Of a stretch of DNA of 64,000 nucleotides, positions 1 through 64,000 are shown piece after piece. The stretch is from positions 221,883-285,882 of the forward strand of contig JAFTRI010000023.1 in assembly GCA_017462345.1 (NCBI GenBank), in the 5' to 3' direction. Origin of the DNA: Muribaculaceae bacterium (GTDB lineage: Bacteria; Bacteroidota; Bacteroidia; Bacteroidales; Muribaculaceae). Under the pieces are notes generated by a model. The model saw nothing but the letters and a program-made list of their open reading frames with translations, made no database searches and was not told the DNA's origin. The position numbers and the translations under genes are program-made. Positions within the stretch are counted from its first letter, which is position 1. Every line of letters begins with the position of its first letter.

Positions 1-575
1 GAGACAGCGTCGGAATGGTACAGGTCATCGGTGTCGACGATTGTCTCTAACCTGTTGTGTTCGGCAAGCAGATGGGTGTAGGTGTACAGGAACGGGCTGT
101 CGGTCTTCAGATGGACAATGCCTCCGGCAACCATCACCTGCCGGTACAGTTCGAGAAAACGTGTCGATGTGAGGCGTTTGCGCTCTTTTTTCATTTGCGG
201 GTCGGGAAATGTTATCCATATCTCCGCAACCTCGTCCTCTGCGAAAAAGTGTGGCAGCAGCTCGATGTTAGTACGCAGGAATGCGACGTTTTTCAGTTTC
301 GCGGTCTCTGCCTGCCGTGCTCCTGTCCACATGCGTGCTCCCTTGATGTCGATTCCTATGAAATTCTTGTCGGGGAACTTGCGTGCAAGCCCTACGGCAT
401 ATTCACCCTTGCCGCAGCCGAGTTCAAGCACGATAGGGTTGTCGTTGCGGAAATATTCCTTTCCCCATTGTCCTCGCAATGGGAAGCCTGATTCTTTTAA
501 AACGGAAAAAGGATATTGGAACACACAGTCCATGGTTTCCATATCCTTGAATTTCTTTAGCTTGTTTTTTCCCAT
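1..575 (-). CDS. trmB: tRNA (guanine-N7-)-methyltransferase, C-terminus cut off by window edge
   Basis: This enzyme methylates guanine 46 of tRNA to m7G, using S-adenosylmethionine. I translated the minus strand from the ATG at 573-575; the frame stays open for 191 residues to base 1, so the end of the protein lies outside the window. The SAM-binding motif [10 protein letters not shown] is at about residues 50-59. The family motif TFPDPQ is at about 122-127, followed by a basic stretch (KKERKR). The N-terminal segment rich in lysine is usual for the family. The leucine-rich repeat gene lies 45 bases upstream on the same strand, so the two could be cotranscribed; I saw no TAnnTTTG box in the gap. 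Confidence 0.93.
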
Positions 576-620
576 ATCGGTATAATGAGCATACAGTGAA
601 AATACTGCTGCCGGCTCCGC

Positions 621-2117
621 TTAGTGGCGGGCGAGCTTCAGTGTCGCCTGTGTGCCGTCGGTAAGCGATGCTTTGATGATGTAGATGCGGCAGTCCTGTC
701 CGCCGGTGTCGACCGTGACTTCATCGGCATGAGGCGTGGCATATACATGCTGGCGACCGGATGAATCATATAGGGCAAGCCGCTCTATTTCTCCGTTTGC
801 TTTCACTGTGAGCATGTTGCCGGTAAAGTAAGCGATAACGCTGTTTCCTGTGATTTCATCCGTCATGAGCTCCTCCACCGATGTTACTGCGGTGATGTTG
901 AACTCTTTCCATTGTTCTGCTGTCGAGAAGTCGGTGTATAGCGGTGTGTCCACGATCAGGGATGCCGATGCCTGGTCAACTCCTTGCCACACGTTTTCCC
1001 CAAGTTCGGGTACTGCGGTAAGGTCTTCGGCATTCAGTCGTGTCAGGCTTTCCCATCCTTCAAATGCGTTGTTCCCGATGTATGAGAGTGACGAGGGCAG
1101 TGTAAATGTGGTGACGTGGTTCCAGCCTGTCATCGCATACGCGTTTATTGCGGTCACTCCCGAGTGGACAACGGCTGTGGTGTCAATCGTGGTTGCGCCT
1201 TTGAATACATATTCGGCAACCTCGGTGCATGATGCCGGCATGTTGAAGTCCACAAGTTCAGGGTCATCGAAGAATGCCCCCTTGCCTATTGTGGTGATAT
1301 TGTCATTTAGTGAGACGGAAACAAGTCCGTTACAGTTGGCGAATGCCCATTCTCCTATTGTTCTCATGGCTGGGTTCTCGCTTAGATTGACACTTGTCAG
1401 CCCCGCACATTGGAATGCGTAGTTACCTATTGCCGACAGTGTTGCCGGAAATACTACGCTCTTTACTGCCGAGCAGTTGTTGAATGCCGCGTCGCCTATA
1501 GTCTTGAGCGAAGCCGGTAGAGTCACATCGTAAAGTGAATAGCAGCGGGCGAATGTGGCTTCGTTGATTGACAGTATACCGTTGCCTATCTTTACTGTTT
1601 TGAGGTTGTCGCAATCCATGAATGCGTGTGATGCAAGCGAAGTTACCGAAGCCGGGATTTCCACTGATGTGAGTTGGTCGCAGTCGCTGAATGCCCCCAT
1701 CCCTATAGTTGTTACCGTTGCCGGAATGGTGATGGCGGTCAACGGTGTGGATGACAGTGCACCTTCTCCTATCTCCACAAGCGAAGCCGGCAATGTTACA
1801 CTTGATAATTTAGTTCCCATCAGCGAGTAGGCCGGCAGTGTGTTTGCTGCATAGTCGGTTTTACCTGTGATTATGGCGTCACCCGAGTAGGAGGCTATAG
1901 TTGCTTTCGAGAGGTCGAGTGTTGTCAATCCGGTCATCGACTGGCCGATGAACTCGAAGTCCGACGCATCCATTTCTCCTGAAACGGCAAGGGTTGTTTC
2001 TGCGGTATTTTCCCCTATTGCGGCCTGTAGTCCTCCGGCACTGATGGTCACTTCGACGGCTCCGGCCGATAGTCCTAATGTGGCACAAGCCGATATAAGA
2101 TAAAGTCTGATATTCAT
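621..2117 (-). CDS. BspA-type leucine-rich repeat surface protein
   Basis: A 498-residue exported protein. The first 20 residues form a signal peptide (hydrophobic LISACATLGLSAGA). From about residue 105 to 370 there are roughly eleven repeats of 22-24 residues with the BspA pattern (LPASLxxIGxxAFxxCxxL), the LRR_5 family. The last 70 residues form a small beta domain ending in a basic tail, resembling type A sorting domains of the type IX secretion system. Proteins of this family are surface adhesins or binding proteins in Bacteroidetes; a specific ligand cannot be read from the sequence. A promoter-like box lies 33 bases upstream of the start. Confidence 0.85.
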   Translation of the reverse strand: MNIRLYLISACATLGLSAGAVEVTISAGGLQAAIGENTAETTLAVSGEMDASDFEFIGQSMTGLTTLDLSKATIASYSGDAIITGKTDYAANTLPAYSLMGTKLSSVTLPASLVEIGEGALSSTPLTAITIPATVTTIGMGAFSDCDQLTSVEIPASVTSLASHAFMDCDNLKTVKIGNGILSINEATFARCYSLYDVTLPASLKTIGDAAFNNCSAVKSVVFPATLSAIGNYAFQCAGLTSVNLSENPAMRTIGEWAFANCNGLVSVSLNDNITTIGKGAFFDDPELVDFNMPASCTEVAEYVFKGATTIDTTAVVHSGVTAINAYAMTGWNHVTTFTLPSSLSYIGNNAFEGWESLTRLNAEDLTAVPELGENVWQGVDQASASLIVDTPLYTDFSTAEQWKEFNITAVTSVEELMTDEITGNSVIAYFTGNMLTVKANGEIERLALYDSSGRQHVYATPHADEVTVDTGGQDCRIYIIKASLTDGTQATLKLARH

Positions 2118-2149
2118 GAATCGGTAAGGTATAAATGTATTTAATCACG

Positions 2150-2157
2150 CAAAATTA
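2150..2157 (-). promoter_or_regulatory. Bacteroidota -7 box for the leucine-rich repeat gene
   Basis: The minus strand reads TAATTTTG, matching TAnnTTTG. It is 33 bases upstream of the ATG at 2117. No clear -33 TTTG partner was identified. Confidence 0.5.
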
Positions 2158-2203
2158 ATAAAAAATCTGAATATCACACAATTGCTTCCCCTTGTTTTAA
2201 CAG

Positions 2204-2241
2204 CGACGGTCTCCTGCCCATTGTGGAGCGGGAGACCGTCG
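2204..2241. terminator. Strong stem-loop downstream of the FKBP operon
   Basis: A perfect 11-bp inverted repeat (CGACGGTCTCC at 2204-2214, GGAGACCGTCG at 2231-2241) extends to 14 bp with one G-U pair. It sits 25 bases after the last FKBP stop codon. There is no clear uridine run on either strand, so it may be a weak or bidirectional terminator or an mRNA 3-prime stabiliser. Confidence 0.55.
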
Positions 2242-2265
2242 GTATGTCCTGATTGTAGAAACCGG

Positions 2266-3150
2266 TTACTTGTCGGGGTTGATGTCGATCAATTCAACTT
2301 CGTAGATGAGCGTTGTATTGGGCCCTACACCGAGTTGAGGGATGCCGTCAACGCCATAACCTATCTCGCCGGGGATATAAAGGTTATACTTGCTGCCTTT
2401 CTTCATCATCTTCAATCCTTCGGCAAACCCCGGGATGACCTGGGCAACCGACAGGCGGGCGGGATTGTCTCCCGATTCCTGGGCAATCTTGCCGTCAATG
2501 AGTTTGAACACGTATTTTACAAGTACCACGTCACCGTCTTTCACGGTTTCTCCCTCTCCTTCGGCAATCACTTTGTAGGAGAGTCCTGATTCGGTGGTCT
2601 TGATTGATGCGTCCTCTTTCTTGAGGTTATTGATGAATGCCTCACCTGTCTTGCGGTTCTGTATTGCCTCCGGGCTGTTGGCTTTATCTTCCTTGATTTT
2701 TGCCAGAACCTTTTCTTCTGCCCTCCTTACAAGACCTGAGCCGGCAGCATTGATCTCGTTGATGTTGGGGACTGAATCGGCAAGGAATGCCTTTTCGAAT
2801 GCAGCGATTATTTTCTGACGGTCAAGTTTGTTGGCTTTTGCGAGATAGTCGAGATTGCCGTTGAGCTGGAGACCGATGTGTACACCGATGAAATAGCCGT
2901 GATTGGAAGTGTCGGCAAGCAGCACGGTCTTGATGCCTTCAATTACATCTTTCTTGTTGATACGTGCACGCTGATCCTCATTGAGGTTGTCGATTTCGTG
3001 GTTTACTCCGACACCGCTCACTGTACCTATGTACACGGAGAGGGAATCCTCGAAGTTGTTGGCTCCGGTGTCGGATGCGGAATTGCCGCAACTTGTGGTA
3101 ACACCTGCCATCAAAGCAGCGAGACCACAGAACATAATGCTTTTTTTCAT
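2266..3150 (-). CDS. FKBP-type peptidyl-prolyl isomerase-like lipoprotein with altered active site
   Basis: A 294-residue lipoprotein with lipobox VTTSC (Cys21). An FKBP N-terminal dimerisation-type helical region covers about residues 35-175 and an FKBP domain about 190-290 (GYGVDGIPQLGVGPNTTL loop present). At the place where the other two FKBPs read VFDS, this one reads IAQES, so the Phe-Asp pair of the canonical catalytic pocket is missing. It is therefore likely a chaperone or binding protein with weak or no isomerase activity. The Cys is followed by GNSAS with no acidic run, which suggests a periplasmic rather than surface location. It is the last gene of a three-FKBP operon, 21 bases after the previous stop. 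Confidence 0.85.
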   Translation of the reverse strand: MKKSIMFCGLAALMAGVTTSCGNSASDTGANNFEDSLSVYIGTVSGVGVNHEIDNLNEDQRARINKKDVIEGIKTVLLADTSNHGYFIGVHIGLQLNGNLDYLAKANKLDRQKIIAAFEKAFLADSVPNINEINAAGSGLVRRAEEKVLAKIKEDKANSPEAIQNRKTGEAFINNLKKEDASIKTTESGLSYKVIAEGEGETVKDGDVVLVKYVFKLIDGKIAQESGDNPARLSVAQVIPGFAEGLKMMKKGSKYNLYIPGEIGYGVDGIPQLGVGPNTTLIYEVELIDINPDK

Positions 3151-3171
3151 AATGCTTTCAGTATAGTTAAA

Positions 3172-3975
3172 TTATTTGTTTCCTATTATTTCAATCAGTT
3201 TTACGTCAAAGTCGAGTACCGAGTTTCCGGGTATGACGCCGTCAATCCCTTTTTTTCCGTATCCGAGCGATGCGGGGATAAACAGCCGGTAGCTGCCACC
3301 CGGTTTCATCATCAGCAATCCCTCGGTAAAACCTTTTACGAGCCGGTTGACGTCAAATGTCACGGGCTCGTCGGTAGAGTCGAATACCGTACCGTCCGAC
3401 AGGCGTCCGGTGTAGGTGACTTTTACCTTATCGGTCAAGGACGGGTGTTGCTGTCCCGTTCCGTCGGTGATGACTTCGAACAGCAGTCCCGACGATGTCT
3501 TTATAACGCTTTTCCTCTCAAGTTGTTTGTTAAGGAATTCCTGTTGTGATGAGATGCTGACGGTATCGGGTGCGGTGTTGCGTCCGAGATAGGAATTAAG
3601 ATAGGCATCGGCACTTTTGCGGTCGAATCCTGTGGACTTTCCGGCAAGGGCGTCACGGAGACTGTTGCAGAAATTCTCCACGTCGACCGGCAACCCCATT
3701 TCCTGTATCTGCTTGATGCGCTGTGAGAGTACCATCCCTTCCGATAATCCGCGCAGATAGGGCGCTTCGGATGCCGGAGTGGAAAATGCCTTGCACAGTC
3801 CGCGCAGGAACTCGTTTCTTGACACGCTGTCGTTGGCGGGATATGCGCGGTCGAGTTGCGGCCGCAGATACTCGCCCCACACCGTGGCTGTGGCTGCCGA
3901 AACCGAGTCGGTCGTCTCGGCTGCGGTGGATATGCCGGCAACGAGTACAAGTGACAGAAATACCGGTAGTCTCAT
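3172..3975 (-). CDS. Periplasmic FKBP-type peptidyl-prolyl cis-trans isomerase
   Basis: 267 residues with a cleavable signal peptide (about residues 1-19, ending in AGISTAA). A helical N-terminal region is followed by a C-terminal FKBP domain from about residue 165 to 264. The catalytic pocket motif GTVFDST and the loop LGYGKKGIDGVIPGNS are intact, so it should be an active isomerase that folds periplasmic or outer membrane proteins. It starts 4 bases after the cytoplasmic FKBP stop and precedes the lipoprotein FKBP, a tight three-gene operon. Confidence 0.87.
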   Translation of the reverse strand: MRLPVFLSLVLVAGISTAAETTDSVSAATATVWGEYLRPQLDRAYPANDSVSRNEFLRGLCKAFSTPASEAPYLRGLSEGMVLSQRIKQIQEMGLPVDVENFCNSLRDALAGKSTGFDRKSADAYLNSYLGRNTAPDTVSISSQQEFLNKQLERKSVIKTSSGLLFEVITDGTGQQHPSLTDKVKVTYTGRLSDGTVFDSTDEPVTFDVNRLVKGFTEGLLMMKPGGSYRLFIPASLGYGKKGIDGVIPGNSVLDFDVKLIEIIGNK

Positions 3976-3979
3976 ACTG

Positions 3980-4606
3980 CTATTTGCCTACGACTTTCAA
4001 CAGTTCGACATCAAAAATCAATGTGGCGTTGGGACCTATGATATTGCCTGCCCCGTTGGCTCCGTAGGCAAGGTTTCCGGGGATATAAAGACGCCATTGC
4101 GAGCCGGATTTCATCATCTGGAGTGCCTCGACCCATCCGGCAATAACCTGTGTGACGCCGAATGTTGCAGGTTCTCCGCGTTCAACCGAACTGTCAAATA
4201 CCGTTCCGTCGATCAGTTTTCCGGTGTAGTGGACGACAACCTGGTCACTTGCCGATGGCATTGCCCCGTCACCTTCCTTGAGTACCTCATATTGCAATCC
4301 GCTTGCGGTGGTGTGCACTTCGGCACGTTTGCCGTTTTCGGTGAGGAATTTTTCCCCGGCGGCTTGATTCACCTTGGCCATTTCTTTTGCTGCCTCCTGT
4401 TGCTTTGCTTCCATCGCTTGGAAAAAGTCACGGATTTCGGCCTTCGCCTCATCGTAGGTCATCTTGGGTGTTGCTCCGTCGAATACAGCGGCGACACCGT
4501 CGGCAAAGTCCTTTACGTTTATGGTCTGTATGCCGGAACTCTTGAAGTTATTGCCCATGCTGAGTCCTAAGGCATAGCTTATACGATCTAATTCTTTATT
4601 ATCCAT
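3980..4606 (-). CDS. FKBP-type peptidyl-prolyl cis-trans isomerase, FklB/Mip-like, no signal peptide
   Basis: 208 residues from the ATG at 4604-4606 (MDNKELDRISYALG). An upstream in-frame ATG at 4639 is rejected because the promoter -7 box overlaps it. No signal peptide is visible, so a cytoplasmic enzyme is likely. The N-terminal helical dimerisation domain covers about residues 1-100 and the FKBP domain about 110-208, with catalytic motif GTVFDSS and loop LAYGANGAGNIIGPNA intact. It is the first gene of the three-FKBP operon and carries the only recognisable promoter of that operon. Confidence 0.88.
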   Translation of the reverse strand: MDNKELDRISYALGLSMGNNFKSSGIQTINVKDFADGVAAVFDGATPKMTYDEAKAEIRDFFQAMEAKQQEAAKEMAKVNQAAGEKFLTENGKRAEVHTTASGLQYEVLKEGDGAMPSASDQVVVHYTGKLIDGTVFDSSVERGEPATFGVTQVIAGWVEALQMMKSGSQWRLYIPGNLAYGANGAGNIIGPNATLIFDVELLKVVGK

Positions 4607-4636
4607 AAAATTAAGCTGATTAATGTTTATATTGCG

Positions 4637-4644
4637 CAAAGGTA
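4637..4644 (-). promoter_or_regulatory. -7 promoter box of the FKBP operon
   Basis: The minus strand reads TACCTTTG followed by C, the Bacteroidota consensus. It lies about 30 bases upstream of the ATG at 4606 and overlaps the alternative ATG at 4639, which fixes the start of the first FKBP. No clear -33 TTTG is visible. Confidence 0.65.
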
Positions 4645-4726
4645 GGAATAAATCATAAATTTTAATTCATAATAATTCATAACGTGGGTTGTGCCTCTGC
4701 CCGTCTTCCCGATGGGGATTGCGCGT

Positions 4727-5422
4727 TTAGCAACGCAGGTCGTAGTTGATTATGGATTCGACAAGATAAAGGTCGATAATGTCTTCGCGCATTACTTCCA
4801 TGTCATCGTATGTGGGGTTGGCGCTGTGCAGTATAACCTTGTCTTTTTCGGGATGACGGCGCAGGTATTTTACCATGCGGTAGTCTTCCATGACTATGAC
4901 ATAGATTTGTCCCCAAAAGATGTTACGCCGGTCAGTCAGGGGGCGTATGGCGATAAAGCCACCGTTCATTATCACCGGTGTCATGCTGTCGCCGTTGACT
5001 CTGACGATGCTGCACGAGCGGTTGAGTTGTGGCAGGTCGACTACTCCTACTATGCGGTCCTCGGTGAACATGCGGCTCAGTTCGGCACACCCGGCAGTGA
5101 CATCTATATCGTAGACCGGCACACCGTTGCGGCGTGGCGAAAGGATGTGTACCGGCTGCCCTATTTCAAGTTCACGGGCGTGGACACTTTTGGCGTAGGG
5201 CACGTCAGTTCCGTCTCGAAGCCATTGTTTTGATACCCCCAGATCTACAACTATACGGTTGATTAGTGAGTCGTTTACCGGTAATTTACCGCTCAGGTGC
5301 TTGGACAAGTTGGACGGGTCGATGGATATGCGTCGGGCAAACTCTGCCTGCGACATCTTCGACTGTCTGATGAGGTAGCGCAGACGGTCGACAACTGTTT
5401 CGTCCTGTCGTTTCTCGCTCAT
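4727..5422 (-). CDS. LexA-like transcriptional regulator (HTH plus S24 peptidase domain)
   Basis: 231 residues. The N-terminal helix-turn-helix (about residues 8-65, SQAEFARRISIDPSNLSKHL) is XRE-like. The C-terminal half is an S24/LexA autoprotease: putative cleavage site Ala110-Gly111 (VTAGCAE), nucleophile Ser146 in VNGDSMTP and general base Lys185 in YRMVKY, 39 residues apart as expected. Such proteins repress target genes until self-cleavage during DNA damage, or act as phage-type repressors; no phage genes are near. It begins 7 bases after the stop of the secreted endonuclease gene on the same strand, so the two are probably cotranscribed. Confidence 0.87.
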   Translation of the reverse strand: MSEKRQDETVVDRLRYLIRQSKMSQAEFARRISIDPSNLSKHLSGKLPVNDSLINRIVVDLGVSKQWLRDGTDVPYAKSVHARELEIGQPVHILSPRRNGVPVYDIDVTAGCAELSRMFTEDRIVGVVDLPQLNRSCSIVRVNGDSMTPVIMNGGFIAIRPLTDRRNIFWGQIYVIVMEDYRMVKYLRRHPEKDKVILHSANPTYDDMEVMREDIIDLYLVESIINYDLRC

Positions 5423-5429
5423 GGATGCA

Positions 5430-7076
5430 TTATTTTACGATTACGCGTTCGGGACGCGGAAGCTGTGTCGTGGTAATGAAGTAGATGCCGGTGGCGAGAG
5501 GCACTGTCATGCCGTCCTCTACTGCGGGTATCGACATGACGGTCTTTCCCGATATGTCGTAGACGGTCGCTCCTTGGACAGTACCGTTGCATGAGAACAT
5601 TACTCCCCCTTGAACCGGAATTATTGACGGCCGGTTGTCGGCAGATGTTCCCGTAATTCCGGCGTGTTCGACAAATATGACATTGGATAAGGGCGACCGG
5701 TGACCGAGACGTACCGACTGTACGGTGTAGCTCTCGGAATCAGACCCGTCAAAGTCGGTGATTTCAAGTGAGTTGGACTCGGCTTCGATTTCCTCGGTAG
5801 AAGTTTCTCCGCCGATGTAGCGGGTGCGGTTGACGATGTAGTAGTCTATATCGTCACTTGCCGGTATTTCCCAATTGGCTGTATAGCCGGTAGTTGTTAT
5901 GTCTGTTGCAGGCAGGGCTGTAATTGCCGACAGGGATGGAGCATCGAGGCACTCGCCGTTGAGTGTAATACCTCTTGAGCCTGTTATTCCTCCGTCCGAT
6001 ACTATCAGCTTGGTGGTGTGGGCGCCTGTGGCTGTCGGGGTATAGGTGATTTCAAGCCAATAGCCCTCTTCGCTGTTAACGAGTGATGTGGCGATGCTCT
6101 CGCTTGAAAGGGAAAACATTGCCTTATCGTTGCGTGACAGTGTGAGCGACAATGTGCCGGTGAGATTCTCACCGTTGAAATACAGCCGGTTGGTGACCGA
6201 TGATCCTATCGCTACCTGTCCGAAATCGAGCGACATGCCTTGGGTAGGGGTAATGAGGTTGGGCTCTCCGCTCGGAGTGTCCTCTATGTCAGTATAGAAC
6301 AGTTCCCCTTTCTTGTCGCCCCAGATGTATTCGGCAAGTTGCGGGAAGTCGATGAACGGGTTGCGGTTGTTCTGGAAGAGGTACACCTGTTCGTTGCGGT
6401 CTATCTCTTTTTGGCTCACCGGGTCTTGCCGATGCCATTTGAGCAGTAGTTCTTGTGTCCATGCGTTGAGAGTGGGGTAGTCTCCTTGCTGGAACATATA
6501 GGTGTACTTCCAGATAAGATCCTGATAGCACGTTGCCATGTAGAAATAGGTGCGAGCAAAGTCCCCCTTGTACTCGTCGGCAGGCTCGAAGACTTTTGCC
6601 GCTCCTCCACCTTGACCTGAAACCGGAGTGCCTACCTTGCTCACTCCGTTGTCAAACGATGTAACGGAAACCGTTCCGAGCGGATAATTGCTCTTGGCTG
6701 TGTTGGCGTCCTTTTCCGACGGGTATAGGTGGTTAAGGTCGGTATAGGCGGGTGTGCTTGAGCTTCCGCCCCACCAGCTTTTGGGTACGGAGTGCTCACG
6801 GTTCATTCCGCTGAAACTCGGCAGATAGAATGTTTCGCCGGAGTACATCTCCCACCACAATAGGCCGTCGGGACGGGCATCGGTCTTTTGGAAATATTTT
6901 GGCAGGTCACTGTATGACGAGACTAATGTGTGTGGTGAGATTATGGTATATGCCGCGTATTTTAATGCGGCTTCCTTTTTACCGTTGAGTCCGGAATAAT
7001 ACCCTGCCGGAATCTCCGCATTCATTGTGAATGCGATAATGGCCATTATGATGGTGAGTAGCGATTTAGATGTCAT
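5430..7076 (-). CDS. Secreted endonuclease I family protein with C-terminal sorting-like domain
   Basis: 548 residues with a signal peptide (about 1-20, TIIMAIIAFTMNA). The catalytic region at about residues 21-265 matches the endonuclease I family and contains the signature NREHSVPKSWW (92-102) and the downstream DLNHLYPSEKDANTAKSN. A beta-rich spacer follows, with a fibronectin-III-like segment at about 385-470. The last 60 residues resemble a type IX secretion sorting domain (GATVYDISGKTVM, then a basic end). The predicted role is cutting DNA or RNA outside the cell. A full Bacteroidota promoter lies upstream. The gene is upstream of, and close to, the LexA-like regulator and near other nuclease and OB-fold genes. 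Confidence 0.88.
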   Translation of the reverse strand: MTSKSLLTIIMAIIAFTMNAEIPAGYYSGLNGKKEAALKYAAYTIISPHTLVSSYSDLPKYFQKTDARPDGLLWWEMYSGETFYLPSFSGMNREHSVPKSWWGGSSSTPAYTDLNHLYPSEKDANTAKSNYPLGTVSVTSFDNGVSKVGTPVSGQGGGAAKVFEPADEYKGDFARTYFYMATCYQDLIWKYTYMFQQGDYPTLNAWTQELLLKWHRQDPVSQKEIDRNEQVYLFQNNRNPFIDFPQLAEYIWGDKKGELFYTDIEDTPSGEPNLITPTQGMSLDFGQVAIGSSVTNRLYFNGENLTGTLSLTLSRNDKAMFSLSSESIATSLVNSEEGYWLEITYTPTATGAHTTKLIVSDGGITGSRGITLNGECLDAPSLSAITALPATDITTTGYTANWEIPASDDIDYYIVNRTRYIGGETSTEEIEAESNSLEITDFDGSDSESYTVQSVRLGHRSPLSNVIFVEHAGITGTSADNRPSIIPVQGGVMFSCNGTVQGATVYDISGKTVMSIPAVEDGMTVPLATGIYFITTTQLPRPERVIVK

Positions 7077-7101
7077 CGTAACAGTGGGTTAATTCTGCCT
7101 G

Positions 7102-7133
7102 CAAATATAGCATAACTCCACTGATTGCGCAAA
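7102..7133 (-). promoter_or_regulatory. Promoter of the endonuclease I gene (-33 and -7)
   Basis: The minus strand shows TTTG (7130-7133), a 20-base spacer, then TATATTTG (7102-7109). Both match the Bacteroidota consensus in sequence and spacing. The start codon is 26 bases downstream. Confidence 0.75.
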
Positions 7134-7164
7134 GGAGAAAAGAAAAAGAAACGTTGAAAATTAA

Positions 7165-7196
7165 GGAAAGCCGCCCCGGGGTGGGAGCGGCTTCCG
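7165..7196 (-). terminator. Probable terminator after the OB-fold secreted protein gene
   Basis: A stem AAGCCGC/GCGGCTT (7168-7174 with 7187-7193) is followed on the minus strand by a moderately T-rich stretch. It separates the OB-fold gene from the endonuclease promoter. Confidence 0.5.
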
Positions 7197-7225
7197 CTAT
7201 GAGTGTGGCCGGTGAGCCGACCTGA

Positions 7226-9172
7226 TTACTTGCAGATGTGTTGCTTGGTAACCTTATTTCCGCGCTTCACGATATACAGACCGTTCTCGGGGTTGTTGAC
7301 TTTAACACCCTGGAGGTTGTAGTATTCGGCGGGAGCATTGCTGTTGTCGGTAACGGCACTTTCAATTCCTGACGGGTCAGATACCTTGATGGGTACAATC
7401 TGTGCCACTCCGTAGCGTACACTTATGAATCCCTCTACGGTAAGTGTCTTGCTCTCTTTGGTTATCACTTCAACAACGTCATAGTAGTTTGCATTGTTGA
7501 ACTGGTTGTAAAGGGTGATGCTGCCTGAGCCGTCTTCCATCGTATAGGTGTTGGCGATTGCTGCACCGGTGTCGTCGGTCGATTCAATTACCGATACGCC
7601 TTTGAGGATAATGTATTGGGAAACCTGGTCGACGGCGATATCCTCAATCTGTACCTGTTCGGGTTCTACTGCCGTTCCTGAAACGGCGGTTCCGAATGTC
7701 GTGTCATCGGGAACCATTTCAAACAGACCCTGGCTATAGTTGGTGTAAGTGCCGGTTATGCCTGAGAGTTGGTCGCCGTTGCTGTACTTATTGGTCAGGT
7801 CACCGTAAACGAGCAGTGCGCTTGTGTCATCTTTTACGTAGAGATAGCGGCCATTCTGGTACATTACTGTGACTGTGCCGGTAATCTTTACTTTGGCAGT
7901 GGACGCCTTTGCAAGCCATTCGGCAATTGTTGCCACTTCTTCAATCGGGGCTTCGGGCTTGGACTGGGCTGTAGCTCCTTCTTCGTAAAGGAATGGCATA
8001 GTGCCGCGTGCGTCGGGGTAGCTGCCGAAGTTGCCGTATGTCGGATCAAACTGTAAGTAGCAGTTCACGTAAGTGTTCAATATTTTCATTGTACCGTCGG
8101 TCTGCGGTTCAATTGTCCAGACTGCTCCGTTTTCAGGCATTGTCGTGTCACGATTCAGGCTGTAGTAAGGGGTTGTGCCGTCTGACTTGAATTTGCCGAA
8201 ATAATAGTAGCCTTCAGCATCCTGGATGGTGTATCCTCCATCGACAGCGGTGATGGTGAATGCGTTGGTCTTGTCAGTGGAAATGTATCCGTTTTCATCG
8301 GTTGCCGCTGTGGCCGGTACATATCCGTAATTGCCTGTGAGCGGGGTGGCAATCTTGTCATTGGCATAGATTACATAGTTCTTGCCGGAAGTTACGGCTT
8401 TTACGTACCCGTATGTGGCGGCTTCTACGATAGTGAAAGTTGCCGATGCCACATTGCTGTCGGCCATGCCTTCTTTTACTGCGATGGCGTTCACTGTGCA
8501 TGATTCGTTGATGACGAGTGCCGAAGAGTAAGGTGTAGAGGCATTAGTGGGTGCTGATCCGTCAACGGTGTAGTAGATGGCTGCGCCTTCCGTCCCGCAA
8601 GAGATGGTTACTTCGGTGCCTGCTACGATATCACCGCCATTGGGCGAGAATGTGGGCATTGCAACGGTCTGGACGGTAGAACCGCTTCCTGCCCCGGTAA
8701 TGTCTATCTGGGTGAAGCAGAGTTGTCCGGCCTTGGTTGCCCCGTCAGTCCCGAGTGTGGCTTTATCGCCTACGGTGAATGTTACGGTAGCTGCGTCACC
8801 TGTCCATTTGCATGTGTAGTCATCGGCTCCCGTGACAGTCATTGTTCCGGTGCTTGATGTAACGGTGGTCATGCGTTTCTTGCCTTGGGACGAGATCGTG
8901 AACGACACTTCGGTCATGTTGCCTGTCGCGCAGGTGATGGTGAATGTGTTGGCGGCATAAAGGCGTACGTCCCCGTTTTTATTGTAGGCGGGAGCTGTGG
9001 AAGATGTTTCACCTTTTGCCGGGGTAAACGTGTAGTCCCCGTTGGTCCATTCTTCTATTCCGGATATTGTTGTTCCTCCGGAAAATGGTGCTTGCTCGCT
9101 CATTACGAACGTGATTGCGTTGGCAGAGATGAATCCTACCAGTCAAAGAAGAGAAAGTAAGAGTTTCTTCAT
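7226..9172 (-). CDS. Secreted OB-fold / chitobiase-C-like repeat protein with in-frame TGA in the signal peptide (possible pseudogene)
   Basis: The frame begins at the ATG at 9170-9172 with a typical signal peptide (MKKLLLSLL, stop, LVGFISANA), but codon 10 is TGA at 9143-9145. The next in-frame ATG is at 9103 and gives 625 residues without a signal peptide. The mature part has an N-terminal beta domain, a chitobiase/beta-hexosaminidase C-terminal-like domain (about residues 145-225 counted from 9103; IYYTVDGSAPTNASTPYSS), a beta-trefoil-like middle, and an OB-fold-like region from about 395 (VKITGTVTVMYQNGRYLYV). A type IX-like tail ends it (YYNLQGVKVNNPENGLYIV). Either a recent nonsense mutation or a base-calling error explains the stop. 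Its OB-fold resembles the DUF5689 proteins nearby. Confidence 0.8.
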
Positions 9173-9205
9173 ACAGTAAGGAATTTAGAATTAATAAACT
9201 ATACG

Positions 9206-9213
9206 CAAATTTA
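9206..9213 (-). promoter_or_regulatory. -7 box upstream of the interrupted OB-fold gene
   Basis: The minus strand reads TAAATTTG, followed by CG, 33 bases before the ATG at 9172. Its position supports translation starting at 9172 rather than 9103. No -33 partner is evident. Confidence 0.5.
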
Positions 9214-9271
9214 CATAATTATTCGACATTGTATATCTCATTCCGGTTAATTTTTCGGCTCAGGAGTGTGA

Positions 9272-9597
9272 TTATTTATTCGGCAAGACAAAATCCCAGT
9301 GATTCTGTGGCGTGACGACGTTGTACTCATGTTTCCGTATGCGTTGGCAAAGGATTTCGGCATACGGGATTTCTTTGCCGGATTCCGCTTGAATTCAAAC
9401 GCCCTTAATTCCCCGTCTTCTTCTTCGACCAGATCTATCTCGCTCTGGTCGTGTGTCCGCCAAAAATATAGTTGGGCAAACCGGTTGTTGTAGGAGTTGT
9501 GCTTGATACGTTCACTAATCATGAAATTTTCCCATAGCGCGCCGGTATCGTTGCGCAGTTCAAGTGACGCGAAGTGTTTTGCCCAAAGATAAGAATA
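9272..9597 (-). pseudogene. Remnant of a DUF4143-type AAA ATPase (C-terminal end only, frameshifted)
   Basis: The open frame from 9597 encodes the C-terminal part of the ATP-binding protein family that ends in DUF4143: NDTGALWENFMISER, then an LYFWRTHDQSEID nuclease-like segment and FEFKRNPAKK. After AYGN the frame shifts: the family-like ending (EYNVVTPQNHWDFVLPNK, stop at 9272-9274) is in another frame, as if one base had been lost. The N-terminal ATPase, about 250-300 residues, is absent, and a TAA at 9598-9600 closes the frame upstream. This is a decayed fragment, not a working gene. Confidence 0.72.
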
Positions 9598-9641
9598 TTA
9601 ATTATGGCCGCCAAATTAGGCTTAATTTTTCGGTTTGGAGG

Positions 9642-10694
9642 CTACTGCTTTATCTCTTTGGTGAAAAATACTTCGGTGGGGAAGTGGTCGGAATAACCGT
9701 TCAGGAATATTCCCGATGAGAATGTGCGGAGCGGATAGCCGACACGGTTGCCGTTGGTGTCTTTGAGGAAGTCGTGGTTATGTACCTGACATTTCCAGTA
9801 TTTGAGAGGGGATTTTTTGCCGTCGATGAGGTTGCCCGAAATTATGATCTGGTCAAACAGATTCCATTGCCCTTTGTATGCCAACGAGCCGATGCCCTTG
9901 TCGAGCAGTTTCCAGAACGGATTATAGAAGCCGTTCGTGTCGGCATCATCCTTGTCCCTTTTAGCGTTCAGGACTTTTGCGCAGGAAGGGTCCATAGGGT
10001 CGTCATTGAGGTCACCCATGATGATTATGCCTTGATTGGGGTCGACGTTCCACAGTGAGTCGGCTATGTGCTTGCTTAGTGCTGCAGCTGCTTCCCGCAA
10101 ATAGGACGACTGCTCCTGTCCTCCAAGACGTGACGGCCAGTGATTGACTATGATGCTGACTTTTTCCTCGGCCAACAGCCCGGTGACGCACATTTGGTCG
10201 CGAGTCCGGAACTTGGGGTTGCTGTCGATGTGAAGCGTGTGGTTGGTTACATTAAGGACCTTGAACAGTCGTGGATTATAAAGGAGACCTACGTCTACCC
10301 CGCGGCGGTCGGGTGAGTCGTGATGAACCACTTGCAGCATCCTTCTCTTTATCTGCTCGGCCTTTACGAGGTCGTCAAGCACGCTCTTGTTCTCGATTTC
10401 CGAGACTCCTATGATGGCCGGGCCCATTGGGGTTGTCTTGGTTGCCAGCTTTGATATGGCGTATGCCATATTGTTGATTTTTGACCAATATTTACGTCCG
10501 TCCCACTGTCGTGCTCCCTGAGGGGAGAACTCGCGGTCGTAGCTCCCATTGCTGTTGATTGTGTCAAACAGGTTTTCCAGATTGTAGAAGGCTACCCCGA
10601 GAACAAGGTATTTTTTATTGCCCTGTGAATCTTGTGCATGAATGTTAATCCCTGACAAGATGGCGATAAGCGAAAATATCAAAAAATGTCTCAT
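9642..10694 (-). CDS. Secreted endonuclease/exonuclease/phosphatase family protein
   Basis: 350 residues with a signal peptide (about 1-20, ending in INIHA). The DNase I-like fold covers about residues 32-345. Family residues are visible: Asn38 in FYNLENLFD, Glu99 in GVSEIEN, His185 in NHWPSR, GDLND at 227-231 and the terminal SDH (335-337). These bind the metal and activate water for phosphodiester cleavage. Homologues near DUF5689 and TonB receptor genes are taken to be extracellular nucleases; the substrate here is inferred. It is divergent from the TonB-dependent receptor, with about 190 bases between them that hold promoters for both. Confidence 0.88.
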   Translation of the reverse strand: MRHFLIFSLIAILSGINIHAQDSQGNKKYLVLGVAFYNLENLFDTINSNGSYDREFSPQGARQWDGRKYWSKINNMAYAISKLATKTTPMGPAIIGVSEIENKSVLDDLVKAEQIKRRMLQVVHHDSPDRRGVDVGLLYNPRLFKVLNVTNHTLHIDSNPKFRTRDQMCVTGLLAEEKVSIIVNHWPSRLGGQEQSSYLREAAAALSKHIADSLWNVDPNQGIIIMGDLNDDPMDPSCAKVLNAKRDKDDADTNGFYNPFWKLLDKGIGSLAYKGQWNLFDQIIISGNLIDGKKSPLKYWKCQVHNHDFLKDTNGNRVGYPLRTFSSGIFLNGYSDHFPTEVFFTKEIKQ

Positions 10695-10719
10695 CGTGAA
10701 ATGGTGTGAATTTATTCGG

Positions 10720-10727
10720 TAAATATA
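10720..10727 (-). promoter_or_regulatory. Possible -7 box of the secreted nuclease gene
   Basis: The minus strand reads TATATTTA, one base off TAnnTTTG. It is 26 bases upstream of the ATG at 10694. Confidence 0.35.
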
Positions 10728-10843
10728 GATATAAAAATTTCAATATGTGTCTCTTTTCCGTTAATTTTTTTCTGCTAAAGACCTGTTTTATTATGTAACA
10801 ATAATTTCATAAACAGTTTCGTCGCGCATTAGAAAAAAATACC

Positions 10844-10851
10844 TATATTTG
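10844..10851 (+). promoter_or_regulatory. -7 box of the TonB receptor / DUF5689 operon
   Basis: TATATTTG, a perfect match to the Bacteroidota -7 consensus, lies 32 bases before the ATG at 10884. A weak TTTCG at 10817-10821 could serve as the -33 element. Confidence 0.6.
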
Positions 10852-10883
10852 ACAGAAATAAATATTAACATAAAAAAGTCTAT

Positions 10884-13649
10884 ATGAGATTAAAATTGTT
10901 TTTCCTGTTATTGCTATCGGTAGCAGTCCCGTCAATGGCCCGGAATGCCGGTCTGTCGGGAACGGTAGTCGATAATGCGACAGGCAGTCCTGTCGCAGGG
11001 GCAAGCGTAATGCTCGGAGAGCAAGGGATTTATGTGACCACGGGCGTTGCAGGTGATTTTAGAATCAGCAATGCTTCAGCCGGAAAGGATTTTGTCACTG
11101 TAGCGGCATACGGTTACAATGATGCAGTGAAAGAGGTGGAGATTTATGACAACCAGATTGTTGAGTTGGGTGTCATCCGTCTGACGGCATCGGATAGCGA
11201 GGGAGCTGTATTTTACGAAGAGACTCAGGACATGGTGTTCGATCAGAGCCAGCTGGAGGATGAAGACGAGAGCACACAGGCTGTAGGTGCATTATCCGGA
11301 GCGTCCGACAATGTCTATTATTCGGTCGCAAGCTATGATTTTCAGCCCATGTATTTCAAAACTCGCGGTTACAATTCTGAATATCAGAGCACTTATATCA
11401 ATGGCATCTATTTCAATGACCTTGCCCGCGGCAGGTTCAGCTACTCGACGCTTGGAGGTATGACGAGCCGTGCTTTCCGTAACCGCACCAATGTCATTGG
11501 ACTCGGTGCTGCCGATTTCGGCTTCGGTGATATAGGCGGATCGACCAATTTCAGTACTTACGCGGCTGACTATGCACCCGGTTTCAACGGAAGCGTGTCT
11601 TATACCAACAGCAACTACATGTTCCGCGCCATGGCGACCTATTCGACCGGTGTAAACAAGCACGGGTGGGCAATGACGGTTTCAGCAATCGGACGGTATG
11701 CCGATGAGGGGATCGTTCCGGGGACATTCTACAATTCAGGCGGTTATTTCCTGGCATTGCAGAAGGTGTTCAATCCGCAGCACTCATTGACGCTCACCAC
11801 ATTCGGTGCACCGACTCAGCGCGCGACTTCATCTCCTGTCACCGAGGAGGCTGTAGAGCTTGCCGATGACTATCTGTACAACCCCAATTGGGGCTACTGG
11901 GACGGGGAGAAGCGTAATGCCCGCATCGTGGAGACTTTTGACCCCACTACCATCATCAACTGGATATGGAAACCCAAGAATGGAACTGCGCTTAACACCG
12001 GAGCTGCCGTCCGTTGGATCAACTATTCGAAGTCGGCACTTGAGTGGGGTGGAAATTCTGCCGACCCTCGCCCCGACTACTATCGGAATCTTCCGTCTTA
12101 TTATAAGGATGACCAACAGGCATTTGACCTGTACACCGATCTGTGGCGCAATGACGAGTCGATGCGACAGATCAACTGGGATAAAATGTACTATGCCAAC
12201 GAATTGAACAACTTGCAGAATCAGGGCGTAGCCGATGAGGACAAGACCGGATCATCCTACATTCTGGAAGACCGGCACAGCAACCAGTTCAATGTTATGT
12301 TCAACTCGATGCTCAACCATCGTATCAATGACTTCATGTCGTTGCAGGCCGGCGTCGGATTCAACTATACTAAGGCTTCTTACTACAAGACTGTGCGAGA
12401 CCTGCTCGGCGGTGAGTTCTGGCTCGATGTGGACAAGTATTCGGAGCGCGATTTCCCCGACCAGCCTGCGATGTTGCAGAATGACCTGAACAATCCTGAT
12501 CGCCGTGTGGGCAAGGGTGACCGTTTCGGCTATGATTACGATATCAATGCCATTAAAGTGAATGCGTGGGTTCAGAATGTGATTAATCTCCCGCAGTGGG
12601 ATGTGAACTATGCACTTAACGTTTCCTACACACAGTTCTACCGTGACGGAAACATGCGCAACGGGCGCGCTCCGCTTAATTCTTACGGAAAGGGTGACAC
12701 CCATCGTTTTGATAATGCTGGTTTAAAGGCGGGTGCAACCTATAAGCTCGACGGACGTAATTTCTTTACGATAAACGGATTATATGAAACCCGTGCACCG
12801 CTATTTGAGTATGCCTACGTGTCTCCCCGCATTAAGGACGAGACCATCACGGGGCTGTCAAGCGAGCGTATCCTTTCGGGGGACATCAGCTATAACTGGA
12901 ACTATCGCCGGTTCCGTGGTAGTATCACCGGATTCTGGACCGAGATGTATGACCAGACAGAACGTACATCTTTCTATGACGAGCAGTTCGGGACGTTCCT
13001 GAACTATGCCATCACGGGCATACGCAAGCAACATAAGGGAGTGGAAATAGGTCTTGCCTATAAAATCACCCCGTCGGTTACCGCGACATTGGCCGGAACC
13101 TATTCACGTTACCAATACAAGAATAATCCTACGAGCATCCGATCTTTTGAAAACGGTGCGCAGGCCGATACTACCAGTACGTTGTATTACAAGAACTGTT
13201 ACGTGAGCGGGACACCGCAGACGGCCGTAAATCTTGGCATCGACTGGGCTGCTCCCGGCATGTGGTTCTTTAATGTCAATGGCAGTTGGATGGGTGACGC
13301 ATACGTGAGTGCAGCTCCTTCCCGTCATGAAGTGCTTTATAACCTGTGGGAACTTTATCCCTCGGAAGAGGCTTTGACACAGAAAATTGAGGAGATTTCG
13401 GCACAGCAGAAACTGCGTGACGCGTTTGTGCTCAACGCATCGGTGGGCAAAGTTATCTATATCAACCGCAAGGTGTCGCTCAATATCAACGTGAGCGTGA
13501 ACAACGTGTTGAACAACCGTAAGATACAGACCTACGGCTACCAGCAGCACCGTCTCGACAGCCGTAACTACGATATCAATAAATACCCCAATAAATATTC
13601 TTATGCACAGGGCATCAAGGCGTTTGTCAATGTCGGCGTGAGATTCTGA
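10884..13649 (+). CDS. TonB-dependent receptor with carboxypeptidase-regulatory-like domain
   Basis: 921 residues. A signal peptide (about 1-19) precedes a carboxypeptidase D regulatory-like domain (about 24-95, GTVVDNATGSPVAGASV). A plug domain and a 22-strand outer membrane barrel follow, ending in the aromatic FVNVGVRF. It imports a ligand through the outer membrane using TonB energy. The plug is atypical: it is strongly acidic after the regulatory domain (QLEDEDES). Two DUF5689 lipoproteins follow in the same operon and a secreted nuclease is divergent. There is no SusD-like gene, so a glycan locus is unlikely. Oligonucleotides, nucleosides or phosphate compounds are the inferred cargo. 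Confidence 0.9.
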   Translation: MRLKLFFLLLLSVAVPSMARNAGLSGTVVDNATGSPVAGASVMLGEQGIYVTTGVAGDFRISNASAGKDFVTVAAYGYNDAVKEVEIYDNQIVELGVIRLTASDSEGAVFYEETQDMVFDQSQLEDEDESTQAVGALSGASDNVYYSVASYDFQPMYFKTRGYNSEYQSTYINGIYFNDLARGRFSYSTLGGMTSRAFRNRTNVIGLGAADFGFGDIGGSTNFSTYAADYAPGFNGSVSYTNSNYMFRAMATYSTGVNKHGWAMTVSAIGRYADEGIVPGTFYNSGGYFLALQKVFNPQHSLTLTTFGAPTQRATSSPVTEEAVELADDYLYNPNWGYWDGEKRNARIVETFDPTTIINWIWKPKNGTALNTGAAVRWINYSKSALEWGGNSADPRPDYYRNLPSYYKDDQQAFDLYTDLWRNDESMRQINWDKMYYANELNNLQNQGVADEDKTGSSYILEDRHSNQFNVMFNSMLNHRINDFMSLQAGVGFNYTKASYYKTVRDLLGGEFWLDVDKYSERDFPDQPAMLQNDLNNPDRRVGKGDRFGYDYDINAIKVNAWVQNVINLPQWDVNYALNVSYTQFYRDGNMRNGRAPLNSYGKGDTHRFDNAGLKAGATYKLDGRNFFTINGLYETRAPLFEYAYVSPRIKDETITGLSSERILSGDISYNWNYRRFRGSITGFWTEMYDQTERTSFYDEQFGTFLNYAITGIRKQHKGVEIGLAYKITPSVTATLAGTYSRYQYKNNPTSIRSFENGAQADTTSTLYYKNCYVSGTPQTAVNLGIDWAAPGMWFFNVNGSWMGDAYVSAAPSRHEVLYNLWELYPSEEALTQKIEEISAQQKLRDAFVLNASVGKVIYINRKVSLNINVSVNNVLNNRKIQTYGYQQHRLDSRNYDINKYPNKYSYAQGIKAFVNVGVRF

Positions 13650-13686
13650 TTTATGAGCTATTAATCAACAATAGAATTACTGAAAA

Positions 13687-15291
13687 ATGAAACTTACAAA
13701 ATCATACGTAGCGTCGCTGCTCCTGATGGCGGGAGCATTTACGGCATGTGAGGAGGATATCGCATGTCCGCCTTACTATGTTCCCACGACGATGCTCAAG
13801 GCCAACACTACCATTGCCGACCTCAAGGCCGAGTATTGGGACGATGCCACCAATTATATCAAGCAGATAGGGACGAAAGAGGATGGCGAGCATGTGATTA
13901 TTGCCGGTCGCGTAATCAGTTCGGACCGCACCGGAAATATCTACAAAAGCATCTATATCCAGGATGCAACCGGCGCATTGACTTTTTCGGTCGATAACGG
14001 TGACTTGGACAGCTTAGCCCAGCGTTATAAAGTCGGTGGGGAAGTGGTCATAGACCTGACCGATGCCTATATAGGCAAGTATGCCGGATTGCAGCAGGTG
14101 GGTTCGCCGGGTGAATACAACGGTACTCCGCAGGCTTCTTTCATGGAGCTTGAGGCCTTTGAGGAACATGCCCATGTCAACGGGTTTCCCAATCTTGCGC
14201 TGATTGATACGTTTACCACTACCATTCCGGAAATAAATGCGATAAGGAGCAATAATGCCGAGAAACTCCGCCAGTGGCAGAGCCAGCTGATACGTATAGA
14301 CAACGTGGCGTTTGAGAATGGCGGAGTTGCCCCGTTTGCCGAAAGTCCCACCGTCGCGTCTTCTACCAACCAGACACTTCTGGATGCCGACGGCAACAGG
14401 ATCATTGTGCGTAATAGCGGATATGCGACATTCCATAGCAGGACGCTGCCCGCGGGAACCGGCAGTGTGGTAGGTGTACTCGGCTACTATAATGGGACTT
14501 GGCAGATTCTCCTTCGGGACTATACCGATTGCATCGGTTTCTCAGGGGATGGCGGTTCTTCTTCTGTCCCTGTTGCCGAGGCCAACACTACCATTGCCGA
14601 CCTCAAGGCCGAGTATTGGGACGATGCCACCAATTATTACAAGACCGTGGGTACGGCAGCTGATGGTGGTGATATTGTCATCAAGGGTCGTGTAATCAGC
14701 TCAGACAAGACCGGCAATATATTTAAGGCGTTGTATATTCAGGATGAGACCGGTGCATTGTCGATATCCATCGACAGCTACGATTTGTACAAGACTTATC
14801 CTCTCGGACAGGAGATACTGATTAATATGACCGGTGCCGGAATCGGCAAGTATGCCGGATTGCAGCAGATGGGGGCAGAGAGCGAATACAACGGGACTCC
14901 GCAGACCGGGCGTATGGCTCTCTCGGCGTTTAAGTCCCGTGTAACGGTTGTGGGGACAGACGATGCCTCAAAAGTCACGGCCGTTACAACAACAATCGAT
15001 GTCATCAATGCTGCAACATCGGCTGAGGCATTGAGACAATGGCAGAACCGGCTTGTGAGATTCGAAAATGTCCGGTTTGTTGAAGCCGGTCAGCCGTATG
15101 CAGGTTCTTCCAACACCAACCGCACGCTGACGGATTCCTCCGGCAACAAGATCATTGTGCGTAACAGCAGTTATGCGACATTCAAGGGTGAAGTTCTTCC
15201 GTCGGGTAATGGGACAGTGACGGGCGTGCTCGGCTATTTTAACGGCACATGGCAACTCTTACTGCGTGATACCGATGATTGCCAATTCTAA
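13687..15291 (+). CDS. DUF5689 lipoprotein with two tandem OB-fold-like domains
   Basis: 534 residues. The lipobox is FTAC (Cys21), followed by acidic EED, which fits a surface lipoprotein export signal. Two DUF5689 copies occupy about residues 35-280 and 295-534. Each contains a beta-barrel segment like VIIAGRVISSDRTGNIYKS, then IYIQD and a YIGKYAGLQQ motif. At the DNA level the first 59 bases of the two copies are identical (13799-13857 and 14579-14637), a sign of recent internal duplication or conversion. It follows the TonB receptor by 37 bases and is probably its surface partner. The OB-like fold suggests nucleic acid or nucleotide binding, which is inference. Confidence 0.85.
   Translation: MKLTKSYVASLLLMAGAFTACEEDIACPPYYVPTTMLKANTTIADLKAEYWDDATNYIKQIGTKEDGEHVIIAGRVISSDRTGNIYKSIYIQDATGALTFSVDNGDLDSLAQRYKVGGEVVIDLTDAYIGKYAGLQQVGSPGEYNGTPQASFMELEAFEEHAHVNGFPNLALIDTFTTTIPEINAIRSNNAEKLRQWQSQLIRIDNVAFENGGVAPFAESPTVASSTNQTLLDADGNRIIVRNSGYATFHSRTLPAGTGSVVGVLGYYNGTWQILLRDYTDCIGFSGDGGSSSVPVAEANTTIADLKAEYWDDATNYYKTVGTAADGGDIVIKGRVISSDKTGNIFKALYIQDETGALSISIDSYDLYKTYPLGQEILINMTGAGIGKYAGLQQMGAESEYNGTPQTGRMALSAFKSRVTVVGTDDASKVTAVTTTIDVINAATSAEALRQWQNRLVRFENVRFVEAGQPYAGSSNTNRTLTDSSGNKIIVRNSSYATFKGEVLPSGNGTVTGVLGYFNGTWQLLLRDTDDCQF
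13799..13857 (+). repeat. 59-bp direct repeat, copy 1, inside the DUF5689 gene
   Basis: Bases 13799-13857 are identical to 14579-14637. The offset is 780 bases (260 codons), so the reading frame is kept. Confidence 0.95.
14579..14637 (+). repeat. 59-bp direct repeat, copy 2, inside the DUF5689 gene
   Basis: Identical to 13799-13857. It marks the beginning of the second DUF5689 domain, which is more diverged further on. Confidence 0.95.
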
Positions 15292-15319
15292 GAAGTGATA
15301 ACAATAACAGATTTGCTCT

Positions 15320-17617
15320 ATGAGAAATTTAAGATCATATATAGGACTATTGCTCCTGACAGCGGTATTTACCGGATGTCAGGATGACTTTGACAATCCC
15401 GGGCTGGTAGCTCCTCGTGCAACCCTCACCGCCAATACTACAATCAGGGATTTTAAAACCGGGTATTGGCAGGACGGGTTGAATTACATCGCTCCTGTCA
15501 GAGCCAAGGAGGACGGCAGTCATGTCATTATATCGGGATATGTGGTAAGTTCCGACCGCACGGGTAATATCTATAAGAATCTTGTGATTCAGGACGAGAC
15601 AGGCGCATTGGCCATGTCTATCAACCAGAGCGGCTTGTATAACAACTATCGTGTCGGTCAGGAGGTCGTTATCGATGTAACGGATATGTATATCGGTAAG
15701 TACAACGGGCTTCAGCAGTTGGGATGGCCCGACAACGACGAAGTGTATGGCGAGCAGGCAACTTTCATGCCTATGGCTTTCTTCTCGCAGCATGCCCAGT
15801 TGAACGGGCTGCCTGACGAGGGAAATGCCGAACCTGCGGTTGTCGAACTTGCCAGAATCGCATCTTTCACCGTAAGTGACAAGGAGGAGATGATCGAATG
15901 GCAGAGCCGTCTTGTGCGTTTCAATAATGTTCGCTTTGAGGACGGGAAAGGGACACTGAGCTATACCGATGGAAAGGAAATAAACAGTAACCGTACCCTT
16001 TATGATGAACACGGTAACCAGATTGTAGTCCGCAACAGTGGTTATGCTACTTTCTGGAGCGACAAGTTGCCGAAGGGTTACGGTGACGTAGTCGGTATTC
16101 TCAGTTACTATGATGATGCATGGCAGTTGCTGCTACGCTCAACCGATGACTGCATGAACTTCGGAAATCCGACAATTAACCTTGGTACGGAGGATAACCC
16201 ATACACCGTGCCGCAAGCTATCGATATGGAAAATGCAGGGACAGAGGTTTCTGATGTGTGGGTTAAGGGCTATATCGTCGGGGCAGTTGCTTCTGAGGTA
16301 GTAAGTGTTAAATCCAATGAAGACATAGATTGGGTTGCACATGAAGACATAATGAACAATACACTTGTTATTGCCGGAAGTGCCGATGTCAGGGACATTG
16401 CACAATGTCTTGTAATATCGCTTCCCGCGGAATCCAAGCTCCGTGAATATGCCAATCTTCGCGATAATCCCGATAATCTTGGAAAGGAAATCATGCTCAG
16501 GGGTAACCTTGGAAAATATATGGACACCTACGGGATCACCGGAAACAACGGAACGAGTTCTGAGTTCAAGCTCGCCGGTGCTGGTGCGGTGACGATGCTT
16601 GACGAGACATTTGAGGGTATCTCCGATGCTTCACAGCTGCAAGGCTGGACATCGGTTGTTGTTGCTGGAGACAGACCTTGGTACTTTACATCGTATGACA
16701 ACAATACTTATGCCGCATGTACGGCCTTCAAGGGTACTGACGACAGTAACGGATACGACTCTTGGCTGATCACGCCCCCGCTGAAAGTGGACGGAATGGC
16801 TGAAAAGAGCTTTAGTTTTGACTCTCAGGCCGCATATTCGGGTGGTGCGTTTGAGGTGTATGCAATGACAACCAATGATCCGGCAACTGCTACACTCACC
16901 AAGCTCGAATGTAAGTTGGCAACACCTCCGGCAAGCGGTTACTCCGGATTCGTTTCTTCGGGCAAAATCTCGCTGGACGAATTCTCTGGAACGATATATA
17001 TCGGCTTCCGTTACACTGCTACGACATCGGCTAAATCGATGACCTACTGTATCGATAACGTGAAAGCCGGTATATCAGGCGGCAGCGACACTCCCGATGA
17101 TCCGACGCCTCCGGCAACCGGAACTTCAGCTGACTTCAACACGTTCAACGATGGCAGTCCCAAATCAAGTTACGGCACATACAGCACCGCTGCCGGATGG
17201 ACTTTGGAAAACGGCAATATCTTAAGCGGAAGAACTTCTGGTGATGACTCCAACCCTTATTTCTCGTTTATAGGAGAGGACGGTACTCTTGCCGCAAACC
17301 TTAACGGCAAGGTGAGCGCACCGGGCAAGCTGACATCCCCGGCTCTCACCGGTGGAATCAAGAAGTTGACATTCAATTATGGCTTTGCTTACAGCGACAA
17401 GCAGTGCCAGTTTACGGTTAACGTGAAGCAGGACGGTGTGGTTAAGAAGACCGAGACTGTAACACTGACATCGATTGAGCAGAAAAAGGTCTACACATAC
17501 ACGATGGATGTCAATATATCGGGAGATTTCACGGTCGAGATTGTGAATGACGCGATGGGTGCCGAAACCGGTAACAAGGAGCGTGTCGCCATCTGGAATC
17601 TTTCCTGGACTGACTGA
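15320..17617 (+). CDS. Multidomain DUF5689 / DUF6359 / choice-of-anchor J lipoprotein
   Basis: 765 residues with lipobox VFTGC (Cys20), then QDDFD, an acidic stretch typical of surface lipoproteins. A DUF5689 domain (about residues 35-285) is followed by a DUF6359-like OB domain (about 290-430, VSDVWVKGYIVGAVAS). A choice-of-anchor J-type jelly-roll (about 435-590, DSWLITPPLKVDG) and a second jelly-roll-like C-terminal domain (about 605-765) complete it. The N-terminal part is clearly paralogous to the gene before it (VVSSDRTGNIYKN). It is 28 bases downstream of that gene and is the last gene of the operon, closed by a terminator. The inferred role is cell-surface capture of the receptor's ligand. 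Confidence 0.85.
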   Translation: MRNLRSYIGLLLLTAVFTGCQDDFDNPGLVAPRATLTANTTIRDFKTGYWQDGLNYIAPVRAKEDGSHVIISGYVVSSDRTGNIYKNLVIQDETGALAMSINQSGLYNNYRVGQEVVIDVTDMYIGKYNGLQQLGWPDNDEVYGEQATFMPMAFFSQHAQLNGLPDEGNAEPAVVELARIASFTVSDKEEMIEWQSRLVRFNNVRFEDGKGTLSYTDGKEINSNRTLYDEHGNQIVVRNSGYATFWSDKLPKGYGDVVGILSYYDDAWQLLLRSTDDCMNFGNPTINLGTEDNPYTVPQAIDMENAGTEVSDVWVKGYIVGAVASEVVSVKSNEDIDWVAHEDIMNNTLVIAGSADVRDIAQCLVISLPAESKLREYANLRDNPDNLGKEIMLRGNLGKYMDTYGITGNNGTSSEFKLAGAGAVTMLDETFEGISDASQLQGWTSVVVAGDRPWYFTSYDNNTYAACTAFKGTDDSNGYDSWLITPPLKVDGMAEKSFSFDSQAAYSGGAFEVYAMTTNDPATATLTKLECKLATPPASGYSGFVSSGKISLDEFSGTIYIGFRYTATTSAKSMTYCIDNVKAGISGGSDTPDDPTPPATGTSADFNTFNDGSPKSSYGTYSTAAGWTLENGNILSGRTSGDDSNPYFSFIGEDGTLAANLNGKVSAPGKLTSPALTGGIKKLTFNYGFAYSDKQCQFTVNVKQDGVVKKTETVTLTSIEQKKVYTYTMDVNISGDFTVEIVNDAMGAETGNKERVAIWNLSWTD

Positions 17618-17643
17618 TACCGGTAGTCGAGACCGGTGAACTG

Positions 17644-17675
17644 ATGCGCCCTGGAATCCCCGGGGCGCATTTTTT
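17644..17675 (+). terminator. Rho-independent terminator of the TonB receptor / DUF5689 operon
   Basis: The stem ATGCGCCC (17644-17651) pairs with GGGCGCAT (17663-17670), followed directly by a T run to 17675. Confidence 0.85.
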
Positions 17676-17688
17676 CAATGCAGATGTG

Positions 17689-17717
17689 TTGTCCGACGGA
17701 TTTTTGTAGTATCTTTG
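17689..17717 (+). promoter_or_regulatory. Promoter of yqeY
   Basis: TTG at 17689-17691 and TATCTTTG at 17710-17717 are separated by 18 bases. The start codon of yqeY is 26 bases downstream. Confidence 0.6.
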
Positions 17718-17742
17718 TCCTCCAATAAATTAAAGCGGAATT

Positions 17743-18192
17743 ATGGATCTTTTTGAAAAAATCAGTGCCGATATTAAGGCGGCGATGCTTGCCCGTGATA
17801 AAGTGCGTCTTGAAACGCTGCGTGGCGTAAAGAAAGAATTTCTTGAAGCAAAGACAGCAAAGGGCGGTGACGGGACACTAAGCGACGATGCCGCAATGAA
17901 GATACTTGTGAAAATGGTTAAACAGCGTAAGGAAAGTGCGAGCATATATGCCTCTCAGAACCGCCCCGACCTTAGTGAAAATGAACTTGCCGAGGCTGCT
18001 GTAATAGAGGAATACCTTCCTAAGCAGCTTACCGAGGAGGAGCTCACTGCCGAGCTGAAAAAAATAATAGAGCAGGTGGGTGCAACCTCGGCCAAGGAGA
18101 TGGGTAAGGTGATGGGTGTCGCTTCCAAGGCGCTTGCCGGACGTGCCGAAGGCAAGGCCATCTCGGCTAAAGTAAAAGAACTTCTCGCGTAA
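17743..18192 (+). CDS. GatB/YqeY domain-containing protein
   Basis: 149 residues, the full length of the YqeY family. The family resembles the C-terminal tRNA-binding tail domain of GatB and the glutaminyl-tRNA synthetase appendage; its exact role in bacteria is not settled. Helix-rich segments are visible, with family motifs such as KEFLEAKT, SIYASQNRPDL and EYLPKQLT near the middle and GKVMGVASKALAGRAEG at the end. It precedes serS by 20 bases and probably shares its transcript. In many Bacteroidales I expect this gene beside ftsZ; here it is about 35 kb away from ftsZ. Confidence 0.88.
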   Translation: MDLFEKISADIKAAMLARDKVRLETLRGVKKEFLEAKTAKGGDGTLSDDAAMKILVKMVKQRKESASIYASQNRPDLSENELAEAAVIEEYLPKQLTEEELTAELKKIIEQVGATSAKEMGKVMGVASKALAGRAEGKAISAKVKELLA

Positions 18193-18212
18193 ACAAAATA
18201 AAGATAATACCG

Positions 18213-19484
18213 ATGCTAACAATATAACAGATAAAAGAAGATCCTGCTCTGATAGTCAAGAAACTTGCGGTAAAGGGTTTTGACGGGACGGAAGCGATAG
18301 AGAAGATATTGGTGCTTGACACTCAACGTCGTGAGTCCCAGTTGAAAAATGATAATCAGGCAGCAGAACTCAATAAGTATGCCGCAACTATCGGCAAGCT
18401 GATGAAGGAGGGCAAGAAAGCCGAAGCCGAGGAGGCCAAGATTGCTGTTGCCTCGCTTAAGGAATCGCAGAAGGCAATTGCCGAGGAGCTGGCACGTATC
18501 GAAACCGAGATACGGAACATTCTTCTGACAATTCCGAATATTCCATGCGACATGGTGCCTGAAGGTAAGACCGCTGAGGATAATGTGGTTGAGAAAACCG
18601 GTGGGAACATGCCCCAACTTCCTGCTGATGCACTTCCCCATTGGGATCTTGCCAAGAAATATAATCTCATCGATTTTGATCTCGGGGTGAAGATTACGGG
18701 AGCAGGTTTCCCGGTGTATATCGGAAAGGGTGCACGCTTGCAACGTGCCTTGATCCAATTTTTCCTTGATGAGGCAGGTAAGGCCGGATATCTTGAAGTA
18801 CAGCCGCCCTACGTGGTGAATGAGGCTTCGGGCTACGGTACCGGGCAGCTTCCCGACAAGGAAGGGCAGATGTATCATTGCCAGCTTGACAATCTCTATC
18901 TTATCCCTACGGCCGAAGTCCCCGTAACCAATATCTATCGTGATGTGATCCTTAATGACAGTCAGTTGCCGATAAAGAATTGTGCCTACTCGGCATGTTT
19001 CCGTCGTGAAGCCGGGAGTTACGGCAAAGATGTGCGGGGGCTGAACCGTCTGCACCAGTTTGACAAGGTTGAGATCGTGCGTATCGAGAAGCCGGAAAAC
19101 TCATACTCTGCGCTTGAGGAGATGAAGGATCATGTGCAAGGCTTGCTTGATAAACTCGGGTTGCCGTGGCACATCCTGCGCCTGTGTGGTGGTGACATGA
19201 GTTTCACATCGGCCATAACATTTGACTTCGAGGTATATTCGGCTGCACAGCAGCGTTGGCTTGAAGTATCATCGGTTTCCAATTTTGAGACCTATCAGGC
19301 CAACCGTCTGAAATGCCGTTACCGTGGGGAGGACAAGAAAACCCGTCTGTGCCATACGCTTAACGGATCGGCTCTTGCCCTGCCGCGCATCATGGCGGCA
19401 CTGCTTGAAAACAATCAGACAGCCGAGGGAATCGTTGTTCCCGAATGTCTCCGCCGCTACACCGGCTTCGACATCATCGCCTGA
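18213..19484 (+). CDS. serS: Seryl-tRNA synthetase with an in-frame TAA at codon 5
   Basis: The enzyme charges tRNA-Ser with serine. Family alignment from memory puts the start at the ATG at 18213: M-L-T-I, then TAA (18225-18227), then QIKEDPALIVKKLAVKGFD, which is the usual N-terminus. The codon is most likely AAA (Lys) in relatives. The next possible start is a TTG at 18309, which would remove 32 residues at the base of the coiled-coil arm that holds tRNA. The rest is intact: coiled-coil arm, class II motif 2 (CFRREAGSYGKDVRGLNR) and motif 3 (LNGSALALPRIMAALLEN). The gene is normally essential and single-copy, so a sequence error, suppression or restart must be considered. Confidence 0.88.
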
Positions 19485-19506
19485 ACCCCGGACTGACAAC
19501 GATATC

Positions 19507-19544
19507 GCGACGCCACATTCTAAAATAAAGGGATGTGGCGTCGC
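19507..19544. other. 12-bp perfect inverted repeat after serS
   Basis: GCGACGCCACAT (19507-19518) pairs with ATGTGGCGTCGC (19533-19544) around a 14-base loop. No uridine run follows on the plus strand, so it may be a Rho-dependent stop aid or an mRNA 3-prime hairpin. From here to 19715 I see nothing else. Confidence 0.6.
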
Positions 19545-19715
19545 TCGTTAAGTCTATGCCCTTAAGAGTATCCGAACTTGCAATTAAAAAAGGATACCGA
19601 AATCTCCATGAGATTAAATGATTTTGATTTGCTGTCAGATGTTACAAAGATTCTATGGTGTGAATAAAATTTTAGAATAGAAATAGATGACGGAATGGTT
19701 ATCTGAAAAAATGCT

Positions 19716-19723
19716 TATATTTG
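19716..19723 (+). promoter_or_regulatory. -7 promoter box of the candidate structured RNA
   Basis: TATATTTG followed by C, a perfect Bacteroidota -7 element in a non-coding stretch. Transcription would start near 19730. A -33 TTTG is not obvious. Confidence 0.6.
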
Positions 19724-19729
19724 CAAAAT

Positions 19730-20028
19730 ATTCCACGCCAAGTATCCCAAGAGAGGGAGAGGGTGGGATAGTCATATAATAGGAAAGACGTTTACTTGAC
19801 GTTTTGTTTTGACGCTTCGAAACTTCGCAAACTTTGAATCTGTCTAAAAACAATGCAGCGGTAGATGTCTGCGGGATATGTAATATCTTGATGTGCTTTG
19901 TAGAAATACAAGGTGCGGTTATACATATCGGCGTGGGCTTCGACGTTGCTCGTTCTTGACAGATTGGGCAATGCGAAGGCCTCGAAGCGTGGAACGAGCT
20001 ACAGTGCTGATTCCCACGCTTTCTTTTT
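19730..20028 (+). ncRNA. Candidate structured non-coding RNA or 5-prime leader (about 300 nt)
   Basis: This stretch has a promoter at its 5-prime end and a terminator-like end, with many perfect complementary segments between. Hairpin 1 is 19743-19748 with 19765-19770. A nested long-range helix joins 19812-19820 with 19982-19990 (9 bp), 19823-19829 with 19972-19978 (7 bp) and 19837-19844 with 19958-19965 (8 bp). A domain at 19875-19882 with 19922-19929 (8 bp) encloses a GAAA-tetraloop hairpin (19896-19902 with 19907-19913). A final stem joins 19931-19937 with 20013-20019 and 19949-19955 with 19992-19998, ending in TTTCTTTTT. The long-range helix occupies almost the whole loop of the final stem, so the two either form a pseudoknot or switch. 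I do not recognise the family. Confidence 0.6.
20013..20028 (+). terminator. Terminator-like 3-prime arm and U tract of the candidate RNA
   Basis: CCCACGC (20013-20019) pairs with GCGTGGG (19931-19937) and is followed at once by a nine-base T-rich run (20020-20028). It lies 80 bases before the LPP20 gene, so it could end a free RNA or attenuate the operon. Confidence 0.5.
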
Positions 20029-20108
20029 ATGTGTAACCCTAAAAACATATTGCAAAAATATTGTTCCGAGCCGGGAATCATCGGAAATACTAAAAATTAT
20101 AATCGGTT

Positions 20109-20717
20109 ATGAAAAATTTAGGTAAGATTCTCGTATCGGTATCTATCGTAGTGCTTTTATGCAGTTGTGGAGGCTCAAAGAAGGCGTCAGTTCAGCCGCA
20201 GCAGTCCCAATGGAATGTTGCACCGGAAATGAAATTAGCTGACAATGAATGTATCGAGTTGCAACACCAAAAACCGGATATCAGAGCATACGGAGAGGGG
20301 GTGAGCACACGTGAATCAAGGGCAATGGCATTTGCGGAAACACAAGCCCGCGCACAATTTAGGAGAAGTATTGAGAGTGCCGTAAAGACGGCTCAAAGTG
20401 AAGATGGGGTGAGATATGAGAATAATGCCGGAGCAGATAATGCCGGGATGTCAAATGATATGACTATTAATATTGCCGAGGGGGTTGTGAAAAATATGGT
20501 AATTATAAAAACAGAGCGTTTCATGCGTCCTGACGGTTCCTATCATGTATATGTCTGTCTTGAGTACAAAGGTGATAGAAAATCTCTTGCAGATGAAATT
20601 ACTCAGCGTGCCAAGCAGCAAGTATCAGACGATGAACGATTGAAAATGCAGTATGATTTCAATAAGTTCCGTGAACGTGTAGAGGAGGAATTAGCAAAAC
20701 AAAAAGCCCAACAGTAG
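20109..20717 (+). CDS. LPP20-family lipoprotein
   Basis: 202 residues with lipobox LLCSC (Cys20), then GGSKKAS, not acidic, suggesting a periplasmic-facing lipoprotein. An LPP20-like domain spans about residues 50-165: DIRAYGEGVSTRESRAMAF then AETQARAQFRRSIE. The end is a charged helix (ERVEEELAKQKAQQ). LPP20 proteins are membrane-associated lipoproteins of poorly known function. It is the first gene of a four-gene operon and follows the candidate structured RNA by 80 bases. Confidence 0.8.
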   Translation: MKNLGKILVSVSIVVLLCSCGGSKKASVQPQQSQWNVAPEMKLADNECIELQHQKPDIRAYGEGVSTRESRAMAFAETQARAQFRRSIESAVKTAQSEDGVRYENNAGADNAGMSNDMTINIAEGVVKNMVIIKTERFMRPDGSYHVYVCLEYKGDRKSLADEITQRAKQQVSDDERLKMQYDFNKFRERVEEELAKQKAQQ

Positions 20718-20725
20718 TTGTACCC

Positions 20726-22582
20726 ATGCTGAAAAAAATAGTACTATTAGCTTGTGCCTTGTCGGTATTGTCTGTCAAGGCGCAAGTTGATATTCAAAAG
20801 ATAAAAAAAGATACTGCATATATTTGGGCAGAAGGAATTGGCACTACGTTTGACGAGGCTGATAGTGACGCATTGAGAAAATTGAGCAGTCAGATATGGA
20901 CGTTTATTAAGGCAGACGTGATTGATGGAGATGAAATACAGAGAGTATTTATATCATCGTTTACTTCCAATACCATTTCCAATGGCCGAATGCTTGAACT
21001 TGCTCCCGAGCCTGAATGCCGCATTTTCCGATACGTACACGAGGATGATGTCAAGAAGATGCAGGACGACAAAAGGCTTCGTATCGTTGATCTTGTAAAG
21101 GCTGGACAAAATGCGGAATCGAGATTACAGATTGACGATGCTTTGCGTAACTATTATTGGGCTTTGATGTTAAGTAAATCACACACCGAGCCGGTATATG
21201 TAGAACTTGGAGGGAAAAATGTAGAGTGCAAGGCTGAGCTGCCGGCAAAAATCAAGTCGGTTCTGAGTGGGATAAAGGCTGAGCTTGTTGAATGCAAGGA
21301 ACAGAACGGGATTCATACAGCCCGTATGCATTTCACTTATCTTGATCATGATGTGGCATCGTTACAGTTGAGGTATGATAATGGACAGGCCTTTATCGGA
21401 CCGCTGGCTGTGCGTGATGGTGTTGGCGAGTTTGACCTGGTGGAACTACCTAAGAATAACAAGTTAATGTTGCGCTATGAATACAGATTTGCAGAAGAGG
21501 CTAAACATCTAAATGAGGAATTGGAAGCGGTAATTAAAGGGATAAAGGCTTATTCCATTGATTCGAGGGTCGAGATTCCGGTTAAGGTAAATGCCAAAAA
21601 AGGCAAAATGACGGCAGTAAAATCCAAAGAAACAGCCAATACGGGACAACCAATGTCGGATTATAAGGAAGTCTTACCCGAAAATATTAAGATTCGTGAG
21701 CGTATAAAAGAAGATGAGGTTGAAGATTCGCGTGTATATATGCAAGCAGTATCTCTTGTAGAAAACGCTATCATAAAATCATCACCCGATATTGCCCGGA
21801 GTTGTTTTACCGATGACGGGTACAAGATGTTCAATACTTTGTTGACAAAGACGGGACGTGTTACGATTTCGGGAGAACAAGATTACTCGTTCGTTAAAGC
21901 TGGAGATCAGGTGTTGGGCCGTTCCTGCAATATAAAAATCAAGTTCAGCAACGGTCGTACTTATATGGAAAAGCTGGTGTTCAGATTCAATCCAATAAGC
22001 CATAAAATCCAGTCGATTGCACTCAGATTGACTAAAAAGGCGGAAGATGATATATTTAATGCCAAGTCCCCATGGGGCGAAATCAGCCGATATACCATTC
22101 TGCAGTTTATGGAGGATTATCAGACGGCATTTGCTTTGAAAAGACATGATTATCTCACAAGTATATTTTCTGACAGTGCATTGATTATTACCGGGGCGGT
22201 TCTTAAGCCGACAATCGGGAAATTTAATGACGGCAGAGAGATTGATTTTAGAGGAAATAAGAATGTGAGGTACGTGAAACATACCAAGCAAGAGTATCTT
22301 AAGAAACTTAAAAGACACTTTGATACAAGGGAGTATATTCACTTGACTTTTGAAAATAATATAACCGGAGTAGTCAATACCAATGGAGTTTTAAGAGACG
22401 ATGCTGCATTTGCTATACAGATACGGCAGTTTTATGATTCTCCTAAGTATTCTGACAGGGGCTATCTGACACTATTCCTTAATATGCAGGGAAAGTATCC
22501 TATAATTGAAGTGCGGTTGTGGCAGCCGGAACAGGATGTCATATCTTATGAAGATTTTAAAAAAGTATTTTATGTAAAATAA
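20726..22582 (+). CDS. Exported protein with LPP20-like and NTF2-like regions, function unknown
   Basis: 618 residues with a signal peptide (about 1-19, ALSVLSVKA). The N-terminal part (about 28-140) resembles LPP20 domains: YIWAEGIGTTFDEADSDAL mirrors the start of the upstream lipoprotein. A middle beta-rich region follows. Two later segments, about 345-445 and 455-610, look like NTF2/SnoaL-type alpha-beta domains (for example DYQTAFALKRHDYLTSIF). I found no enzyme motif. It starts 8 bases after the LPP20 gene and 9 bases before the next gene, so it is almost certainly part of the same envelope system. Confidence 0.72.
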   Translation: MLKKIVLLACALSVLSVKAQVDIQKIKKDTAYIWAEGIGTTFDEADSDALRKLSSQIWTFIKADVIDGDEIQRVFISSFTSNTISNGRMLELAPEPECRIFRYVHEDDVKKMQDDKRLRIVDLVKAGQNAESRLQIDDALRNYYWALMLSKSHTEPVYVELGGKNVECKAELPAKIKSVLSGIKAELVECKEQNGIHTARMHFTYLDHDVASLQLRYDNGQAFIGPLAVRDGVGEFDLVELPKNNKLMLRYEYRFAEEAKHLNEELEAVIKGIKAYSIDSRVEIPVKVNAKKGKMTAVKSKETANTGQPMSDYKEVLPENIKIRERIKEDEVEDSRVYMQAVSLVENAIIKSSPDIARSCFTDDGYKMFNTLLTKTGRVTISGEQDYSFVKAGDQVLGRSCNIKIKFSNGRTYMEKLVFRFNPISHKIQSIALRLTKKAEDDIFNAKSPWGEISRYTILQFMEDYQTAFALKRHDYLTSIFSDSALIITGAVLKPTIGKFNDGREIDFRGNKNVRYVKHTKQEYLKKLKRHFDTREYIHLTFENNITGVVNTNGVLRDDAAFAIQIRQFYDSPKYSDRGYLTLFLNMQGKYPIIEVRLWQPEQDVISYEDFKKVFYVK

Positions 22583-22591
22583 ATAAGAACT

Positions 22592-24373
22592 ATGAGAAGA
22601 ATAATTTTAGTGGCGATGTGCCTTGTCGGAGTCCTTTTTGCCCATAGCAAAAATCCACAGCAACTGGAGTTCCATTCATTCAAGGAGGCAAGTAATGAGT
22701 CAGGGGTTAACCTGATTGTACAAATGATCGGAAATGACTGGCCTTCAGATTCAAAATCAGACGAAGATGCAGCACTGATAAGGGTAAAATTGGAAAATAT
22801 ACCTATGGTTGATGCGGGTAAAGTGATTTTTAAAACATCATCAAATGGTTATGTACGGGTGGACGATTCCAGATTGGAAAGACTTAATGAGATATGGTTA
22901 TGGTGTGATCCTATTGCCGCAACATATATAACAGCAGAATATAACGGAAATGCCACGACCCAAACAATTTCTGACCGTTTGAAACCAAAAAGCGTATATG
23001 AAATTGTGCTGAAAAACAATAAGACGGTATCATTAAACGTGGAAACGCTTCCTCGCGACGGTGTTGTCGTGGAAATTGAAACGGGACAAAAGGCCGTGAC
23101 CCCAGATCAGATACACGGAGTGTCTCTCGGTAAGCACACATTAAAAATAAGCTATAAAGGAAAACTTTACGTTACTGAGACAATTGATGTCACGGAGACA
23201 AATACGAAATTCGGACCGTATGACTTGAGACAAAAGAAAAATATAAAATTTACAAGCGATCCGGAGGGTGCGATTATTAAATTATACATAGATGGAAAAG
23301 AAACCGAGCTTGGAAAGGCCTATAACGACAAGAACAGACGGCTGAATAAGGATTTGGCTTATGGCTCATACCGAGTGGAGGCTATAATCAGTCCGACAGA
23401 AACAGATGTCAAGGATTTTACTGTTGATGAAAATTCAGTGGACGAGATAAAGTTGGAGCCAATAAAGAAAAAGACGTTTCAGGTGTCGGCTACTTATGGC
23501 GGAAATCCGGTAAACGCGACATTATATGTTGATGGAAAACAGATAACTCCGACAAATCAGGCTTCCTATCAGTTGACATATCCGATAGGCAAGACTTATG
23601 AAATGGAAATGTTTCATTACAACAACAGTAAGAAAAGAAAGATCAAGGTGAAAAGCGGCATGAATACCAAACAAGTTTTTGATATTTCATCGAAGAGTTC
23701 ACATTCTTTTGCGTGGCCGTGGGAAAGGGATTTCAATCCTACAATCGCAGGTGTTTCAATAGGTTATGTTTCGAAACAATATGTAACAACCGGATATGGA
23801 GAAAAGCTAAAAGAAAATATTTGGGGCGAGCCAAATAAGTCAATGCATGGCTTATCTTTTGGATTCCATTTTACTCCTGCCTTTCAGTGGGGATTAGGAC
23901 TTTATACAGGATTGTCTTATGAACTTTATTTTTCATCAACTGATATGAGTGAATGGGATCCATACGAACTGGCGATAGAACATTGTCTATACTTGCCTGT
24001 GCATGCATATTACAGGCTCCGTCTTGGCGAGAACTGTCACATTGCTATTCATGGTGGAGTGGGGTTTGATTATGCTGTGGCAGGAACATTGTCGGCTCCC
24101 TCTTCAGACTCTGATACATATTCTTATGATTATTATGAGGTCGGGTATGATGATATTTCAGTTCCTTATGGAGATGATGCATGGCCGAAACGTTTCAATA
24201 TCTCAGGTGAAATAGCATTGGATTTCCGAATTAAATCAGTGATGTTGACTGCATTATATTCACGCGGAATAACTGATCACAAGATGTATAGGTATTTGGG
24301 CGATGAGTATAAAAGTAAGCAAAACAAATTGGGAATATCCATTTCTTGGGTAATATCGACAGGTCGGTATTAA
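22592..24373 (+). CDS. Exported PEGA-domain protein with C-terminal outer membrane barrel-like region
   Basis: 593 residues with a signal peptide (about 1-19, CLVGVLFAHS). Several Ig-like or PEGA-type segments follow (TSDPEGAIIKLYIDGKE at about 226-242, and another at about 300-320 with NATLYVDGKQI). From about residue 385 to the end, alternating aromatic beta strands and glycines (LSFGFHFTPAFQWGLGLYTG, GVGFDYAVAG, KLGISISWVI) look like an 8-10-strand outer membrane barrel. The predicted arrangement is a barrel in the outer membrane with periplasmic Ig-like domains. It lies between the LPP20-type genes and the transglutaminase-like gene with 9 to 12 base gaps. Confidence 0.75.
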   Translation: MRRIILVAMCLVGVLFAHSKNPQQLEFHSFKEASNESGVNLIVQMIGNDWPSDSKSDEDAALIRVKLENIPMVDAGKVIFKTSSNGYVRVDDSRLERLNEIWLWCDPIAATYITAEYNGNATTQTISDRLKPKSVYEIVLKNNKTVSLNVETLPRDGVVVEIETGQKAVTPDQIHGVSLGKHTLKISYKGKLYVTETIDVTETNTKFGPYDLRQKKNIKFTSDPEGAIIKLYIDGKETELGKAYNDKNRRLNKDLAYGSYRVEAIISPTETDVKDFTVDENSVDEIKLEPIKKKTFQVSATYGGNPVNATLYVDGKQITPTNQASYQLTYPIGKTYEMEMFHYNNSKKRKIKVKSGMNTKQVFDISSKSSHSFAWPWERDFNPTIAGVSIGYVSKQYVTTGYGEKLKENIWGEPNKSMHGLSFGFHFTPAFQWGLGLYTGLSYELYFSSTDMSEWDPYELAIEHCLYLPVHAYYRLRLGENCHIAIHGGVGFDYAVAGTLSAPSSDSDTYSYDYYEVGYDDISVPYGDDAWPKRFNISGEIALDFRIKSVMLTALYSRGITDHKMYRYLGDEYKSKQNKLGISISWVISTGRY

Positions 24374-24385
24374 TTTGGTTAGTTT

Positions 24386-25867
24386 ATGAAAATTAAATTT
24401 GTAAAGGTGTTGTTGTTCGCTTTTACAACTGCTGTTGCGGGAGCGAACACTCCTTCCTATGACAGTTATAGGGAGAAAATGAGTGGAGAATTTGAGCGAT
24501 TCAAGAAGAACGCTCTGTCTGAATATGAGAGTTTCAGAAAAAAGGCAAATGATGATTATGCCGAGTTTTTGAAAAGATCGTGGGAGCAGTTTGATGCCCT
24601 TAAATCTCCTCATAAGCCCAAAGACGATAAACCTGTTCCACCCAAGCCTTACCAAGAAGATGAAACTCCGATAAAAGATACTCCGTTGCCTTTTAAGGAT
24701 ATTGTAAAGCCACAACCGCCGGAGCCACAACCGCTACCTGTGAAACCTATTGAACCGGTCACGGTAGTGGATGAATGGCATAAATTTTCATTCTATGGTA
24801 CGGACATGAAAGTGAGATTGGCAAAAAACATGCGATTCACTCTTAAAGGTTGTGATGGCAATGCAATTGCAGCGGGATGGAAAATCCTATCTCAGCAGAA
24901 GTACAATAATCTGATAAACGATTGTCTTGAAATCCGTAAGGATTGTGGGTTGTGTGATTGGGGTTATCTGATGATGCTTAGGGAAATGTCCCGCTCATTT
25001 ATGGGGGGAGATTGTAATGAAGCCAGATTGCTGATGGCCTATGTTTATTGCCAATCAGGATATAAGATGAAGCTTGCCAATAGTAAGAAGCGGTTGTATA
25101 TGTTATATGCCAGCCGGCATGTCATGTATGATAATTCTTACTTTCTGATTGATGGAGCCAATTATTATCCTCTCGATTGTGATGAAGATAGGATATACGT
25201 CAACGATGCATCATTTCCCAATGAACAGCCTTTGTCGTTATATATGGCAAGGATACCGAAATTGGGCGTTGAGAACACGCCGGATAGGCAGTTGTCCTCA
25301 AAACGCTATGCGGAAGCCAATGCCGTTGTGTCAACCAATAAAAATCTGATTGAATTTTACGGGACATACCCGGCATCGGAAGTAGGAAATAATTTTATGA
25401 CAAAATGGGCAATGTATGCTAATACTCCTATTAGCGATCAAGCACGGCTGTCTTTATATCCCCGATTGAAAAATTCCATTTCAGGAAAGACGCAACAACA
25501 GTCAGTGGAAATATTGCTGAATTTCGTACAGACGGCATTTGTATATGGATATGATTCAAAAATATGGGGTTATGACAGAGCTTTTTTTGCTGATGAAACT
25601 CTATTCTATCCATATAGCGATTGTGAAGACCGGTCAATATTATTTTCGCGATTAGTGAGAGATCTGGTCGGTCTTAGTGTAGTGTTAGTGTATTATCCGG
25701 GTCATTTGGCAACGGCTGTGGAGTTCTCCACAATGGTAAAAGGTGACTATCTGTCGATAGATGGGAGAAAATTTGTCGTATGTGATCCGACATATATCGG
25801 AGCTCCGGTTGGGCGAACGATGCCGGATATGGATAATTCCGTTGCTAAGGTGATATTATTGGAGTAG
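24386..25867 (+). CDS. Exported transglutaminase-like cysteine protein
   Basis: 493 residues with a signal peptide (about 1-20). A coiled, charged N-terminal segment (about 25-75) and a proline-rich linker (about 80-130, PPKPYQEDETP and PPEPQPLPVKP) lead to a C-terminal transglutaminase-like fold. The catalytic triad is visible: Cys413 in SDCEDRS, His440 in PGHLATAV and Asp467 in CDPTY. Bacterial members of this fold cleave or cross-link peptides, often in the envelope. It is the last gene of the operon, and a strong terminator follows. The proline-rich arm suggests that it reaches across the periplasm, which is inference. Confidence 0.8.
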   Translation: MKIKFVKVLLFAFTTAVAGANTPSYDSYREKMSGEFERFKKNALSEYESFRKKANDDYAEFLKRSWEQFDALKSPHKPKDDKPVPPKPYQEDETPIKDTPLPFKDIVKPQPPEPQPLPVKPIEPVTVVDEWHKFSFYGTDMKVRLAKNMRFTLKGCDGNAIAAGWKILSQQKYNNLINDCLEIRKDCGLCDWGYLMMLREMSRSFMGGDCNEARLLMAYVYCQSGYKMKLANSKKRLYMLYASRHVMYDNSYFLIDGANYYPLDCDEDRIYVNDASFPNEQPLSLYMARIPKLGVENTPDRQLSSKRYAEANAVVSTNKNLIEFYGTYPASEVGNNFMTKWAMYANTPISDQARLSLYPRLKNSISGKTQQQSVEILLNFVQTAFVYGYDSKIWGYDRAFFADETLFYPYSDCEDRSILFSRLVRDLVGLSVVLVYYPGHLATAVEFSTMVKGDYLSIDGRKFVVCDPTYIGAPVGRTMPDMDNSVAKVILLE

Positions 25868-25878
25868 ATTTACTTGAC

Positions 25879-25909
25879 AAAAAAGCCAGAGAATAACTCT
25901 GGCTTTTTT
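25879..25909. terminator. Bidirectional terminator between the transglutaminase-like gene and panB
   Basis: A perfect 13-bp stem (AAAAAAGCCAGAG at 25879-25891, CTCTGGCTTTTTT at 25897-25909) has a 5-base loop. The A and T ends give a T run in both directions, fitting two convergent genes. Confidence 0.92.
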
Positions 25910-25913
25910 GTGG

Positions 25914-26732
25914 TTAGTATTGTTCCTTGTCGTTGGGGAAGTCGCGGGTTTTTACATCATCGATGTAATGGGCGACTGCATCGTTGATTATGGTGGAGAG
26001 ATCGGCATAACGGCGCAGGAAACGGGGTGAGAACCCCTTATTTATCCCAAGCATGTCGTGCATTACAAGAACCTGTCCGTCGACACCGCCACCTGCTCCG
26101 ATTCCTATTACCGGAATGCTTATTTCCTGAGCCACTTTTGTAGCGAGTGCAGCGGGAATCTTTTCAAGAACGAGTGCGAAACATCCTATCTGTTCAAGCA
26201 TTTTGGCATCCTCGATGAGTTTCTGAGCTTCGGCTTCCTCCTTTGCCCTGACAGCGTATGTCCCGAACTTGTTGATTGATTGCGGTGTCAGTCCGAGATG
26301 TCCCATTACCGGAATACCGGCGCATAGAACACGCTCGATTGATTCGCGTATCTCCGAACCTCCTTCCATCTTTACGGCTTCGGCATGGCTCTCTTTCATG
26401 ATACGTATTGCTGAAGCAAGGGCTTCCTTGGAGTTTCCCTGGTAGCTGCCAAACGGGAGGTCGCACACGACAAGTGCACGTTTCACCCCTTTGATCACCG
26501 ACTTGGCGTGGTAAATCATCTGGTCGAGAGTGATGGGGAGTGTGGTCATGTTTCCGGCCATGACATTTGATGCCGAGTCGCCCACAAGAATGACATCCAT
26601 TCCGGCTTCGTCAATGAGTCGGGCCATTGAATAGTCGTAGGCGGTGAGCATCGCTATTTTTTCGCCACGTTGTTTCATCTCTGTGAGACGATGGGTAGTG
26701 ACTTTGCGTCGGTCTTCTGTGTAAGTTGACAT
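25914..26732 (-). CDS. panB: 3-methyl-2-oxobutanoate hydroxymethyltransferase
   Basis: 272 residues. It transfers a hydroxymethyl group from methylene-tetrahydrofolate to 2-oxoisovalerate, the first committed step to pantothenate and coenzyme A. Family motifs are clear: [55 protein letters not shown] and [18 protein letters not shown]. The start at 26730-26732 ([11 protein letters not shown]) is chosen because an earlier in-frame ATG at 26765 overlaps the promoter -7 box. It stands alone between two operons on the other strand. Confidence 0.95.
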
Positions 26733-26762
26733 TGGTTGATGGTTTAGTGTTTCATAACACGG

Positions 26763-26770
26763 CAAAGGTA
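26763..26770 (-). promoter_or_regulatory. -7 promoter box of panB
   Basis: The minus strand reads TACCTTTG then CC, 30 bases upstream of the ATG at 26732. It rules out the upstream ATG at 26765. Confidence 0.65.
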
Positions 26771-26856
26771 CAACTTAATTCCTATATAAATACCAAAATA
26801 CGGTGCGCCGCAGTTGATAAATATTCATAATGTATTAAAATACCTAATTTTAGCGA

Positions 26857-26887
26857 TTGGTTTATTGCCTGATTTTTGTCATCTTTG
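26857..26887 (+). promoter_or_regulatory. Promoter of the second TonB receptor operon
   Basis: TTG at 26857-26859 and CATCTTTG at 26880-26887 (one base off the -7 consensus) are separated by 20 bases. The start codon follows 29 bases later. Confidence 0.5.
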
Positions 26888-26916
26888 CAATCTGAACAGA
26901 AACCATATTATTACAC

Positions 26917-29766
26917 ATGAAGAATCTAAAACGGCATGTGATGCGGTTCGGTGCAATCGCATTGCTGTTACTTGTGATGACGGCTCAGTTACATGCACAG
27001 GATAAAAGGACGGTTAATGTTAAGGGAACGGTCTATGAATCGGAGTCAGGAGGCAAAGCTGTGCCCCTTGGATTTGCTTCGGTGGCGTTCCCTGACTATG
27101 GAATAGGTACTACTACCGGTGATGATGGAAATTACAGCCTTTCTGTACCGCCGGGAAAGGTCCGTATGACGGTATCGTTTATCGGGAAGTTGACTATTGA
27201 CACAGTGGTAAATCTGCATCAGCAATCCCGGTTTGATTTCAGAATGGTCAATGAGGACTTTCATCTGAAGGATGTTGTGGTAACAGCGTCGGCTAACAAG
27301 GCAGGGCGTTCAACCGCATCAAACATATCGCGTGCTGCGATGGATCACTTGCAAGCGACGAGCCTGCATGACCTGATGTCGCTTTTGCCAGGAGGTGTCT
27401 CATCAGAACCTAATCTGAATGATGCCCGGCAGATCAACATCCGTCAGATTTCCACTTCCGGTGGCGATGAGGAGGCTATAAACGCGCTCGGGACGGCAAT
27501 AATACGCGATGGAGCCCCGGTGTCCAACAATGCCAATCTCTCGGCGGCCAACCCTACTGTCAATGGTGGTGCAAGTGCTATAGGTGGCGGCGCGTCACCG
27601 TCAGGAGGAATGGATGTACGCAGTATTTCCACTGAAAATATAGAATCGGTCGAGATTATAAGGGGTATCCCTTCGGTGGAATATGGAGACCTGACATCGG
27701 GTGCGGTAATCATCCACTCCAAGGCAGGGCGTGAGCCGTTGAGGATTAAGGCCAAGGTTAACCCTAATGTCTACCAAGTGTCGGTGGGTAGCGGCTACGA
27801 GTTGGGCAAAAAACGCGGTGCATTGAATTTCAGTGCCGATTATGCCTATAATACCAAAGAACCTACGGCCTCCTATATGCACTATCAGCGTGCCACAGCC
27901 AAGTTGATGTATTCCAATTCATTCTTTGATAATAAGTTGAGAAGCAACACGAGTTTTGATTTCATATATGGCAAGGATGAGCGTGAGGTTAATCCCGATG
28001 ACCAGCGTACGCAGACTGCTTCATCGGGTCGTGATGCGGGATTCACATTGAATACCAATGGTACATGGAATATCAACAAGGGTTGGCTGCAATCAGTGAG
28101 GTATGTGCTTTCGGGAACTTATACCGATAAACAGAGTTTTTACGAGACAGTGTATTCTTCGGCCAATGCCCCATATTCGATGACAACAACCGACGGTGCC
28201 GTGTTGAGCAATATTGCCGGACAGCATGTATATGATGCCGAAGGGAACGAGATAACTGATTTCGGTGAAGCCGATGCCGGGAATTACGCCCAATATCTGC
28301 CCAGTAGCTATAAGGGACGTTATGACATTGACAGCCGGGAGGTGAATGTGTTTGCCAAGTTGACCGCTACGTTGTTCAAAAAGTCGGGAGACGTGAGCAA
28401 CCGTATCCTTTTGGGTGCAGATTTCAAGAGTGACGGTAATGTAGGTGACGGAAAGACATTTGACCCGTCGACACCGCCGTTGCGTAACAACAGCAGTCTC
28501 AATAGCAGCTATCGTCCGCGACCTTATAGCGATATTCCGTTCATCAGTCAGGTTGGGGCGTTTGCCGAAGAAAATTTTTACTGGAATTTCGGCAAGCATG
28601 AACTGAAATTACAGGCGGGATTGCGCTTTGACAATGCATCGGTTGTCGGTTCGGCTCTTTCCCCGCGTTTCAATGCAACGGTCGATGTGGTTCCCGGAAT
28701 CCTGTCATTACAGGGTGGCTACGGTGTAACTGCCAAAATGCCTACTTTATTGTATCTGTATCCCGAGAATGCCTACTATGAGTATATAAACATGGATGAA
28801 TTAAGCAATGGGGATATTCCTGAGGGAGAACGCCTGTTTATAACTACGACCAAAGTATATAATACGGAGAACCGGGACCTGAAGATAGCCAAGAACTATA
28901 AGGCCGAATTAGGTTTCCGTCTGAATGCAGGTAAATCCAATCTTACTGTCGTTGCATTCCGGGAACGGCTTAAAAACGGATATTCGCTCGATTACACATT
29001 TGACACGTTCCATCCGTTCACGTTTAACGAATATACGCGTAATGATGCCGGTCAGATTGTACTCAGCAGTTCGCTTCCGGTGTTAGGCAGCCATTATACG
29101 CCTACCAACAATCTTAATGTTGAGAATAAAGGTGTAGAATTTGACTTGAATATCGGCAGGATAGATGCGATACGCACTTCATTCCAGTTCAACGGTTCAT
29201 GGATGCGGAGCAAAAGTTGGAGTAAGGGGTATGACTTCTATGACAACAGCGGCAGTGCGGCATCGTCACGAAAGCCGGTGGCTATCTACAGTAAGGATGA
29301 TACAAAGTCCTACCGTCAGCAGTTTGTCACATCTTTACGTGCCACCCACAATATTCCGCAGATAGGTTTTGTCGTGACTCTGACAGCCCAGGCGATATGG
29401 CAGCAGTCCAACTGGAAAACATTCGGCAACGATTCCATCCCGTTGGGATATATCGCACTTGAAGATGCAAGTGTCAATTGGTTTGAACCGGGCAAATACG
29501 GAACAACAGAGCAATTGGAAGCCGACGGTTACGGTTATATGTTGCAGAATGCCAATCATTCGGCAGCAATAAAGGAGAGTTATAAACCATACTTCTGTTT
29601 CAATATAAATGTGACCAAGGAACTTGGTGATAGGATGCGGGTGTCGTTCTTTGCCAACAACATGTTCCGCAGTTATCCGCGCGTAGAGTCAAAACGTAGC
29701 CCCGGGACTTATGTATCACTTAATAACAGGTTCTATTTCGGGCTTGAACTGTCATTGACATTATAA
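26917..29766 (+). CDS. TonB-dependent receptor with carboxypeptidase-regulatory-like domain
   Basis: 949 residues. A signal peptide (about 1-27, ending in AQLHA) is followed by a carboxypeptidase-like regulatory domain (about 33-110). The TonB box region and plug come next (KDVVVTASANKAGRS, SLHDLMSLLPGGVSS, VEIIRGIPSVEYGDLTSGAV), and then the barrel, which ends in FGLELSLTL. It differs from the receptor at 10.9 kb in having a canonical plug. Its neighbours are a DUF4876 lipoprotein, a DUF6850 barrel and a gingipain-like protein, all in one direction with short gaps. The cargo is unknown; no SusD homologue is present. Confidence 0.92.
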   Translation: MKNLKRHVMRFGAIALLLLVMTAQLHAQDKRTVNVKGTVYESESGGKAVPLGFASVAFPDYGIGTTTGDDGNYSLSVPPGKVRMTVSFIGKLTIDTVVNLHQQSRFDFRMVNEDFHLKDVVVTASANKAGRSTASNISRAAMDHLQATSLHDLMSLLPGGVSSEPNLNDARQINIRQISTSGGDEEAINALGTAIIRDGAPVSNNANLSAANPTVNGGASAIGGGASPSGGMDVRSISTENIESVEIIRGIPSVEYGDLTSGAVIIHSKAGREPLRIKAKVNPNVYQVSVGSGYELGKKRGALNFSADYAYNTKEPTASYMHYQRATAKLMYSNSFFDNKLRSNTSFDFIYGKDEREVNPDDQRTQTASSGRDAGFTLNTNGTWNINKGWLQSVRYVLSGTYTDKQSFYETVYSSANAPYSMTTTDGAVLSNIAGQHVYDAEGNEITDFGEADAGNYAQYLPSSYKGRYDIDSREVNVFAKLTATLFKKSGDVSNRILLGADFKSDGNVGDGKTFDPSTPPLRNNSSLNSSYRPRPYSDIPFISQVGAFAEENFYWNFGKHELKLQAGLRFDNASVVGSALSPRFNATVDVVPGILSLQGGYGVTAKMPTLLYLYPENAYYEYINMDELSNGDIPEGERLFITTTKVYNTENRDLKIAKNYKAELGFRLNAGKSNLTVVAFRERLKNGYSLDYTFDTFHPFTFNEYTRNDAGQIVLSSSLPVLGSHYTPTNNLNVENKGVEFDLNIGRIDAIRTSFQFNGSWMRSKSWSKGYDFYDNSGSAASSRKPVAIYSKDDTKSYRQQFVTSLRATHNIPQIGFVVTLTAQAIWQQSNWKTFGNDSIPLGYIALEDASVNWFEPGKYGTTEQLEADGYGYMLQNANHSAAIKESYKPYFCFNINVTKELGDRMRVSFFANNMFRSYPRVESKRSPGTYVSLNNRFYFGLELSLTL

Positions 29767-29769
29767 AAA

Positions 29770-31056
29770 ATGAAAAAGATGATGAAAAATATGAGAAAAT
29801 GTTTGTGCACCTTGCTCTTGGCGGCAGCTTTTGCAGGGTGCGATGAGTATCGCGATATGTTTGACGCAGAAAATATAACGCCTATAACCGTGAATGTGTC
29901 AATGGATATTGATATTGATGATCTTGCCGAGATTAAAGAATTGAAACTGAAGCTCGACAATTATGAGGAGGGTGTCCATTATGAAAAGAAATTCAACGGA
30001 CAGAACGTGTCGATATCAGGAGTAATTCCGGGAATGTATTCGGTTGTCGTAAGCGGAGAAGCCGTTGACAATGATGAAAATGAGTATTATGTGAATGGAA
30101 GTGTCATCAATAAAGGTCTGTTTGAAGACAATCAGGCGTTGACTCTTGTCTTGCAGGGATTGAAAAGAAGCCCGCTTGTGTTCAAGGAGATATACTATGC
30201 CGGAAGCCGCACACCGCTTAATGCCGTGTATTTCCGGGATCAGTTTTATGAGATATACAATAATTCGTCGGAGCTGACAGTATATCTTGACGGAATTTAT
30301 TTTGCAAATCTTACTCCCGGCAGAGCTACAACCACACTGCCCGTGTGGCCGGAGGCTGACGGGAATAAATACGCGTATGCCGAACGGGTGTGGAAATTCC
30401 CGGGAAATGGTACTGATTATCCGTTACAGCCCGGGGAGTCATGTGTATTGGCACAATTTGCCGCCAATCAACAATTGGAACAGTATAATCCCAATTCCCC
30501 TGTGAACACGAGCAGTGCCGAATTTGAGTTCAATATGGATAACGCCAGTATCCCCGACCAGCCGGCGATAGATATGTTACACGTGTTCTATAATGGAAAG
30601 GCAGAAAAGGGGACAGGAAAACAATATCTGACACCGGTGTTTGGCGGAGCATACGTAATTTTCCAGGTGCCTGAAGGGGTTAATTGGGATCCTGTAGGGG
30701 ATAAAAATATGAGTACTACCGATTTGAGCAGTACCAAAAGTACGCTTTATGCAAAAATCCCCATTGACTATGTACTTGACGCTGTTGAGGCAATCGATAA
30801 CGAGACAAAGGTGAATGCAAAACGTGTTCCCGGTGTGCTTGATGCCGGAATGACGTGGGTCGGCTCGACGTATTGCGGACTTGGTGTCTGCCGAAAGATC
30901 TCGACCGACGATAACGGGAATCATATCGTGCGGGAGGACGGCTCGTTTATTTATCAGGACATCAATAACAGTACCGATGATTTTGAACGTGGGGTCGTTC
31001 CCGAGTTGAGACGGAACGGGGCGAAAACTCCGTCGTGGAATCATCAGATGAAATAA
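29770..31056 (+). CDS. DUF4876 lipoprotein
   Basis: 428 residues with lipobox AFAGC (Cys24), then DEYRD, acidic and consistent with surface export. An N-terminal Ig-like domain (about residues 35-125) is followed by the DUF4876 region (about 130-410) with FKEIYYAGSRTPL, FYEIYNNSSELTVYLDGIYF and a C-terminal RRNGAKTPSWNH. DUF4876 proteins are lipoproteins encoded next to TonB receptors, with no established function. It starts 3 bases after the receptor stop, so translation is probably coupled, and it likely forms a complex with the receptor. Confidence 0.87.
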   Translation: MKKMMKNMRKCLCTLLLAAAFAGCDEYRDMFDAENITPITVNVSMDIDIDDLAEIKELKLKLDNYEEGVHYEKKFNGQNVSISGVIPGMYSVVVSGEAVDNDENEYYVNGSVINKGLFEDNQALTLVLQGLKRSPLVFKEIYYAGSRTPLNAVYFRDQFYEIYNNSSELTVYLDGIYFANLTPGRATTTLPVWPEADGNKYAYAERVWKFPGNGTDYPLQPGESCVLAQFAANQQLEQYNPNSPVNTSSAEFEFNMDNASIPDQPAIDMLHVFYNGKAEKGTGKQYLTPVFGGAYVIFQVPEGVNWDPVGDKNMSTTDLSSTKSTLYAKIPIDYVLDAVEAIDNETKVNAKRVPGVLDAGMTWVGSTYCGLGVCRKISTDDNGNHIVREDGSFIYQDINNSTDDFERGVVPELRRNGAKTPSWNHQMK

Positions 31057-31075
31057 CGTTTTAGTCAGGAAAAGT

Positions 31076-32626
31076 ATGAAAAGATCAGATATAAGGACTG
31101 TATTGTCATTTCTTGTAGTCAGCATGCCGGTATTGGCTGTTGCTCAGGGAAATTCTCCGGCCGCGATGGAACAGATAAAGATGGAAAGGCTATGGTTTAA
31201 TTCCCGGAATGCGGCAGGTACGGTATTTGATGATGTTGCCAATTTCTCAAATCTGGAGTTGTCGTATGATATGCAGGATGGTGACTATCATCGTCCACAG
31301 GAAGGGGAGGAGGTTACGGATATAGAGGTTTCGAGTGAGGGATTCGTGGATTTGAAAAATCTCTATGTCTGGGGCTCATTCAATTTTGTACAACGGACGA
31401 TGACCGATGCAGGATATAATGCATCGATAACCGATCCGTTCAGGGGAATGCCCTACTATATAATCGATTCACATCACAGCAAGTGGAAAAATCAGTATTA
31501 TGACCTTGCATTTCGTGTAGCTTCCCCGCTTGTCGGAGGACGCTGGGCTTTCGGCCTTGATGGCGAATATCAGGCCTCTATTGCCGCAAAACAGCGGGAT
31601 CCGCGTGTCGACAGCCGTTTCTATACCTTGAAGCTCGTTCCTGGTGTAACATACAAGATAAATGACGGGAACAAACTGGGACTTTCATTCCGGTATGAAT
31701 CGGTAAAAGAGGATTCACGCATGGAGAATGAGGATAGCTATACCGATCAGGATTTCTATATATTGTATGGGCTCGGGACGGCAGTCAAAGATATCGGTGA
31801 CGGACGCGAGACCAATTACTATGGCGACATGCTTGGTGGTGCTTTGCAGTATAATTTTTCCGGGCAGGCATGGAATGTGCTTTTGGAGGGCGGATATGAT
31901 GTCAAGGTCGAGAATGTGGAGCAGAGTTTTACCGTGCCTAAAAAGGATGCCGGGGTGAAGGACAGATCCGCTGTCGTTTCTGCTACGGCCTATCGCAAAG
32001 GTGCTCGATATTCCCATTACGTTAAAGCGTCATATACCGACAGGCATATTGACGGAATCCAATATGTCTCTCAACGTGACAACAGTGAGTCACAATCGGG
32101 GTGGGTAGAGCTGTATAAGAGCATACGCTCTACTTACAAGACACGCATAGCCGGGGTGGATTATTCGTTTATAAGGAATCGGGGAGAGGAATATGACTGG
32201 AAAGCGGAATTGGGAATCGCTTACAACAAACGGAGTGACGAGTATCTGCTCCCCTATTCGGTAAAGATGTCGGAAAACCTTAGAATTAGCATGGGTGGGA
32301 AGAAAAATATAGTGCTTGGCAAGAATATGAACAACCGGTTGCTTGTTGATATTCATGCCGTGTATAACTGTAATATCGACGGGGTATACTATTATGGCGG
32401 CAGCAATCCCGATTATGTGAGTGTGACAGGGTTGGAGACGGTCGATGCCTGTTATCTGAACAGTGACTATTGGAGAATGGGTGGTGCTGTTACCTATTCC
32501 CAACAGGTAAGGAAAGGAGAAAAAATAAACCTGTTTGTCAAGGGAGGCTTTGATCGTGTGATAGCATCAGGGCATTATTTCTCCGGCCGCTCGTTTCTGT
32601 CGGTCAGTGCAGGATGTAATTTTTAG
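31076..32626 (+). CDS. DUF6850 family outer membrane beta-barrel protein
   Basis: 516 residues with a signal peptide (about 1-23, VSMPVLAVAQ). The mature N-terminus begins with MERLWFNSRNAAGTVFD, typical of this family. The remainder is a series of amphipathic strands ending in SVSAGCNF, consistent with a 14-18-strand outer membrane barrel. The family has no assigned function. It is the third gene in the operon, 19 bases after the DUF4876 gene, and I infer that it works with the receptor and lipoprotein. Confidence 0.85.
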   Translation: MKRSDIRTVLSFLVVSMPVLAVAQGNSPAAMEQIKMERLWFNSRNAAGTVFDDVANFSNLELSYDMQDGDYHRPQEGEEVTDIEVSSEGFVDLKNLYVWGSFNFVQRTMTDAGYNASITDPFRGMPYYIIDSHHSKWKNQYYDLAFRVASPLVGGRWAFGLDGEYQASIAAKQRDPRVDSRFYTLKLVPGVTYKINDGNKLGLSFRYESVKEDSRMENEDSYTDQDFYILYGLGTAVKDIGDGRETNYYGDMLGGALQYNFSGQAWNVLLEGGYDVKVENVEQSFTVPKKDAGVKDRSAVVSATAYRKGARYSHYVKASYTDRHIDGIQYVSQRDNSESQSGWVELYKSIRSTYKTRIAGVDYSFIRNRGEEYDWKAELGIAYNKRSDEYLLPYSVKMSENLRISMGGKKNIVLGKNMNNRLLVDIHAVYNCNIDGVYYYGGSNPDYVSVTGLETVDACYLNSDYWRMGGAVTYSQQVRKGEKINLFVKGGFDRVIASGHYFSGRSFLSVSAGCNF

Positions 32627-32657
32627 AAAAAAGAAAGAAATTAGTGTATAAGAAATA

Positions 32658-34865
32658 ATGATGAAAAGAATATTATTGGTAATCGCTGCGTATGTGGCAG
32701 TGTGGTCGGGGGTGGAAGCTCAGACCATTATAGATCCGTCGGTAAAAAGTAAAACGACATTTGCCATTGTTGTAGATGAGACAAGCTATAAAGAAGCAAA
32801 AAGTGAGATAGAGGCTTATCGTGGCAGTGTGGAAAGTGAAGGTTTGGGCACATATATCATTGTTGATGACTGGGAATCCCCGACACCGATACGTGAAATA
32901 CTAAAAAAGTTACATGCTGACAAAAAAAGTCCGCTGGAAGGGTGCGTACTGATAGGGGATGTACCTATAGCCATGATACGTGATGCGCAACACTTATGTT
33001 CGGCATTTAAGATGAGGCAGACACGTTATCCGTGGCATCGTTCAAGTGTGCCGTCTGACCGGTACTATGATGATTTCGGTCTTGAGTTTGACTATCTGAA
33101 ACAGGACAGCCTGCGTACATCCTATCATTATTATTCGCTGACCAAGGATTCCCGCCAGTATATCTCGCCTGACATCTATTCGGGGCGTATCAGACCGCTG
33201 GAGCTTGACGGTGTGAACCGATATGCAATGTTACGGGATTTCCTCAGAAAGATAGTGTCGGACAAAAAAGAGAATACTGAAAATCCTTTCGACAAATTGA
33301 GTGTTGCCAGAGGACATGGATATAACTCTGAGGATATGGTTGCATGGAGTGGCGAACATCTTGCATTACGGGAACAATTGCCGCAGCTGTTCAACCCTGG
33401 CGGTACTGTCAAGTTCTATGATTTCGGATTCTCTTTCCCTGCCAAAAATCTGTATCTTAATGAGGTGCAACAGAAGGATCTTGATGTGATGTTGTTTCAT
33501 CATCATGGAGGAGTGGACGCGCAGTATCTTAATGGATATAAGAGTGCCAATTCAGTGCAGGATAATATAGAAAATATCAAGTTGTATGTGCGCAGTAAAG
33601 TTCCCTCAATGGCAAAGAAAAAAGGACGGGAAGAGGCTGTCGATTATTATGCAAAGACTCTTGATATCCCCCGTAGCTGGTGCGAGGAGGCTTTTGATTC
33701 GGTTAAGATTGCTGGGGATTCGGTGTTTAATTATCATCTCGATGTACACACCGATGATGTACGCAACATTGTACCCAATGCTCGGTTTATAGTGTTTGAC
33801 GCATGTTTTAACGGATCTTTTCATCAGAAAGATAATCTTTCCGGCTCGTATATATTCAGTCGGGGTAAAACTGTTGCAACACAGGCTAATTCAGTTAATA
33901 CGATACAGGACAAGTGGCCTGATGAATTTCTCGGGCTTCTGGCTGCAGGTATGCGTGTCGGTCATTTCAACAGGCTGAATTGTTTCCTTGAAACCCATAT
34001 TATAGGAGACCCTACAATGCGTTTTGCCAACACAAGCGGAGAAACTAAGGATATCAATGAATTGCTGGTATTGAAAGCAAGGGATGTATCGTTCTGGAAA
34101 AAACAGCTTGAGCATCCGATGCCCGATATGCGGGCGTTGGCATTACGTCAGTTATCAAATGCCGATTATGCGGGCTTGCCTGAATTGTTACAGGAGACTT
34201 ATTTCGGTTCAGGCAGTTATGTCGTGCGTCTCGAAGCTATGCGTCTACTTGCGTTGAACTATCCTTTACAGTCGGTAATGGTGCTGAAGGCGGCACTGAA
34301 TGACAGTTATGAACTTGTCCGCCGGTTTGCCGGGGAATATGTGGAACGAAACGGAGCTGAGGAATTGATGCCTGACTGGGTTAACGGATACTTGCAGCGT
34401 CATCATGAAAAACGTTTCCGTTTCAAGTTGGTTGCAGGAATTGATGCCTTTGACTATGAAAAGACCAAGGCAGAGGTTTACAGACAGGCTGCAAAGTATG
34501 ATCTGTACAATCGCGATGTCATTGAAAAACTGGTCAATCAGATAGATAATTCAGCAAAAAGTGCGGTCAGTGATATGGAAATAATCAATGATCCCAAAAG
34601 CAAGTCAAGCTGGATATATACCGAAATAAGTCGTTATCGCAATCATCCTGTGAAAAAAGGGGTGGGAATGCTGGTGGATTTTGTCAAGGACGATAGCCGT
34701 CCTATGGAGCTGCGTATTGTTGCTGCAGAAACACTTGGATGGTACACAATGTATCATGACAAGTCGGGAATTGTGGCACAGCTTGAAAATTATGATTCCG
34801 GAGTAGATGCTCTTAATTATGAGCTTGCAAAGACAATAAAGCGCCTCGGAAGCAAGAACCGGTAG
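32658..34865 (+). CDS. Exported gingipain-like (C25/caspase-like fold) protein with HEAT-like repeats
   Basis: 735 residues with a signal peptide (about 1-21). The first part (about 30-455) has a gingipain-like alpha-beta layout: SVARGHGYNSEDMVAW, then His281-283 followed by GG in FHHHGG, then Cys383 in FDACFNGSF. His-Gly and Asp-Ala-Cys pairs are the catalytic dyad of clan CD proteases, so a cysteine protease is plausible. From about 470 to the end, helical repeats (MRALALRQLSNADYAGLPEL, VRLEAMRLLALNYPLQS) look like HEAT repeats. It is the last gene of the receptor operon. Two adjacent ATGs at 32658 and 32661 are equally possible starts. Confidence 0.8.
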   Translation: MMKRILLVIAAYVAVWSGVEAQTIIDPSVKSKTTFAIVVDETSYKEAKSEIEAYRGSVESEGLGTYIIVDDWESPTPIREILKKLHADKKSPLEGCVLIGDVPIAMIRDAQHLCSAFKMRQTRYPWHRSSVPSDRYYDDFGLEFDYLKQDSLRTSYHYYSLTKDSRQYISPDIYSGRIRPLELDGVNRYAMLRDFLRKIVSDKKENTENPFDKLSVARGHGYNSEDMVAWSGEHLALREQLPQLFNPGGTVKFYDFGFSFPAKNLYLNEVQQKDLDVMLFHHHGGVDAQYLNGYKSANSVQDNIENIKLYVRSKVPSMAKKKGREEAVDYYAKTLDIPRSWCEEAFDSVKIAGDSVFNYHLDVHTDDVRNIVPNARFIVFDACFNGSFHQKDNLSGSYIFSRGKTVATQANSVNTIQDKWPDEFLGLLAAGMRVGHFNRLNCFLETHIIGDPTMRFANTSGETKDINELLVLKARDVSFWKKQLEHPMPDMRALALRQLSNADYAGLPELLQETYFGSGSYVVRLEAMRLLALNYPLQSVMVLKAALNDSYELVRRFAGEYVERNGAEELMPDWVNGYLQRHHEKRFRFKLVAGIDAFDYEKTKAEVYRQAAKYDLYNRDVIEKLVNQIDNSAKSAVSDMEIINDPKSKSSWIYTEISRYRNHPVKKGVGMLVDFVKDDSRPMELRIVAAETLGWYTMYHDKSGIVAQLENYDSGVDALNYELAKTIKRLGSKNR

Positions 34866-34892
34866 GCATGTTGCGGATATAGGAATAACAGG

Positions 34893-34935
34893 CTGCAATA
34901 TTTGGTAAAACTGCCAAATTTTCCGAATATTGCAG
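34893..34935. terminator. Inverted repeat between the gingipain-like gene and upp
   Basis: CTGCAATATT (34893-34902) and AATATTGCAG (34926-34935) form a 10-bp stem, with TTTGG/CCAAA nested inside. TCGTTTTAAAT follows, so it could end the receptor operon or act as a regulatory hairpin in the upp leader. Confidence 0.5.
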
Positions 34936-34958
34936 TCGTTTTAAATATATTGCCCGAT

Positions 34959-35612
34959 ATGGAAATCATAAATTTTTCAGAAAAGACATCATTGGTGAGC
35001 CAATATATGATGGAATTGCGCAGTGTTGAAATACAGAAGGATATGTTGCGTTTCCGCCGTAATCTCGAACGTATAGGGGAAATAATGGCTTACGAGATAA
35101 GCCGGAAGTTGGACTACCGTGATATTAATGTGGAAACCCCTCTTGATATTGCCCGATGTCAGGTGGTGGATACAAAGGTTGTGCTTGGAACGATATTCCG
35201 TGCCGGAGTGCCGTTTCATCAGGGCTTTCTGAATTATTTTGACCATGCGGAGAATGCTTTTGTATCGGCATATCGTAAATATAAGGATGCTGAAACTTTT
35301 GATATCCACATCGAATATCTTGCTTCCCCGTGTCTTGAAGGAAAGACACTTATTATTGCTGACCCCATGCTTGCCACGGGTGCATCGATGGAACTTTCCT
35401 ACCGTGCCTTGTTGACGAAAGGGAATCCTGCTCACATACATGTGGCTTCGGTTATTGCTTCACGTCAGGCGGTGGATTATGTAAAACGGACGTTTCCGGA
35501 AGAGAAGACAACCTTGTGGACCGGTGCAATAGATGACGAACTCAATGCCCATTCTTATATAGTGCCCGGGCTTGGTGATGCCGGAGACCTTGCCTATGGG
35601 GTCAAGGAATAG
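34959..35612 (+). CDS. upp: Uracil phosphoribosyltransferase
   Basis: 217 residues from the ATG at 34959 (MEIINFSEKTSLVSQYM). A longer frame begins at a TTG at 34902, but it lacks family similarity and overlaps the inverted repeat. The enzyme makes UMP from uracil and PRPP in pyrimidine salvage. The PRPP loop is DPMLATGAS at about 135-143. The pattern RAGVPFHQGFLNYFDHAENA and the C-terminal uracil-binding YIVPGLGDAGDLAYG are clear. Its 3-prime end overlaps the convergent phosphopantetheinyl transferase gene by 11 bases. Confidence 0.94.
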   Translation: MEIINFSEKTSLVSQYMMELRSVEIQKDMLRFRRNLERIGEIMAYEISRKLDYRDINVETPLDIARCQVVDTKVVLGTIFRAGVPFHQGFLNYFDHAENAFVSAYRKYKDAETFDIHIEYLASPCLEGKTLIIADPMLATGASMELSYRALLTKGNPAHIHVASVIASRQAVDYVKRTFPEEKTTLWTGAIDDELNAHSYIVPGLGDAGDLAYGVKE

Positions 35613-36204
35613 ACGGGACAGCGACGGTGGTTGTAATACCGTTGGTCGAGCGGGTATATAGCGAGAAATGAATATCCCTGTCGGGAAGATGGAGCGTGGC
35701 GGTGTTATCGGTTGCGGATAGAGGCAGTGAGATTCCGTTGGCAAAGTCCAGGCCTTTACATCCGGCAGCCTTATAGACTGCTTCCTTGGCTGTCCATGCA
35801 AGAAGTAATTTGTCTTGGGTCACGTAAAATTCCATTTCTTCGGTAGAAAGGAATCGTGGTTTTATTTTCAGTAGGGAGTTTCTCCATCGTTCGATGTCAA
35901 TTCCTATCCTATATCGTGGATGGCACGCGATGGCAACCATGCCCTTGCAGTGTGATACTGAGATATTGTATCCTGATTCCGGGATGTAGGGGCTTCCGTC
36001 ATCATGGTGGCTTATGGCAACAATTTGTTTGTCGGGAAACATTTCGCGAGCCAGCAGTCGTGTGGCAATTATTTCGGCTTGCCGTGAGACGGACTTTATG
36101 CCTGATATGTCCTGCAAATCCTCGGCTGTTGCATGTTCCAACAGGCGGGATATGTCATCGGGAATGCATTTGTAGTGAATGGATATTCCGGAGGCTGCTA
36201 TCAT
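35602..36204 (-). CDS. 4-prime-phosphopantetheinyl transferase superfamily protein
   Basis: 200 residues from the ATG at 36204 (MIAASGISIHYK). It moves the phosphopantetheine arm of coenzyme A to a carrier protein, making the holo form. Two family signatures are present: GIDIERW with Asp103 and Glu105, and WTAKEAVYK with Lys140, Glu141 and Lys145, which bind magnesium and CoA. The length of 200 residues fits the Sfp/HetI-type group. A longer in-frame start at 36357 would lie inside gldD and is rejected. It follows gldD by 7 bases in the gldE-gldD operon. Confidence 0.88.
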   Translation of the reverse strand: MIAASGISIHYKCIPDDISRLLEHATAEDLQDISGIKSVSRQAEIIATRLLAREMFPDKQIVAISHHDDGSPYIPESGYNISVSHCKGMVAIACHPRYRIGIDIERWRNSLLKIKPRFLSTEEMEFYVTQDKLLLAWTAKEAVYKAAGCKGLDFANGISLPLSATDNTATLHLPDRDIHFSLYTRSTNGITTTVAVPSIP

Positions 36205-36211
36205 GTCGTTA

Positions 36212-36844
36212 TCATTTCTGGCGCAGATTACGTATTGAATGTACGATGTCGCGCCGGACACTGTGCAGAATCGGGGCAATCGAGTCGATATTGCCTGTAT
36301 GCTGTCGGGTAAGATACAATGCTCCGGAGAACACCCATGAACGGTTGTCGGTCGCAATGAATTGTAATGGGGTCACAGTGCTTTCGGGGGTGGTCAATAT
36401 CCGTCCTGTTGTACCGTGAGGGGTGGTGATTTCGGTAAGTTCCGAAGTGAGGTCTCCCGCATTCAAGGACATGCGTTCGTTGCGGTTGCCGGTAACGGTC
36501 CCTACCGTTGTTGCATTGACGGGGGTGAAAGTACAGTGTAGTGTGGCATTGTAGCCCGGGTACATGATATTTATCCAGCGGCTTCCGTCGCTATTGTCGC
36601 GTAAGGAATCCTCTTGTAGTATTGTGTGGGCGTTGACTTCTATGTTTATGGGCATTGATTCGATAGGAAGATAGACGGAATCGTAGATTTCAATACGAGG
36701 ATAGGCCGTACGACGTGGAGTTGCGATGTCGTGTCCCGAATTGTTGACGCAATCGATGAATAGCAGTGAGAAAAAGAACGCTACTGTCCACAAGGTAACC
36801 ACGGTAAGGGCTGCCGTAAAAGTATTGGCTTTTCTCTTGCTCAT
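36212..36844 (-). CDS. gldD: GldD-like gliding motility protein
   Basis: 210 residues. GldD is an envelope protein needed with other Gld proteins for gliding and type IX secretion in Flavobacterium; it persists in non-gliding Bacteroidales. Family patterns: TAYPRIEIYDSVY, NIEVNAHTIL, WINIMYPGYNATLHCTF and YLTRQHTGNIDSIAPIL. The N-terminus is a hydrophobic segment (residues about 9-31) ending in FIDC (Cys32). The Asp before Cys makes this a poor lipobox, so it may be anchored by a transmembrane helix instead. It is 5 bases after gldE. Confidence 0.85.
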   Translation of the reverse strand: MSKRKANTFTAALTVVTLWTVAFFFSLLFIDCVNNSGHDIATPRRTAYPRIEIYDSVYLPIESMPINIEVNAHTILQEDSLRDNSDGSRWINIMYPGYNATLHCTFTPVNATTVGTVTGNRNERMSLNAGDLTSELTEITTPHGTTGRILTTPESTVTPLQFIATDNRSWVFSGALYLTRQHTGNIDSIAPILHSVRRDIVHSIRNLRQK

Positions 36845-36849
36845 GGTGC

Positions 36850-38196
36850 CTATGCTTGAAGGTCGGGCATTACTTTAACCCTGATACTTGTGATACGGTG
36901 GTGGGAGATGTCGAGAATAAGGAACCGGCAGTGTCCGTAGGCAATGGACTCTTTCTCTTTCGGAAAATCCCCTTTTATGGAGAGTAGCATTCCGGCGAGG
37001 GTTTCCGAGTCTTCTGTAACCTTTGCATACTCGTTTTCATCTTGCCCTGTGATGCGGAAAAAATCATTCAGCAAGGTTTTCCCCTCAAAAATATAGGTAT
37101 CGTCCGGCAGCCGTTTGTAGGTCTGTTCATCTTCGTCATATTCGTCGTTGATGTCTCCGACAATTTCTTCAAGGACGTCCTCAAGAGTAACGATTCCCTG
37201 TGTCCCGCCAAATTCATCCACGACTATCGCCATGTGGATACGACGTTTGCGGAAGTCTTCAAGCAGGTCATCGATCATTCGGGATTCGGGGACGAAATAG
37301 GGCTCGCGCACAAGTTTCCTCCAATCAAATTCTTCAGTCGCCTGTCCTACGTAGGGTAGCAGGTCGCGGCTGTACAGTATCCCTTTTATGTTGTCTTGGG
37401 AGTTCTCGTAGACAGGAAGGCGGGAATATCCGCTTGAAAGGACGATGTCCATGACGCTTTCGAATGTGGAATTCAGCTCTATGTCGGTAATGTCGACTCG
37501 CGGTGTCATGATTTCGGCTGCTGTCGTATCCCCGAATTTCAGGATGCCCTCCAGCATTTCCTTGTCATCATCGGTCTTGACGTCGGTTATCTCAAGAGCC
37601 TGGCTCAGCTCGTCGGTAGATATATTGCTTGCTTTCTTTGTGACTACCCGATTTACAATCGACGAACTCCGTACGAGCAAGGACGATAGCGGATAACAGA
37701 TGTATATAGCTGCCGAGATGCCGCCGGTGGCGAATTTTGCCCATTTTACCGAGTTGCTGTTGGCATATAATTTGGGCAGTATTTCCCCGAACAGCAGGAT
37801 CAGGAATGTCAGGATGATAGTTTGCAAAATGAAACTCAGGATCTCGCCAAGGGATTCGAATATCGGGCCGAGTGCGTAATTGCAGAGCACCACGATTGTA
37901 ACGTTTACCAGATTGTTGGCTATAAGTATTGTAGCGAGCAGTCGCTCGGGAGAGGCGAGTAGATTCCGTATTATAGTCCCTTTAGGCGTTTCGTCAAGGG
38001 ATTCGCATTGTGATGGCGTGAGAGAAAAATAGGCGATTTCGCTTCCTGAAATGAAGCCTGATATAATCAGGGCTATGAATGCACAGACAAGTGCGACAAT
38101 CTGTCCGAGTCCGAATTCAGGGATGTTTACAATGTCAACAGCTGCCGTTATCATCCCCAATAATGGAGATGTGGCAGGTAAAGGGTCTATATCCAA
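36850..38196 (-). CDS. gldE: GldE-like CNNM/CorC membrane protein
   Basis: 448 residues. The start MDIDPLPATSPLL matches GldE proteins. A DUF21 membrane domain with about four helices (about residues 25-200; ISGSEIAYFSLTPSQ) is followed by two CBS domains (about 225-345, DEFGGTQGIVTLEDVLEEI) and a CorC-type C-terminal domain (about 360-445). This is the CNNM/CorC magnesium transport-like family; GldE supports gliding-type secretion in Flavobacterium. It is the first gene of the gldE-gldD-phosphopantetheinyl transferase operon. Confidence 0.9.
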   Translation of the reverse strand: MDIDPLPATSPLLGMITAAVDIVNIPEFGLGQIVALVCAFIALIISGFISGSEIAYFSLTPSQCESLDETPKGTIIRNLLASPERLLATILIANNLVNVTIVVLCNYALGPIFESLGEILSFILQTIILTFLILLFGEILPKLYANSNSVKWAKFATGGISAAIYICYPLSSLLVRSSSIVNRVVTKKASNISTDELSQALEITDVKTDDDKEMLEGILKFGDTTAAEIMTPRVDITDIELNSTFESVMDIVLSSGYSRLPVYENSQDNIKGILYSRDLLPYVGQATEEFDWRKLVREPYFVPESRMIDDLLEDFRKRRIHMAIVVDEFGGTQGIVTLEDVLEEIVGDINDEYDEDEQTYKRLPDDTYIFEGKTLLNDFFRITGQDENEYAKVTEDSETLAGMLLSIKGDFPKEKESIAYGHCRFLILDISHHRITSIRVKVMPDLQA

Positions 38197-38270
38197 AACA
38201 GGTAATGTTAGTTAAACAATAAGCCGGATTAATCTCTACTGTATCAATCCGCTACGCTTCATGCGCGGTG

Positions 38271-38278
38271 CAAAATTA
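38271..38278 (-). promoter_or_regulatory. -7 box of the gldE operon
   Basis: The minus strand reads TAATTTTG then C, about 75 bases upstream of gldE. The leader between it and the start has no other obvious signal. Confidence 0.45.
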
Positions 38279-38342
38279 AGCATTCTTTCCCAATTACACG
38301 ACATTTATTTTTAAAATCGTAACATGAAAGCGTGATTTGTCG

Positions 38343-38350
38343 TATATTTG
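38343..38350 (+). promoter_or_regulatory. -7 box of the sirtuin gene
   Basis: TATATTTG, a perfect match, lies 20 bases before the start at 38371. Confidence 0.55.
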
Positions 38351-38370
38351 GATAATAAAAGACTATTGTT

Positions 38371-39060
38371 ATGAAAAGAAAACTTGTTGTGTCGACAGGA
38401 GCGGGAATGAGTGCCGAGAGCGGAATCGCTACATTTCGCGACAGTGGCGGATTGTGGGACAAATACCCTGTAATGGATGTGGCAAGTGCCGAGGGTTTTG
38501 AACGTAATCCTGAACTTGTGCACCGGTTTTATAATATGCGCAGGAAGGAATTGCTTAACGCCAGTCCCAATGCCGGTCATTTGGGGCTTGTGGAGCTTGA
38601 AAAATGGTATGAGACCCACATTATTACGCAGAATGTTGATGATCTGCATGAACGAGCCGGAAGCTCATCCGTGTTGCATCTGCATGGGGAGCTGATGAAG
38701 GTGCGTTCAATGCTTGACGAAAACCGGATATACGCTTTGTCGTCCGATAATATCGAGACATCGGTTGATACCCGTGATGAATACGGTGATCCTGTGCGTC
38801 CTCATATCGTGTTCTTTCAGGAGGCGGTACCGAATATCGAACCGGCGATAGAACTTGTTCAACAGGCTGATATATTCGTTGTTATAGGGACTTCGCTGAA
38901 CGTATATCCGGCTGCCGGACTCCTGCATTATCTTGGTCATGGAACTCAGGTTTACTATATAGATCCGAGACCGGCTCCGGTCCCGTCTGGAGTGACGGTG
39001 CTTGAAATGACGGCGACAGAGGGGGTTGCCAGACTGATTGAGATTTTGAGTCCACGGTGA
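38371..39060 (+). CDS. Sir2-family NAD-dependent protein deacylase without zinc cysteines
   Basis: 229 residues. Sirtuins remove acyl groups from lysines using NAD. Visible motifs: GAGMSAESGIATFRD (9-23), TQNVDDLHERAG, HLHGEL and GTSLNVYPAAGL. The YxxR motif of the desuccinylase/demalonylase type is at 54-57 (YNMR). Between the catalytic histidine and VFFQEAVP there are no cysteines at all, so the usual zinc site is absent, as in some CobB-like groups. It stands alone with its own promoter, upstream of the dcw cluster. Confidence 0.88.
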   Translation: MKRKLVVSTGAGMSAESGIATFRDSGGLWDKYPVMDVASAEGFERNPELVHRFYNMRRKELLNASPNAGHLGLVELEKWYETHIITQNVDDLHERAGSSSVLHLHGELMKVRSMLDENRIYALSSDNIETSVDTRDEYGDPVRPHIVFFQEAVPNIEPAIELVQQADIFVVIGTSLNVYPAAGLLHYLGHGTQVYYIDPRPAPVPSGVTVLEMTATEGVARLIEILSPR

Positions 39061-39262
39061 TGTCACGAATTTACATTTGCAAACGCTGTGAGGGTTTGTG
39101 TCGTTAGGGGTAAAACCCGTTATTCATGCGGTGTTTGACGGGGTGTTGATAACTTCTTGAAAAAAGGGGTGAAAAAAGTGTAATTTGGTTATGTAAATTC
39201 GATACAAAATAATTACCTTTACGGCTAATTAACCTATCATAGGAATAAGTGTCGAATACGCT

Positions 39263-40183
39263 ATGCCTCAAGATGTTTATCATATTCCCGCGTTGCTTGA
39301 AGAAACTGTTTCGGGACTTGGAATAGTTTCTGACGGAATATATGTCGACGCCACATTTGGTGGAGGTGGTCATTCGCGTGCCATTATGGGGTGTCTTGGC
39401 TCTTCGGGACACCTGTATTCTTTTGATCAGGATGAGGATGCTGTTGCCAATGCATTCAGCGACTCCCGGTTTACAATTGTATATAGCAATTTCCGTTTTC
39501 TGAGTAATTTCATGCGTTATTATGGGGTAGACGGTGTCGACGGGGTACTCGCAGATCTCGGGGTGTCGTTCCATCATTTTGATGATAAGGATAGGGGATT
39601 TTCTTTCCGTTGGGAAGGAGCGCTTGATATGCGTATGAACCAAAGGTCTCAATTGACAGCGGCAAAGGTCCTTGCGGAATACAGTGAAAAGCAGATAGCC
39701 GATGTGCTGTATCTCTACGGCGAGTTGAAGAATGCCCGCCGGTTGGCGTCGGCAATAGTCAAAGCCCGTGATGAGTCTCCTGTCGATACGGTGGAGCGCC
39801 TGCTTGCGGTGGTCAGGCCGTTTGTTAATCCTAAACAGGAGAAAAAGGAACTTGCTCAGGTGTTTCAGGCTCTACGTATAGAGGTTAATGGCGAGATTGA
39901 TGCGTTAAAGAGTTTTCTGCAACAAGCTCTGAAGGTGCTGAAACCTGGAGGGCGTATGGTGGTTATAACTTATCATTCGCTGGAAGACCGTCTGGTGAAG
40001 AATTTCATGCGAAGCGGGAATATGCAGGGTGAGGTGGAGAAGGATTTCTTCGGGCGAGTGATGTCCCCATTGAAATTGCTTACATCCAAGCCTATTGTCC
40101 CGTCTGACGAGGAAATTGAACGCAATCCACGCTCGCGTAGCGCAAAGTTGAGAATCGCAGAAAAACGAGATAACTCTGATTGA
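39263..40183 (+). CDS. rsmH: 16S rRNA (cytosine-N4)-methyltransferase
   Basis: 306 residues. It methylates C1402 of 16S rRNA. The SAM motif DATFGGGGHS is at 29-38. Other family segments: ADLGVSFHHFDD, RGFSFRWEGALDMRMNQ, KQEKKELAQVFQALRIEVN and YHSLEDRLVKNFMR. It is the first gene of the dcw cluster here; the preceding 200 bases contain no mraZ. A weak promoter-like TACCTTTA is at 39214-39221. ftsL follows after 7 bases. Confidence 0.95.
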   Translation: MPQDVYHIPALLEETVSGLGIVSDGIYVDATFGGGGHSRAIMGCLGSSGHLYSFDQDEDAVANAFSDSRFTIVYSNFRFLSNFMRYYGVDGVDGVLADLGVSFHHFDDKDRGFSFRWEGALDMRMNQRSQLTAAKVLAEYSEKQIADVLYLYGELKNARRLASAIVKARDESPVDTVERLLAVVRPFVNPKQEKKELAQVFQALRIEVNGEIDALKSFLQQALKVLKPGGRMVVITYHSLEDRLVKNFMRSGNMQGEVEKDFFGRVMSPLKLLTSKPIVPSDEEIERNPRSRSAKLRIAEKRDNSD

Positions 40184-40190
40184 TAAACCG

Positions 40191-40550
40191 ATGGCAAAGG
40201 ACGATACGGAAACCGGAAAAAAGAAGGATAACGACACCCTGTTGCTGCGTGCGTTGCATGGGCGGCTGTTGTCAACCGATTTTTTTGCCAGAAATTGGCT
40301 TAAAGTACTGTTGGTAATAGTTATGATACTCGTTTATATTACCAATAAATACCAATGCCAGACACGTATGGAGAAAATACGTGCGCTGGAGCAGGAACTT
40401 GAGATTGTCGAGACCGAGCGTGTGAGGGTACGCAGTGAGTACATGAGCCGTATACGTGAATCGGCAATGCAGCAGCTTGTGGATACGATGCGCCTTAACC
40501 TTCAGGTGCAGGAGCGTCCGCCATTTATGATACCCAATAAAACACGATAA
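40191..40550 (+). CDS. ftsL: FtsL-like division protein
   Basis: 119 residues. A cytoplasmic charged N-terminus (about 1-35) leads to one membrane helix (about 37-52, LKVLLVIVMILVYIT) and a periplasmic coiled coil (about 58-95). This is the layout of FtsL, which links FtsQ to the FtsW-FtsI synthase. Sequence similarity in this family is low, so the call rests on layout and on position between rsmH and ftsI. Its stop overlaps the ftsI start by one base (TAATG), indicating translational coupling. Confidence 0.85.
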   Translation: MAKDDTETGKKKDNDTLLLRALHGRLLSTDFFARNWLKVLLVIVMILVYITNKYQCQTRMEKIRALEQELEIVETERVRVRSEYMSRIRESAMQQLVDTMRLNLQVQERPPFMIPNKTR

Positions 40551-42634
40551 TGAAGAAAGACAACCGCCGCCACATCCTGTTCCGTTACGCGCTGATTACT
40601 GCCGGAATACTGTTCTTTTCGGCATGTATTGTCGCGAAGGTCTTTGATACGACAGTGCTGTCGGCCGACAAGTGGAATGCAAAAGCAATGAAAGAACTTT
40701 CGCGTGTCGACCCGATTAAGCCTGACAGGGGGAACATTCTGGCGTGTGACGGCAGTGTGCTTGCAACTGATTTGCGTTATTATACAGTGCGCATGGATTT
40801 TCGCAGTGAACGTTTCATGCGGTCCCGTTATGTGCTTGCGCTTGATTCGCTGTCAGACAGTCTTGCTTTGCACTTTCCTGTCAGGACGCGGGATGAATGG
40901 AAAGAATATCTCAGGCGTCCGCTTAAATATGCCCCGGAATCGGCTCCGCGCTCATTCCGCATATTGCGTAATATAAGTTATGCCGATTATCTGCTGTTGC
41001 GTACTTTCCCGTTTTTCAACATAAAGAACGCTAACCGCAACGGGTTGATTAAGGAGACACGTATGCGTCGAAAAAATCCGTACGGTGATATGGCACGTCG
41101 TAGTGTGGGTATCGTTAGCGAACAGAAAAACCGTGAGGTAAGGGGTATCTCCGGGTTGGAGAAGGCACTGGATTCCCTGTTATACGGAATCCCGGGAGTG
41201 GCAAAGCGTGTCCCGCTTACTAAGGATATTGTGCAATGGGCCGATACTCCGGCCGTCCCGGGGTATGATGTGCGTACCACCATTGACATAAACATGCAGG
41301 ATATTGTCGAGAACGAGTTGAACAAAGTTCTTGAACTGTGTGATGCCGATTGGGGGGTTGCCGTGCTTATGGAGGTTGCCACGGGGGATATCAAGGCAAT
41401 ATCCAATCTCGAAAAGGATAAGCGTACGGGGTTGTTTGTTGAAGGCATGAACCGTGCCGTACTCGGATTTGAGCCCGGCTCGGTAGTAAAAACGTTGTCG
41501 ATGATGATTGCGCTGGAGGACGGTATCGTGAAGAATGTCGATTCGGTGATAGTTACCGGCAGTGCTTTCCCATACGCCGGAGGACGTGCCATTACCGATG
41601 CTCATGGAGTTTCCTCATTGACAGTAAGGGAGGTTATTGAACGGTCTTCCAATATAGGTATGGCGAAAATCATGACTAAGGCGTACGATAATAATCCCGG
41701 CGGATTCTATTCGCGTCTGAAACGGATGGGTTTCCTTGAACCGATGAATACCGGTATTGCCGGTGAGCGTGTCCCGCGTATTGACAGTCTTCCCAATAAC
41801 CGGGGTGGACGTATCTCGATGTCCCGCATGTGTTACGGTTATGCCACGGAAATACCGCCAATTTATACGTTATCGATATACAATGCGATTGCAAATGGGG
41901 GAAAATATGTGCGTCCCCGTCTTGTTGCGGAACTGATAGGGCAAGGAAAGGATTCCCTGATGCCTGTCACGTATATCCGTGACCGTATATGCAGTGAATC
42001 TGTCGCCGAAAAGATGCGCGAGATGCTGCGCGATGTTGTATGGGGCGATCACGGAACGGGCCGGCTGCTGCGCAACGAATATGTCGAGATTGCCGGCAAG
42101 ACCGGTACGTGCTATATGGTAGATACCGCGACACATGCGTATGATACATCAAAGAAGCGTCTTGCTTTCTGTGGTTTTTTCCCTGCCCGCAAGCCGTTGT
42201 ATTCGTGTATCGTGCTTACATGTAATCCCAAGCAGTATCCCCGCGGGGCAGCCAGTACAAGCGGACAGGTCCTGAAGAATGTCGCATTGAAAATGTTCTC
42301 CCGAGGTATGCTTGATAATTATTCCGATTATATGGCTGAAGTGAATCCCGGAACGGTACCTACGTTGTATGCGTCACTGAATACGGCAAAGCATAACAAT
42401 TTCCGTAGAGGTCTCTCGGTCTCATCGATAAAACGTTTTGCTATGCCTGATTATACTATTGACAGCGGTATCCCCGATGTGGTAGGGTTTGGAGTCCGAG
42501 ATGCAATTGCTGTGCTTGAGAAAGCGGGATACAATGTCGGATTCTCGGGTTCGGGATATGTTGCATCGCAGATACCTCCAGCCGGGACGCGTGTTGAATC
42601 AGGAGGTAAAGTGGTATTGAATTTGGTAGAATAA
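40550..42634 (+). CDS. ftsI: Division-specific penicillin-binding protein with PASTA domain
   Basis: 694 residues. It is the septal peptidoglycan transpeptidase. One N-terminal membrane helix (about 11-31) is followed by a dimerisation/pedestal region and the transpeptidase domain: SxxK is SVVK at 311-314, SxN is SSN at 366-368, and KTGT is at 517-520. A single PASTA domain (about 634-694, [20 protein letters not shown]) closes the protein, common in Bacteroidota FtsI. Target of beta-lactams. It lies between ftsL (1-base overlap) and murE (20-base gap). Confidence 0.95.
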
Positions 42635-42654
42635 ATAATAACTGTAGCGAAAAT

Positions 42655-44112
42655 ATGAAACTGTTGTATCAACTTCTTTCATCCGTAGCGGTTGAAAAAA
42701 CAATAGGGGATGAAAATATAGGAATTGCCGCTGTGACAAGTGATTCGCGCAATGTTGTCTCCGGGGCACTTTTTATTGCGGTCAAGGGTGTCACCGTGGA
42801 TGGGCATTCATTTATTCCCCAACTGTATGGTAAAGGGGTTGCTGCTGTGGTATGCGAGGAATTGCCCGAGCGGCTTGATGCTGCGGTGACATACGTTAAA
42901 GTGAAAGACTCGGCTGTAGCATTGGGTATCATTGCGTCAGAATGGTGGGGAAACCCTTCCCGGAAATTAAAGCTTATCGGCGTTACGGGAACCAACGGTA
43001 AAACCACAACGGCTACCCTTATCTATGAGATGGCCCGGCTCATGGGCTTCAAAGCCGGATTATTGTCTACGGTGTGCAACTATGTGGAAACAGAGGCTGT
43101 CCCTGCGACTCAGACTACTCCTGACCCGCTCACTATAAACGGACTGCTTCACCGCATGGTGGAGGTAGGATGTTCCTATGCGGCAATGGAGGTGAGCTCA
43201 CATGCTGCGCATCAGCACCGTATTGCCGGATTGCACTTTGCCGGTGGAATATTTTCTAACCTGACACGTGATCATCTTGACTATCATAAAACATTTGACG
43301 CTTATCTCGCTGCAAAGAAGTCGTTCTTTGATAACCTTCCGTCATCGGCATTTGCCTTGTCGAATGCTGACGACAAGGTGGGTGAAGTCATGCTGCAGAA
43401 TACATCGGCTGCCCGTAGGACTTATTCGCTGCGTACCCGTGCCGATTTTATGGGGCGTATCGTGGAAAGCCGTCTTGACGGTACTCTGATGGCTTTTAAT
43501 ACCAATGAGGTCGAGGTGTTGTTCTCCGGACGCTTCAATGCCTATAATCTGCTTGCCGTGTACGGTGCTTCAATACTGATAGGCTGGGATCCGGAACAGG
43601 TACTTGTCAATATGAGTCGTCTTGTCCCGGTAGCAGGGCGTTTCCAGGCTTTTCATTCGCCTGAAGGCTGTACGGCGATTGTAGATTATGCCCATACTCC
43701 CGATGCCGTTGTAAATGTCCTTAGTGCCATACGTGATGTGATCGGGACATCGGGTCGCATAATAACGGTAGTGGGAGCCGGAGGAAACAGGGACAAGGGA
43801 AAACGTCCTATCATGGCTCGTGAAGCGTCATTGCGCAGTGACAGACTGATACTGACATCGGATAACCCACGGGATGAAGACCCCGCTGAAATATTACGCG
43901 ACATGGAGGCAGGGCTTGATGATGACTGCCGTCGCAGGACGTTGAGCATTGTTGACCGTAGGGAGGCAATACGTACGGCAGCCGCGCTTGCGGCAAAAGG
44001 TGATGTAATCCTTATTGCAGGAAAGGGACATGAGGATTATCAGGAGATAAAAGGAGTAAAGCATCATTTTGATGACCGCGAAGTGGTGCGGGAGGTCTTT
44101 GGCCTTGATTGA
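42655..44112 (+). CDS. murE: UDP-N-acetylmuramoyl-L-alanyl-D-glutamate--2,6-diaminopimelate ligase
   Basis: 485 residues. It adds the third amino acid to the muropeptide precursor. The ATP-binding loop TGTNGKTT is at 111-118. The DNPR motif (403-406, SDNPRDEDP) marks enzymes that use meso-diaminopimelate rather than lysine. The three Mur ligase domains are complete. Cytoplasmic. The gap to mraY is 46 bases, the largest in the first half of the cluster. Confidence 0.96.
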
Positions 44113-44158
44113 GAGAATTGACAATTGTAAATTATACGGTAAAATAAACAGAAGATAA

Positions 44159-45424
44159 ATGTTATACTATCTTTTTGACTTATTGGAAGAACTGAATTTT
44201 CCCGGTGCGCGTCTTATGGACTACATCACGTTCCGCTCGGGAGCGGCACTGATGCTGTCGTTGTTTATCGCTCTTGTCATCGGTCGTCGCATCATAGACA
44301 AGTTGCAGCTGATGCAGGTGGGTGAAATAATCAGGGATCTCGGTCTTGAAGGGCAGATGAAAAAGACCGGAACTCCTACAATGGGAGGTATCATCATTAT
44401 CATTTCCATTCTTATTCCTTGTCTGTTGCTTGGTAATCTTGGCAATATCTACATGATATTGATGCTTGTGGCAACCGTTTGGCTCGGTTCATTGGGATTT
44501 CTTGATGACTATATGAAGATTTCCCGTAAGGACAAGGAGGGGTTAAAAGGGAAGTTCAAGATTGTAGGGCAGGTGGGGCTCGGACTGATAGTGGGTCTTA
44601 CCATGTACCTCAGTCCTGACATTGTGATACGAGAGAACCGCGAGGTGGAAAATGTTGTCAATCATGAGATTGTTGAGGTTACATACGAACAGGAGAACAT
44701 AAAAGCGACACAGACAACTATTCCGTTTGTCAAGAACAATAATTTTGACTATGCTTATCTTACCCGATGGATGGGAGATCATGCACAGACCGGCGGATGG
44801 ATATTGTTCATTATTGTTACGATACTTGTTGTTACGGCAACATCCAATGGGGCTAATCTGACCGACGGTCTTGACGGTCTTGCCACCGGTACATCCGCTA
44901 TTATCGGCACGGCACTTGCGATTATGGCATATCTGGGAGGGAATATAATTTATTCGTCCTATCTCAATATAATGTATATCCCGGGAAGTGAGGAACTTGT
45001 CGTGTATATGGCCGCGTTCATCGGGGCTCTGATCGGATTCCTGTGGTATAATGCCTATCCCGCACAAGTATTTATGGGAGATACCGGAAGCCTTACCATA
45101 GGCGGGATAATAGCGGTATTTGCCATATTGATACATAAGGAACTGCTCATCCCGTTGCTATGTGCCATTTTCTTTGTCGAGGATTTATCGGTGTTGACGC
45201 AAGTCGCCTATTTCAAATATACCAAACGCAAGAGCGGGACAGGAAAGCGTGTGTTCAAGATGACACCGTTGCACCATCATTTCCAGAAACCGGGGAATAG
45301 CGGAATCGATGCCATTATTCAGGCACCGTTGCGGGCAATTCCGGAATCCAAGATTGTTACGCGGTTCTGGATTATCGGTATATTCCTTGCAGTAATAACA
45401 TTTGTGACTTTAAAAATAAGATAA
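44159..45424 (+). CDS. mraY: Phospho-N-acetylmuramoyl-pentapeptide transferase
   Basis: 421 residues, ten predicted membrane helices. It joins the UDP-linked pentapeptide to undecaprenyl phosphate, giving lipid I. Family motifs: [36 protein letters not shown] and [10 protein letters not shown] hydrophilic insert of about 55 residues at about 160-215 (rich in Glu and Asn) makes it longer than the E. coli enzyme, as in other Bacteroidota. Its stop codon directly abuts the murD start. Confidence 0.96.
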
Positions 45425-46771
45425 ATGGGACAGAAAAGACTTGTAGTGCTTGGTGGCGGGGAAAGTGGCGTGGGAGCTGCAATTCTCGGAAAGGTAAAGG
45501 GTTGGAATGTGTTTCTTTCCGATATGGGACAGATTGCTCCACGATACAAGACTATGCTTGATGAGGCTGAGGTAGAGTGGGAAGAAGGAGGACACACCGA
45601 ATCCCGTATCCTTGCGGCCGATGAGGTGATAAAAAGCCCCGGAATCCCTCCCTTTGCACCTATTATCCGGCGTGTCGCATCCAAAAATATTCCGGTGATA
45701 TCGGAAATTGAGTTTGCCGGAAGATATACCGATGCCAAGATGGTGTGTATAACCGGCAGTAACGGAAAGACAACCACTACGCTTCTCACGTATCATATAC
45801 TGAGAAAAGCCGGGTTAAATGTGGGGCTTGCAGGGAATGTCGGTAAAAGTCTTGCCCTTCAGGTCGCTCATGAGAAACATGATGTGTATGTGATAGAGTT
45901 GAGCAGTTTCCAACTCGAAAACATGTATGAATTCAAGGCTAACATTGCCGTATTGTTGAATATTACGCCGGATCACCTTGACCGTTACGACTATAAAATG
46001 CAGAACTATGTGAACGCCAAGTTCCGCATAATCAGGAACCTTACTCCGCAGGATGCTTTCATCTTCTGGCAAGATGATCCAGTTGTAAAGGCCCAGTTAC
46101 AGCAGATAGAGACCGAGGCTATGCTGTTTCCGTTTGCCGAGATGGAGGAGGAGGGAACGAAAGCCTATATCGATGCCGAACATGAACTTGTGATAAATAC
46201 CCCTGACACGTCATTCAGGATGCCACGTGCCGATCTGTCGCTCAATGGGTTGCATAATCTGTACAATTCAATGGCTGCCGGCTTGTCGGCTTGTCTGCTC
46301 GATGTGAAGAAAGATGATATACGCCGTGCCTTGTCGGATTTTGAAGGGGTTGAGCACCGTCTTGAATATGTCGATACGGTTGACGGTGTCAGATATATCA
46401 ATGATTCAAAGGCGACGAATGTTAATTCATGCTGGTATGCATTGGAAAGTATGCCCCATAATACGGTGCTGATTCTCGGAGGGAAGGATAAGGGAAATGA
46501 CTATACCGAGATAGAACCGCTTGTAAGGGAGAAGGTCAAGGCTATAGTGTGCATGGGCAAGGATAATTCCAAACTGATGGAGTTTTTTGCCGGTAAGGTG
46601 TCAGCCTTACGAGATACACATTCGCTTGACGAGGCGCTGAATGCCTGCCGTGAATTGTCCCAAGAGGGTGACACTGTGCTGCTTTCACCGTGTTGTGCAA
46701 GTTTTGATCTTTTCAGGAGCTATGAAGATCGTGGAGAGCAATTCAAGAGAGCGGTAAAGAAGATGAAATGA
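45425..46771 (+). CDS. murD: UDP-N-acetylmuramoyl-L-alanine--D-glutamate ligase
   Basis: 448 residues. It adds D-glutamate to UDP-MurNAc-L-Ala. The N-terminal nucleotide fold (LGGGESGVG, 9-17), the ATP loop GSNGKTTT (111-118), and NITPDHLDRY and NDSKATN motifs are present. The ATG immediately follows the mraY stop with no spacer, suggesting coupled translation. ftsW begins 13 bases after its stop. Confidence 0.96.
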   Translation: MGQKRLVVLGGGESGVGAAILGKVKGWNVFLSDMGQIAPRYKTMLDEAEVEWEEGGHTESRILAADEVIKSPGIPPFAPIIRRVASKNIPVISEIEFAGRYTDAKMVCITGSNGKTTTTLLTYHILRKAGLNVGLAGNVGKSLALQVAHEKHDVYVIELSSFQLENMYEFKANIAVLLNITPDHLDRYDYKMQNYVNAKFRIIRNLTPQDAFIFWQDDPVVKAQLQQIETEAMLFPFAEMEEEGTKAYIDAEHELVINTPDTSFRMPRADLSLNGLHNLYNSMAAGLSACLLDVKKDDIRRALSDFEGVEHRLEYVDTVDGVRYINDSKATNVNSCWYALESMPHNTVLILGGKDKGNDYTEIEPLVREKVKAIVCMGKDNSKLMEFFAGKVSALRDTHSLDEALNACRELSQEGDTVLLSPCCASFDLFRSYEDRGEQFKRAVKKMK

Positions 46772-46784
46772 TTATTTACAACCG

Positions 46785-48086
46785 ATGGATACTGTAACTG
46801 GAAAAAAAGAAAAGACAACCGTAACGATACCGCATGGTCATGCCGACAAGCACATCTGGGCGATCTATATCACGTTGTGTATAGTCTCGATTATAGAACT
46901 ATACAGCGCATCAAGCCGTGAAGTGGCATCGGCAGGGGTCTATGGCCCTATTTTGCGGCATTGTTTTATGTTGTTTTTGGGGTTTCTGCTGGTGATAGGG
47001 ATACAGCGTGTCTCTTATAAATGGTTTATACCGCTTACACCGTTGTTTGCATTGGCAAGTGTAGCTTTGATGGTGTATGTAATGTTTTTTGGTGATATAG
47101 TCAATGGCGCACGTCGCAGTTTCAATCTTGTTTTTGTCGCCATTCAGCCTGCTGAGTTAATAAAGATGTCGTCAGTACTTGTCATTGCGCTTGTCATGTC
47201 CCGAACGCAGATAAAACAAGGTGTGACCAATGCCGGAGTGATCATATCGGCATCGGCGGTAATCCTGTTTGGAGGCTTGCTTTTTTATCAGGGATTGACC
47301 AATACCATATTGCTGATGGCAATAAGTCTGTCAATGATGCTTATCGGCGGGGTGCAATGGAAGAAGTTTCTTATGGTGATGGTCGTGTATGTGCTGGTTG
47401 CCGGAGGCGGATTGTGGCTGAAAGGAGAAGATGACGATAAGGATGTATCGTCAGGTAAGGAAAAAATCGAGTTGGCGCATCATCAGGTAAAGGTAGAGGT
47501 GAATCGTACGGGAACATGGTTTGCCCGTATAGACCGTTGGCTCGGGAAGGACAGTATTGAAAAATATGATGAGCCTATAACAGCCAAGAACCGTCAGGAA
47601 ATGTATGGATACATGGCGCAGGCCAATGGTGGGGTTTTAGGAGTTTTTCCAGGAAATTCACGAGAGACTGCCCGTCTTCCACTGGCGTTTACAGACTATA
47701 TCTATGCCATTATTGTGGAAGATATGGGATTGGTGGGAGGAATATTCATATTAGTGCTGTATCTGTGGTTGCTTGCCAGGGCAGGAAGTATAGCGAGCCG
47801 TTGCAGCAGGGCGTTTCCGGCGTTGCTTGTGATGGGAATGGCTGTAATGATTGCATTTCAAGCCCTGTTTCACATGGCGATTGTCACCGGTGTATTTCCT
47901 GTGTCGGGACAGCCGTTGCCTCTCATTTCCAAAGGCGGTACTTCCATACTGGTGACATCAATTGCATTCGGGATAATGTTGAGTGTGAGCAAATATGCTG
48001 TACGTAACGGCAAACGTCAGGATATACGTCAGGAACTTAATTCGTTGCCGGAAAGTGTACGTGCTGAAAATCCAACCCAACTTTAA
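46785..48086 (+). CDS. ftsW: Septal peptidoglycan polymerase FtsW
   Basis: 433 residues with about ten membrane helices. This SEDS protein polymerises lipid II at the septum together with FtsI. Visible SEDS features are IELYSASSREVA in helix 1, NGARRSFNL, QPAELIKMSSVL and, near the end, GVFPVSGQPLPLISKGGTS. A charged cytoplasmic or periplasmic loop of about 70 residues (about 215-285) is longer than in E. coli. It follows murD by 13 bases and precedes murG by 15. Confidence 0.95.
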   Translation: MDTVTGKKEKTTVTIPHGHADKHIWAIYITLCIVSIIELYSASSREVASAGVYGPILRHCFMLFLGFLLVIGIQRVSYKWFIPLTPLFALASVALMVYVMFFGDIVNGARRSFNLVFVAIQPAELIKMSSVLVIALVMSRTQIKQGVTNAGVIISASAVILFGGLLFYQGLTNTILLMAISLSMMLIGGVQWKKFLMVMVVYVLVAGGGLWLKGEDDDKDVSSGKEKIELAHHQVKVEVNRTGTWFARIDRWLGKDSIEKYDEPITAKNRQEMYGYMAQANGGVLGVFPGNSRETARLPLAFTDYIYAIIVEDMGLVGGIFILVLYLWLLARAGSIASRCSRAFPALLVMGMAVMIAFQALFHMAIVTGVFPVSGQPLPLISKGGTSILVTSIAFGIMLSVSKYAVRNGKRQDIRQELNSLPESVRAENPTQL

Positions 48087-48101
48087 AAAAAAAACGGTTT
48101 T

Positions 48102-49211
48102 ATGGGAAACAAAACACCATATAGAGTATTGATAAGCGGTGGTGGTACCGGGGGGCACATTTTCCCCGCACTGTCCATCGCCAATGCGTTACGACGTCGT
48201 GACAGCAAGACCGAAATATTGTTTGTCGGTGCAGAAAACCGCATGGAGATGGAGCGTGTTCCGGCTGCCGGATATGAAATTGTAGGCTTGCCGGTGAGCG
48301 GATTCGACCGCCGGCGCTTATGGCGTAATGTCAAAGTGCTCTGCCGGCTGTTCAGGAGCATGATGATGGCCCGTAGAGTATTGAAGGACTTCTGTCCCGA
48401 TATTGCGGTGGGCGTTGGTGGATATGCGAGTGGTCCCATGTTGAAAGCTGCCCAGAAGAAGGGGATTCCGACTCTGTTGCAAGAGCAGAATTCGTATGCA
48501 GGCGTTACGAACAAATTGTTAGCAAAACAAGCTGAAGCGATATGTGTGGCATACGCCGGAATGGACGCATTTTTCCCTGCTGACAGGATAATATTGACAG
48601 GAAACCCTGTCCGTTCCGATATCCTCAATATTTCTGTGACGAAGGCTCAGGCAAAAGAGGCGTTGGGTTTCGAACCTGAACGGGCACTTGTCCTGGTGGT
48701 AGGCGGAAGTCTTGGTGCGCGTACAGTCAATGAGAGTGTGGCTATAGCATTAAAGGATATTACTGCAACGGGAGCTTCGGTATTGTGGCAGACCGGGAAT
48801 CTTTATGCCACGGAATGTGCCGATAAGGCAGCCGGTTATGATACGGTTCAGGCTGTACCGTTCATTTCACGTATGGAGCTTGCTTACCGTGCGGCTGATA
48901 TTGTCGTGTCGCGTGCTGGGGCCGGAACTATTTCGGAATTGCAATTGGTGGGTCTTCCGGTAATCCTTGTCCCCTCACCAAATGTTGCTGAAGACCATCA
49001 GCGCAAAAATGCCCAGGCTCTTGCCGACAGAAATGCTGCCGTCATGATTCTTGACTGTGACAGCCGGGCGTCACTTGGCAAAGAGATTGTGTCGCTTCTT
49101 GGCGACGAACAACGTAGGGCTTTGCTTGCCGCAAATATACATGAAATGGCCCTACCCGATGCCGATGAGAAAATTGTTGATCGAATTTATGATATACTTG
49201 ATAGAAAATGA
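48102..49211 (+). CDS. murG: UDP-N-acetylglucosamine--lipid I N-acetylglucosaminyltransferase
   Basis: 369 residues. It converts lipid I to lipid II on the inner face of the membrane. The glycine-rich loop GGGTGGHIFPALSIA is at 11-25. Other segments: GVGGYASGPML, LLQEQNSYAGVTNKLLA, VGGSLGARTVN and SRAGAGTISEL for the UDP-GlcNAc site. Its last four bases overlap murC (ATGA), indicating coupling. Confidence 0.96.
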   Translation: MGNKTPYRVLISGGGTGGHIFPALSIANALRRRDSKTEILFVGAENRMEMERVPAAGYEIVGLPVSGFDRRRLWRNVKVLCRLFRSMMMARRVLKDFCPDIAVGVGGYASGPMLKAAQKKGIPTLLQEQNSYAGVTNKLLAKQAEAICVAYAGMDAFFPADRIILTGNPVRSDILNISVTKAQAKEALGFEPERALVLVVGGSLGARTVNESVAIALKDITATGASVLWQTGNLYATECADKAAGYDTVQAVPFISRMELAYRAADIVVSRAGAGTISELQLVGLPVILVPSPNVAEDHQRKNAQALADRNAAVMILDCDSRASLGKEIVSLLGDEQRRALLAANIHEMALPDADEKIVDRIYDILDRK

Positions 49212-50590
49212 TGAACGAGAATAAGAAGAATATATACTTTGTCGGAGCCGGAGGAATAGGAATGGCTGCATTGGTGCGCTATTTCCTGTCTCAGGGTTGT
49301 AATGTCGCGGGATATGACCGCACCCGTACTGCGCTCACCGATGCGCTTGTTGCCGAGGGGGCTGAAATTGTCTATGACGAGGCTGTGGAATTGATTCCTG
49401 AAATGTTCAGGAATCCGGTAACCACTCTTGTTGTGTACACTCCGGCAATACCGGCTTCACATCAGGGACTATGCTACTTTCGTGAAAACGGTTTTGAGAT
49501 ACTGAAGCGTGCGGCAGTATTGGGAATGATTACACGAGGCACTAAAGGGATATGTTTTGCCGGTACTCACGGAAAGACAACGACATCCTCGATGGCCGCA
49601 CACATATTGAATAGCTGTGAAGTGGGATGTAATGCTTTCCTTGGGGGAATATTGCGAAATTACGACAGTAATCTGTTGCTGAGCAAGACATCTCCCTATT
49701 CAGTGATTGAGGCTGATGAATACGACCGCTCGTTTCACCAGTTGTCACCTTATATTGCAGTGATTACGTCGTCGGATCCTGACCACCTTGATATTTACGG
49801 GACTGAGGATGCTTATCTTGAGAGTTTTGCCCATTTTACCGAATTGATACGTCCCGACGGATGTCTTGTCATACATGAAGGCCTGAAAGTCAAGCCGCGA
49901 GTGCAGGACGGGGTCAAAGTATATACCTATTCCCGTGACAGTGGAGATTTTCATGCCACGAATATCCGTAGAGGTAACGGTACTATTGTTTTTGATCTCG
50001 TTACCCCTGCGGGCGTATTTGATAATATCGAACTTGGTGTCCCGGTGGAGATAAATATTGAGAATGCCATAGCTTCGATAGCGGCATGTTTCCTTACGGA
50101 AAGTGTGCAACCCGATAAAATGCGGGAAGCGATGAAGTCGTTCCTTGGGGCAAAGCGCCGTTTTGAATTCTGGGTTAAAGAACCGGGAGAAAGCGGACGT
50201 GTTGTAATCGATGACTATGCCCATCACCCCGATGAGCTGAAAGCAAGCATATCCTCGGTAAAAGCGTTGTATCCGGGACGGCATCTGACTGTTGCATTCC
50301 AGCCACATCTTTACTCCCGGACTCGTGACTTTGCCATGGAATTTGCCAAGGCATTGTCCCTTTCTGATTCGGTGCTGTTGCTGGATATATATCCGGCGAG
50401 GGAAGAACCCATTCCCGGTGTCACATCGGAAATAATTTTCAACAGTATCACTTGTGAGGATAAAGTGATGATTGATAAGGAGAATTTGACCGGGACGATA
50501 AAAAATCGTAACTTTGAAATTCTGTTGACGGTAGGTGCCGGAGATATATGTAATTATCTTCCGGCGATATGTAGTGAAATAAAAGGCTGA
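49208..50590 (+). CDS. murC: UDP-N-acetylmuramate--L-alanine ligase
   Basis: 460 residues. It attaches the first L-alanine to UDP-MurNAc. The N-terminal GAGGIGMAAL (13-22), the ATP loop GTHGKTTT (119-126), and EADEYDRSF and DDYAHHPDE motifs are present. Two adjacent ATGs are possible starts; the first overlaps the murG stop by four bases. ftsQ begins 10 bases after its stop. Confidence 0.95.
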   Translation: MMNENKKNIYFVGAGGIGMAALVRYFLSQGCNVAGYDRTRTALTDALVAEGAEIVYDEAVELIPEMFRNPVTTLVVYTPAIPASHQGLCYFRENGFEILKRAAVLGMITRGTKGICFAGTHGKTTTSSMAAHILNSCEVGCNAFLGGILRNYDSNLLLSKTSPYSVIEADEYDRSFHQLSPYIAVITSSDPDHLDIYGTEDAYLESFAHFTELIRPDGCLVIHEGLKVKPRVQDGVKVYTYSRDSGDFHATNIRRGNGTIVFDLVTPAGVFDNIELGVPVEINIENAIASIAACFLTESVQPDKMREAMKSFLGAKRRFEFWVKEPGESGRVVIDDYAHHPDELKASISSVKALYPGRHLTVAFQPHLYSRTRDFAMEFAKALSLSDSVLLLDIYPAREEPIPGVTSEIIFNSITCEDKVMIDKENLTGTIKNRNFEILLTVGAGDICNYLPAICSEIKG

Positions 50591-50600
50591 GAGAGGTTTT

Positions 50601-51473
50601 ATGAAGGGAATCCTGTTTAAATGTCTGTTATCGGTAGTGTTGCTTGCCTATCTTGTCTTTGCGTTTATATGGACAAGAGAGATGTCGGCAGGAGCCCGCT
50701 GTACCGGAATGGATGTTGTGATACTCGATTCCGCTGACAATAAATTTGTCACAACGGCCGAGATAATACGGGAGATAGATAATTTTCCGTCCCGCTGTAC
50801 CGGAATGCTGATAAGTGAAATAGATACCGACAGCATTGAACGCCGGCTGAACCGGATAGACAAGATAGAGTCGGCATCATGTGTGATTCTCAGTGACGGA
50901 AAAGTTGTTGTAACAGTTGTCCCGATGAGTCCGGTGGCAAGAATATTTGACGGGGATTACTCTTATTATATCAACCGTGCGGGAAAGCGCATAACAGCCG
51001 ATGCCCGGTATTTTCTTGACGTTCCGGTGATTTCCGGACAGTTTGACTCGACCTATAAGGCCGTATCCCTGCTTCCCCTTGTCGATTACATATCATCGGA
51101 CTCTACATGGAATTCATTGGTGTCCATGATAAGGACCGATGGCCGGAATAATATATATCTTGTACCGATGATACGCGGGCATGTCATTAATTTCGGGGAT
51201 GTCAGCGATATTGAAAATAAGTTTGACCGGTTGCGCCGGATGTATGAGGAGATACTGCCTTTGAAAGGATGGGATTTTTATGATACACTGTCGGTGAAAT
51301 GGCGAGGACAGGTAGTAGCTACTCGGCGTGTCAAGAAACTTGTAGAACCGCAGGTGAGATATGATGACGAAAGCGAGAATGAATTGCCACAAGACATTGG
51401 CACTATGCTTGCTGCCACGCCTGAACAATTGTCACAGCCTGTACAAAATGATACCATAAAAGAAAATAACTAA
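50601..51473 (+). CDS. ftsQ: Cell division protein FtsQ
   Basis: 290 residues. One N-terminal membrane helix (about 5-24) is followed by a periplasmic POTRA-like domain (about 35-105) and a beta domain (about 110-255). FtsQ connects early Z-ring proteins to FtsL, FtsW and FtsI. The C-terminal 35 residues are low-complexity and polar. Primary sequence is poorly conserved, so position between murC and ftsA is the main evidence, along with this topology. Confidence 0.88.
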   Translation: MKGILFKCLLSVVLLAYLVFAFIWTREMSAGARCTGMDVVILDSADNKFVTTAEIIREIDNFPSRCTGMLISEIDTDSIERRLNRIDKIESASCVILSDGKVVVTVVPMSPVARIFDGDYSYYINRAGKRITADARYFLDVPVISGQFDSTYKAVSLLPLVDYISSDSTWNSLVSMIRTDGRNNIYLVPMIRGHVINFGDVSDIENKFDRLRRMYEEILPLKGWDFYDTLSVKWRGQVVATRRVKKLVEPQVRYDDESENELPQDIGTMLAATPEQLSQPVQNDTIKENN

Positions 51474-51508
51474 CCTTATATCAATATATTAGAACTAACA
51501 ATCACGAT

Positions 51509-52825
51509 ATGGAACAAAAATATATAGTAGCTGTCGAGATAGGAAGCTCGAAGGTGAAAGGAGCAGTCGGGACGGTGGATAATAACGGGACGATGACCGT
51601 GCGTGCAATAGAGGAAGAACCGCTCATCGACTGTGTGAGATACGGATGTATCCAGAATGTCGAGGAGGTAAGCAACCGTGTCACCCGTATTATCCGTAAG
51701 ATAGAGAACAGGGTTTCTCCCCGTAAGGTAAGGGGGATATATGTGGCATTGGGTGGACGTTCGTTGTGTTCATCCGCCCGTGAGATAGAACGCCAATATT
51801 CCGATGAGGTTGAGATTACAGAGCGTATTGTCTCTCAACTCAAGAACGAGGCCCTTGCGACAGGTTTTTCCGATCGTGATGTGGTAGAGGTGATTCCCCG
51901 AGAGTTCACGGTAGATAATATGTCAATGTCCAATCCTATCGGAACTTTCGGACAGCAGATCAGTGCCACGCTCAACCTGTTGTCATGTAAGCCCCAGATA
52001 AAGCGTAATCTCAACCGTGTACTGAATGAACGTCTACAGTTCAAGGTTAACGGATATATTGTGCGTCCTGTGGCGGTTGCCGATCTTGTGTTGTCGGATG
52101 ACGAGAAACGGCTTGGATGCATGCTGGTTGATTTCGGTGCTGAGACCACAACGGTATCGATATATAAAAACGGTTCGTTGCAATATCTCGTGACGGTTCC
52201 GCTTGGATCCCGTAATATTACGCGCGATATTACATCGTTGAATTTCCTCGAGGAGAGAGCTGAAGAGATAAAGAAAGCGGTGGGGAATGCCAATGCCTCG
52301 GTATCGGGTAAGCGCAAACCGTCGGCTGACGGTATCGATACATCCGAAATAAACGGTTATGTTCAGGCTCGGGCAGGAGAGATTGTCGCCAATATTATGG
52401 AGCAGGTGAACTATGCAGGACTGAAAGCTGCCGACCTTCCTGGAGGAATCGTTGTTGTGGGTGGAGGTGCCAAGCTAAAAGGATTTAATGCCCTGCTGGA
52501 AACTCAGAGCAAGCTGAAAGTAAGAAGTGGAGCTCCGTCCAATATGATTCCTATTGCCGATGGCCGTATACAGCCTAATGATTCGGTAGATGTAATCGCG
52601 ATACTGATGGCGGCTTCGCGAATGAATCCGGTTGAATGTATGGAGATGTCAGTGCCGATAACGGGAGGAGATGATGAACCCGATGATATTTACGAATCAG
52701 ATGACACTGATGACGATCCCGGGCAGAAAGTTCCCAAAGGACCGGGTCTGCTCGAACGTATAAAAATGCGTATCGAGGGGCTTATCAGTGAGGATGATGA
52801 AGAATTTGACGACGACGAAAGATAA
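51509..52825 (+). CDS. ftsA: Cell division protein FtsA
   Basis: 438 residues. This actin-like ATPase anchors FtsZ filaments to the membrane. ATP-site segments: VEIGSSKVKGAVG at 5-17, LVDFGAETTTVSIY in the middle and GGIVVVGGGAKLKGF later. An SHS2/1C domain is at about 85-165. After an acidic linker, a C-terminal amphipathic helix (GLLERIKMRIEGLIS) should bind the membrane; it is followed by an unusually acidic tail of about ten residues. It is 35 bases after ftsQ and 26 before ftsZ. Confidence 0.95.
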   Translation: MEQKYIVAVEIGSSKVKGAVGTVDNNGTMTVRAIEEEPLIDCVRYGCIQNVEEVSNRVTRIIRKIENRVSPRKVRGIYVALGGRSLCSSAREIERQYSDEVEITERIVSQLKNEALATGFSDRDVVEVIPREFTVDNMSMSNPIGTFGQQISATLNLLSCKPQIKRNLNRVLNERLQFKVNGYIVRPVAVADLVLSDDEKRLGCMLVDFGAETTTVSIYKNGSLQYLVTVPLGSRNITRDITSLNFLEERAEEIKKAVGNANASVSGKRKPSADGIDTSEINGYVQARAGEIVANIMEQVNYAGLKAADLPGGIVVVGGGAKLKGFNALLETQSKLKVRSGAPSNMIPIADGRIQPNDSVDVIAILMAASRMNPVECMEMSVPITGGDDEPDDIYESDDTDDDPGQKVPKGPGLLERIKMRIEGLISEDDEEFDDDER

Positions 52826-52851
52826 CGTTAATAACTAAAAAGTAAAGTAAC

Positions 52852-54171
52852 ATGACAATCCAGGATATAAAAGAAAATTATGACTTTGTTGTAGACAGCA
52901 ATGAAGATACGATCATAAAGGTGATAGGAGTCGGCGGTGGCGGTAACAATGCCATCAACCACATGTACCAGCAGGGGATTAAGAATGTTTCGTTCGTCGT
53001 ATGTAACACCGACAAGCAGGCTCTTAACAATTCACCTGTTCCTACACGTGTGCTTATCGGACCTACAATAACTAAGGGGCTTGGAGCCGGTAATCTGCCG
53101 GAGGTTGCGCGTAAGGCTGCGGAGGAAAGTACCGAACAGTTGAACGAATTGTTTGATGACCAGACCAAGATGGTGTTTATTACGGCCGGAATGGGAGGCG
53201 GGACCGGCACAGGCGCTGCGCCGGTTGTTGCCCGTATCGCCAAGGAGCGCGGGTTGCTGACAATAGGTATTGTGACTATCCCGTTCCTGTTTGAGGGCGA
53301 GAAGAAGATACTGAAAGCTCTTGACGGTGCCGATGAGATGAGCAAGTATGTGGATGCGTTGCTGGTGATAAATAACGAGCGTCTTACCGAAATATACCAT
53401 GACCTGAATTTCATCAATGCTTTCGGGAAAGCCGATGATACACTGTCGACTGCCGCACGCAGCATTTCGGAACTTATAACCTGTGACGGTCACATCAATC
53501 TTGACTTTAATGATGTCGACACTACCTTGCGTAACGGAGGTGCTGCGATAATCTCAAGTGGATATGGAGAGGGAGAACATCGTGTTACCAAGGCGATTGA
53601 GGACGCTCTTAACTCCCCGCTGTTGAAGAACCGGGATATTTTCGGGTCGAAAAAACTGTTGTTCAACCTGTATTTCTCTCGTGAGGCAGAAGATGAGTTC
53701 GTTATGGATGAGGCCAAGGAACTTACGGCATTTGTCAACAAGCTTGATACGGGAGTCGATGTGATATGGGGAGTCGCATTTGATGAGACACTTGGTAATA
53801 AGGTGAAGATTACGATTCTTGCATCGGGTTTTGATGTGACTATACGCGATGATGAACAGGAAAAGATATTCTCGCCGAAAGCCAAGAACAATGATAAGGA
53901 CTCGCGTTCCCGACTGTCAGACGAATACGGTCAGGAGAAAATCGAGGATCTGCAGAAGACCAAGGACAGTGCACGCTATATTATTCTTACTCCTGAACAG
54001 ATGGATGATGATGCTGTGGTTGAGAAACTTGAAAAGTCTCCTGCGTACAATCGTGATAAGAAAGTGGCCGATGAAATCAAGTCTGGGACAAGGGCTGTGC
54101 AGGAGGTTGCGCAGCCGTCAGTGACAGACTCTGACGGGATCTTGTCCAAAATCGATTTTTCCAACGACTGA
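52852..54171 (+). CDS. ftsZ: Cell division protein FtsZ
   Basis: 439 residues. This tubulin-like GTPase forms the division ring. The nucleotide loop GVGGGGNN is at 26-33 and the tubulin signature GGGTGTG at 115-121, with NDVDTTL near residue 220. The GTPase core ends near 325. A charged linker leads to a C-terminal peptide (GILSKIDFSND), the likely FtsA-binding tail. It is the last gene of the dcw cluster and is followed by a strong hairpin. Confidence 0.97.
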   Translation: MTIQDIKENYDFVVDSNEDTIIKVIGVGGGGNNAINHMYQQGIKNVSFVVCNTDKQALNNSPVPTRVLIGPTITKGLGAGNLPEVARKAAEESTEQLNELFDDQTKMVFITAGMGGGTGTGAAPVVARIAKERGLLTIGIVTIPFLFEGEKKILKALDGADEMSKYVDALLVINNERLTEIYHDLNFINAFGKADDTLSTAARSISELITCDGHINLDFNDVDTTLRNGGAAIISSGYGEGEHRVTKAIEDALNSPLLKNRDIFGSKKLLFNLYFSREAEDEFVMDEAKELTAFVNKLDTGVDVIWGVAFDETLGNKVKITILASGFDVTIRDDEQEKIFSPKAKNNDKDSRSRLSDEYGQEKIEDLQKTKDSARYIILTPEQMDDDAVVEKLEKSPAYNRDKKVADEIKSGTRAVQEVAQPSVTDSDGILSKIDFSND

Positions 54172-54191
54172 CAAGCCGGTTTACTTATTGT

Positions 54192-54233
54192 AATAGAGCG
54201 AAGGTACTCTACTCAATGTATCTTCGCTCTATT
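54192..54233. terminator. Hairpin terminator between ftsZ and the convergent CNNM gene
   Basis: AATAGAGCGAAG (54192-54203) pairs perfectly with CTTCGCTCTATT (54222-54233), and a G-U pair extends it to 15 bp. Partial T richness on both sides suits a bidirectional terminator between convergent genes. Confidence 0.75.
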
Positions 54234-54264
54234 ATTTGTAATGTTGAAAACGGTATAGTTGCAG

Positions 54265-55551
54265 TTATATTTTGTTGTTGGATGTGGAGCGGGTGACGAG
54301 GATTTTGTCGATGCGAGCCCCATCCATGTCAATGACCTCAAAGGTAAAATCACGCCAGTTTATTGATTCTCCGGATATTGGTATGTGCCCGAGGCGAGAC
54401 AATATAAGGCCGCTGACAGTGTTATAGTCGGTATCATCGGTTATATCCTCATTTTCAAAGTATATCAGGAAGTCGTAGAACGGGCATTGCCCATCGACAA
54501 GCCATCCTTCATTGTTGCCTCTTGGGATTATCTGGGGCTCGTCATGTTTGGAGTTTACGGTGCCGATGAGTCCTTCCAAGATGTCCCGTAGGGTTATTAT
54601 CCCTTCGCATCGGCCGAATTCATCAAAAACAAGGGCACAACCTATTGTATCTTCTTTTTTTAGGCGTTCAAGTCCGTCGTAGATACTCATGTTCTCATGA
54701 AATGCCGGAGCCTGACGTGTCATTCGGTTGAGGTCTATGCCGGTGTTGTTGTGACGTATAAGTTCTTTCAGCGAAACAATTCCGATGATTTTATCAAGAG
54801 ACCCGTCAGCAACGGGGTAGTTGTCGTGCAGTTCACGGGATAGAATTTCTTTTATTTCTGAGTGTGGAGAATTTATGTCGATCCAGCATATATCTTTGCG
54901 GTGGGTCATTATTGAACTGACTTTAAGGTCTCCCATAAGGAAAACGCGTTCAACGATGTCTTGTTCTACTTTTTTCACCTCACCGTCGTCAGTGCCTTCT
55001 TGAATTATTGATTTTATTTCTTCTTCTGTTACTTTATTGTCCTGTTGGTTTACACCGGAAATTCTGACAATGACCGCAGTACTGTGTGCAAGTAACCAGA
55101 CGAATGGTTTTGTGGCTAATGACAACCAGTATACCGGTCTTGCCATGATGCGTGCGACTTTGTCGGCAGCAGCAAGTCCAATGCGTTTCGGTACAAGTTC
55201 TCCTAAAACGATTGTCAGGTAAGTTACAATTATGATTATTGCGGTCTGGGCTGAGGGGATGGCGATGCTTGCCGGAATCCCGCATTGGATGAACAGTTTT
55301 CCGCATGTTATCGCTAAGGCGTCTCCTGAAAATATACCGGTCAGGATGCCGATGAGTGTGATCCCTATTTGGATCGTTGACAGGAATATATCCGGATCAG
55401 TTGCAAGTTTGAGTGCAGTCCTTGCGTTTTTGTTGCCTTTTTTGCTGTCACTTTCCAGACGGCTTTTCCGTGCGGAAATTATAGCAATCTCCGACATTGC
55501 AAAGATTCCGTTCAGCAGAATCAGCGATAGTACAATTATAGCAGAACTCAT
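54265..55551 (-). CDS. Hemolysin/CNNM/CorC family membrane protein with CBS domains
   Basis: 428 residues from the ATG at 55551 (MSSAIIVLSLILLNG); an earlier in-frame start at 55581 would overlap the neighbouring gene. A DUF21 membrane domain (about 1-190, LGELVPKRIGL) is followed by two CBS domains (about 205-330, DEFGRCEGIITLRDILEGL) and a CorC_HlyC domain (about 345-425). Members move magnesium or other divalent ions, or sense them; a true hemolysin role is not supported. It is the last gene of a four-gene minus-strand operon, 7 bases after the GNAT-like gene. It is a paralogue of gldE at 36.8 kb. Confidence 0.9.
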   Translation of the reverse strand: MSSAIIVLSLILLNGIFAMSEIAIISARKSRLESDSKKGNKNARTALKLATDPDIFLSTIQIGITLIGILTGIFSGDALAITCGKLFIQCGIPASIAIPSAQTAIIIIVTYLTIVLGELVPKRIGLAAADKVARIMARPVYWLSLATKPFVWLLAHSTAVIVRISGVNQQDNKVTEEEIKSIIQEGTDDGEVKKVEQDIVERVFLMGDLKVSSIMTHRKDICWIDINSPHSEIKEILSRELHDNYPVADGSLDKIIGIVSLKELIRHNNTGIDLNRMTRQAPAFHENMSIYDGLERLKKEDTIGCALVFDEFGRCEGIITLRDILEGLIGTVNSKHDEPQIIPRGNNEGWLVDGQCPFYDFLIYFENEDITDDTDYNTVSGLILSRLGHIPISGESINWRDFTFEVIDMDGARIDKILVTRSTSNNKI

Positions 55552-55558
55552 GTCCTCG

Positions 55559-56689
55559 TTACAGTGGTTTGCGGTAGGCACGGCGGCGGCGGTGCTGACG
55601 GTAGTCGAAGTATTGCCACTGTAGCTGGACGCTTGAATTTTCTTCCAACTCGGGATTGCTCTCGGCCCACTTGTAGCCGTTGCGTATATATCCCGGCAGC
55701 AGGTCGGAGAAAATCAGAGCGTTGACGCCCTTGTTCTGGTATTCGGGTTTCACGGCTATGAGCAGCAGGTCGACGGTATCGGACTTGCCTCGCAGTGCTT
55801 TCAGCAGATGCCACCATCCGGTTGGAAACAGATGCCCTCGGGATTTTTGCAATGCTCGGGAGAATGACGGGATGGATATGCCCACAGCAACGAGCTTGTC
55901 CCCGGCATCGACTATTACGCTTACGTCTTCAAGACGCAGTATGCCGAGATACATTCCGATATAATATTCAATCTGCCTTTCGGTCAGTGGGGAGTATCCG
56001 TAAAGTCCGTCGTATGCCTCGTTGATGAGGTTGAACAATGCTTGTCCGTACTCGTCTTTCAGTTTCTTACGTGAGGTGTATTTCTTAATGCGTAAATCAT
56101 ATTTTTTACGTACAATTTCGGAAATACGCATGTATTTGTCGGGAACTTTGTCGGGTATCGCTATGCGAAACTCTACCCAGTCGACATCCTTTACGAAACC
56201 ACGGCGTTCGATATGTTCAGGATAGTAGGGATAGTTATAGATTGTTGCCATTGTCCCTATCTCTTCAAAGCCATCGATAAGCATACCTTCATGATCCATG
56301 TCGGTGAATCCCATGGGCCCTACAATTGAATTCATGCCGTTCTGCCGTCCCCATTCTTCCACAGCATTAAAGAGAGCATCGGAGACTTCGGTGTCGTCAA
56401 TGAAGTCGGCAAAACTGAAACGTACTGTGCGTTCTCCGGTGCGCCGGTTGACCGAGTCATTGATTATTCCCGTGATACGTCCTACGGGGCGGTTGTCGCG
56501 ATAGGCCATGAATGATTGAGCCTTGCAGAAATCGAATGCCGGATTTTTTTCGGGACGCAGGGTATTGATGTCGTCGAGAATCAGCGGCGGGACATAATAA
56601 GGGTTGTTTTTATACAGATCCACTCCGAATTTTACGAATTTGCGGAGTTCTTTCACTGATGGTTCTATTTTTCTTATTTCCAGTGCCAT
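55559..56689 (-). CDS. GNAT-like N-acetyltransferase family protein (YghO-like)
   Basis: 376 residues. The layout matches a family of double-GNAT-like proteins: an N-terminal part with PYYVPPLILDD, a central GPMGFTDMDHEGMLIDGFEE, and a C-terminal acetyl-CoA-type region (LLIAVKPEYQNKGVNALIF), where QNKGV corresponds to the usual QxxGxG/A loop. The substrate is unknown. It is cytoplasmic, with no signal. It lies between the pseudokinase gene (11-base gap) and the CNNM gene. Confidence 0.82.
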   Translation of the reverse strand: MALEIRKIEPSVKELRKFVKFGVDLYKNNPYYVPPLILDDINTLRPEKNPAFDFCKAQSFMAYRDNRPVGRITGIINDSVNRRTGERTVRFSFADFIDDTEVSDALFNAVEEWGRQNGMNSIVGPMGFTDMDHEGMLIDGFEEIGTMATIYNYPYYPEHIERRGFVKDVDWVEFRIAIPDKVPDKYMRISEIVRKKYDLRIKKYTSRKKLKDEYGQALFNLINEAYDGLYGYSPLTERQIEYYIGMYLGILRLEDVSVIVDAGDKLVAVGISIPSFSRALQKSRGHLFPTGWWHLLKALRGKSDTVDLLLIAVKPEYQNKGVNALIFSDLLPGYIRNGYKWAESNPELEENSSVQLQWQYFDYRQHRRRRAYRKPL

Positions 56690-56700
56690 GATTGCAGAGT

Positions 56701-57525
56701 CTATTCAGTATTACCGTGGTTGACAGACGGTGATGAAATGTTTTCGATTGGTGTTTTGTCCCGGGGCGTAGCCGGCCGGTAGGGTGTGCTGAACCATGCA
56801 AGGAACGCTATCATTATCAGAAGAAATACTATGCACAGGATGTAAATCCGGTTGCTTGTGCGGTGTTCGAATGCCAGTTTCAGGTCCTGAACGTCGCGGT
56901 AGCGTTGCCGTGGATTGTCCGACATGCATCGTCCGGCTATTTTGCGTAAAGTGGGCTGCTTGTCGGGAATGCAGTCAAGGACTTCCTGCAGTACTTTACC
57001 GTAATTGCGTATATCTTCAGAAGCATCGGAAGGTTCAAGGTACTCGCGCTGGTCAAAGCCTACGTCAATGAGTTTCAGGTTACCGATGTTTTCGGTGAAA
57101 ATTATTGTCTCGGGACGTATTGGGTGGTGTACGATGTGATTATCCTGGATGTATTCCATGGCATCGACAAGCTGGTGGCGCAACTTCAGGATGATATCAG
57201 GCGTTATGCGACGTTCGTCGATAAGTTTACGTAACGAATCGCCATAAACGTCATCGGTGATAATGCATCGTCCCAGTCCCGGAACATCCTCAAGGTCATT
57301 TATCATTATGATATTGGGATGGGCGAGATTGTAGCGGATGTCGAATTCCTTTTCAATCATGTCCTGATACACGGAGATGTCCCGATACTCCGGTTTCAAG
57401 GTCTTTAGCATAACCCATTTGCCGTGTTTCTTGGCTGTATAGACGAGATAGAATTCTTCTTCCCATTCGGGGAGAAGGGTTATTTCTGTCCATTTGCCGG
57501 TATCGTCGTTATGCTTTTCGGTCAT
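56701..57525 (-). CDS. Membrane-anchored protein kinase-like protein, probable pseudokinase
   Basis: 274 residues from the ATG at 57523-57525 (MTEKHNDDTGKW); a longer frame to 57633 would run into the upstream lipoprotein gene. A Ser/Thr kinase fold spans about 10-215. The ATP lysine survives (Lys41 in VMLKTL) and the DFG is DVG (154-156). The catalytic HRD is HHP (133-135), followed by I-R-P in place of L-K-P, and there is no glycine-rich GxGxxG loop. Catalysis is therefore doubtful. One membrane helix (about 228-247, CIVFLLIMIAFLAWF) and a short outer tail follow. It is 14 bases after the lipoprotein stop. Confidence 0.85.
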   Translation of the reverse strand: MTEKHNDDTGKWTEITLLPEWEEEFYLVYTAKKHGKWVMLKTLKPEYRDISVYQDMIEKEFDIRYNLAHPNIIMINDLEDVPGLGRCIITDDVYGDSLRKLIDERRITPDIILKLRHQLVDAMEYIQDNHIVHHPIRPETIIFTENIGNLKLIDVGFDQREYLEPSDASEDIRNYGKVLQEVLDCIPDKQPTLRKIAGRCMSDNPRQRYRDVQDLKLAFEHRTSNRIYILCIVFLLIMIAFLAWFSTPYRPATPRDKTPIENISSPSVNHGNTE

Positions 57526-57539
57526 TGTAATCCGTGTGT

Positions 57540-57944
57540 CTAATAAATAGGCCGGTATATAAGATAGTATTCGGGATCGATGGGGTCGTAAAGGTACAGA
57601 TAACCATCGGCTATTTCCCAGTAGTATTCCCATGTAATACCGTCCTCAAAGGTGATTATCAGACGGTTCCATCCGTCGGAGTATGTGCGCCAGGACATTA
57701 CCCATTGATTCCATTGGTTGTAGTCATCGTAGCTTTCGTATGTACCTACACCGTTGTTGTTGAATGTGTAGTAGTCAATCATGTATTGTGGAACCGGTCC
57801 TTGAGGATCTTCCAATAATTCCCATGTCCCAACCAAAGGGGAGTATACGGGATAATCTTCCCTGTCTTCGTCATGGCATGATGTCATGAATAGAATCGTA
57901 AAGAGAGGAATAATCAGTCGTAGAAATGTGTTCTTGGATTTCAT
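57540..57944 (-). CDS. Small lipoprotein with lipocalin-like beta domain, unknown function
   Basis: 134 residues from the ATG at 57942-57944 (MKSKNTFLRL), consistent with the promoter at 57964-57971. Lipobox FMTSC (Cys23) is followed by HDEDREDY, strongly acidic and fitting surface export. The mature part is rich in Trp and Tyr beta strands (LVGTWELL, then WEYYWEIADGYLYLYD), resembling lipocalin-like lipoproteins of Bacteroidetes. It is the first gene of the operon with the pseudokinase, GNAT-like and CNNM genes. Confidence 0.75.
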   Translation of the reverse strand: MKSKNTFLRLIIPLFTILFMTSCHDEDREDYPVYSPLVGTWELLEDPQGPVPQYMIDYYTFNNNGVGTYESYDDYNQWNQWVMSWRTYSDGWNRLIITFEDGITWEYYWEIADGYLYLYDPIDPEYYLIYRPIY

Positions 57945-57963
57945 CGGATTATGCATATTAGTG

Positions 57964-57971
57964 CAAATATA
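57964..57971 (-). promoter_or_regulatory. -7 box of the lipoprotein-pseudokinase operon
   Basis: The minus strand reads TATATTTG then C, 19 bases upstream of the start at 57944. It excludes longer readings of the lipoprotein frame. Confidence 0.6.
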
Positions 57972-58088
57972 GGAAATATCTTTAGAAATGTCGGCTTTTG
58001 GGGGGTTCAAAAAGCCTGTTGTCAAGAAAATCATGAATAAAGGCAATATATCGGACAAATGGCGTTATTATTATAGAAATGCATTTTT

Positions 58089-59051
58089 ATGGGTGTTAGC
58101 CGTCTAATATCAATTGTCATTCCGGTTTACAATGCCGGAGGGTATCTTGCGGTGTGTCTTGACAGCGTCATGGCTCAGACTTACAGTGACATCGAGGTTA
58201 TTGTTGTGGATGACGGTTCGACCGATAACAGCGGGCGGATATGTGATGAGTATGCTTCCCGCGATTCACGGGTAAAAGTATTGCACCGCAGCAATGGAGG
58301 TCCGTCGGTTGCACGTAACGCGGCATTGGATGAGATCAGTGGCGGATATGTTACATTTGTGGATGCCGATGACAAGATTCATCCGCGATATATCGAAACA
58401 CTGTATCGCAACATGGATGATTACGGAGCTGATATTTCTTCGGTGGGGCTGACGACATCAGACGGCAGTATGATTTCCGGAATGTGTAAACGGAACGTAT
58501 GCCACGTCTATAGCTCAGGTGAGGCAATGGAACTCATCCTGTTCCAGCGGATATTGGATAATGCTGTATCGGGTAAACTGTACCGTAAGTCATTATGGGA
58601 TGATGTGCGGTTCAGGGACGGGATATATTATGAGGATCTGGAAGTGTTTTATCATGTATACCGTAATGCCGGCCGTGTAGTGCACATGGATGTGCCGATG
58701 TATTATTATCGCCAGCATAAGGTGAGCCGTATGGGGAATTTTGTCCTTGGACGGGCTGATGTGCTGAATGTCACTGATGAGATTCTGGAGTATGTAAGTA
58801 AGGAATATCCGTCGCTTACAGCGGCTGCCCGTGACCGGAAGTTCAGTGCCAACATGAATATCCTATGGCTCATGTCGACCACTGGGATCAGTGACGATGC
58901 GACAGTGCTGCGTTGCTGGAGGAATATACGTGAATTGAGGATGTCCAGTCTGCTGAACCCGAAAGTGAGGATGAAAAACAAGATCGGTGCGCTGACATCC
59001 TTTGGCGGGTTGTGGCTGTTACGCAATGTGTTCAGATTGTTTAAAGCGTAA
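58089..59051 (+). CDS. Glycosyltransferase family 2
   Basis: 320 residues. The GT-A fold starts at once: SIVIPVYNAGGYL (8-20), DDGSTDNSG (41-49) and the metal-binding DADD at 92-95. An ED motif (YYEDLEVFYH) supplies the likely base. The C-terminal helices are amphipathic. It probably adds a sugar to a cell-surface polymer or glycolipid; the acceptor is unknown. It is 12 bases before a phosphoribosyltransferase gene, with which it forms a small cluster. Confidence 0.9.
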   Translation: MGVSRLISIVIPVYNAGGYLAVCLDSVMAQTYSDIEVIVVDDGSTDNSGRICDEYASRDSRVKVLHRSNGGPSVARNAALDEISGGYVTFVDADDKIHPRYIETLYRNMDDYGADISSVGLTTSDGSMISGMCKRNVCHVYSSGEAMELILFQRILDNAVSGKLYRKSLWDDVRFRDGIYYEDLEVFYHVYRNAGRVVHMDVPMYYYRQHKVSRMGNFVLGRADVLNVTDEILEYVSKEYPSLTAAARDRKFSANMNILWLMSTTGISDDATVLRCWRNIRELRMSSLLNPKVRMKNKIGALTSFGGLWLLRNVFRLFKA

Positions 59052-59063
59052 TCGGTTGCCGGT

Positions 59064-59654
59064 ATGAGGGTTGTTACTTTGCGTCAGAAGGAGTTTGAGC
59101 AGGCGTGTTTCCGTCTTGCCAAGGATGTTGCGCTGGAATATTCGCCTGATGTGGTGATAGGGATACTGACCGGTGGCGGCTATCTCGGACGCATAATATA
59201 TGATGTGCTTAATGATGACGGGACTAAAATGTATGTAGAGGCTGAGGCGCATCGCCCGGGACATGTGGTAAGGAGCGGCGGAGCCGTAAAGAAAATTCTT
59301 GCCATAATGCCACGAAGAATACTTGACTTGCTCAGGATGTTGGAGTCCCGCTTGTTGGAGTGGCATTATAGTGTGAAATCGCCTGAAGCAAGGGATGTAT
59401 CGATAAACATGCCGGAGAATGTGCATGACAGGCTACTTGCCGGTGGATGTCGTATTCTGGTGGTAGATGATGCCATCGATTCCGGCGGGACAATGGCGAG
59501 TGTCAAGGATTTTCTTGCCGGGGAGTATCCAGGCAACGAAATCAAGACGGCAGTAATAACGGTCACTACGGCATCACCTGTGGTAGAGGCTGATTTCAGT
59601 CTGTATTGTGACAGGGTGTTGGTGAGGTTTCCTTGGTCAAATGATATGAAGTGA
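59064..59654 (+). CDS. Phosphoribosyltransferase family protein
   Basis: 196 residues. A type I phosphoribosyltransferase fold with the PRPP loop ILVVDDAIDSGGTMA at about 131-145 and GILTGGGYLGR near the N-terminus (33-43). The hood region between 60 and 115 is unusual, with basic helices (KKILAIMPRRILDLLR) instead of a base-binding pocket that I recognise. The substrate is therefore unknown. It sits between a GT2 and a HAD phosphatase gene, overlapping the latter by one base. Confidence 0.82.
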   Translation: MRVVTLRQKEFEQACFRLAKDVALEYSPDVVIGILTGGGYLGRIIYDVLNDDGTKMYVEAEAHRPGHVVRSGGAVKKILAIMPRRILDLLRMLESRLLEWHYSVKSPEARDVSINMPENVHDRLLAGGCRILVVDDAIDSGGTMASVKDFLAGEYPGNEIKTAVITVTTASPVVEADFSLYCDRVLVRFPWSNDMK

Positions 59655-60280
59655 TGAAACGGCAGGCGGTTGTAGTGGATTTGGACGGGACGCTATTGTC
59701 GGTTAATTCGTTCAGGGAATATGTGCTGTATGTAGTTAAGGAATCGTTGCGGACGGGGCGTGTCGGGGTATTGTTGCCTGTGATGTGGAATGTGGTGTTG
59801 CGTATTCTAAGGGTAATGCCGCATTCGGTAATGAAATGCCGTGTGTTGGAAAAAAGCAGTCTGTTTATGGATGCCGCCCGGCTGTCCCTATTTGTCGATA
59901 AACTGTTATTACAGGTCAATGCCGATGTCGTGGCAATGTGTGAAAAATACCGTAGTCGGGGTTATTATATACTGCTTGCTACTGCAGCACCCGTGAGTTA
60001 TTCGGAGATTATTTCATGCCGGATGGGATTTGACGGATGTTGTGCAACCCCTTTGCCATTACCGGAGCTGAAATGGCATGAAAATGCACGGAATCACAAA
60101 CGGGAATCGGTATTGCAACATCTGTCATCGATGAATGCGTCGGTTGCTGTGGTTATAACCGACCATCATGATGACATTCCGCTTATGAAAACCAACAGTG
60201 GGGAAAATATTTTGATTAACCCATCACAGAAAACGCTATCCTTTGTAAGGAAAAGCGGAATTCCGATTGCGATTTTGTGA
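59654..60280 (+). CDS. HAD-family hydrolase
   Basis: 208 residues from the ATG at 59654, which overlaps the previous stop (TGATG); a GTG at 59651 is an alternative. The HAD nucleophile motif is DLDGTL (Asp9, Asp11). A helical cap region follows at about 25-80, then TAAP as motif II and TDHHDDIPLM as motif IV. A HAD-IB-like phosphatase is likely. The coupling to the phosphoribosyltransferase suggests that it dephosphorylates a product of that enzyme, for example a phosphoribosyl conjugate; this is inference. Confidence 0.83.
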   Translation: MKRQAVVVDLDGTLLSVNSFREYVLYVVKESLRTGRVGVLLPVMWNVVLRILRVMPHSVMKCRVLEKSSLFMDAARLSLFVDKLLLQVNADVVAMCEKYRSRGYYILLATAAPVSYSEIISCRMGFDGCCATPLPLPELKWHENARNHKRESVLQHLSSMNASVAVVITDHHDDIPLMKTNSGENILINPSQKTLSFVRKSGIPIAIL

Positions 60281-60349
60281 AATTAAATTATGGGCTTCGT
60301 TTTAGTGGAATTGTTGACATGATTGCTGTGGGTTTTGGTGATTTTGTGT

Positions 60350-60357
60350 AATTTTGG
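60350..60357 (+). promoter_or_regulatory. Possible -7 box of the GH3-like gene
   Basis: TAATTTTG lies 20 bases upstream of the start at 60378. A TTG at 60324-60326 is a loose -33 candidate. Confidence 0.4.
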
Positions 60358-60377
60358 GGGTGGTAAATGGGTGAACC

Positions 60378-61901
60378 ATGATTGATTTTACTCCGATTGT
60401 CAGACCATATTTTGCCCGACGAGTGCGGGCATCGAAGCGGTGGATTGCCGAGGGTGAGCAAGAACAGCGCCGGCAACTTGCGTGGCTGGTCGGTGCTGCG
60501 CGAAAGACGTTGTGGGGTGAACGGTTCGGTTATTCGGGTATAAGGAGGTATGAGGATTTTGCCCTCCGCGTACCGGTCACGCCATACGAGTCGTTGCGTC
60601 CATACGTGGAACGGATGATTGCCGGTGAGCGTGATATATTGTGGCCCGGGAAGACGTTGAATTTTGCCCAGTCGTCGGGGACATCAGACGGGAAGAGCAA
60701 GTATATTCCGATTACTGCCGATTCGTTCAGGCGTTGCCATTATCAGGGTGGTAGCGATGTGGTGGCTCATTATCTGAATCTGTATCCCGACAGCAGGATG
60801 TTCTCGGGAAAGGGTTTTATCCTTGGTGGCAGTTATGCCAATGAACTTGATCTGCGAGGAGGAGTGCGTGTGGGAGACCTCTCGGCTAATCTCATCGATA
60901 ATATCAATCCTGTGGTCAACATGGTACGTGTGCCGTCAAAGCGTGTTGCTCTCATGGAGGACTGGTTGCGGAAGCTTCCCGCGCTTGTCGACGCGTCGGT
61001 CGGAGAAAATATCACTAATATCTCGGGAGTGCCGTCGTGGTTCCTGACTGTGATCAGGGAAGTGCTTAAACGGACGGGGACATCATGTATTCATGATGTG
61101 TGGCCTAATCTTGAGGTGTTTTTCCATGGAGGAATCTCATTCGCTCCTTATCGTGAGCAGTACAGGGCGATTACCGACACGAGCCGTATGCGATATCTTG
61201 AGACGTATAATGCGTCGGAGGGATTCTTTGCCGTGCAGAATGCGATTGATGATCCGGGAATGCTGATGTTGCTTGATGCCGGGGTGTTTTATGAATTCAT
61301 GCCATTGGACGAACTTGGCTCGGAGACTCCGGAATTGTTGCCGATATGGAGCGTAGAACCCGGAAAAATTTATGCTCTTGTCATAACGGCTTGTAACGGA
61401 TTGTGGCGTTACCCGCTGGGTGATACGGTGAAGATTGAGAGTGTAGATCCGGTGAAGGTTACGATTGCCGGACGAACGAAACATTATATAAACGCCTTTG
61501 GCGAGGAGCTGATGGTGCATAATGCTGATGCTGCACTTGAAAAGGCATGCAAGGAAATGGGATGTTCGGTGTCGAACTATACCGCAGCCCCGGTGTATGC
61601 CGAAAACGGCAATCGGGGCCGTCATGAGTGGCTGATAGAGTTCTCGTGTCATCCGCAGGATGTCGATGCGTTTGCCGAAAGGCTTGACGGGCTGTTGCAG
61701 CAGGAAAACTCCGATTATCAGGCGAAGCGTTACAAAGGGATATTCCTTGACCGGCTGTCGATAGTTGTCGCACGGCAGGGAGTGTTTGATGACTGGCTCG
61801 GTAGGACCGGAAAGCTTGGCGGGCAGCGCAAAGTGCCCAGATTGAGTAATGACCGCCGTTTTATTGATCCGTTACTTGAGTTGAACAAAAATAAACAGTG
61901 A
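60378..61901 (+). CDS. GH3 auxin-responsive promoter family protein (acyl-adenylate-forming)
   Basis: 507 residues, the usual length for bacterial GH3-like proteins. The ATP motif NFAQSSGTSDGKSKYIP is at about 95-111. Other segments: YNASEGFFAVQ in the middle and YRYPLGD-like LWRYPLGDTVKI later, with GRTKHYINAFGEEL marking the C-terminal hinge. Plant homologues join amino acids to acyl acids. Bacterial ones are poorly studied; the substrate here is unknown. It precedes alkaline phosphatase by 7 bases and probably shares its mRNA. Confidence 0.9.
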   Translation: MIDFTPIVRPYFARRVRASKRWIAEGEQEQRRQLAWLVGAARKTLWGERFGYSGIRRYEDFALRVPVTPYESLRPYVERMIAGERDILWPGKTLNFAQSSGTSDGKSKYIPITADSFRRCHYQGGSDVVAHYLNLYPDSRMFSGKGFILGGSYANELDLRGGVRVGDLSANLIDNINPVVNMVRVPSKRVALMEDWLRKLPALVDASVGENITNISGVPSWFLTVIREVLKRTGTSCIHDVWPNLEVFFHGGISFAPYREQYRAITDTSRMRYLETYNASEGFFAVQNAIDDPGMLMLLDAGVFYEFMPLDELGSETPELLPIWSVEPGKIYALVITACNGLWRYPLGDTVKIESVDPVKVTIAGRTKHYINAFGEELMVHNADAALEKACKEMGCSVSNYTAAPVYAENGNRGRHEWLIEFSCHPQDVDAFAERLDGLLQQENSDYQAKRYKGIFLDRLSIVVARQGVFDDWLGRTGKLGGQRKVPRLSNDRRFIDPLLELNKNKQ

Positions 61902-61908
61902 CAAGAAT

Positions 61909-63294
61909 ATGAAAATCAGAAATTGTATTGTGGCAGTAATGCTGCTTGCCGGTTTGGTGGCGGGAGCCAAGGCTCCGAAGTATGTTTTTTATTTTATCGG
62001 CGACGGTATGGGTATGGGACATGTCATGGCTGCCCAGACCTATAACCGTGTAGTATTGGGTAACACCAGTCCGTTGTTGATGATGCAGTTCCCTGTTGCA
62101 TCAATGGCAATGACTTATTCGGCAACCGGTCCTATAACGGATTCGGCTGCTGCCGGTACTGCTTTGGCGACAGGATATAAGACGCTGAACGGGATGCTTG
62201 GTGTGACTCCTGATACGGTGGCTGTCGAGTCGGTGGCTAAGGTGTTGCATGATGCGGGCTATGGGGTCGGTGTCCTGACGACTGTTGCTCCTGATGATGC
62301 TACTCCGGGAGCTTTTTATGCTCATCAGGCCAGCCGCAGGATGAAATATGAGATAGGGCTTGATTTTGTCGCGTCGGGTTATGAGTTCCTTGCCGGCTCC
62401 CGTCTGTATGGGGATAAAAAAGACGGAAAGGATACAGACCTGTTCAAGGTTCTTGCGGATAATGGTGTAACGGTTGTGCGCGGGATGGATGGCGTACAGT
62501 CGGTGGGCGACAGCCGCCGGGTGGTTCTGCTGAATCCGGAGCATATCAAAAGCGGGAATGTTGGCTACACGATCGATTCGATCGGCGGAGCCTTGACTTT
62601 GCCTGATATGACGCGTGCGGGTCTTGCGCATCTGGAGAGGGTAAGTCCCGAGCGTTTCTTTATGATGGTAGAGGCCGGGAACATAGACTATGCCGGTCAT
62701 TCCAATGACGGAGCAACGGTGATCAAGGAGATACTGAAATTCAATGAAGCGATAGCGGTTGCGTATGATTTCTATCTTGCCCATCCCGACGAGACACTGA
62801 TAGTAGTGACTGCCGATCATGACACGGGAGGTTTGGCGATAGGATTCCCGTCCCAGGGTTATAGCGGATGGCTCAAGAATGTGGACTATCAGCGCATATC
62901 GAAAGATTGTTTCGGAGATTTGTGTAAGTCAATGATGGCTGCGCGAGACACTTTTGTATGGGATGACATGAAAGCAATATTGTCGGATAAACTCGGTTTC
63001 TGGACGAACATCAGTATTCCTGCGGATGCCGAGCGGCTGTTGCAGGACAAGTTTGATGTGACGTTCAACCAGCGAGCCGGTAAGGATGAAAGGACGTTGT
63101 ATAACGATTTTAATGAATTTACCGTAGCCGTGTTCAAGGTCATGGATAATGCCACCGGTATCGATTGGACTACGACCGGACATTCAGGGAATATGGTGCC
63201 TGTTTTTGCAGTCGGAGTCGGTGCCGAGCAATTCGGTAAGGTTAATAATAACATAGAGATTCCGGCAAAAATAAAGTCAATTGCCGGAATGTAG
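61909..63294 (+). CDS. Secreted alkaline phosphatase
   Basis: 461 residues with a signal peptide (about 1-20, MLLAGLVAGA). Metal ligand motif FIGDGMGMGH (29-38) and nucleophile Ser79 in TDSAAAGTALATGYKT are clear, and DHDTGGLAIGF supplies further metal ligands; a final TTGHSG carries the last histidine. It releases phosphate from esters in the periplasm or outside the cell. Arg of the E. coli site is not readily placed, as in the Bacteroidota subgroup. It lies 3 bases before the AlaX-like gene. Confidence 0.93.
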   Translation: MKIRNCIVAVMLLAGLVAGAKAPKYVFYFIGDGMGMGHVMAAQTYNRVVLGNTSPLLMMQFPVASMAMTYSATGPITDSAAAGTALATGYKTLNGMLGVTPDTVAVESVAKVLHDAGYGVGVLTTVAPDDATPGAFYAHQASRRMKYEIGLDFVASGYEFLAGSRLYGDKKDGKDTDLFKVLADNGVTVVRGMDGVQSVGDSRRVVLLNPEHIKSGNVGYTIDSIGGALTLPDMTRAGLAHLERVSPERFFMMVEAGNIDYAGHSNDGATVIKEILKFNEAIAVAYDFYLAHPDETLIVVTADHDTGGLAIGFPSQGYSGWLKNVDYQRISKDCFGDLCKSMMAARDTFVWDDMKAILSDKLGFWTNISIPADAERLLQDKFDVTFNQRAGKDERTLYNDFNEFTVAVFKVMDNATGIDWTTTGHSGNMVPVFAVGVGAEQFGKVNNNIEIPAKIKSIAGM

Positions 63295-63297
63295 CCT

Positions 63298-63750
63298 ATG
63301 GAGGAGTTGAACGGTCACAACAAGCAGGAGTATCCGCCGATGCACACGGCGGAACATTTGCTGAATGGTACGATGGTGAGGCTGTTTGGCTGTAAGAGGT
63401 CAAGAAATGCACATGTCGAACGTAGGAAGTCAAAATGCGATTATCCGATGGCGCAGGCATTGTCGGATAATCAGTTGCGGGAGTTGGAGGATATTATTAA
63501 CGCTGTCATTGAGCGGGATTTGCCGGTAACGTTTGAGTATGTCGCGGCAAAAGATGCTGTTGAGAAGTATGATCTTGAACGCCTGCCTGAAGAAGTTTCC
63601 GAGATGTTGCGGATAGTGCATATCGGTGATTACGATGCCTGTCCGTGTGTAGGTGCGCATGTTGAACGAACTTCAGAGATAGGGCATTTCCGTATTTCCA
63701 GCGCACGGTATCAGGACGGGGTTCAGCGCATCGTCTTTCGTCTCGATTAG
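63298..63750 (+). CDS. AlaX-like trans-editing protein (threonyl/alanyl-tRNA synthetase SAD domain)
   Basis: 150 residues. The domain resembles the second additional domain of ThrRS and AlaRS. Zinc ligands: His16 and His20 in HTAEH, Cys117 and His121 in CPCVGAH. Such stand-alone proteins hydrolyse mischarged Ser- or Gly-tRNA-Ala. The domain is short and begins only 15 residues before the first histidine pair, so it lacks the N-terminal half of larger AlaX forms. It shares an operon with the alkaline phosphatase gene (3-base gap). Confidence 0.85.
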   Translation: MEELNGHNKQEYPPMHTAEHLLNGTMVRLFGCKRSRNAHVERRKSKCDYPMAQALSDNQLRELEDIINAVIERDLPVTFEYVAAKDAVEKYDLERLPEEVSEMLRIVHIGDYDACPCVGAHVERTSEIGHFRISSARYQDGVQRIVFRLD

Positions 63751-63755
63751 CTGCG

Positions 63756-63782
63756 ATGCCACAAAACTATGTTTTAGGGCAT
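63756..63782 (+). terminator. Weak hairpin after the AlaX-like gene
   Basis: ATGCC (63756-63760) pairs with GGCAT (63778-63782), with AAAAC/GTTTT inside. The run AAAAATTTT follows, so any terminator function is weak. From here to 63878 I see nothing. Confidence 0.3.
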
Positions 63783-63878
63783 AAAAATTTTGTGTATGTT
63801 AGGCTGGTGGCTTTCAGGGTGTTGTGATGTGTTTGCCGGGAGCCGGGCGGAAAACGTGTAAAAAAAGATGCAAAAAAA

Positions 63879-63911
63879 TTTGGAGATAATGGGTCGGAGG
63901 TTGTACCTTTG
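63879..63911 (+). promoter_or_regulatory. Strong promoter near the window end
   Basis: TTTG (63879-63882), 21 bases, then TACCTTTG followed by C (63904-63911). Both elements match the Bacteroidota consensus. A GC-rich leader of about 60 bases follows, with a possible hairpin (GCCAC/GTGGC near 63930-63945). Confidence 0.7.
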
Positions 63912-63974
63912 CACCCGCTTTTGGGGCGGAGCCACGGCGGTGGCGGCTGGGCCGGAAGTTAAATTCCGTTAAAT

Positions 63975-64000
63975 ATGCTGATAGGATTTTGGTGGTTCAA
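63975..64000 (+). CDS. Possible start of a gene cut by the window edge
   Basis: An ATG at 63975 opens a frame M-L-I-G-F-W-W-F that runs off the window. It is about 60 bases downstream of a strong promoter. Eight codons are too few to name a product, and another start outside the window is possible. Confidence 0.25.

Follow-up and report, generated by a model that had tools for sequence, protein, structure and literature searches.

A structured RNA lies on the + strand at 19716-20028 of the 64-kb stretch of Muribaculaceae DNA analysed here (the window), between serS (18309-19484) and a gene of 202 aa (20109-20717), both of which are also on the + strand. It opens with a promoter box, TATATTTG (19716-19723), fitting the box TANNTTTG, which we take to be the consensus of the Bacteroidetes -7 promoter box, and it ends in a T-rich, terminator-like tract, CTTTCTTTTT (20019-20028); a preliminary description of this RNA had named both the promoter box and the closing T-run, and both are present. 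Directly 3' of serS, a GC-rich inverted repeat noticed by eye, GCGACGCCACAT/ATGTGGCGTCGC (19507-19544), is perhaps the terminator of that gene, in which case the RNA would be its own transcription unit. The 202-aa gene, which by eye has a lipoprotein-like N-terminus, is the first of four co-directional ORFs that follow the RNA (20109-25867; 202, 618, 593 and 493 aa); three of these, the 202-aa gene among them, have no Pfam match, and one has a sub-threshold match to an outer-membrane beta-barrel.

The + strand has a folding energy of -114.8 kcal/mol, against -82.1 (sd 3.5) in 100 dinucleotide shuffles (z -9.4), and the opposite (-) strand has a z of -3.9. All named helices of the RNA were verified base by base within the window. 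The preliminary description had recognised no known family, and this agrees with a search of Rfam 15, which gave no match at the gathering threshold across the 64-kb window and, at E <= 10, just two irrelevant matches far below threshold in 19480-20120; no tRNA or tmRNA was found in the window. Beyond the interval covered by that description stand a hairpin, H8 (20064-20086), and the gene at 20109, and comparison of copies adds that the RNA is multi-copy, that it appears to be nearly always the leader of the following gene, and that H8 is predicted to pair with the 3' arm of the terminator.

Spread and copy number of the RNA family

The RNA, of about 300 nt, represents a multi-copy family: BLASTN finds it at four places in its own genome, and 110 of the 149 genomes examined from this bacterial family, its own counted in, have a match. 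A covariance model (R1) covering the final 106 bases of the RNA, built from 33 sequences and based on the 3' hairpin P6/P7, finds 10 places in the same genome at E <= 1e-3. Across the order, 55 of 295 genomes have matches at E <= 1e-4 (own genome counted in), in a search run with filters that lose weak matches; of 247 genomes drawn from the whole class, 4 have matches at E <= 1e-6, and these all belong to the RNA's own order. A fuller search of eight genomes at E <= 1e-3 gave between 6 and 17 matches per genome, and the weakest among these may have arisen by chance. The 5' domain was modelled by sequence only (R2), because a covariance model of it found no consensus pair, despite P2 and P3 being local hairpins; R2 alone finds 54 places in the eight genomes, 52 of which lie directly 5' of a same-strand R1 match. 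An exact 17-base core occurs in at least 115 stretches of named genomes and in two of viral contigs, and R1 matches 114 of the 115 listed stretches, the exception being L085 from Cupriavidus, as well as both viral ones.

Carriers among the matches listed include Bacteroides clarus, B. caecigallinarum, and Parabacteroides, Prevotella, Paludibacteraceae and Muribaculaceae records; three further carriers among them, labelled as Firmicutes, Erysipelotrichaceae and Lachnospiraceae MAGs, are likely to reflect contamination. BLASTN matches also fall on three plasmid records (Phocaeicola dorei, P. vulgatus and Bacteroides finegoldii), and in the two of these that were examined, P. dorei and B. finegoldii, R1 confirms the copies; one unannotated phage record has a match as well. 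On the 95-kb plasmid of Phocaeicola dorei CL06T03C03, an unannotated copy (L190:4140-4244) lies about 65 bp before a hypothetical gene. The copy of Bacteroides clarus YIT 12056 (L091) shows a 5' domain that is weaker. Another contig (L087) carries two copies about 1.2 kb apart, at 2749-2857 and 3953-4061, in which the seed, AAACACCT, and its complement (see below) are identical.

For comparison of copies, 179 unique copies were reduced to 168 by dropping near-duplicates and those with little DNA on the downstream side. Both domains are present in 133 of these, the other 35 being left out for want of the 70-base 5' domain, and a 75% identity cut left 71 sequences for alignment; a further alignment holds 59 of the 71.

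Conserved helices and the two partners of one strand

Three nested long-range helices, which had been described as perfect and of 9, 7 and 8 bp, were found with all of their pairs in the window: helix a (19812-19820/19982-19990; 9/9), helix b (19823-19829 CUUCGCA with 19972-19978 UGCGAAG; 7/7) and helix c (19837-19844/19958-19965; 8/8). An unsupervised covariation scan of the 133 copies places its top eight column pairs all in helices a and b, with the first covarying pair of helix c at rank 13. All four Watson-Crick types are present in helix a among these copies, and in the 71-sequence alignment it is 96.0% paired and shows changes on both sides in 6 of its 7 pairs, while helix b is 99.1% paired, with such changes in 4 of 6, and is, as far as the alignment tells, a nearly invariant loop-loop contact. 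The columns of helix c are 49-70% paired, in a stretch with many gaps. Double-substitution events were counted on trees built without the tested columns and set against the mean of 10 shuffles of partners: there are 150 events in helix a versus 25 shuffled, 17 versus 2 in helix b and 64 versus 17 in helix c, with 24, 4 and 116 changes, respectively, to or from the unpaired state. The structure as a whole (63 pairs, in a, b, c, P2, P3, P5, P6, P7, P7a and PK2) is 88.8% paired in the 71 sequences, compared with 78.4% in shuffles and 35-50% with partners slid, and two-sided changes occur in 47 of its pairs versus 36 in shuffles. The homologues, which are many, carry compensatory changes in the helices listed earlier, as both the covariation and the event counts indicate.

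The 5' domain adds several local elements. P1, a hairpin of TATCCCA/TGGGATA (19743-19770; 7/7 pairs in the window), varies in sequence across the family, and its own strands complement each other better than swapped ones do (p = 4e-11; 104 of the 133 copies, those with the box before P2). P2 (19785-19791/19799-19805) is 96.1% paired in the 71-sequence alignment, and a pseudoknot, PK2, in which 19791-19795 (UUUAC) pairs with 19861-19865 (GUAGA), is 87.4% paired there; covarying pairs in the 133 copies include 19788-19802 in P2 and 19795-19861 in PK2, and PK2 has 15 double-substitution events versus 6 shuffled, with 42 changes to or from unpaired. P3 (19807-19848; UUUUGAC/GUCUAAA with 6/7 pairs in the window, CUUGAC/GUCAAG elsewhere), the loop of which holds the 5' strands of helices a, b and c, is 78.2% paired in the 71 sequences, where all 6 of its pairs change on both sides, and has 20 double-substitution events versus 11 shuffled and 86 to or from unpaired. 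The 8-bp helix P5, GAUAUGUA/UACAUAUC (19875-19929), had been described as capping a hairpin with a GAAA loop; the helix is about 70-78% paired in the alignment and its tip is hypervariable there, so that the GAAA-capped hairpin is not a feature of the family.

Toward the 3' end, P6 (19931-19937/20013-20019) and P7 (19948-19955/19992-19999), the last helices of the preliminary description, together make a terminator-like hairpin (19931-20019), and both hold across the 71 sequences: P6 is 98.4% paired, the upper nine pairs of P7 are 98.9% and its lowest two 84.5% paired, and P7a, within it (19967-19969/19979-19981), is 98.6% paired. Double-substitution events number 9 versus 4 shuffled in P6, with 6 changes to or from unpaired, and 28 versus 7 in P7, with 7. 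The strand 19944-19955, which includes the 5' side of P7, has alternative partners, downstream at 19992-19999 (P7) or upstream at 19849-19860 (P4). The upstream strand, AAC...GCAGCG, pairs with 19944-19949 and 19952-19954 (9/9 pairs in the window), and P4 together with helices a, b and c nests into one long hairpin; with P3 and P7 closed, on topological grounds, helices a, b and c would form just partly, as a kissing contact.

Support for P4 is mixed. It is 89.3% paired in the 71-sequence alignment, and its covariation score lies above 500 of 500 shuffles, but two of five measures do not exceed shuffles, namely the number of pairs with two-sided changes, a level reached by 67 of 500 shuffles, and that of further pair types, reached by 243 of 500. 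It has 19 double-substitution events where shuffles average 12, and 71 changes into or out of the paired state; column 19952 covaries with 19995 (P7) and 19851 (P4) alike. Both partners of the strand thus appear to be supported by evolution, P7 strongly and P4 moderately, which favours the earlier proposal of a pseudoknot or a terminator/antiterminator switch. Nested energies, which leave out pseudoknot energy, favour the P4 form over P6+P7 in 69 of 71 copies, by a median of 13.3 kcal/mol. The P4 form comes to within 2 kcal/mol of the minimum in 50 of these 71 copies and the P6+P7 form in none, so that something must favour the P6+P7 form if termination occurs.

The post-terminator hairpin and the genes served

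Between the T-run and the gene lies H8, TTCCGA[GCCGGGAATCA]TCGGAA (20064-20086), 22 nt before the ATG, with loop bases (20073-20080) that complement, 8/8 in the window, a seed in the 3' arm, UGAUUCCC (20008-20015), three bases of which are shared with the 3' strand of P6. Across the 168 copies, gapless helices between a seed and its own leader score a mean of -12.3 versus -9.8 with swapped partners (p = 2e-28), while control stretches 100-200 nt and 300-400 nt downstream give p = 0.18 and 0.22; in 65 of the 80 best cases the complement lies 20-49 nt past the T-run. Own pairs fall in the top 5% in 45 of 168 copies, with 8 expected, a count that is inflated to some degree, because the control stretches also exceed expectation (20/168 at 100-200 nt and 14/165 at 300-400 nt). 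The gapless helices replaced gapped-duplex energies, which were noisy (-17.4 versus -15.7 kcal/mol, p = 2e-6) and hardly enriched own partners at the top, with a first or second rank for 13 of the 168 copies. When the seed was split, core -27 to -17 alone showed no signal (p = 0.91) and core -17 to -10 alone did (p = 4e-5), so that the full signal needs the joined stretch. It was seen again in 86 copies from 12 genomes when compared with other copies of the same genome (p = 3e-11), the two sets partly overlapping. The complement tends to fall within the loop of a small hairpin, a hairpin-plus-seed score of at least 20 being reached by 118 of 231 copies (51%), compared with 15% with swapped seeds (p = 1e-32). 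Whether the complement is unpaired and inside a locally folded hairpin showed no clear difference between complement sites (32/79) and random places (159/504). Taken over the copies, the H8-seed complementarity covaries, with compensatory change, as judged from sequence comparison; since copies carry different sequence pairs, the pairing can be tested directly.

A co-directional ORF of at least 60 aa follows the RNA in 148 of the 168 dereplicated copies, starting a median of 64 nt (IQR 49-76) past the T-run, some of these ORFs probably being spurious (e.g. L127, L089 and L023, by eye). The other 20 copies comprise 9 with a longer opposite-strand ORF and 11 with no ORF; one copy (L035) is followed by an opposite-strand ORF of about 300 codons and by no co-directional one. 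The 148 downstream proteins fall into 105 clusters. The top 25 families per library include BspA-type leucine-rich repeats (14 proteins) and Cxxx radical-SAM target peptides (6), the latter an NCBIfam family matched by 6 of the 148 ORFs, and also BACON domains, a few methylases and a few defence-like proteins. At the named-genome loci, a crude score finds a hydrophobic N-terminus in 54 of 85 downstream proteins of at least 200 aa versus 150 of 451 other ORFs. Six downstream ORFs (L013, L019, L093, L105, L149 and L154) form one short-protein cluster with a similar N-terminus, ELQSRR-FFKKAAK-ALPILGA, and at four other loci (L037, L067, L094 and L117) the first downstream ORF is, by eye, a similar short helix-turn-helix-like protein. 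As far as these annotations go, the served genes have no evident shared pathway.

This diversity of partners bears on whether the family is a mobile or guide RNA (transposon-borne, retron-type or an omega RNA) that stands before genes by chance. Its multi-copy nature and its matches on three plasmid records, one phage record and two viral contigs would fit such an origin, but the consistent position before co-directional ORFs, the lack of a constant partner and the H8-seed link, which ties each copy to its own flank, make it very improbable.

Matches to TANNTTTG are most frequent 275-375 nt upstream of the RNA's 3' limit in the 148 copies with a downstream ORF, and in a separate count cluster 180-290 nt before the 3' domain, whereas just four were found between -25 and +75 of the RNA end, where promoters of the TANNTTTG type were scored. 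Because the boxes precede the RNA and almost none lie between it and the gene, expression of the latter would seem to require read-through. Among the 119 copies in which its direction could be classed, the ORF upstream runs the same way as the RNA in 69 and the other way in 50, and on this ground it was rejected that the RNA belongs to the 3' UTR of the preceding gene.

The same promoter counts bear on a family of trans-acting small RNAs, in which the terminated RNA of about 300 nt would be the product and the seed would pair with the H8 loop in mRNA leaders, chiefly that of the neighbour. The RNA has its own promoter box and terminator-like end, its seed lies between P6 and P7 and would be mostly unpaired in the terminated form, and the seed-H8 complementarity covaries, all of which would fit such a function. 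However, promoter boxes are nearly absent from the stretch separating the RNA from its gene, so that the target leader would come from the same transcript. Seeds match the leaders of other copies at a score of at least 18 more often within a genome (11%) than between genomes (6%; p = 0.005), compared with 34% for their own leader, and this gives no sign of selected orthogonality; a trans-acting role is accordingly held to be unlikely, and the more specific proposal of orthogonal trans-acting guides is unsupported by the same cross-matches.

Alternatively, the leader might act on translation or mRNA stability, the T-run being a linker and the choice between P6/P7 and H8-seed pairing gating ribosomes or nucleases at the start region. 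The place of H8 between T-run and start codon and the short distance from RNA to ORF start are compatible with this. A ten-base tract with at least 6 T, however, follows the GC-rich stem in 98% of 231 copies, which resembles an intrinsic terminator, and such a mode of action is rated as quite improbable, below a trans-acting role.

Proposed mechanism and comparison with known systems

We regard it as probable that the RNA acts in cis, as a leader that regulates the gene behind it through transcription attenuation. In this mechanism, the promoter at 19716 would start the transcript, and P1, P2 and P3 would fold first. When strand 19944-19955 emerges, it could pair backward with 19849-19860, so that P4 runs on into helices c, b and a (the antiterminated form), or forward with 19992-19999, forming P7 and closing the P6 stem before the T-run (the terminated form), in which the loops of P3 and P7 would be limited to kissing. 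The partner that wins would decide whether polymerase stops at the T-run and an RNA of about 300 nt is released, or continues into the gene. In the latter case H8 would emerge next, and its loop may capture the 3' arm of P6, so that the terminator is kept from re-forming and the read-through form is locked; because H8 emerges after the T-run, it would have no influence on the termination decision itself. Comparison of sequences establishes the family, its helices, the competing pairings (P4 to a moderate degree), the covariation of H8 with the seed and the place of the RNA ahead of genes; we infer the use of the promoter box, termination by P6 and the T-run, antitermination by P4 and locking by H8. 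The lack of relation among the served genes makes a general cell state or a protein a likelier signal than a metabolite of one pathway.

It is more tentatively suggested, and may well prove otherwise, that these leaders are a new class of Bacteroidales RNA switch that acts as a general-purpose gene socket, placing unrelated accessory genes under one signal, with H8 locking read-through. If so, a pseudoknotted device of about 300 nt, present about ten times per genome where it is most abundant, would bring adhesins at the surface, lipoproteins, RiPP-like peptides and DNA methylases under common control, and surface proteins, secreted peptides and DNA-modification genes would be linked by an RNA and not by a protein. 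With such a spread, which includes cultured human-gut species, and with no Rfam match, the RNA would count as one of the larger regulatory RNAs still undescribed in gut bacteria.

Literature searches, in the parts of the sources seen, found no paper that describes this RNA, and the portions consulted of a B. thetaiotaomicron transcriptome paper (PMC7366714) hold no mention of it. Structured RNAs described from Bacteroidetes include Bacteroidales-1 (RF01693), Bacteroides-1 (RF01694) and 6S-flavo (RF01685) (Weinberg et al., 2010; PMC2864571, seen in part), from which the RNA here differs in having no relevant Rfam match. The HMP2 candidate motifs include HMP2_1881, a 108-bp element found mostly in Bacteroidetes, commonly near radical SAM domains, and expressed at 13 of 13 places (Fremin and Bhatt, 2021; PMC8040213, consulted in excerpts). 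Compared by description only, it has the size of the 3' domain of this RNA, the downstream ORFs of which include the six radical-SAM target peptides; the excerpts of that paper contain no description of the RNA as a whole, of its pairing scheme or of H8 (Fremin and Bhatt, 2021).

In having a large, conserved and pseudoknotted RNA with a promoter box, a terminator-like end and a downstream gene, the family resembles riboswitches with an intrinsic-terminator platform, from which it differs in that its many clusters of served genes offer no evident pathway to suggest a ligand, and in its lack of an Rfam match. It shares with T-box leaders a multi-copy nature and a predicted terminator/antiterminator choice, and differs from them, again, in the Rfam result and in that no amino-acid gene family typical of T-boxes stands in the top 25 lists of served genes.

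Attenuators of the trp-leader type follow a 1:2, 2:3 and 3:4 pairing logic. The RNA described here is like them in having a strand with an upstream and a downstream partner, the latter of which closes a terminator-like stem before the gene. It is unlike them in that its alternative helices sit within long-range, kissing and pseudoknotted contacts, and in that a leader peptide from the UAGAUG frame, a candidate that was rejected, is not conserved (AUG in 89 of 231 copies; length 3-73 codons, 5-95%). To our knowledge, no described attenuator has a post-terminator hairpin that complements the terminator arm. An attenuator leader is a known kind of regulator, and it is the architecture of this one, together with its post-terminator hairpin, that is new as far as we know.
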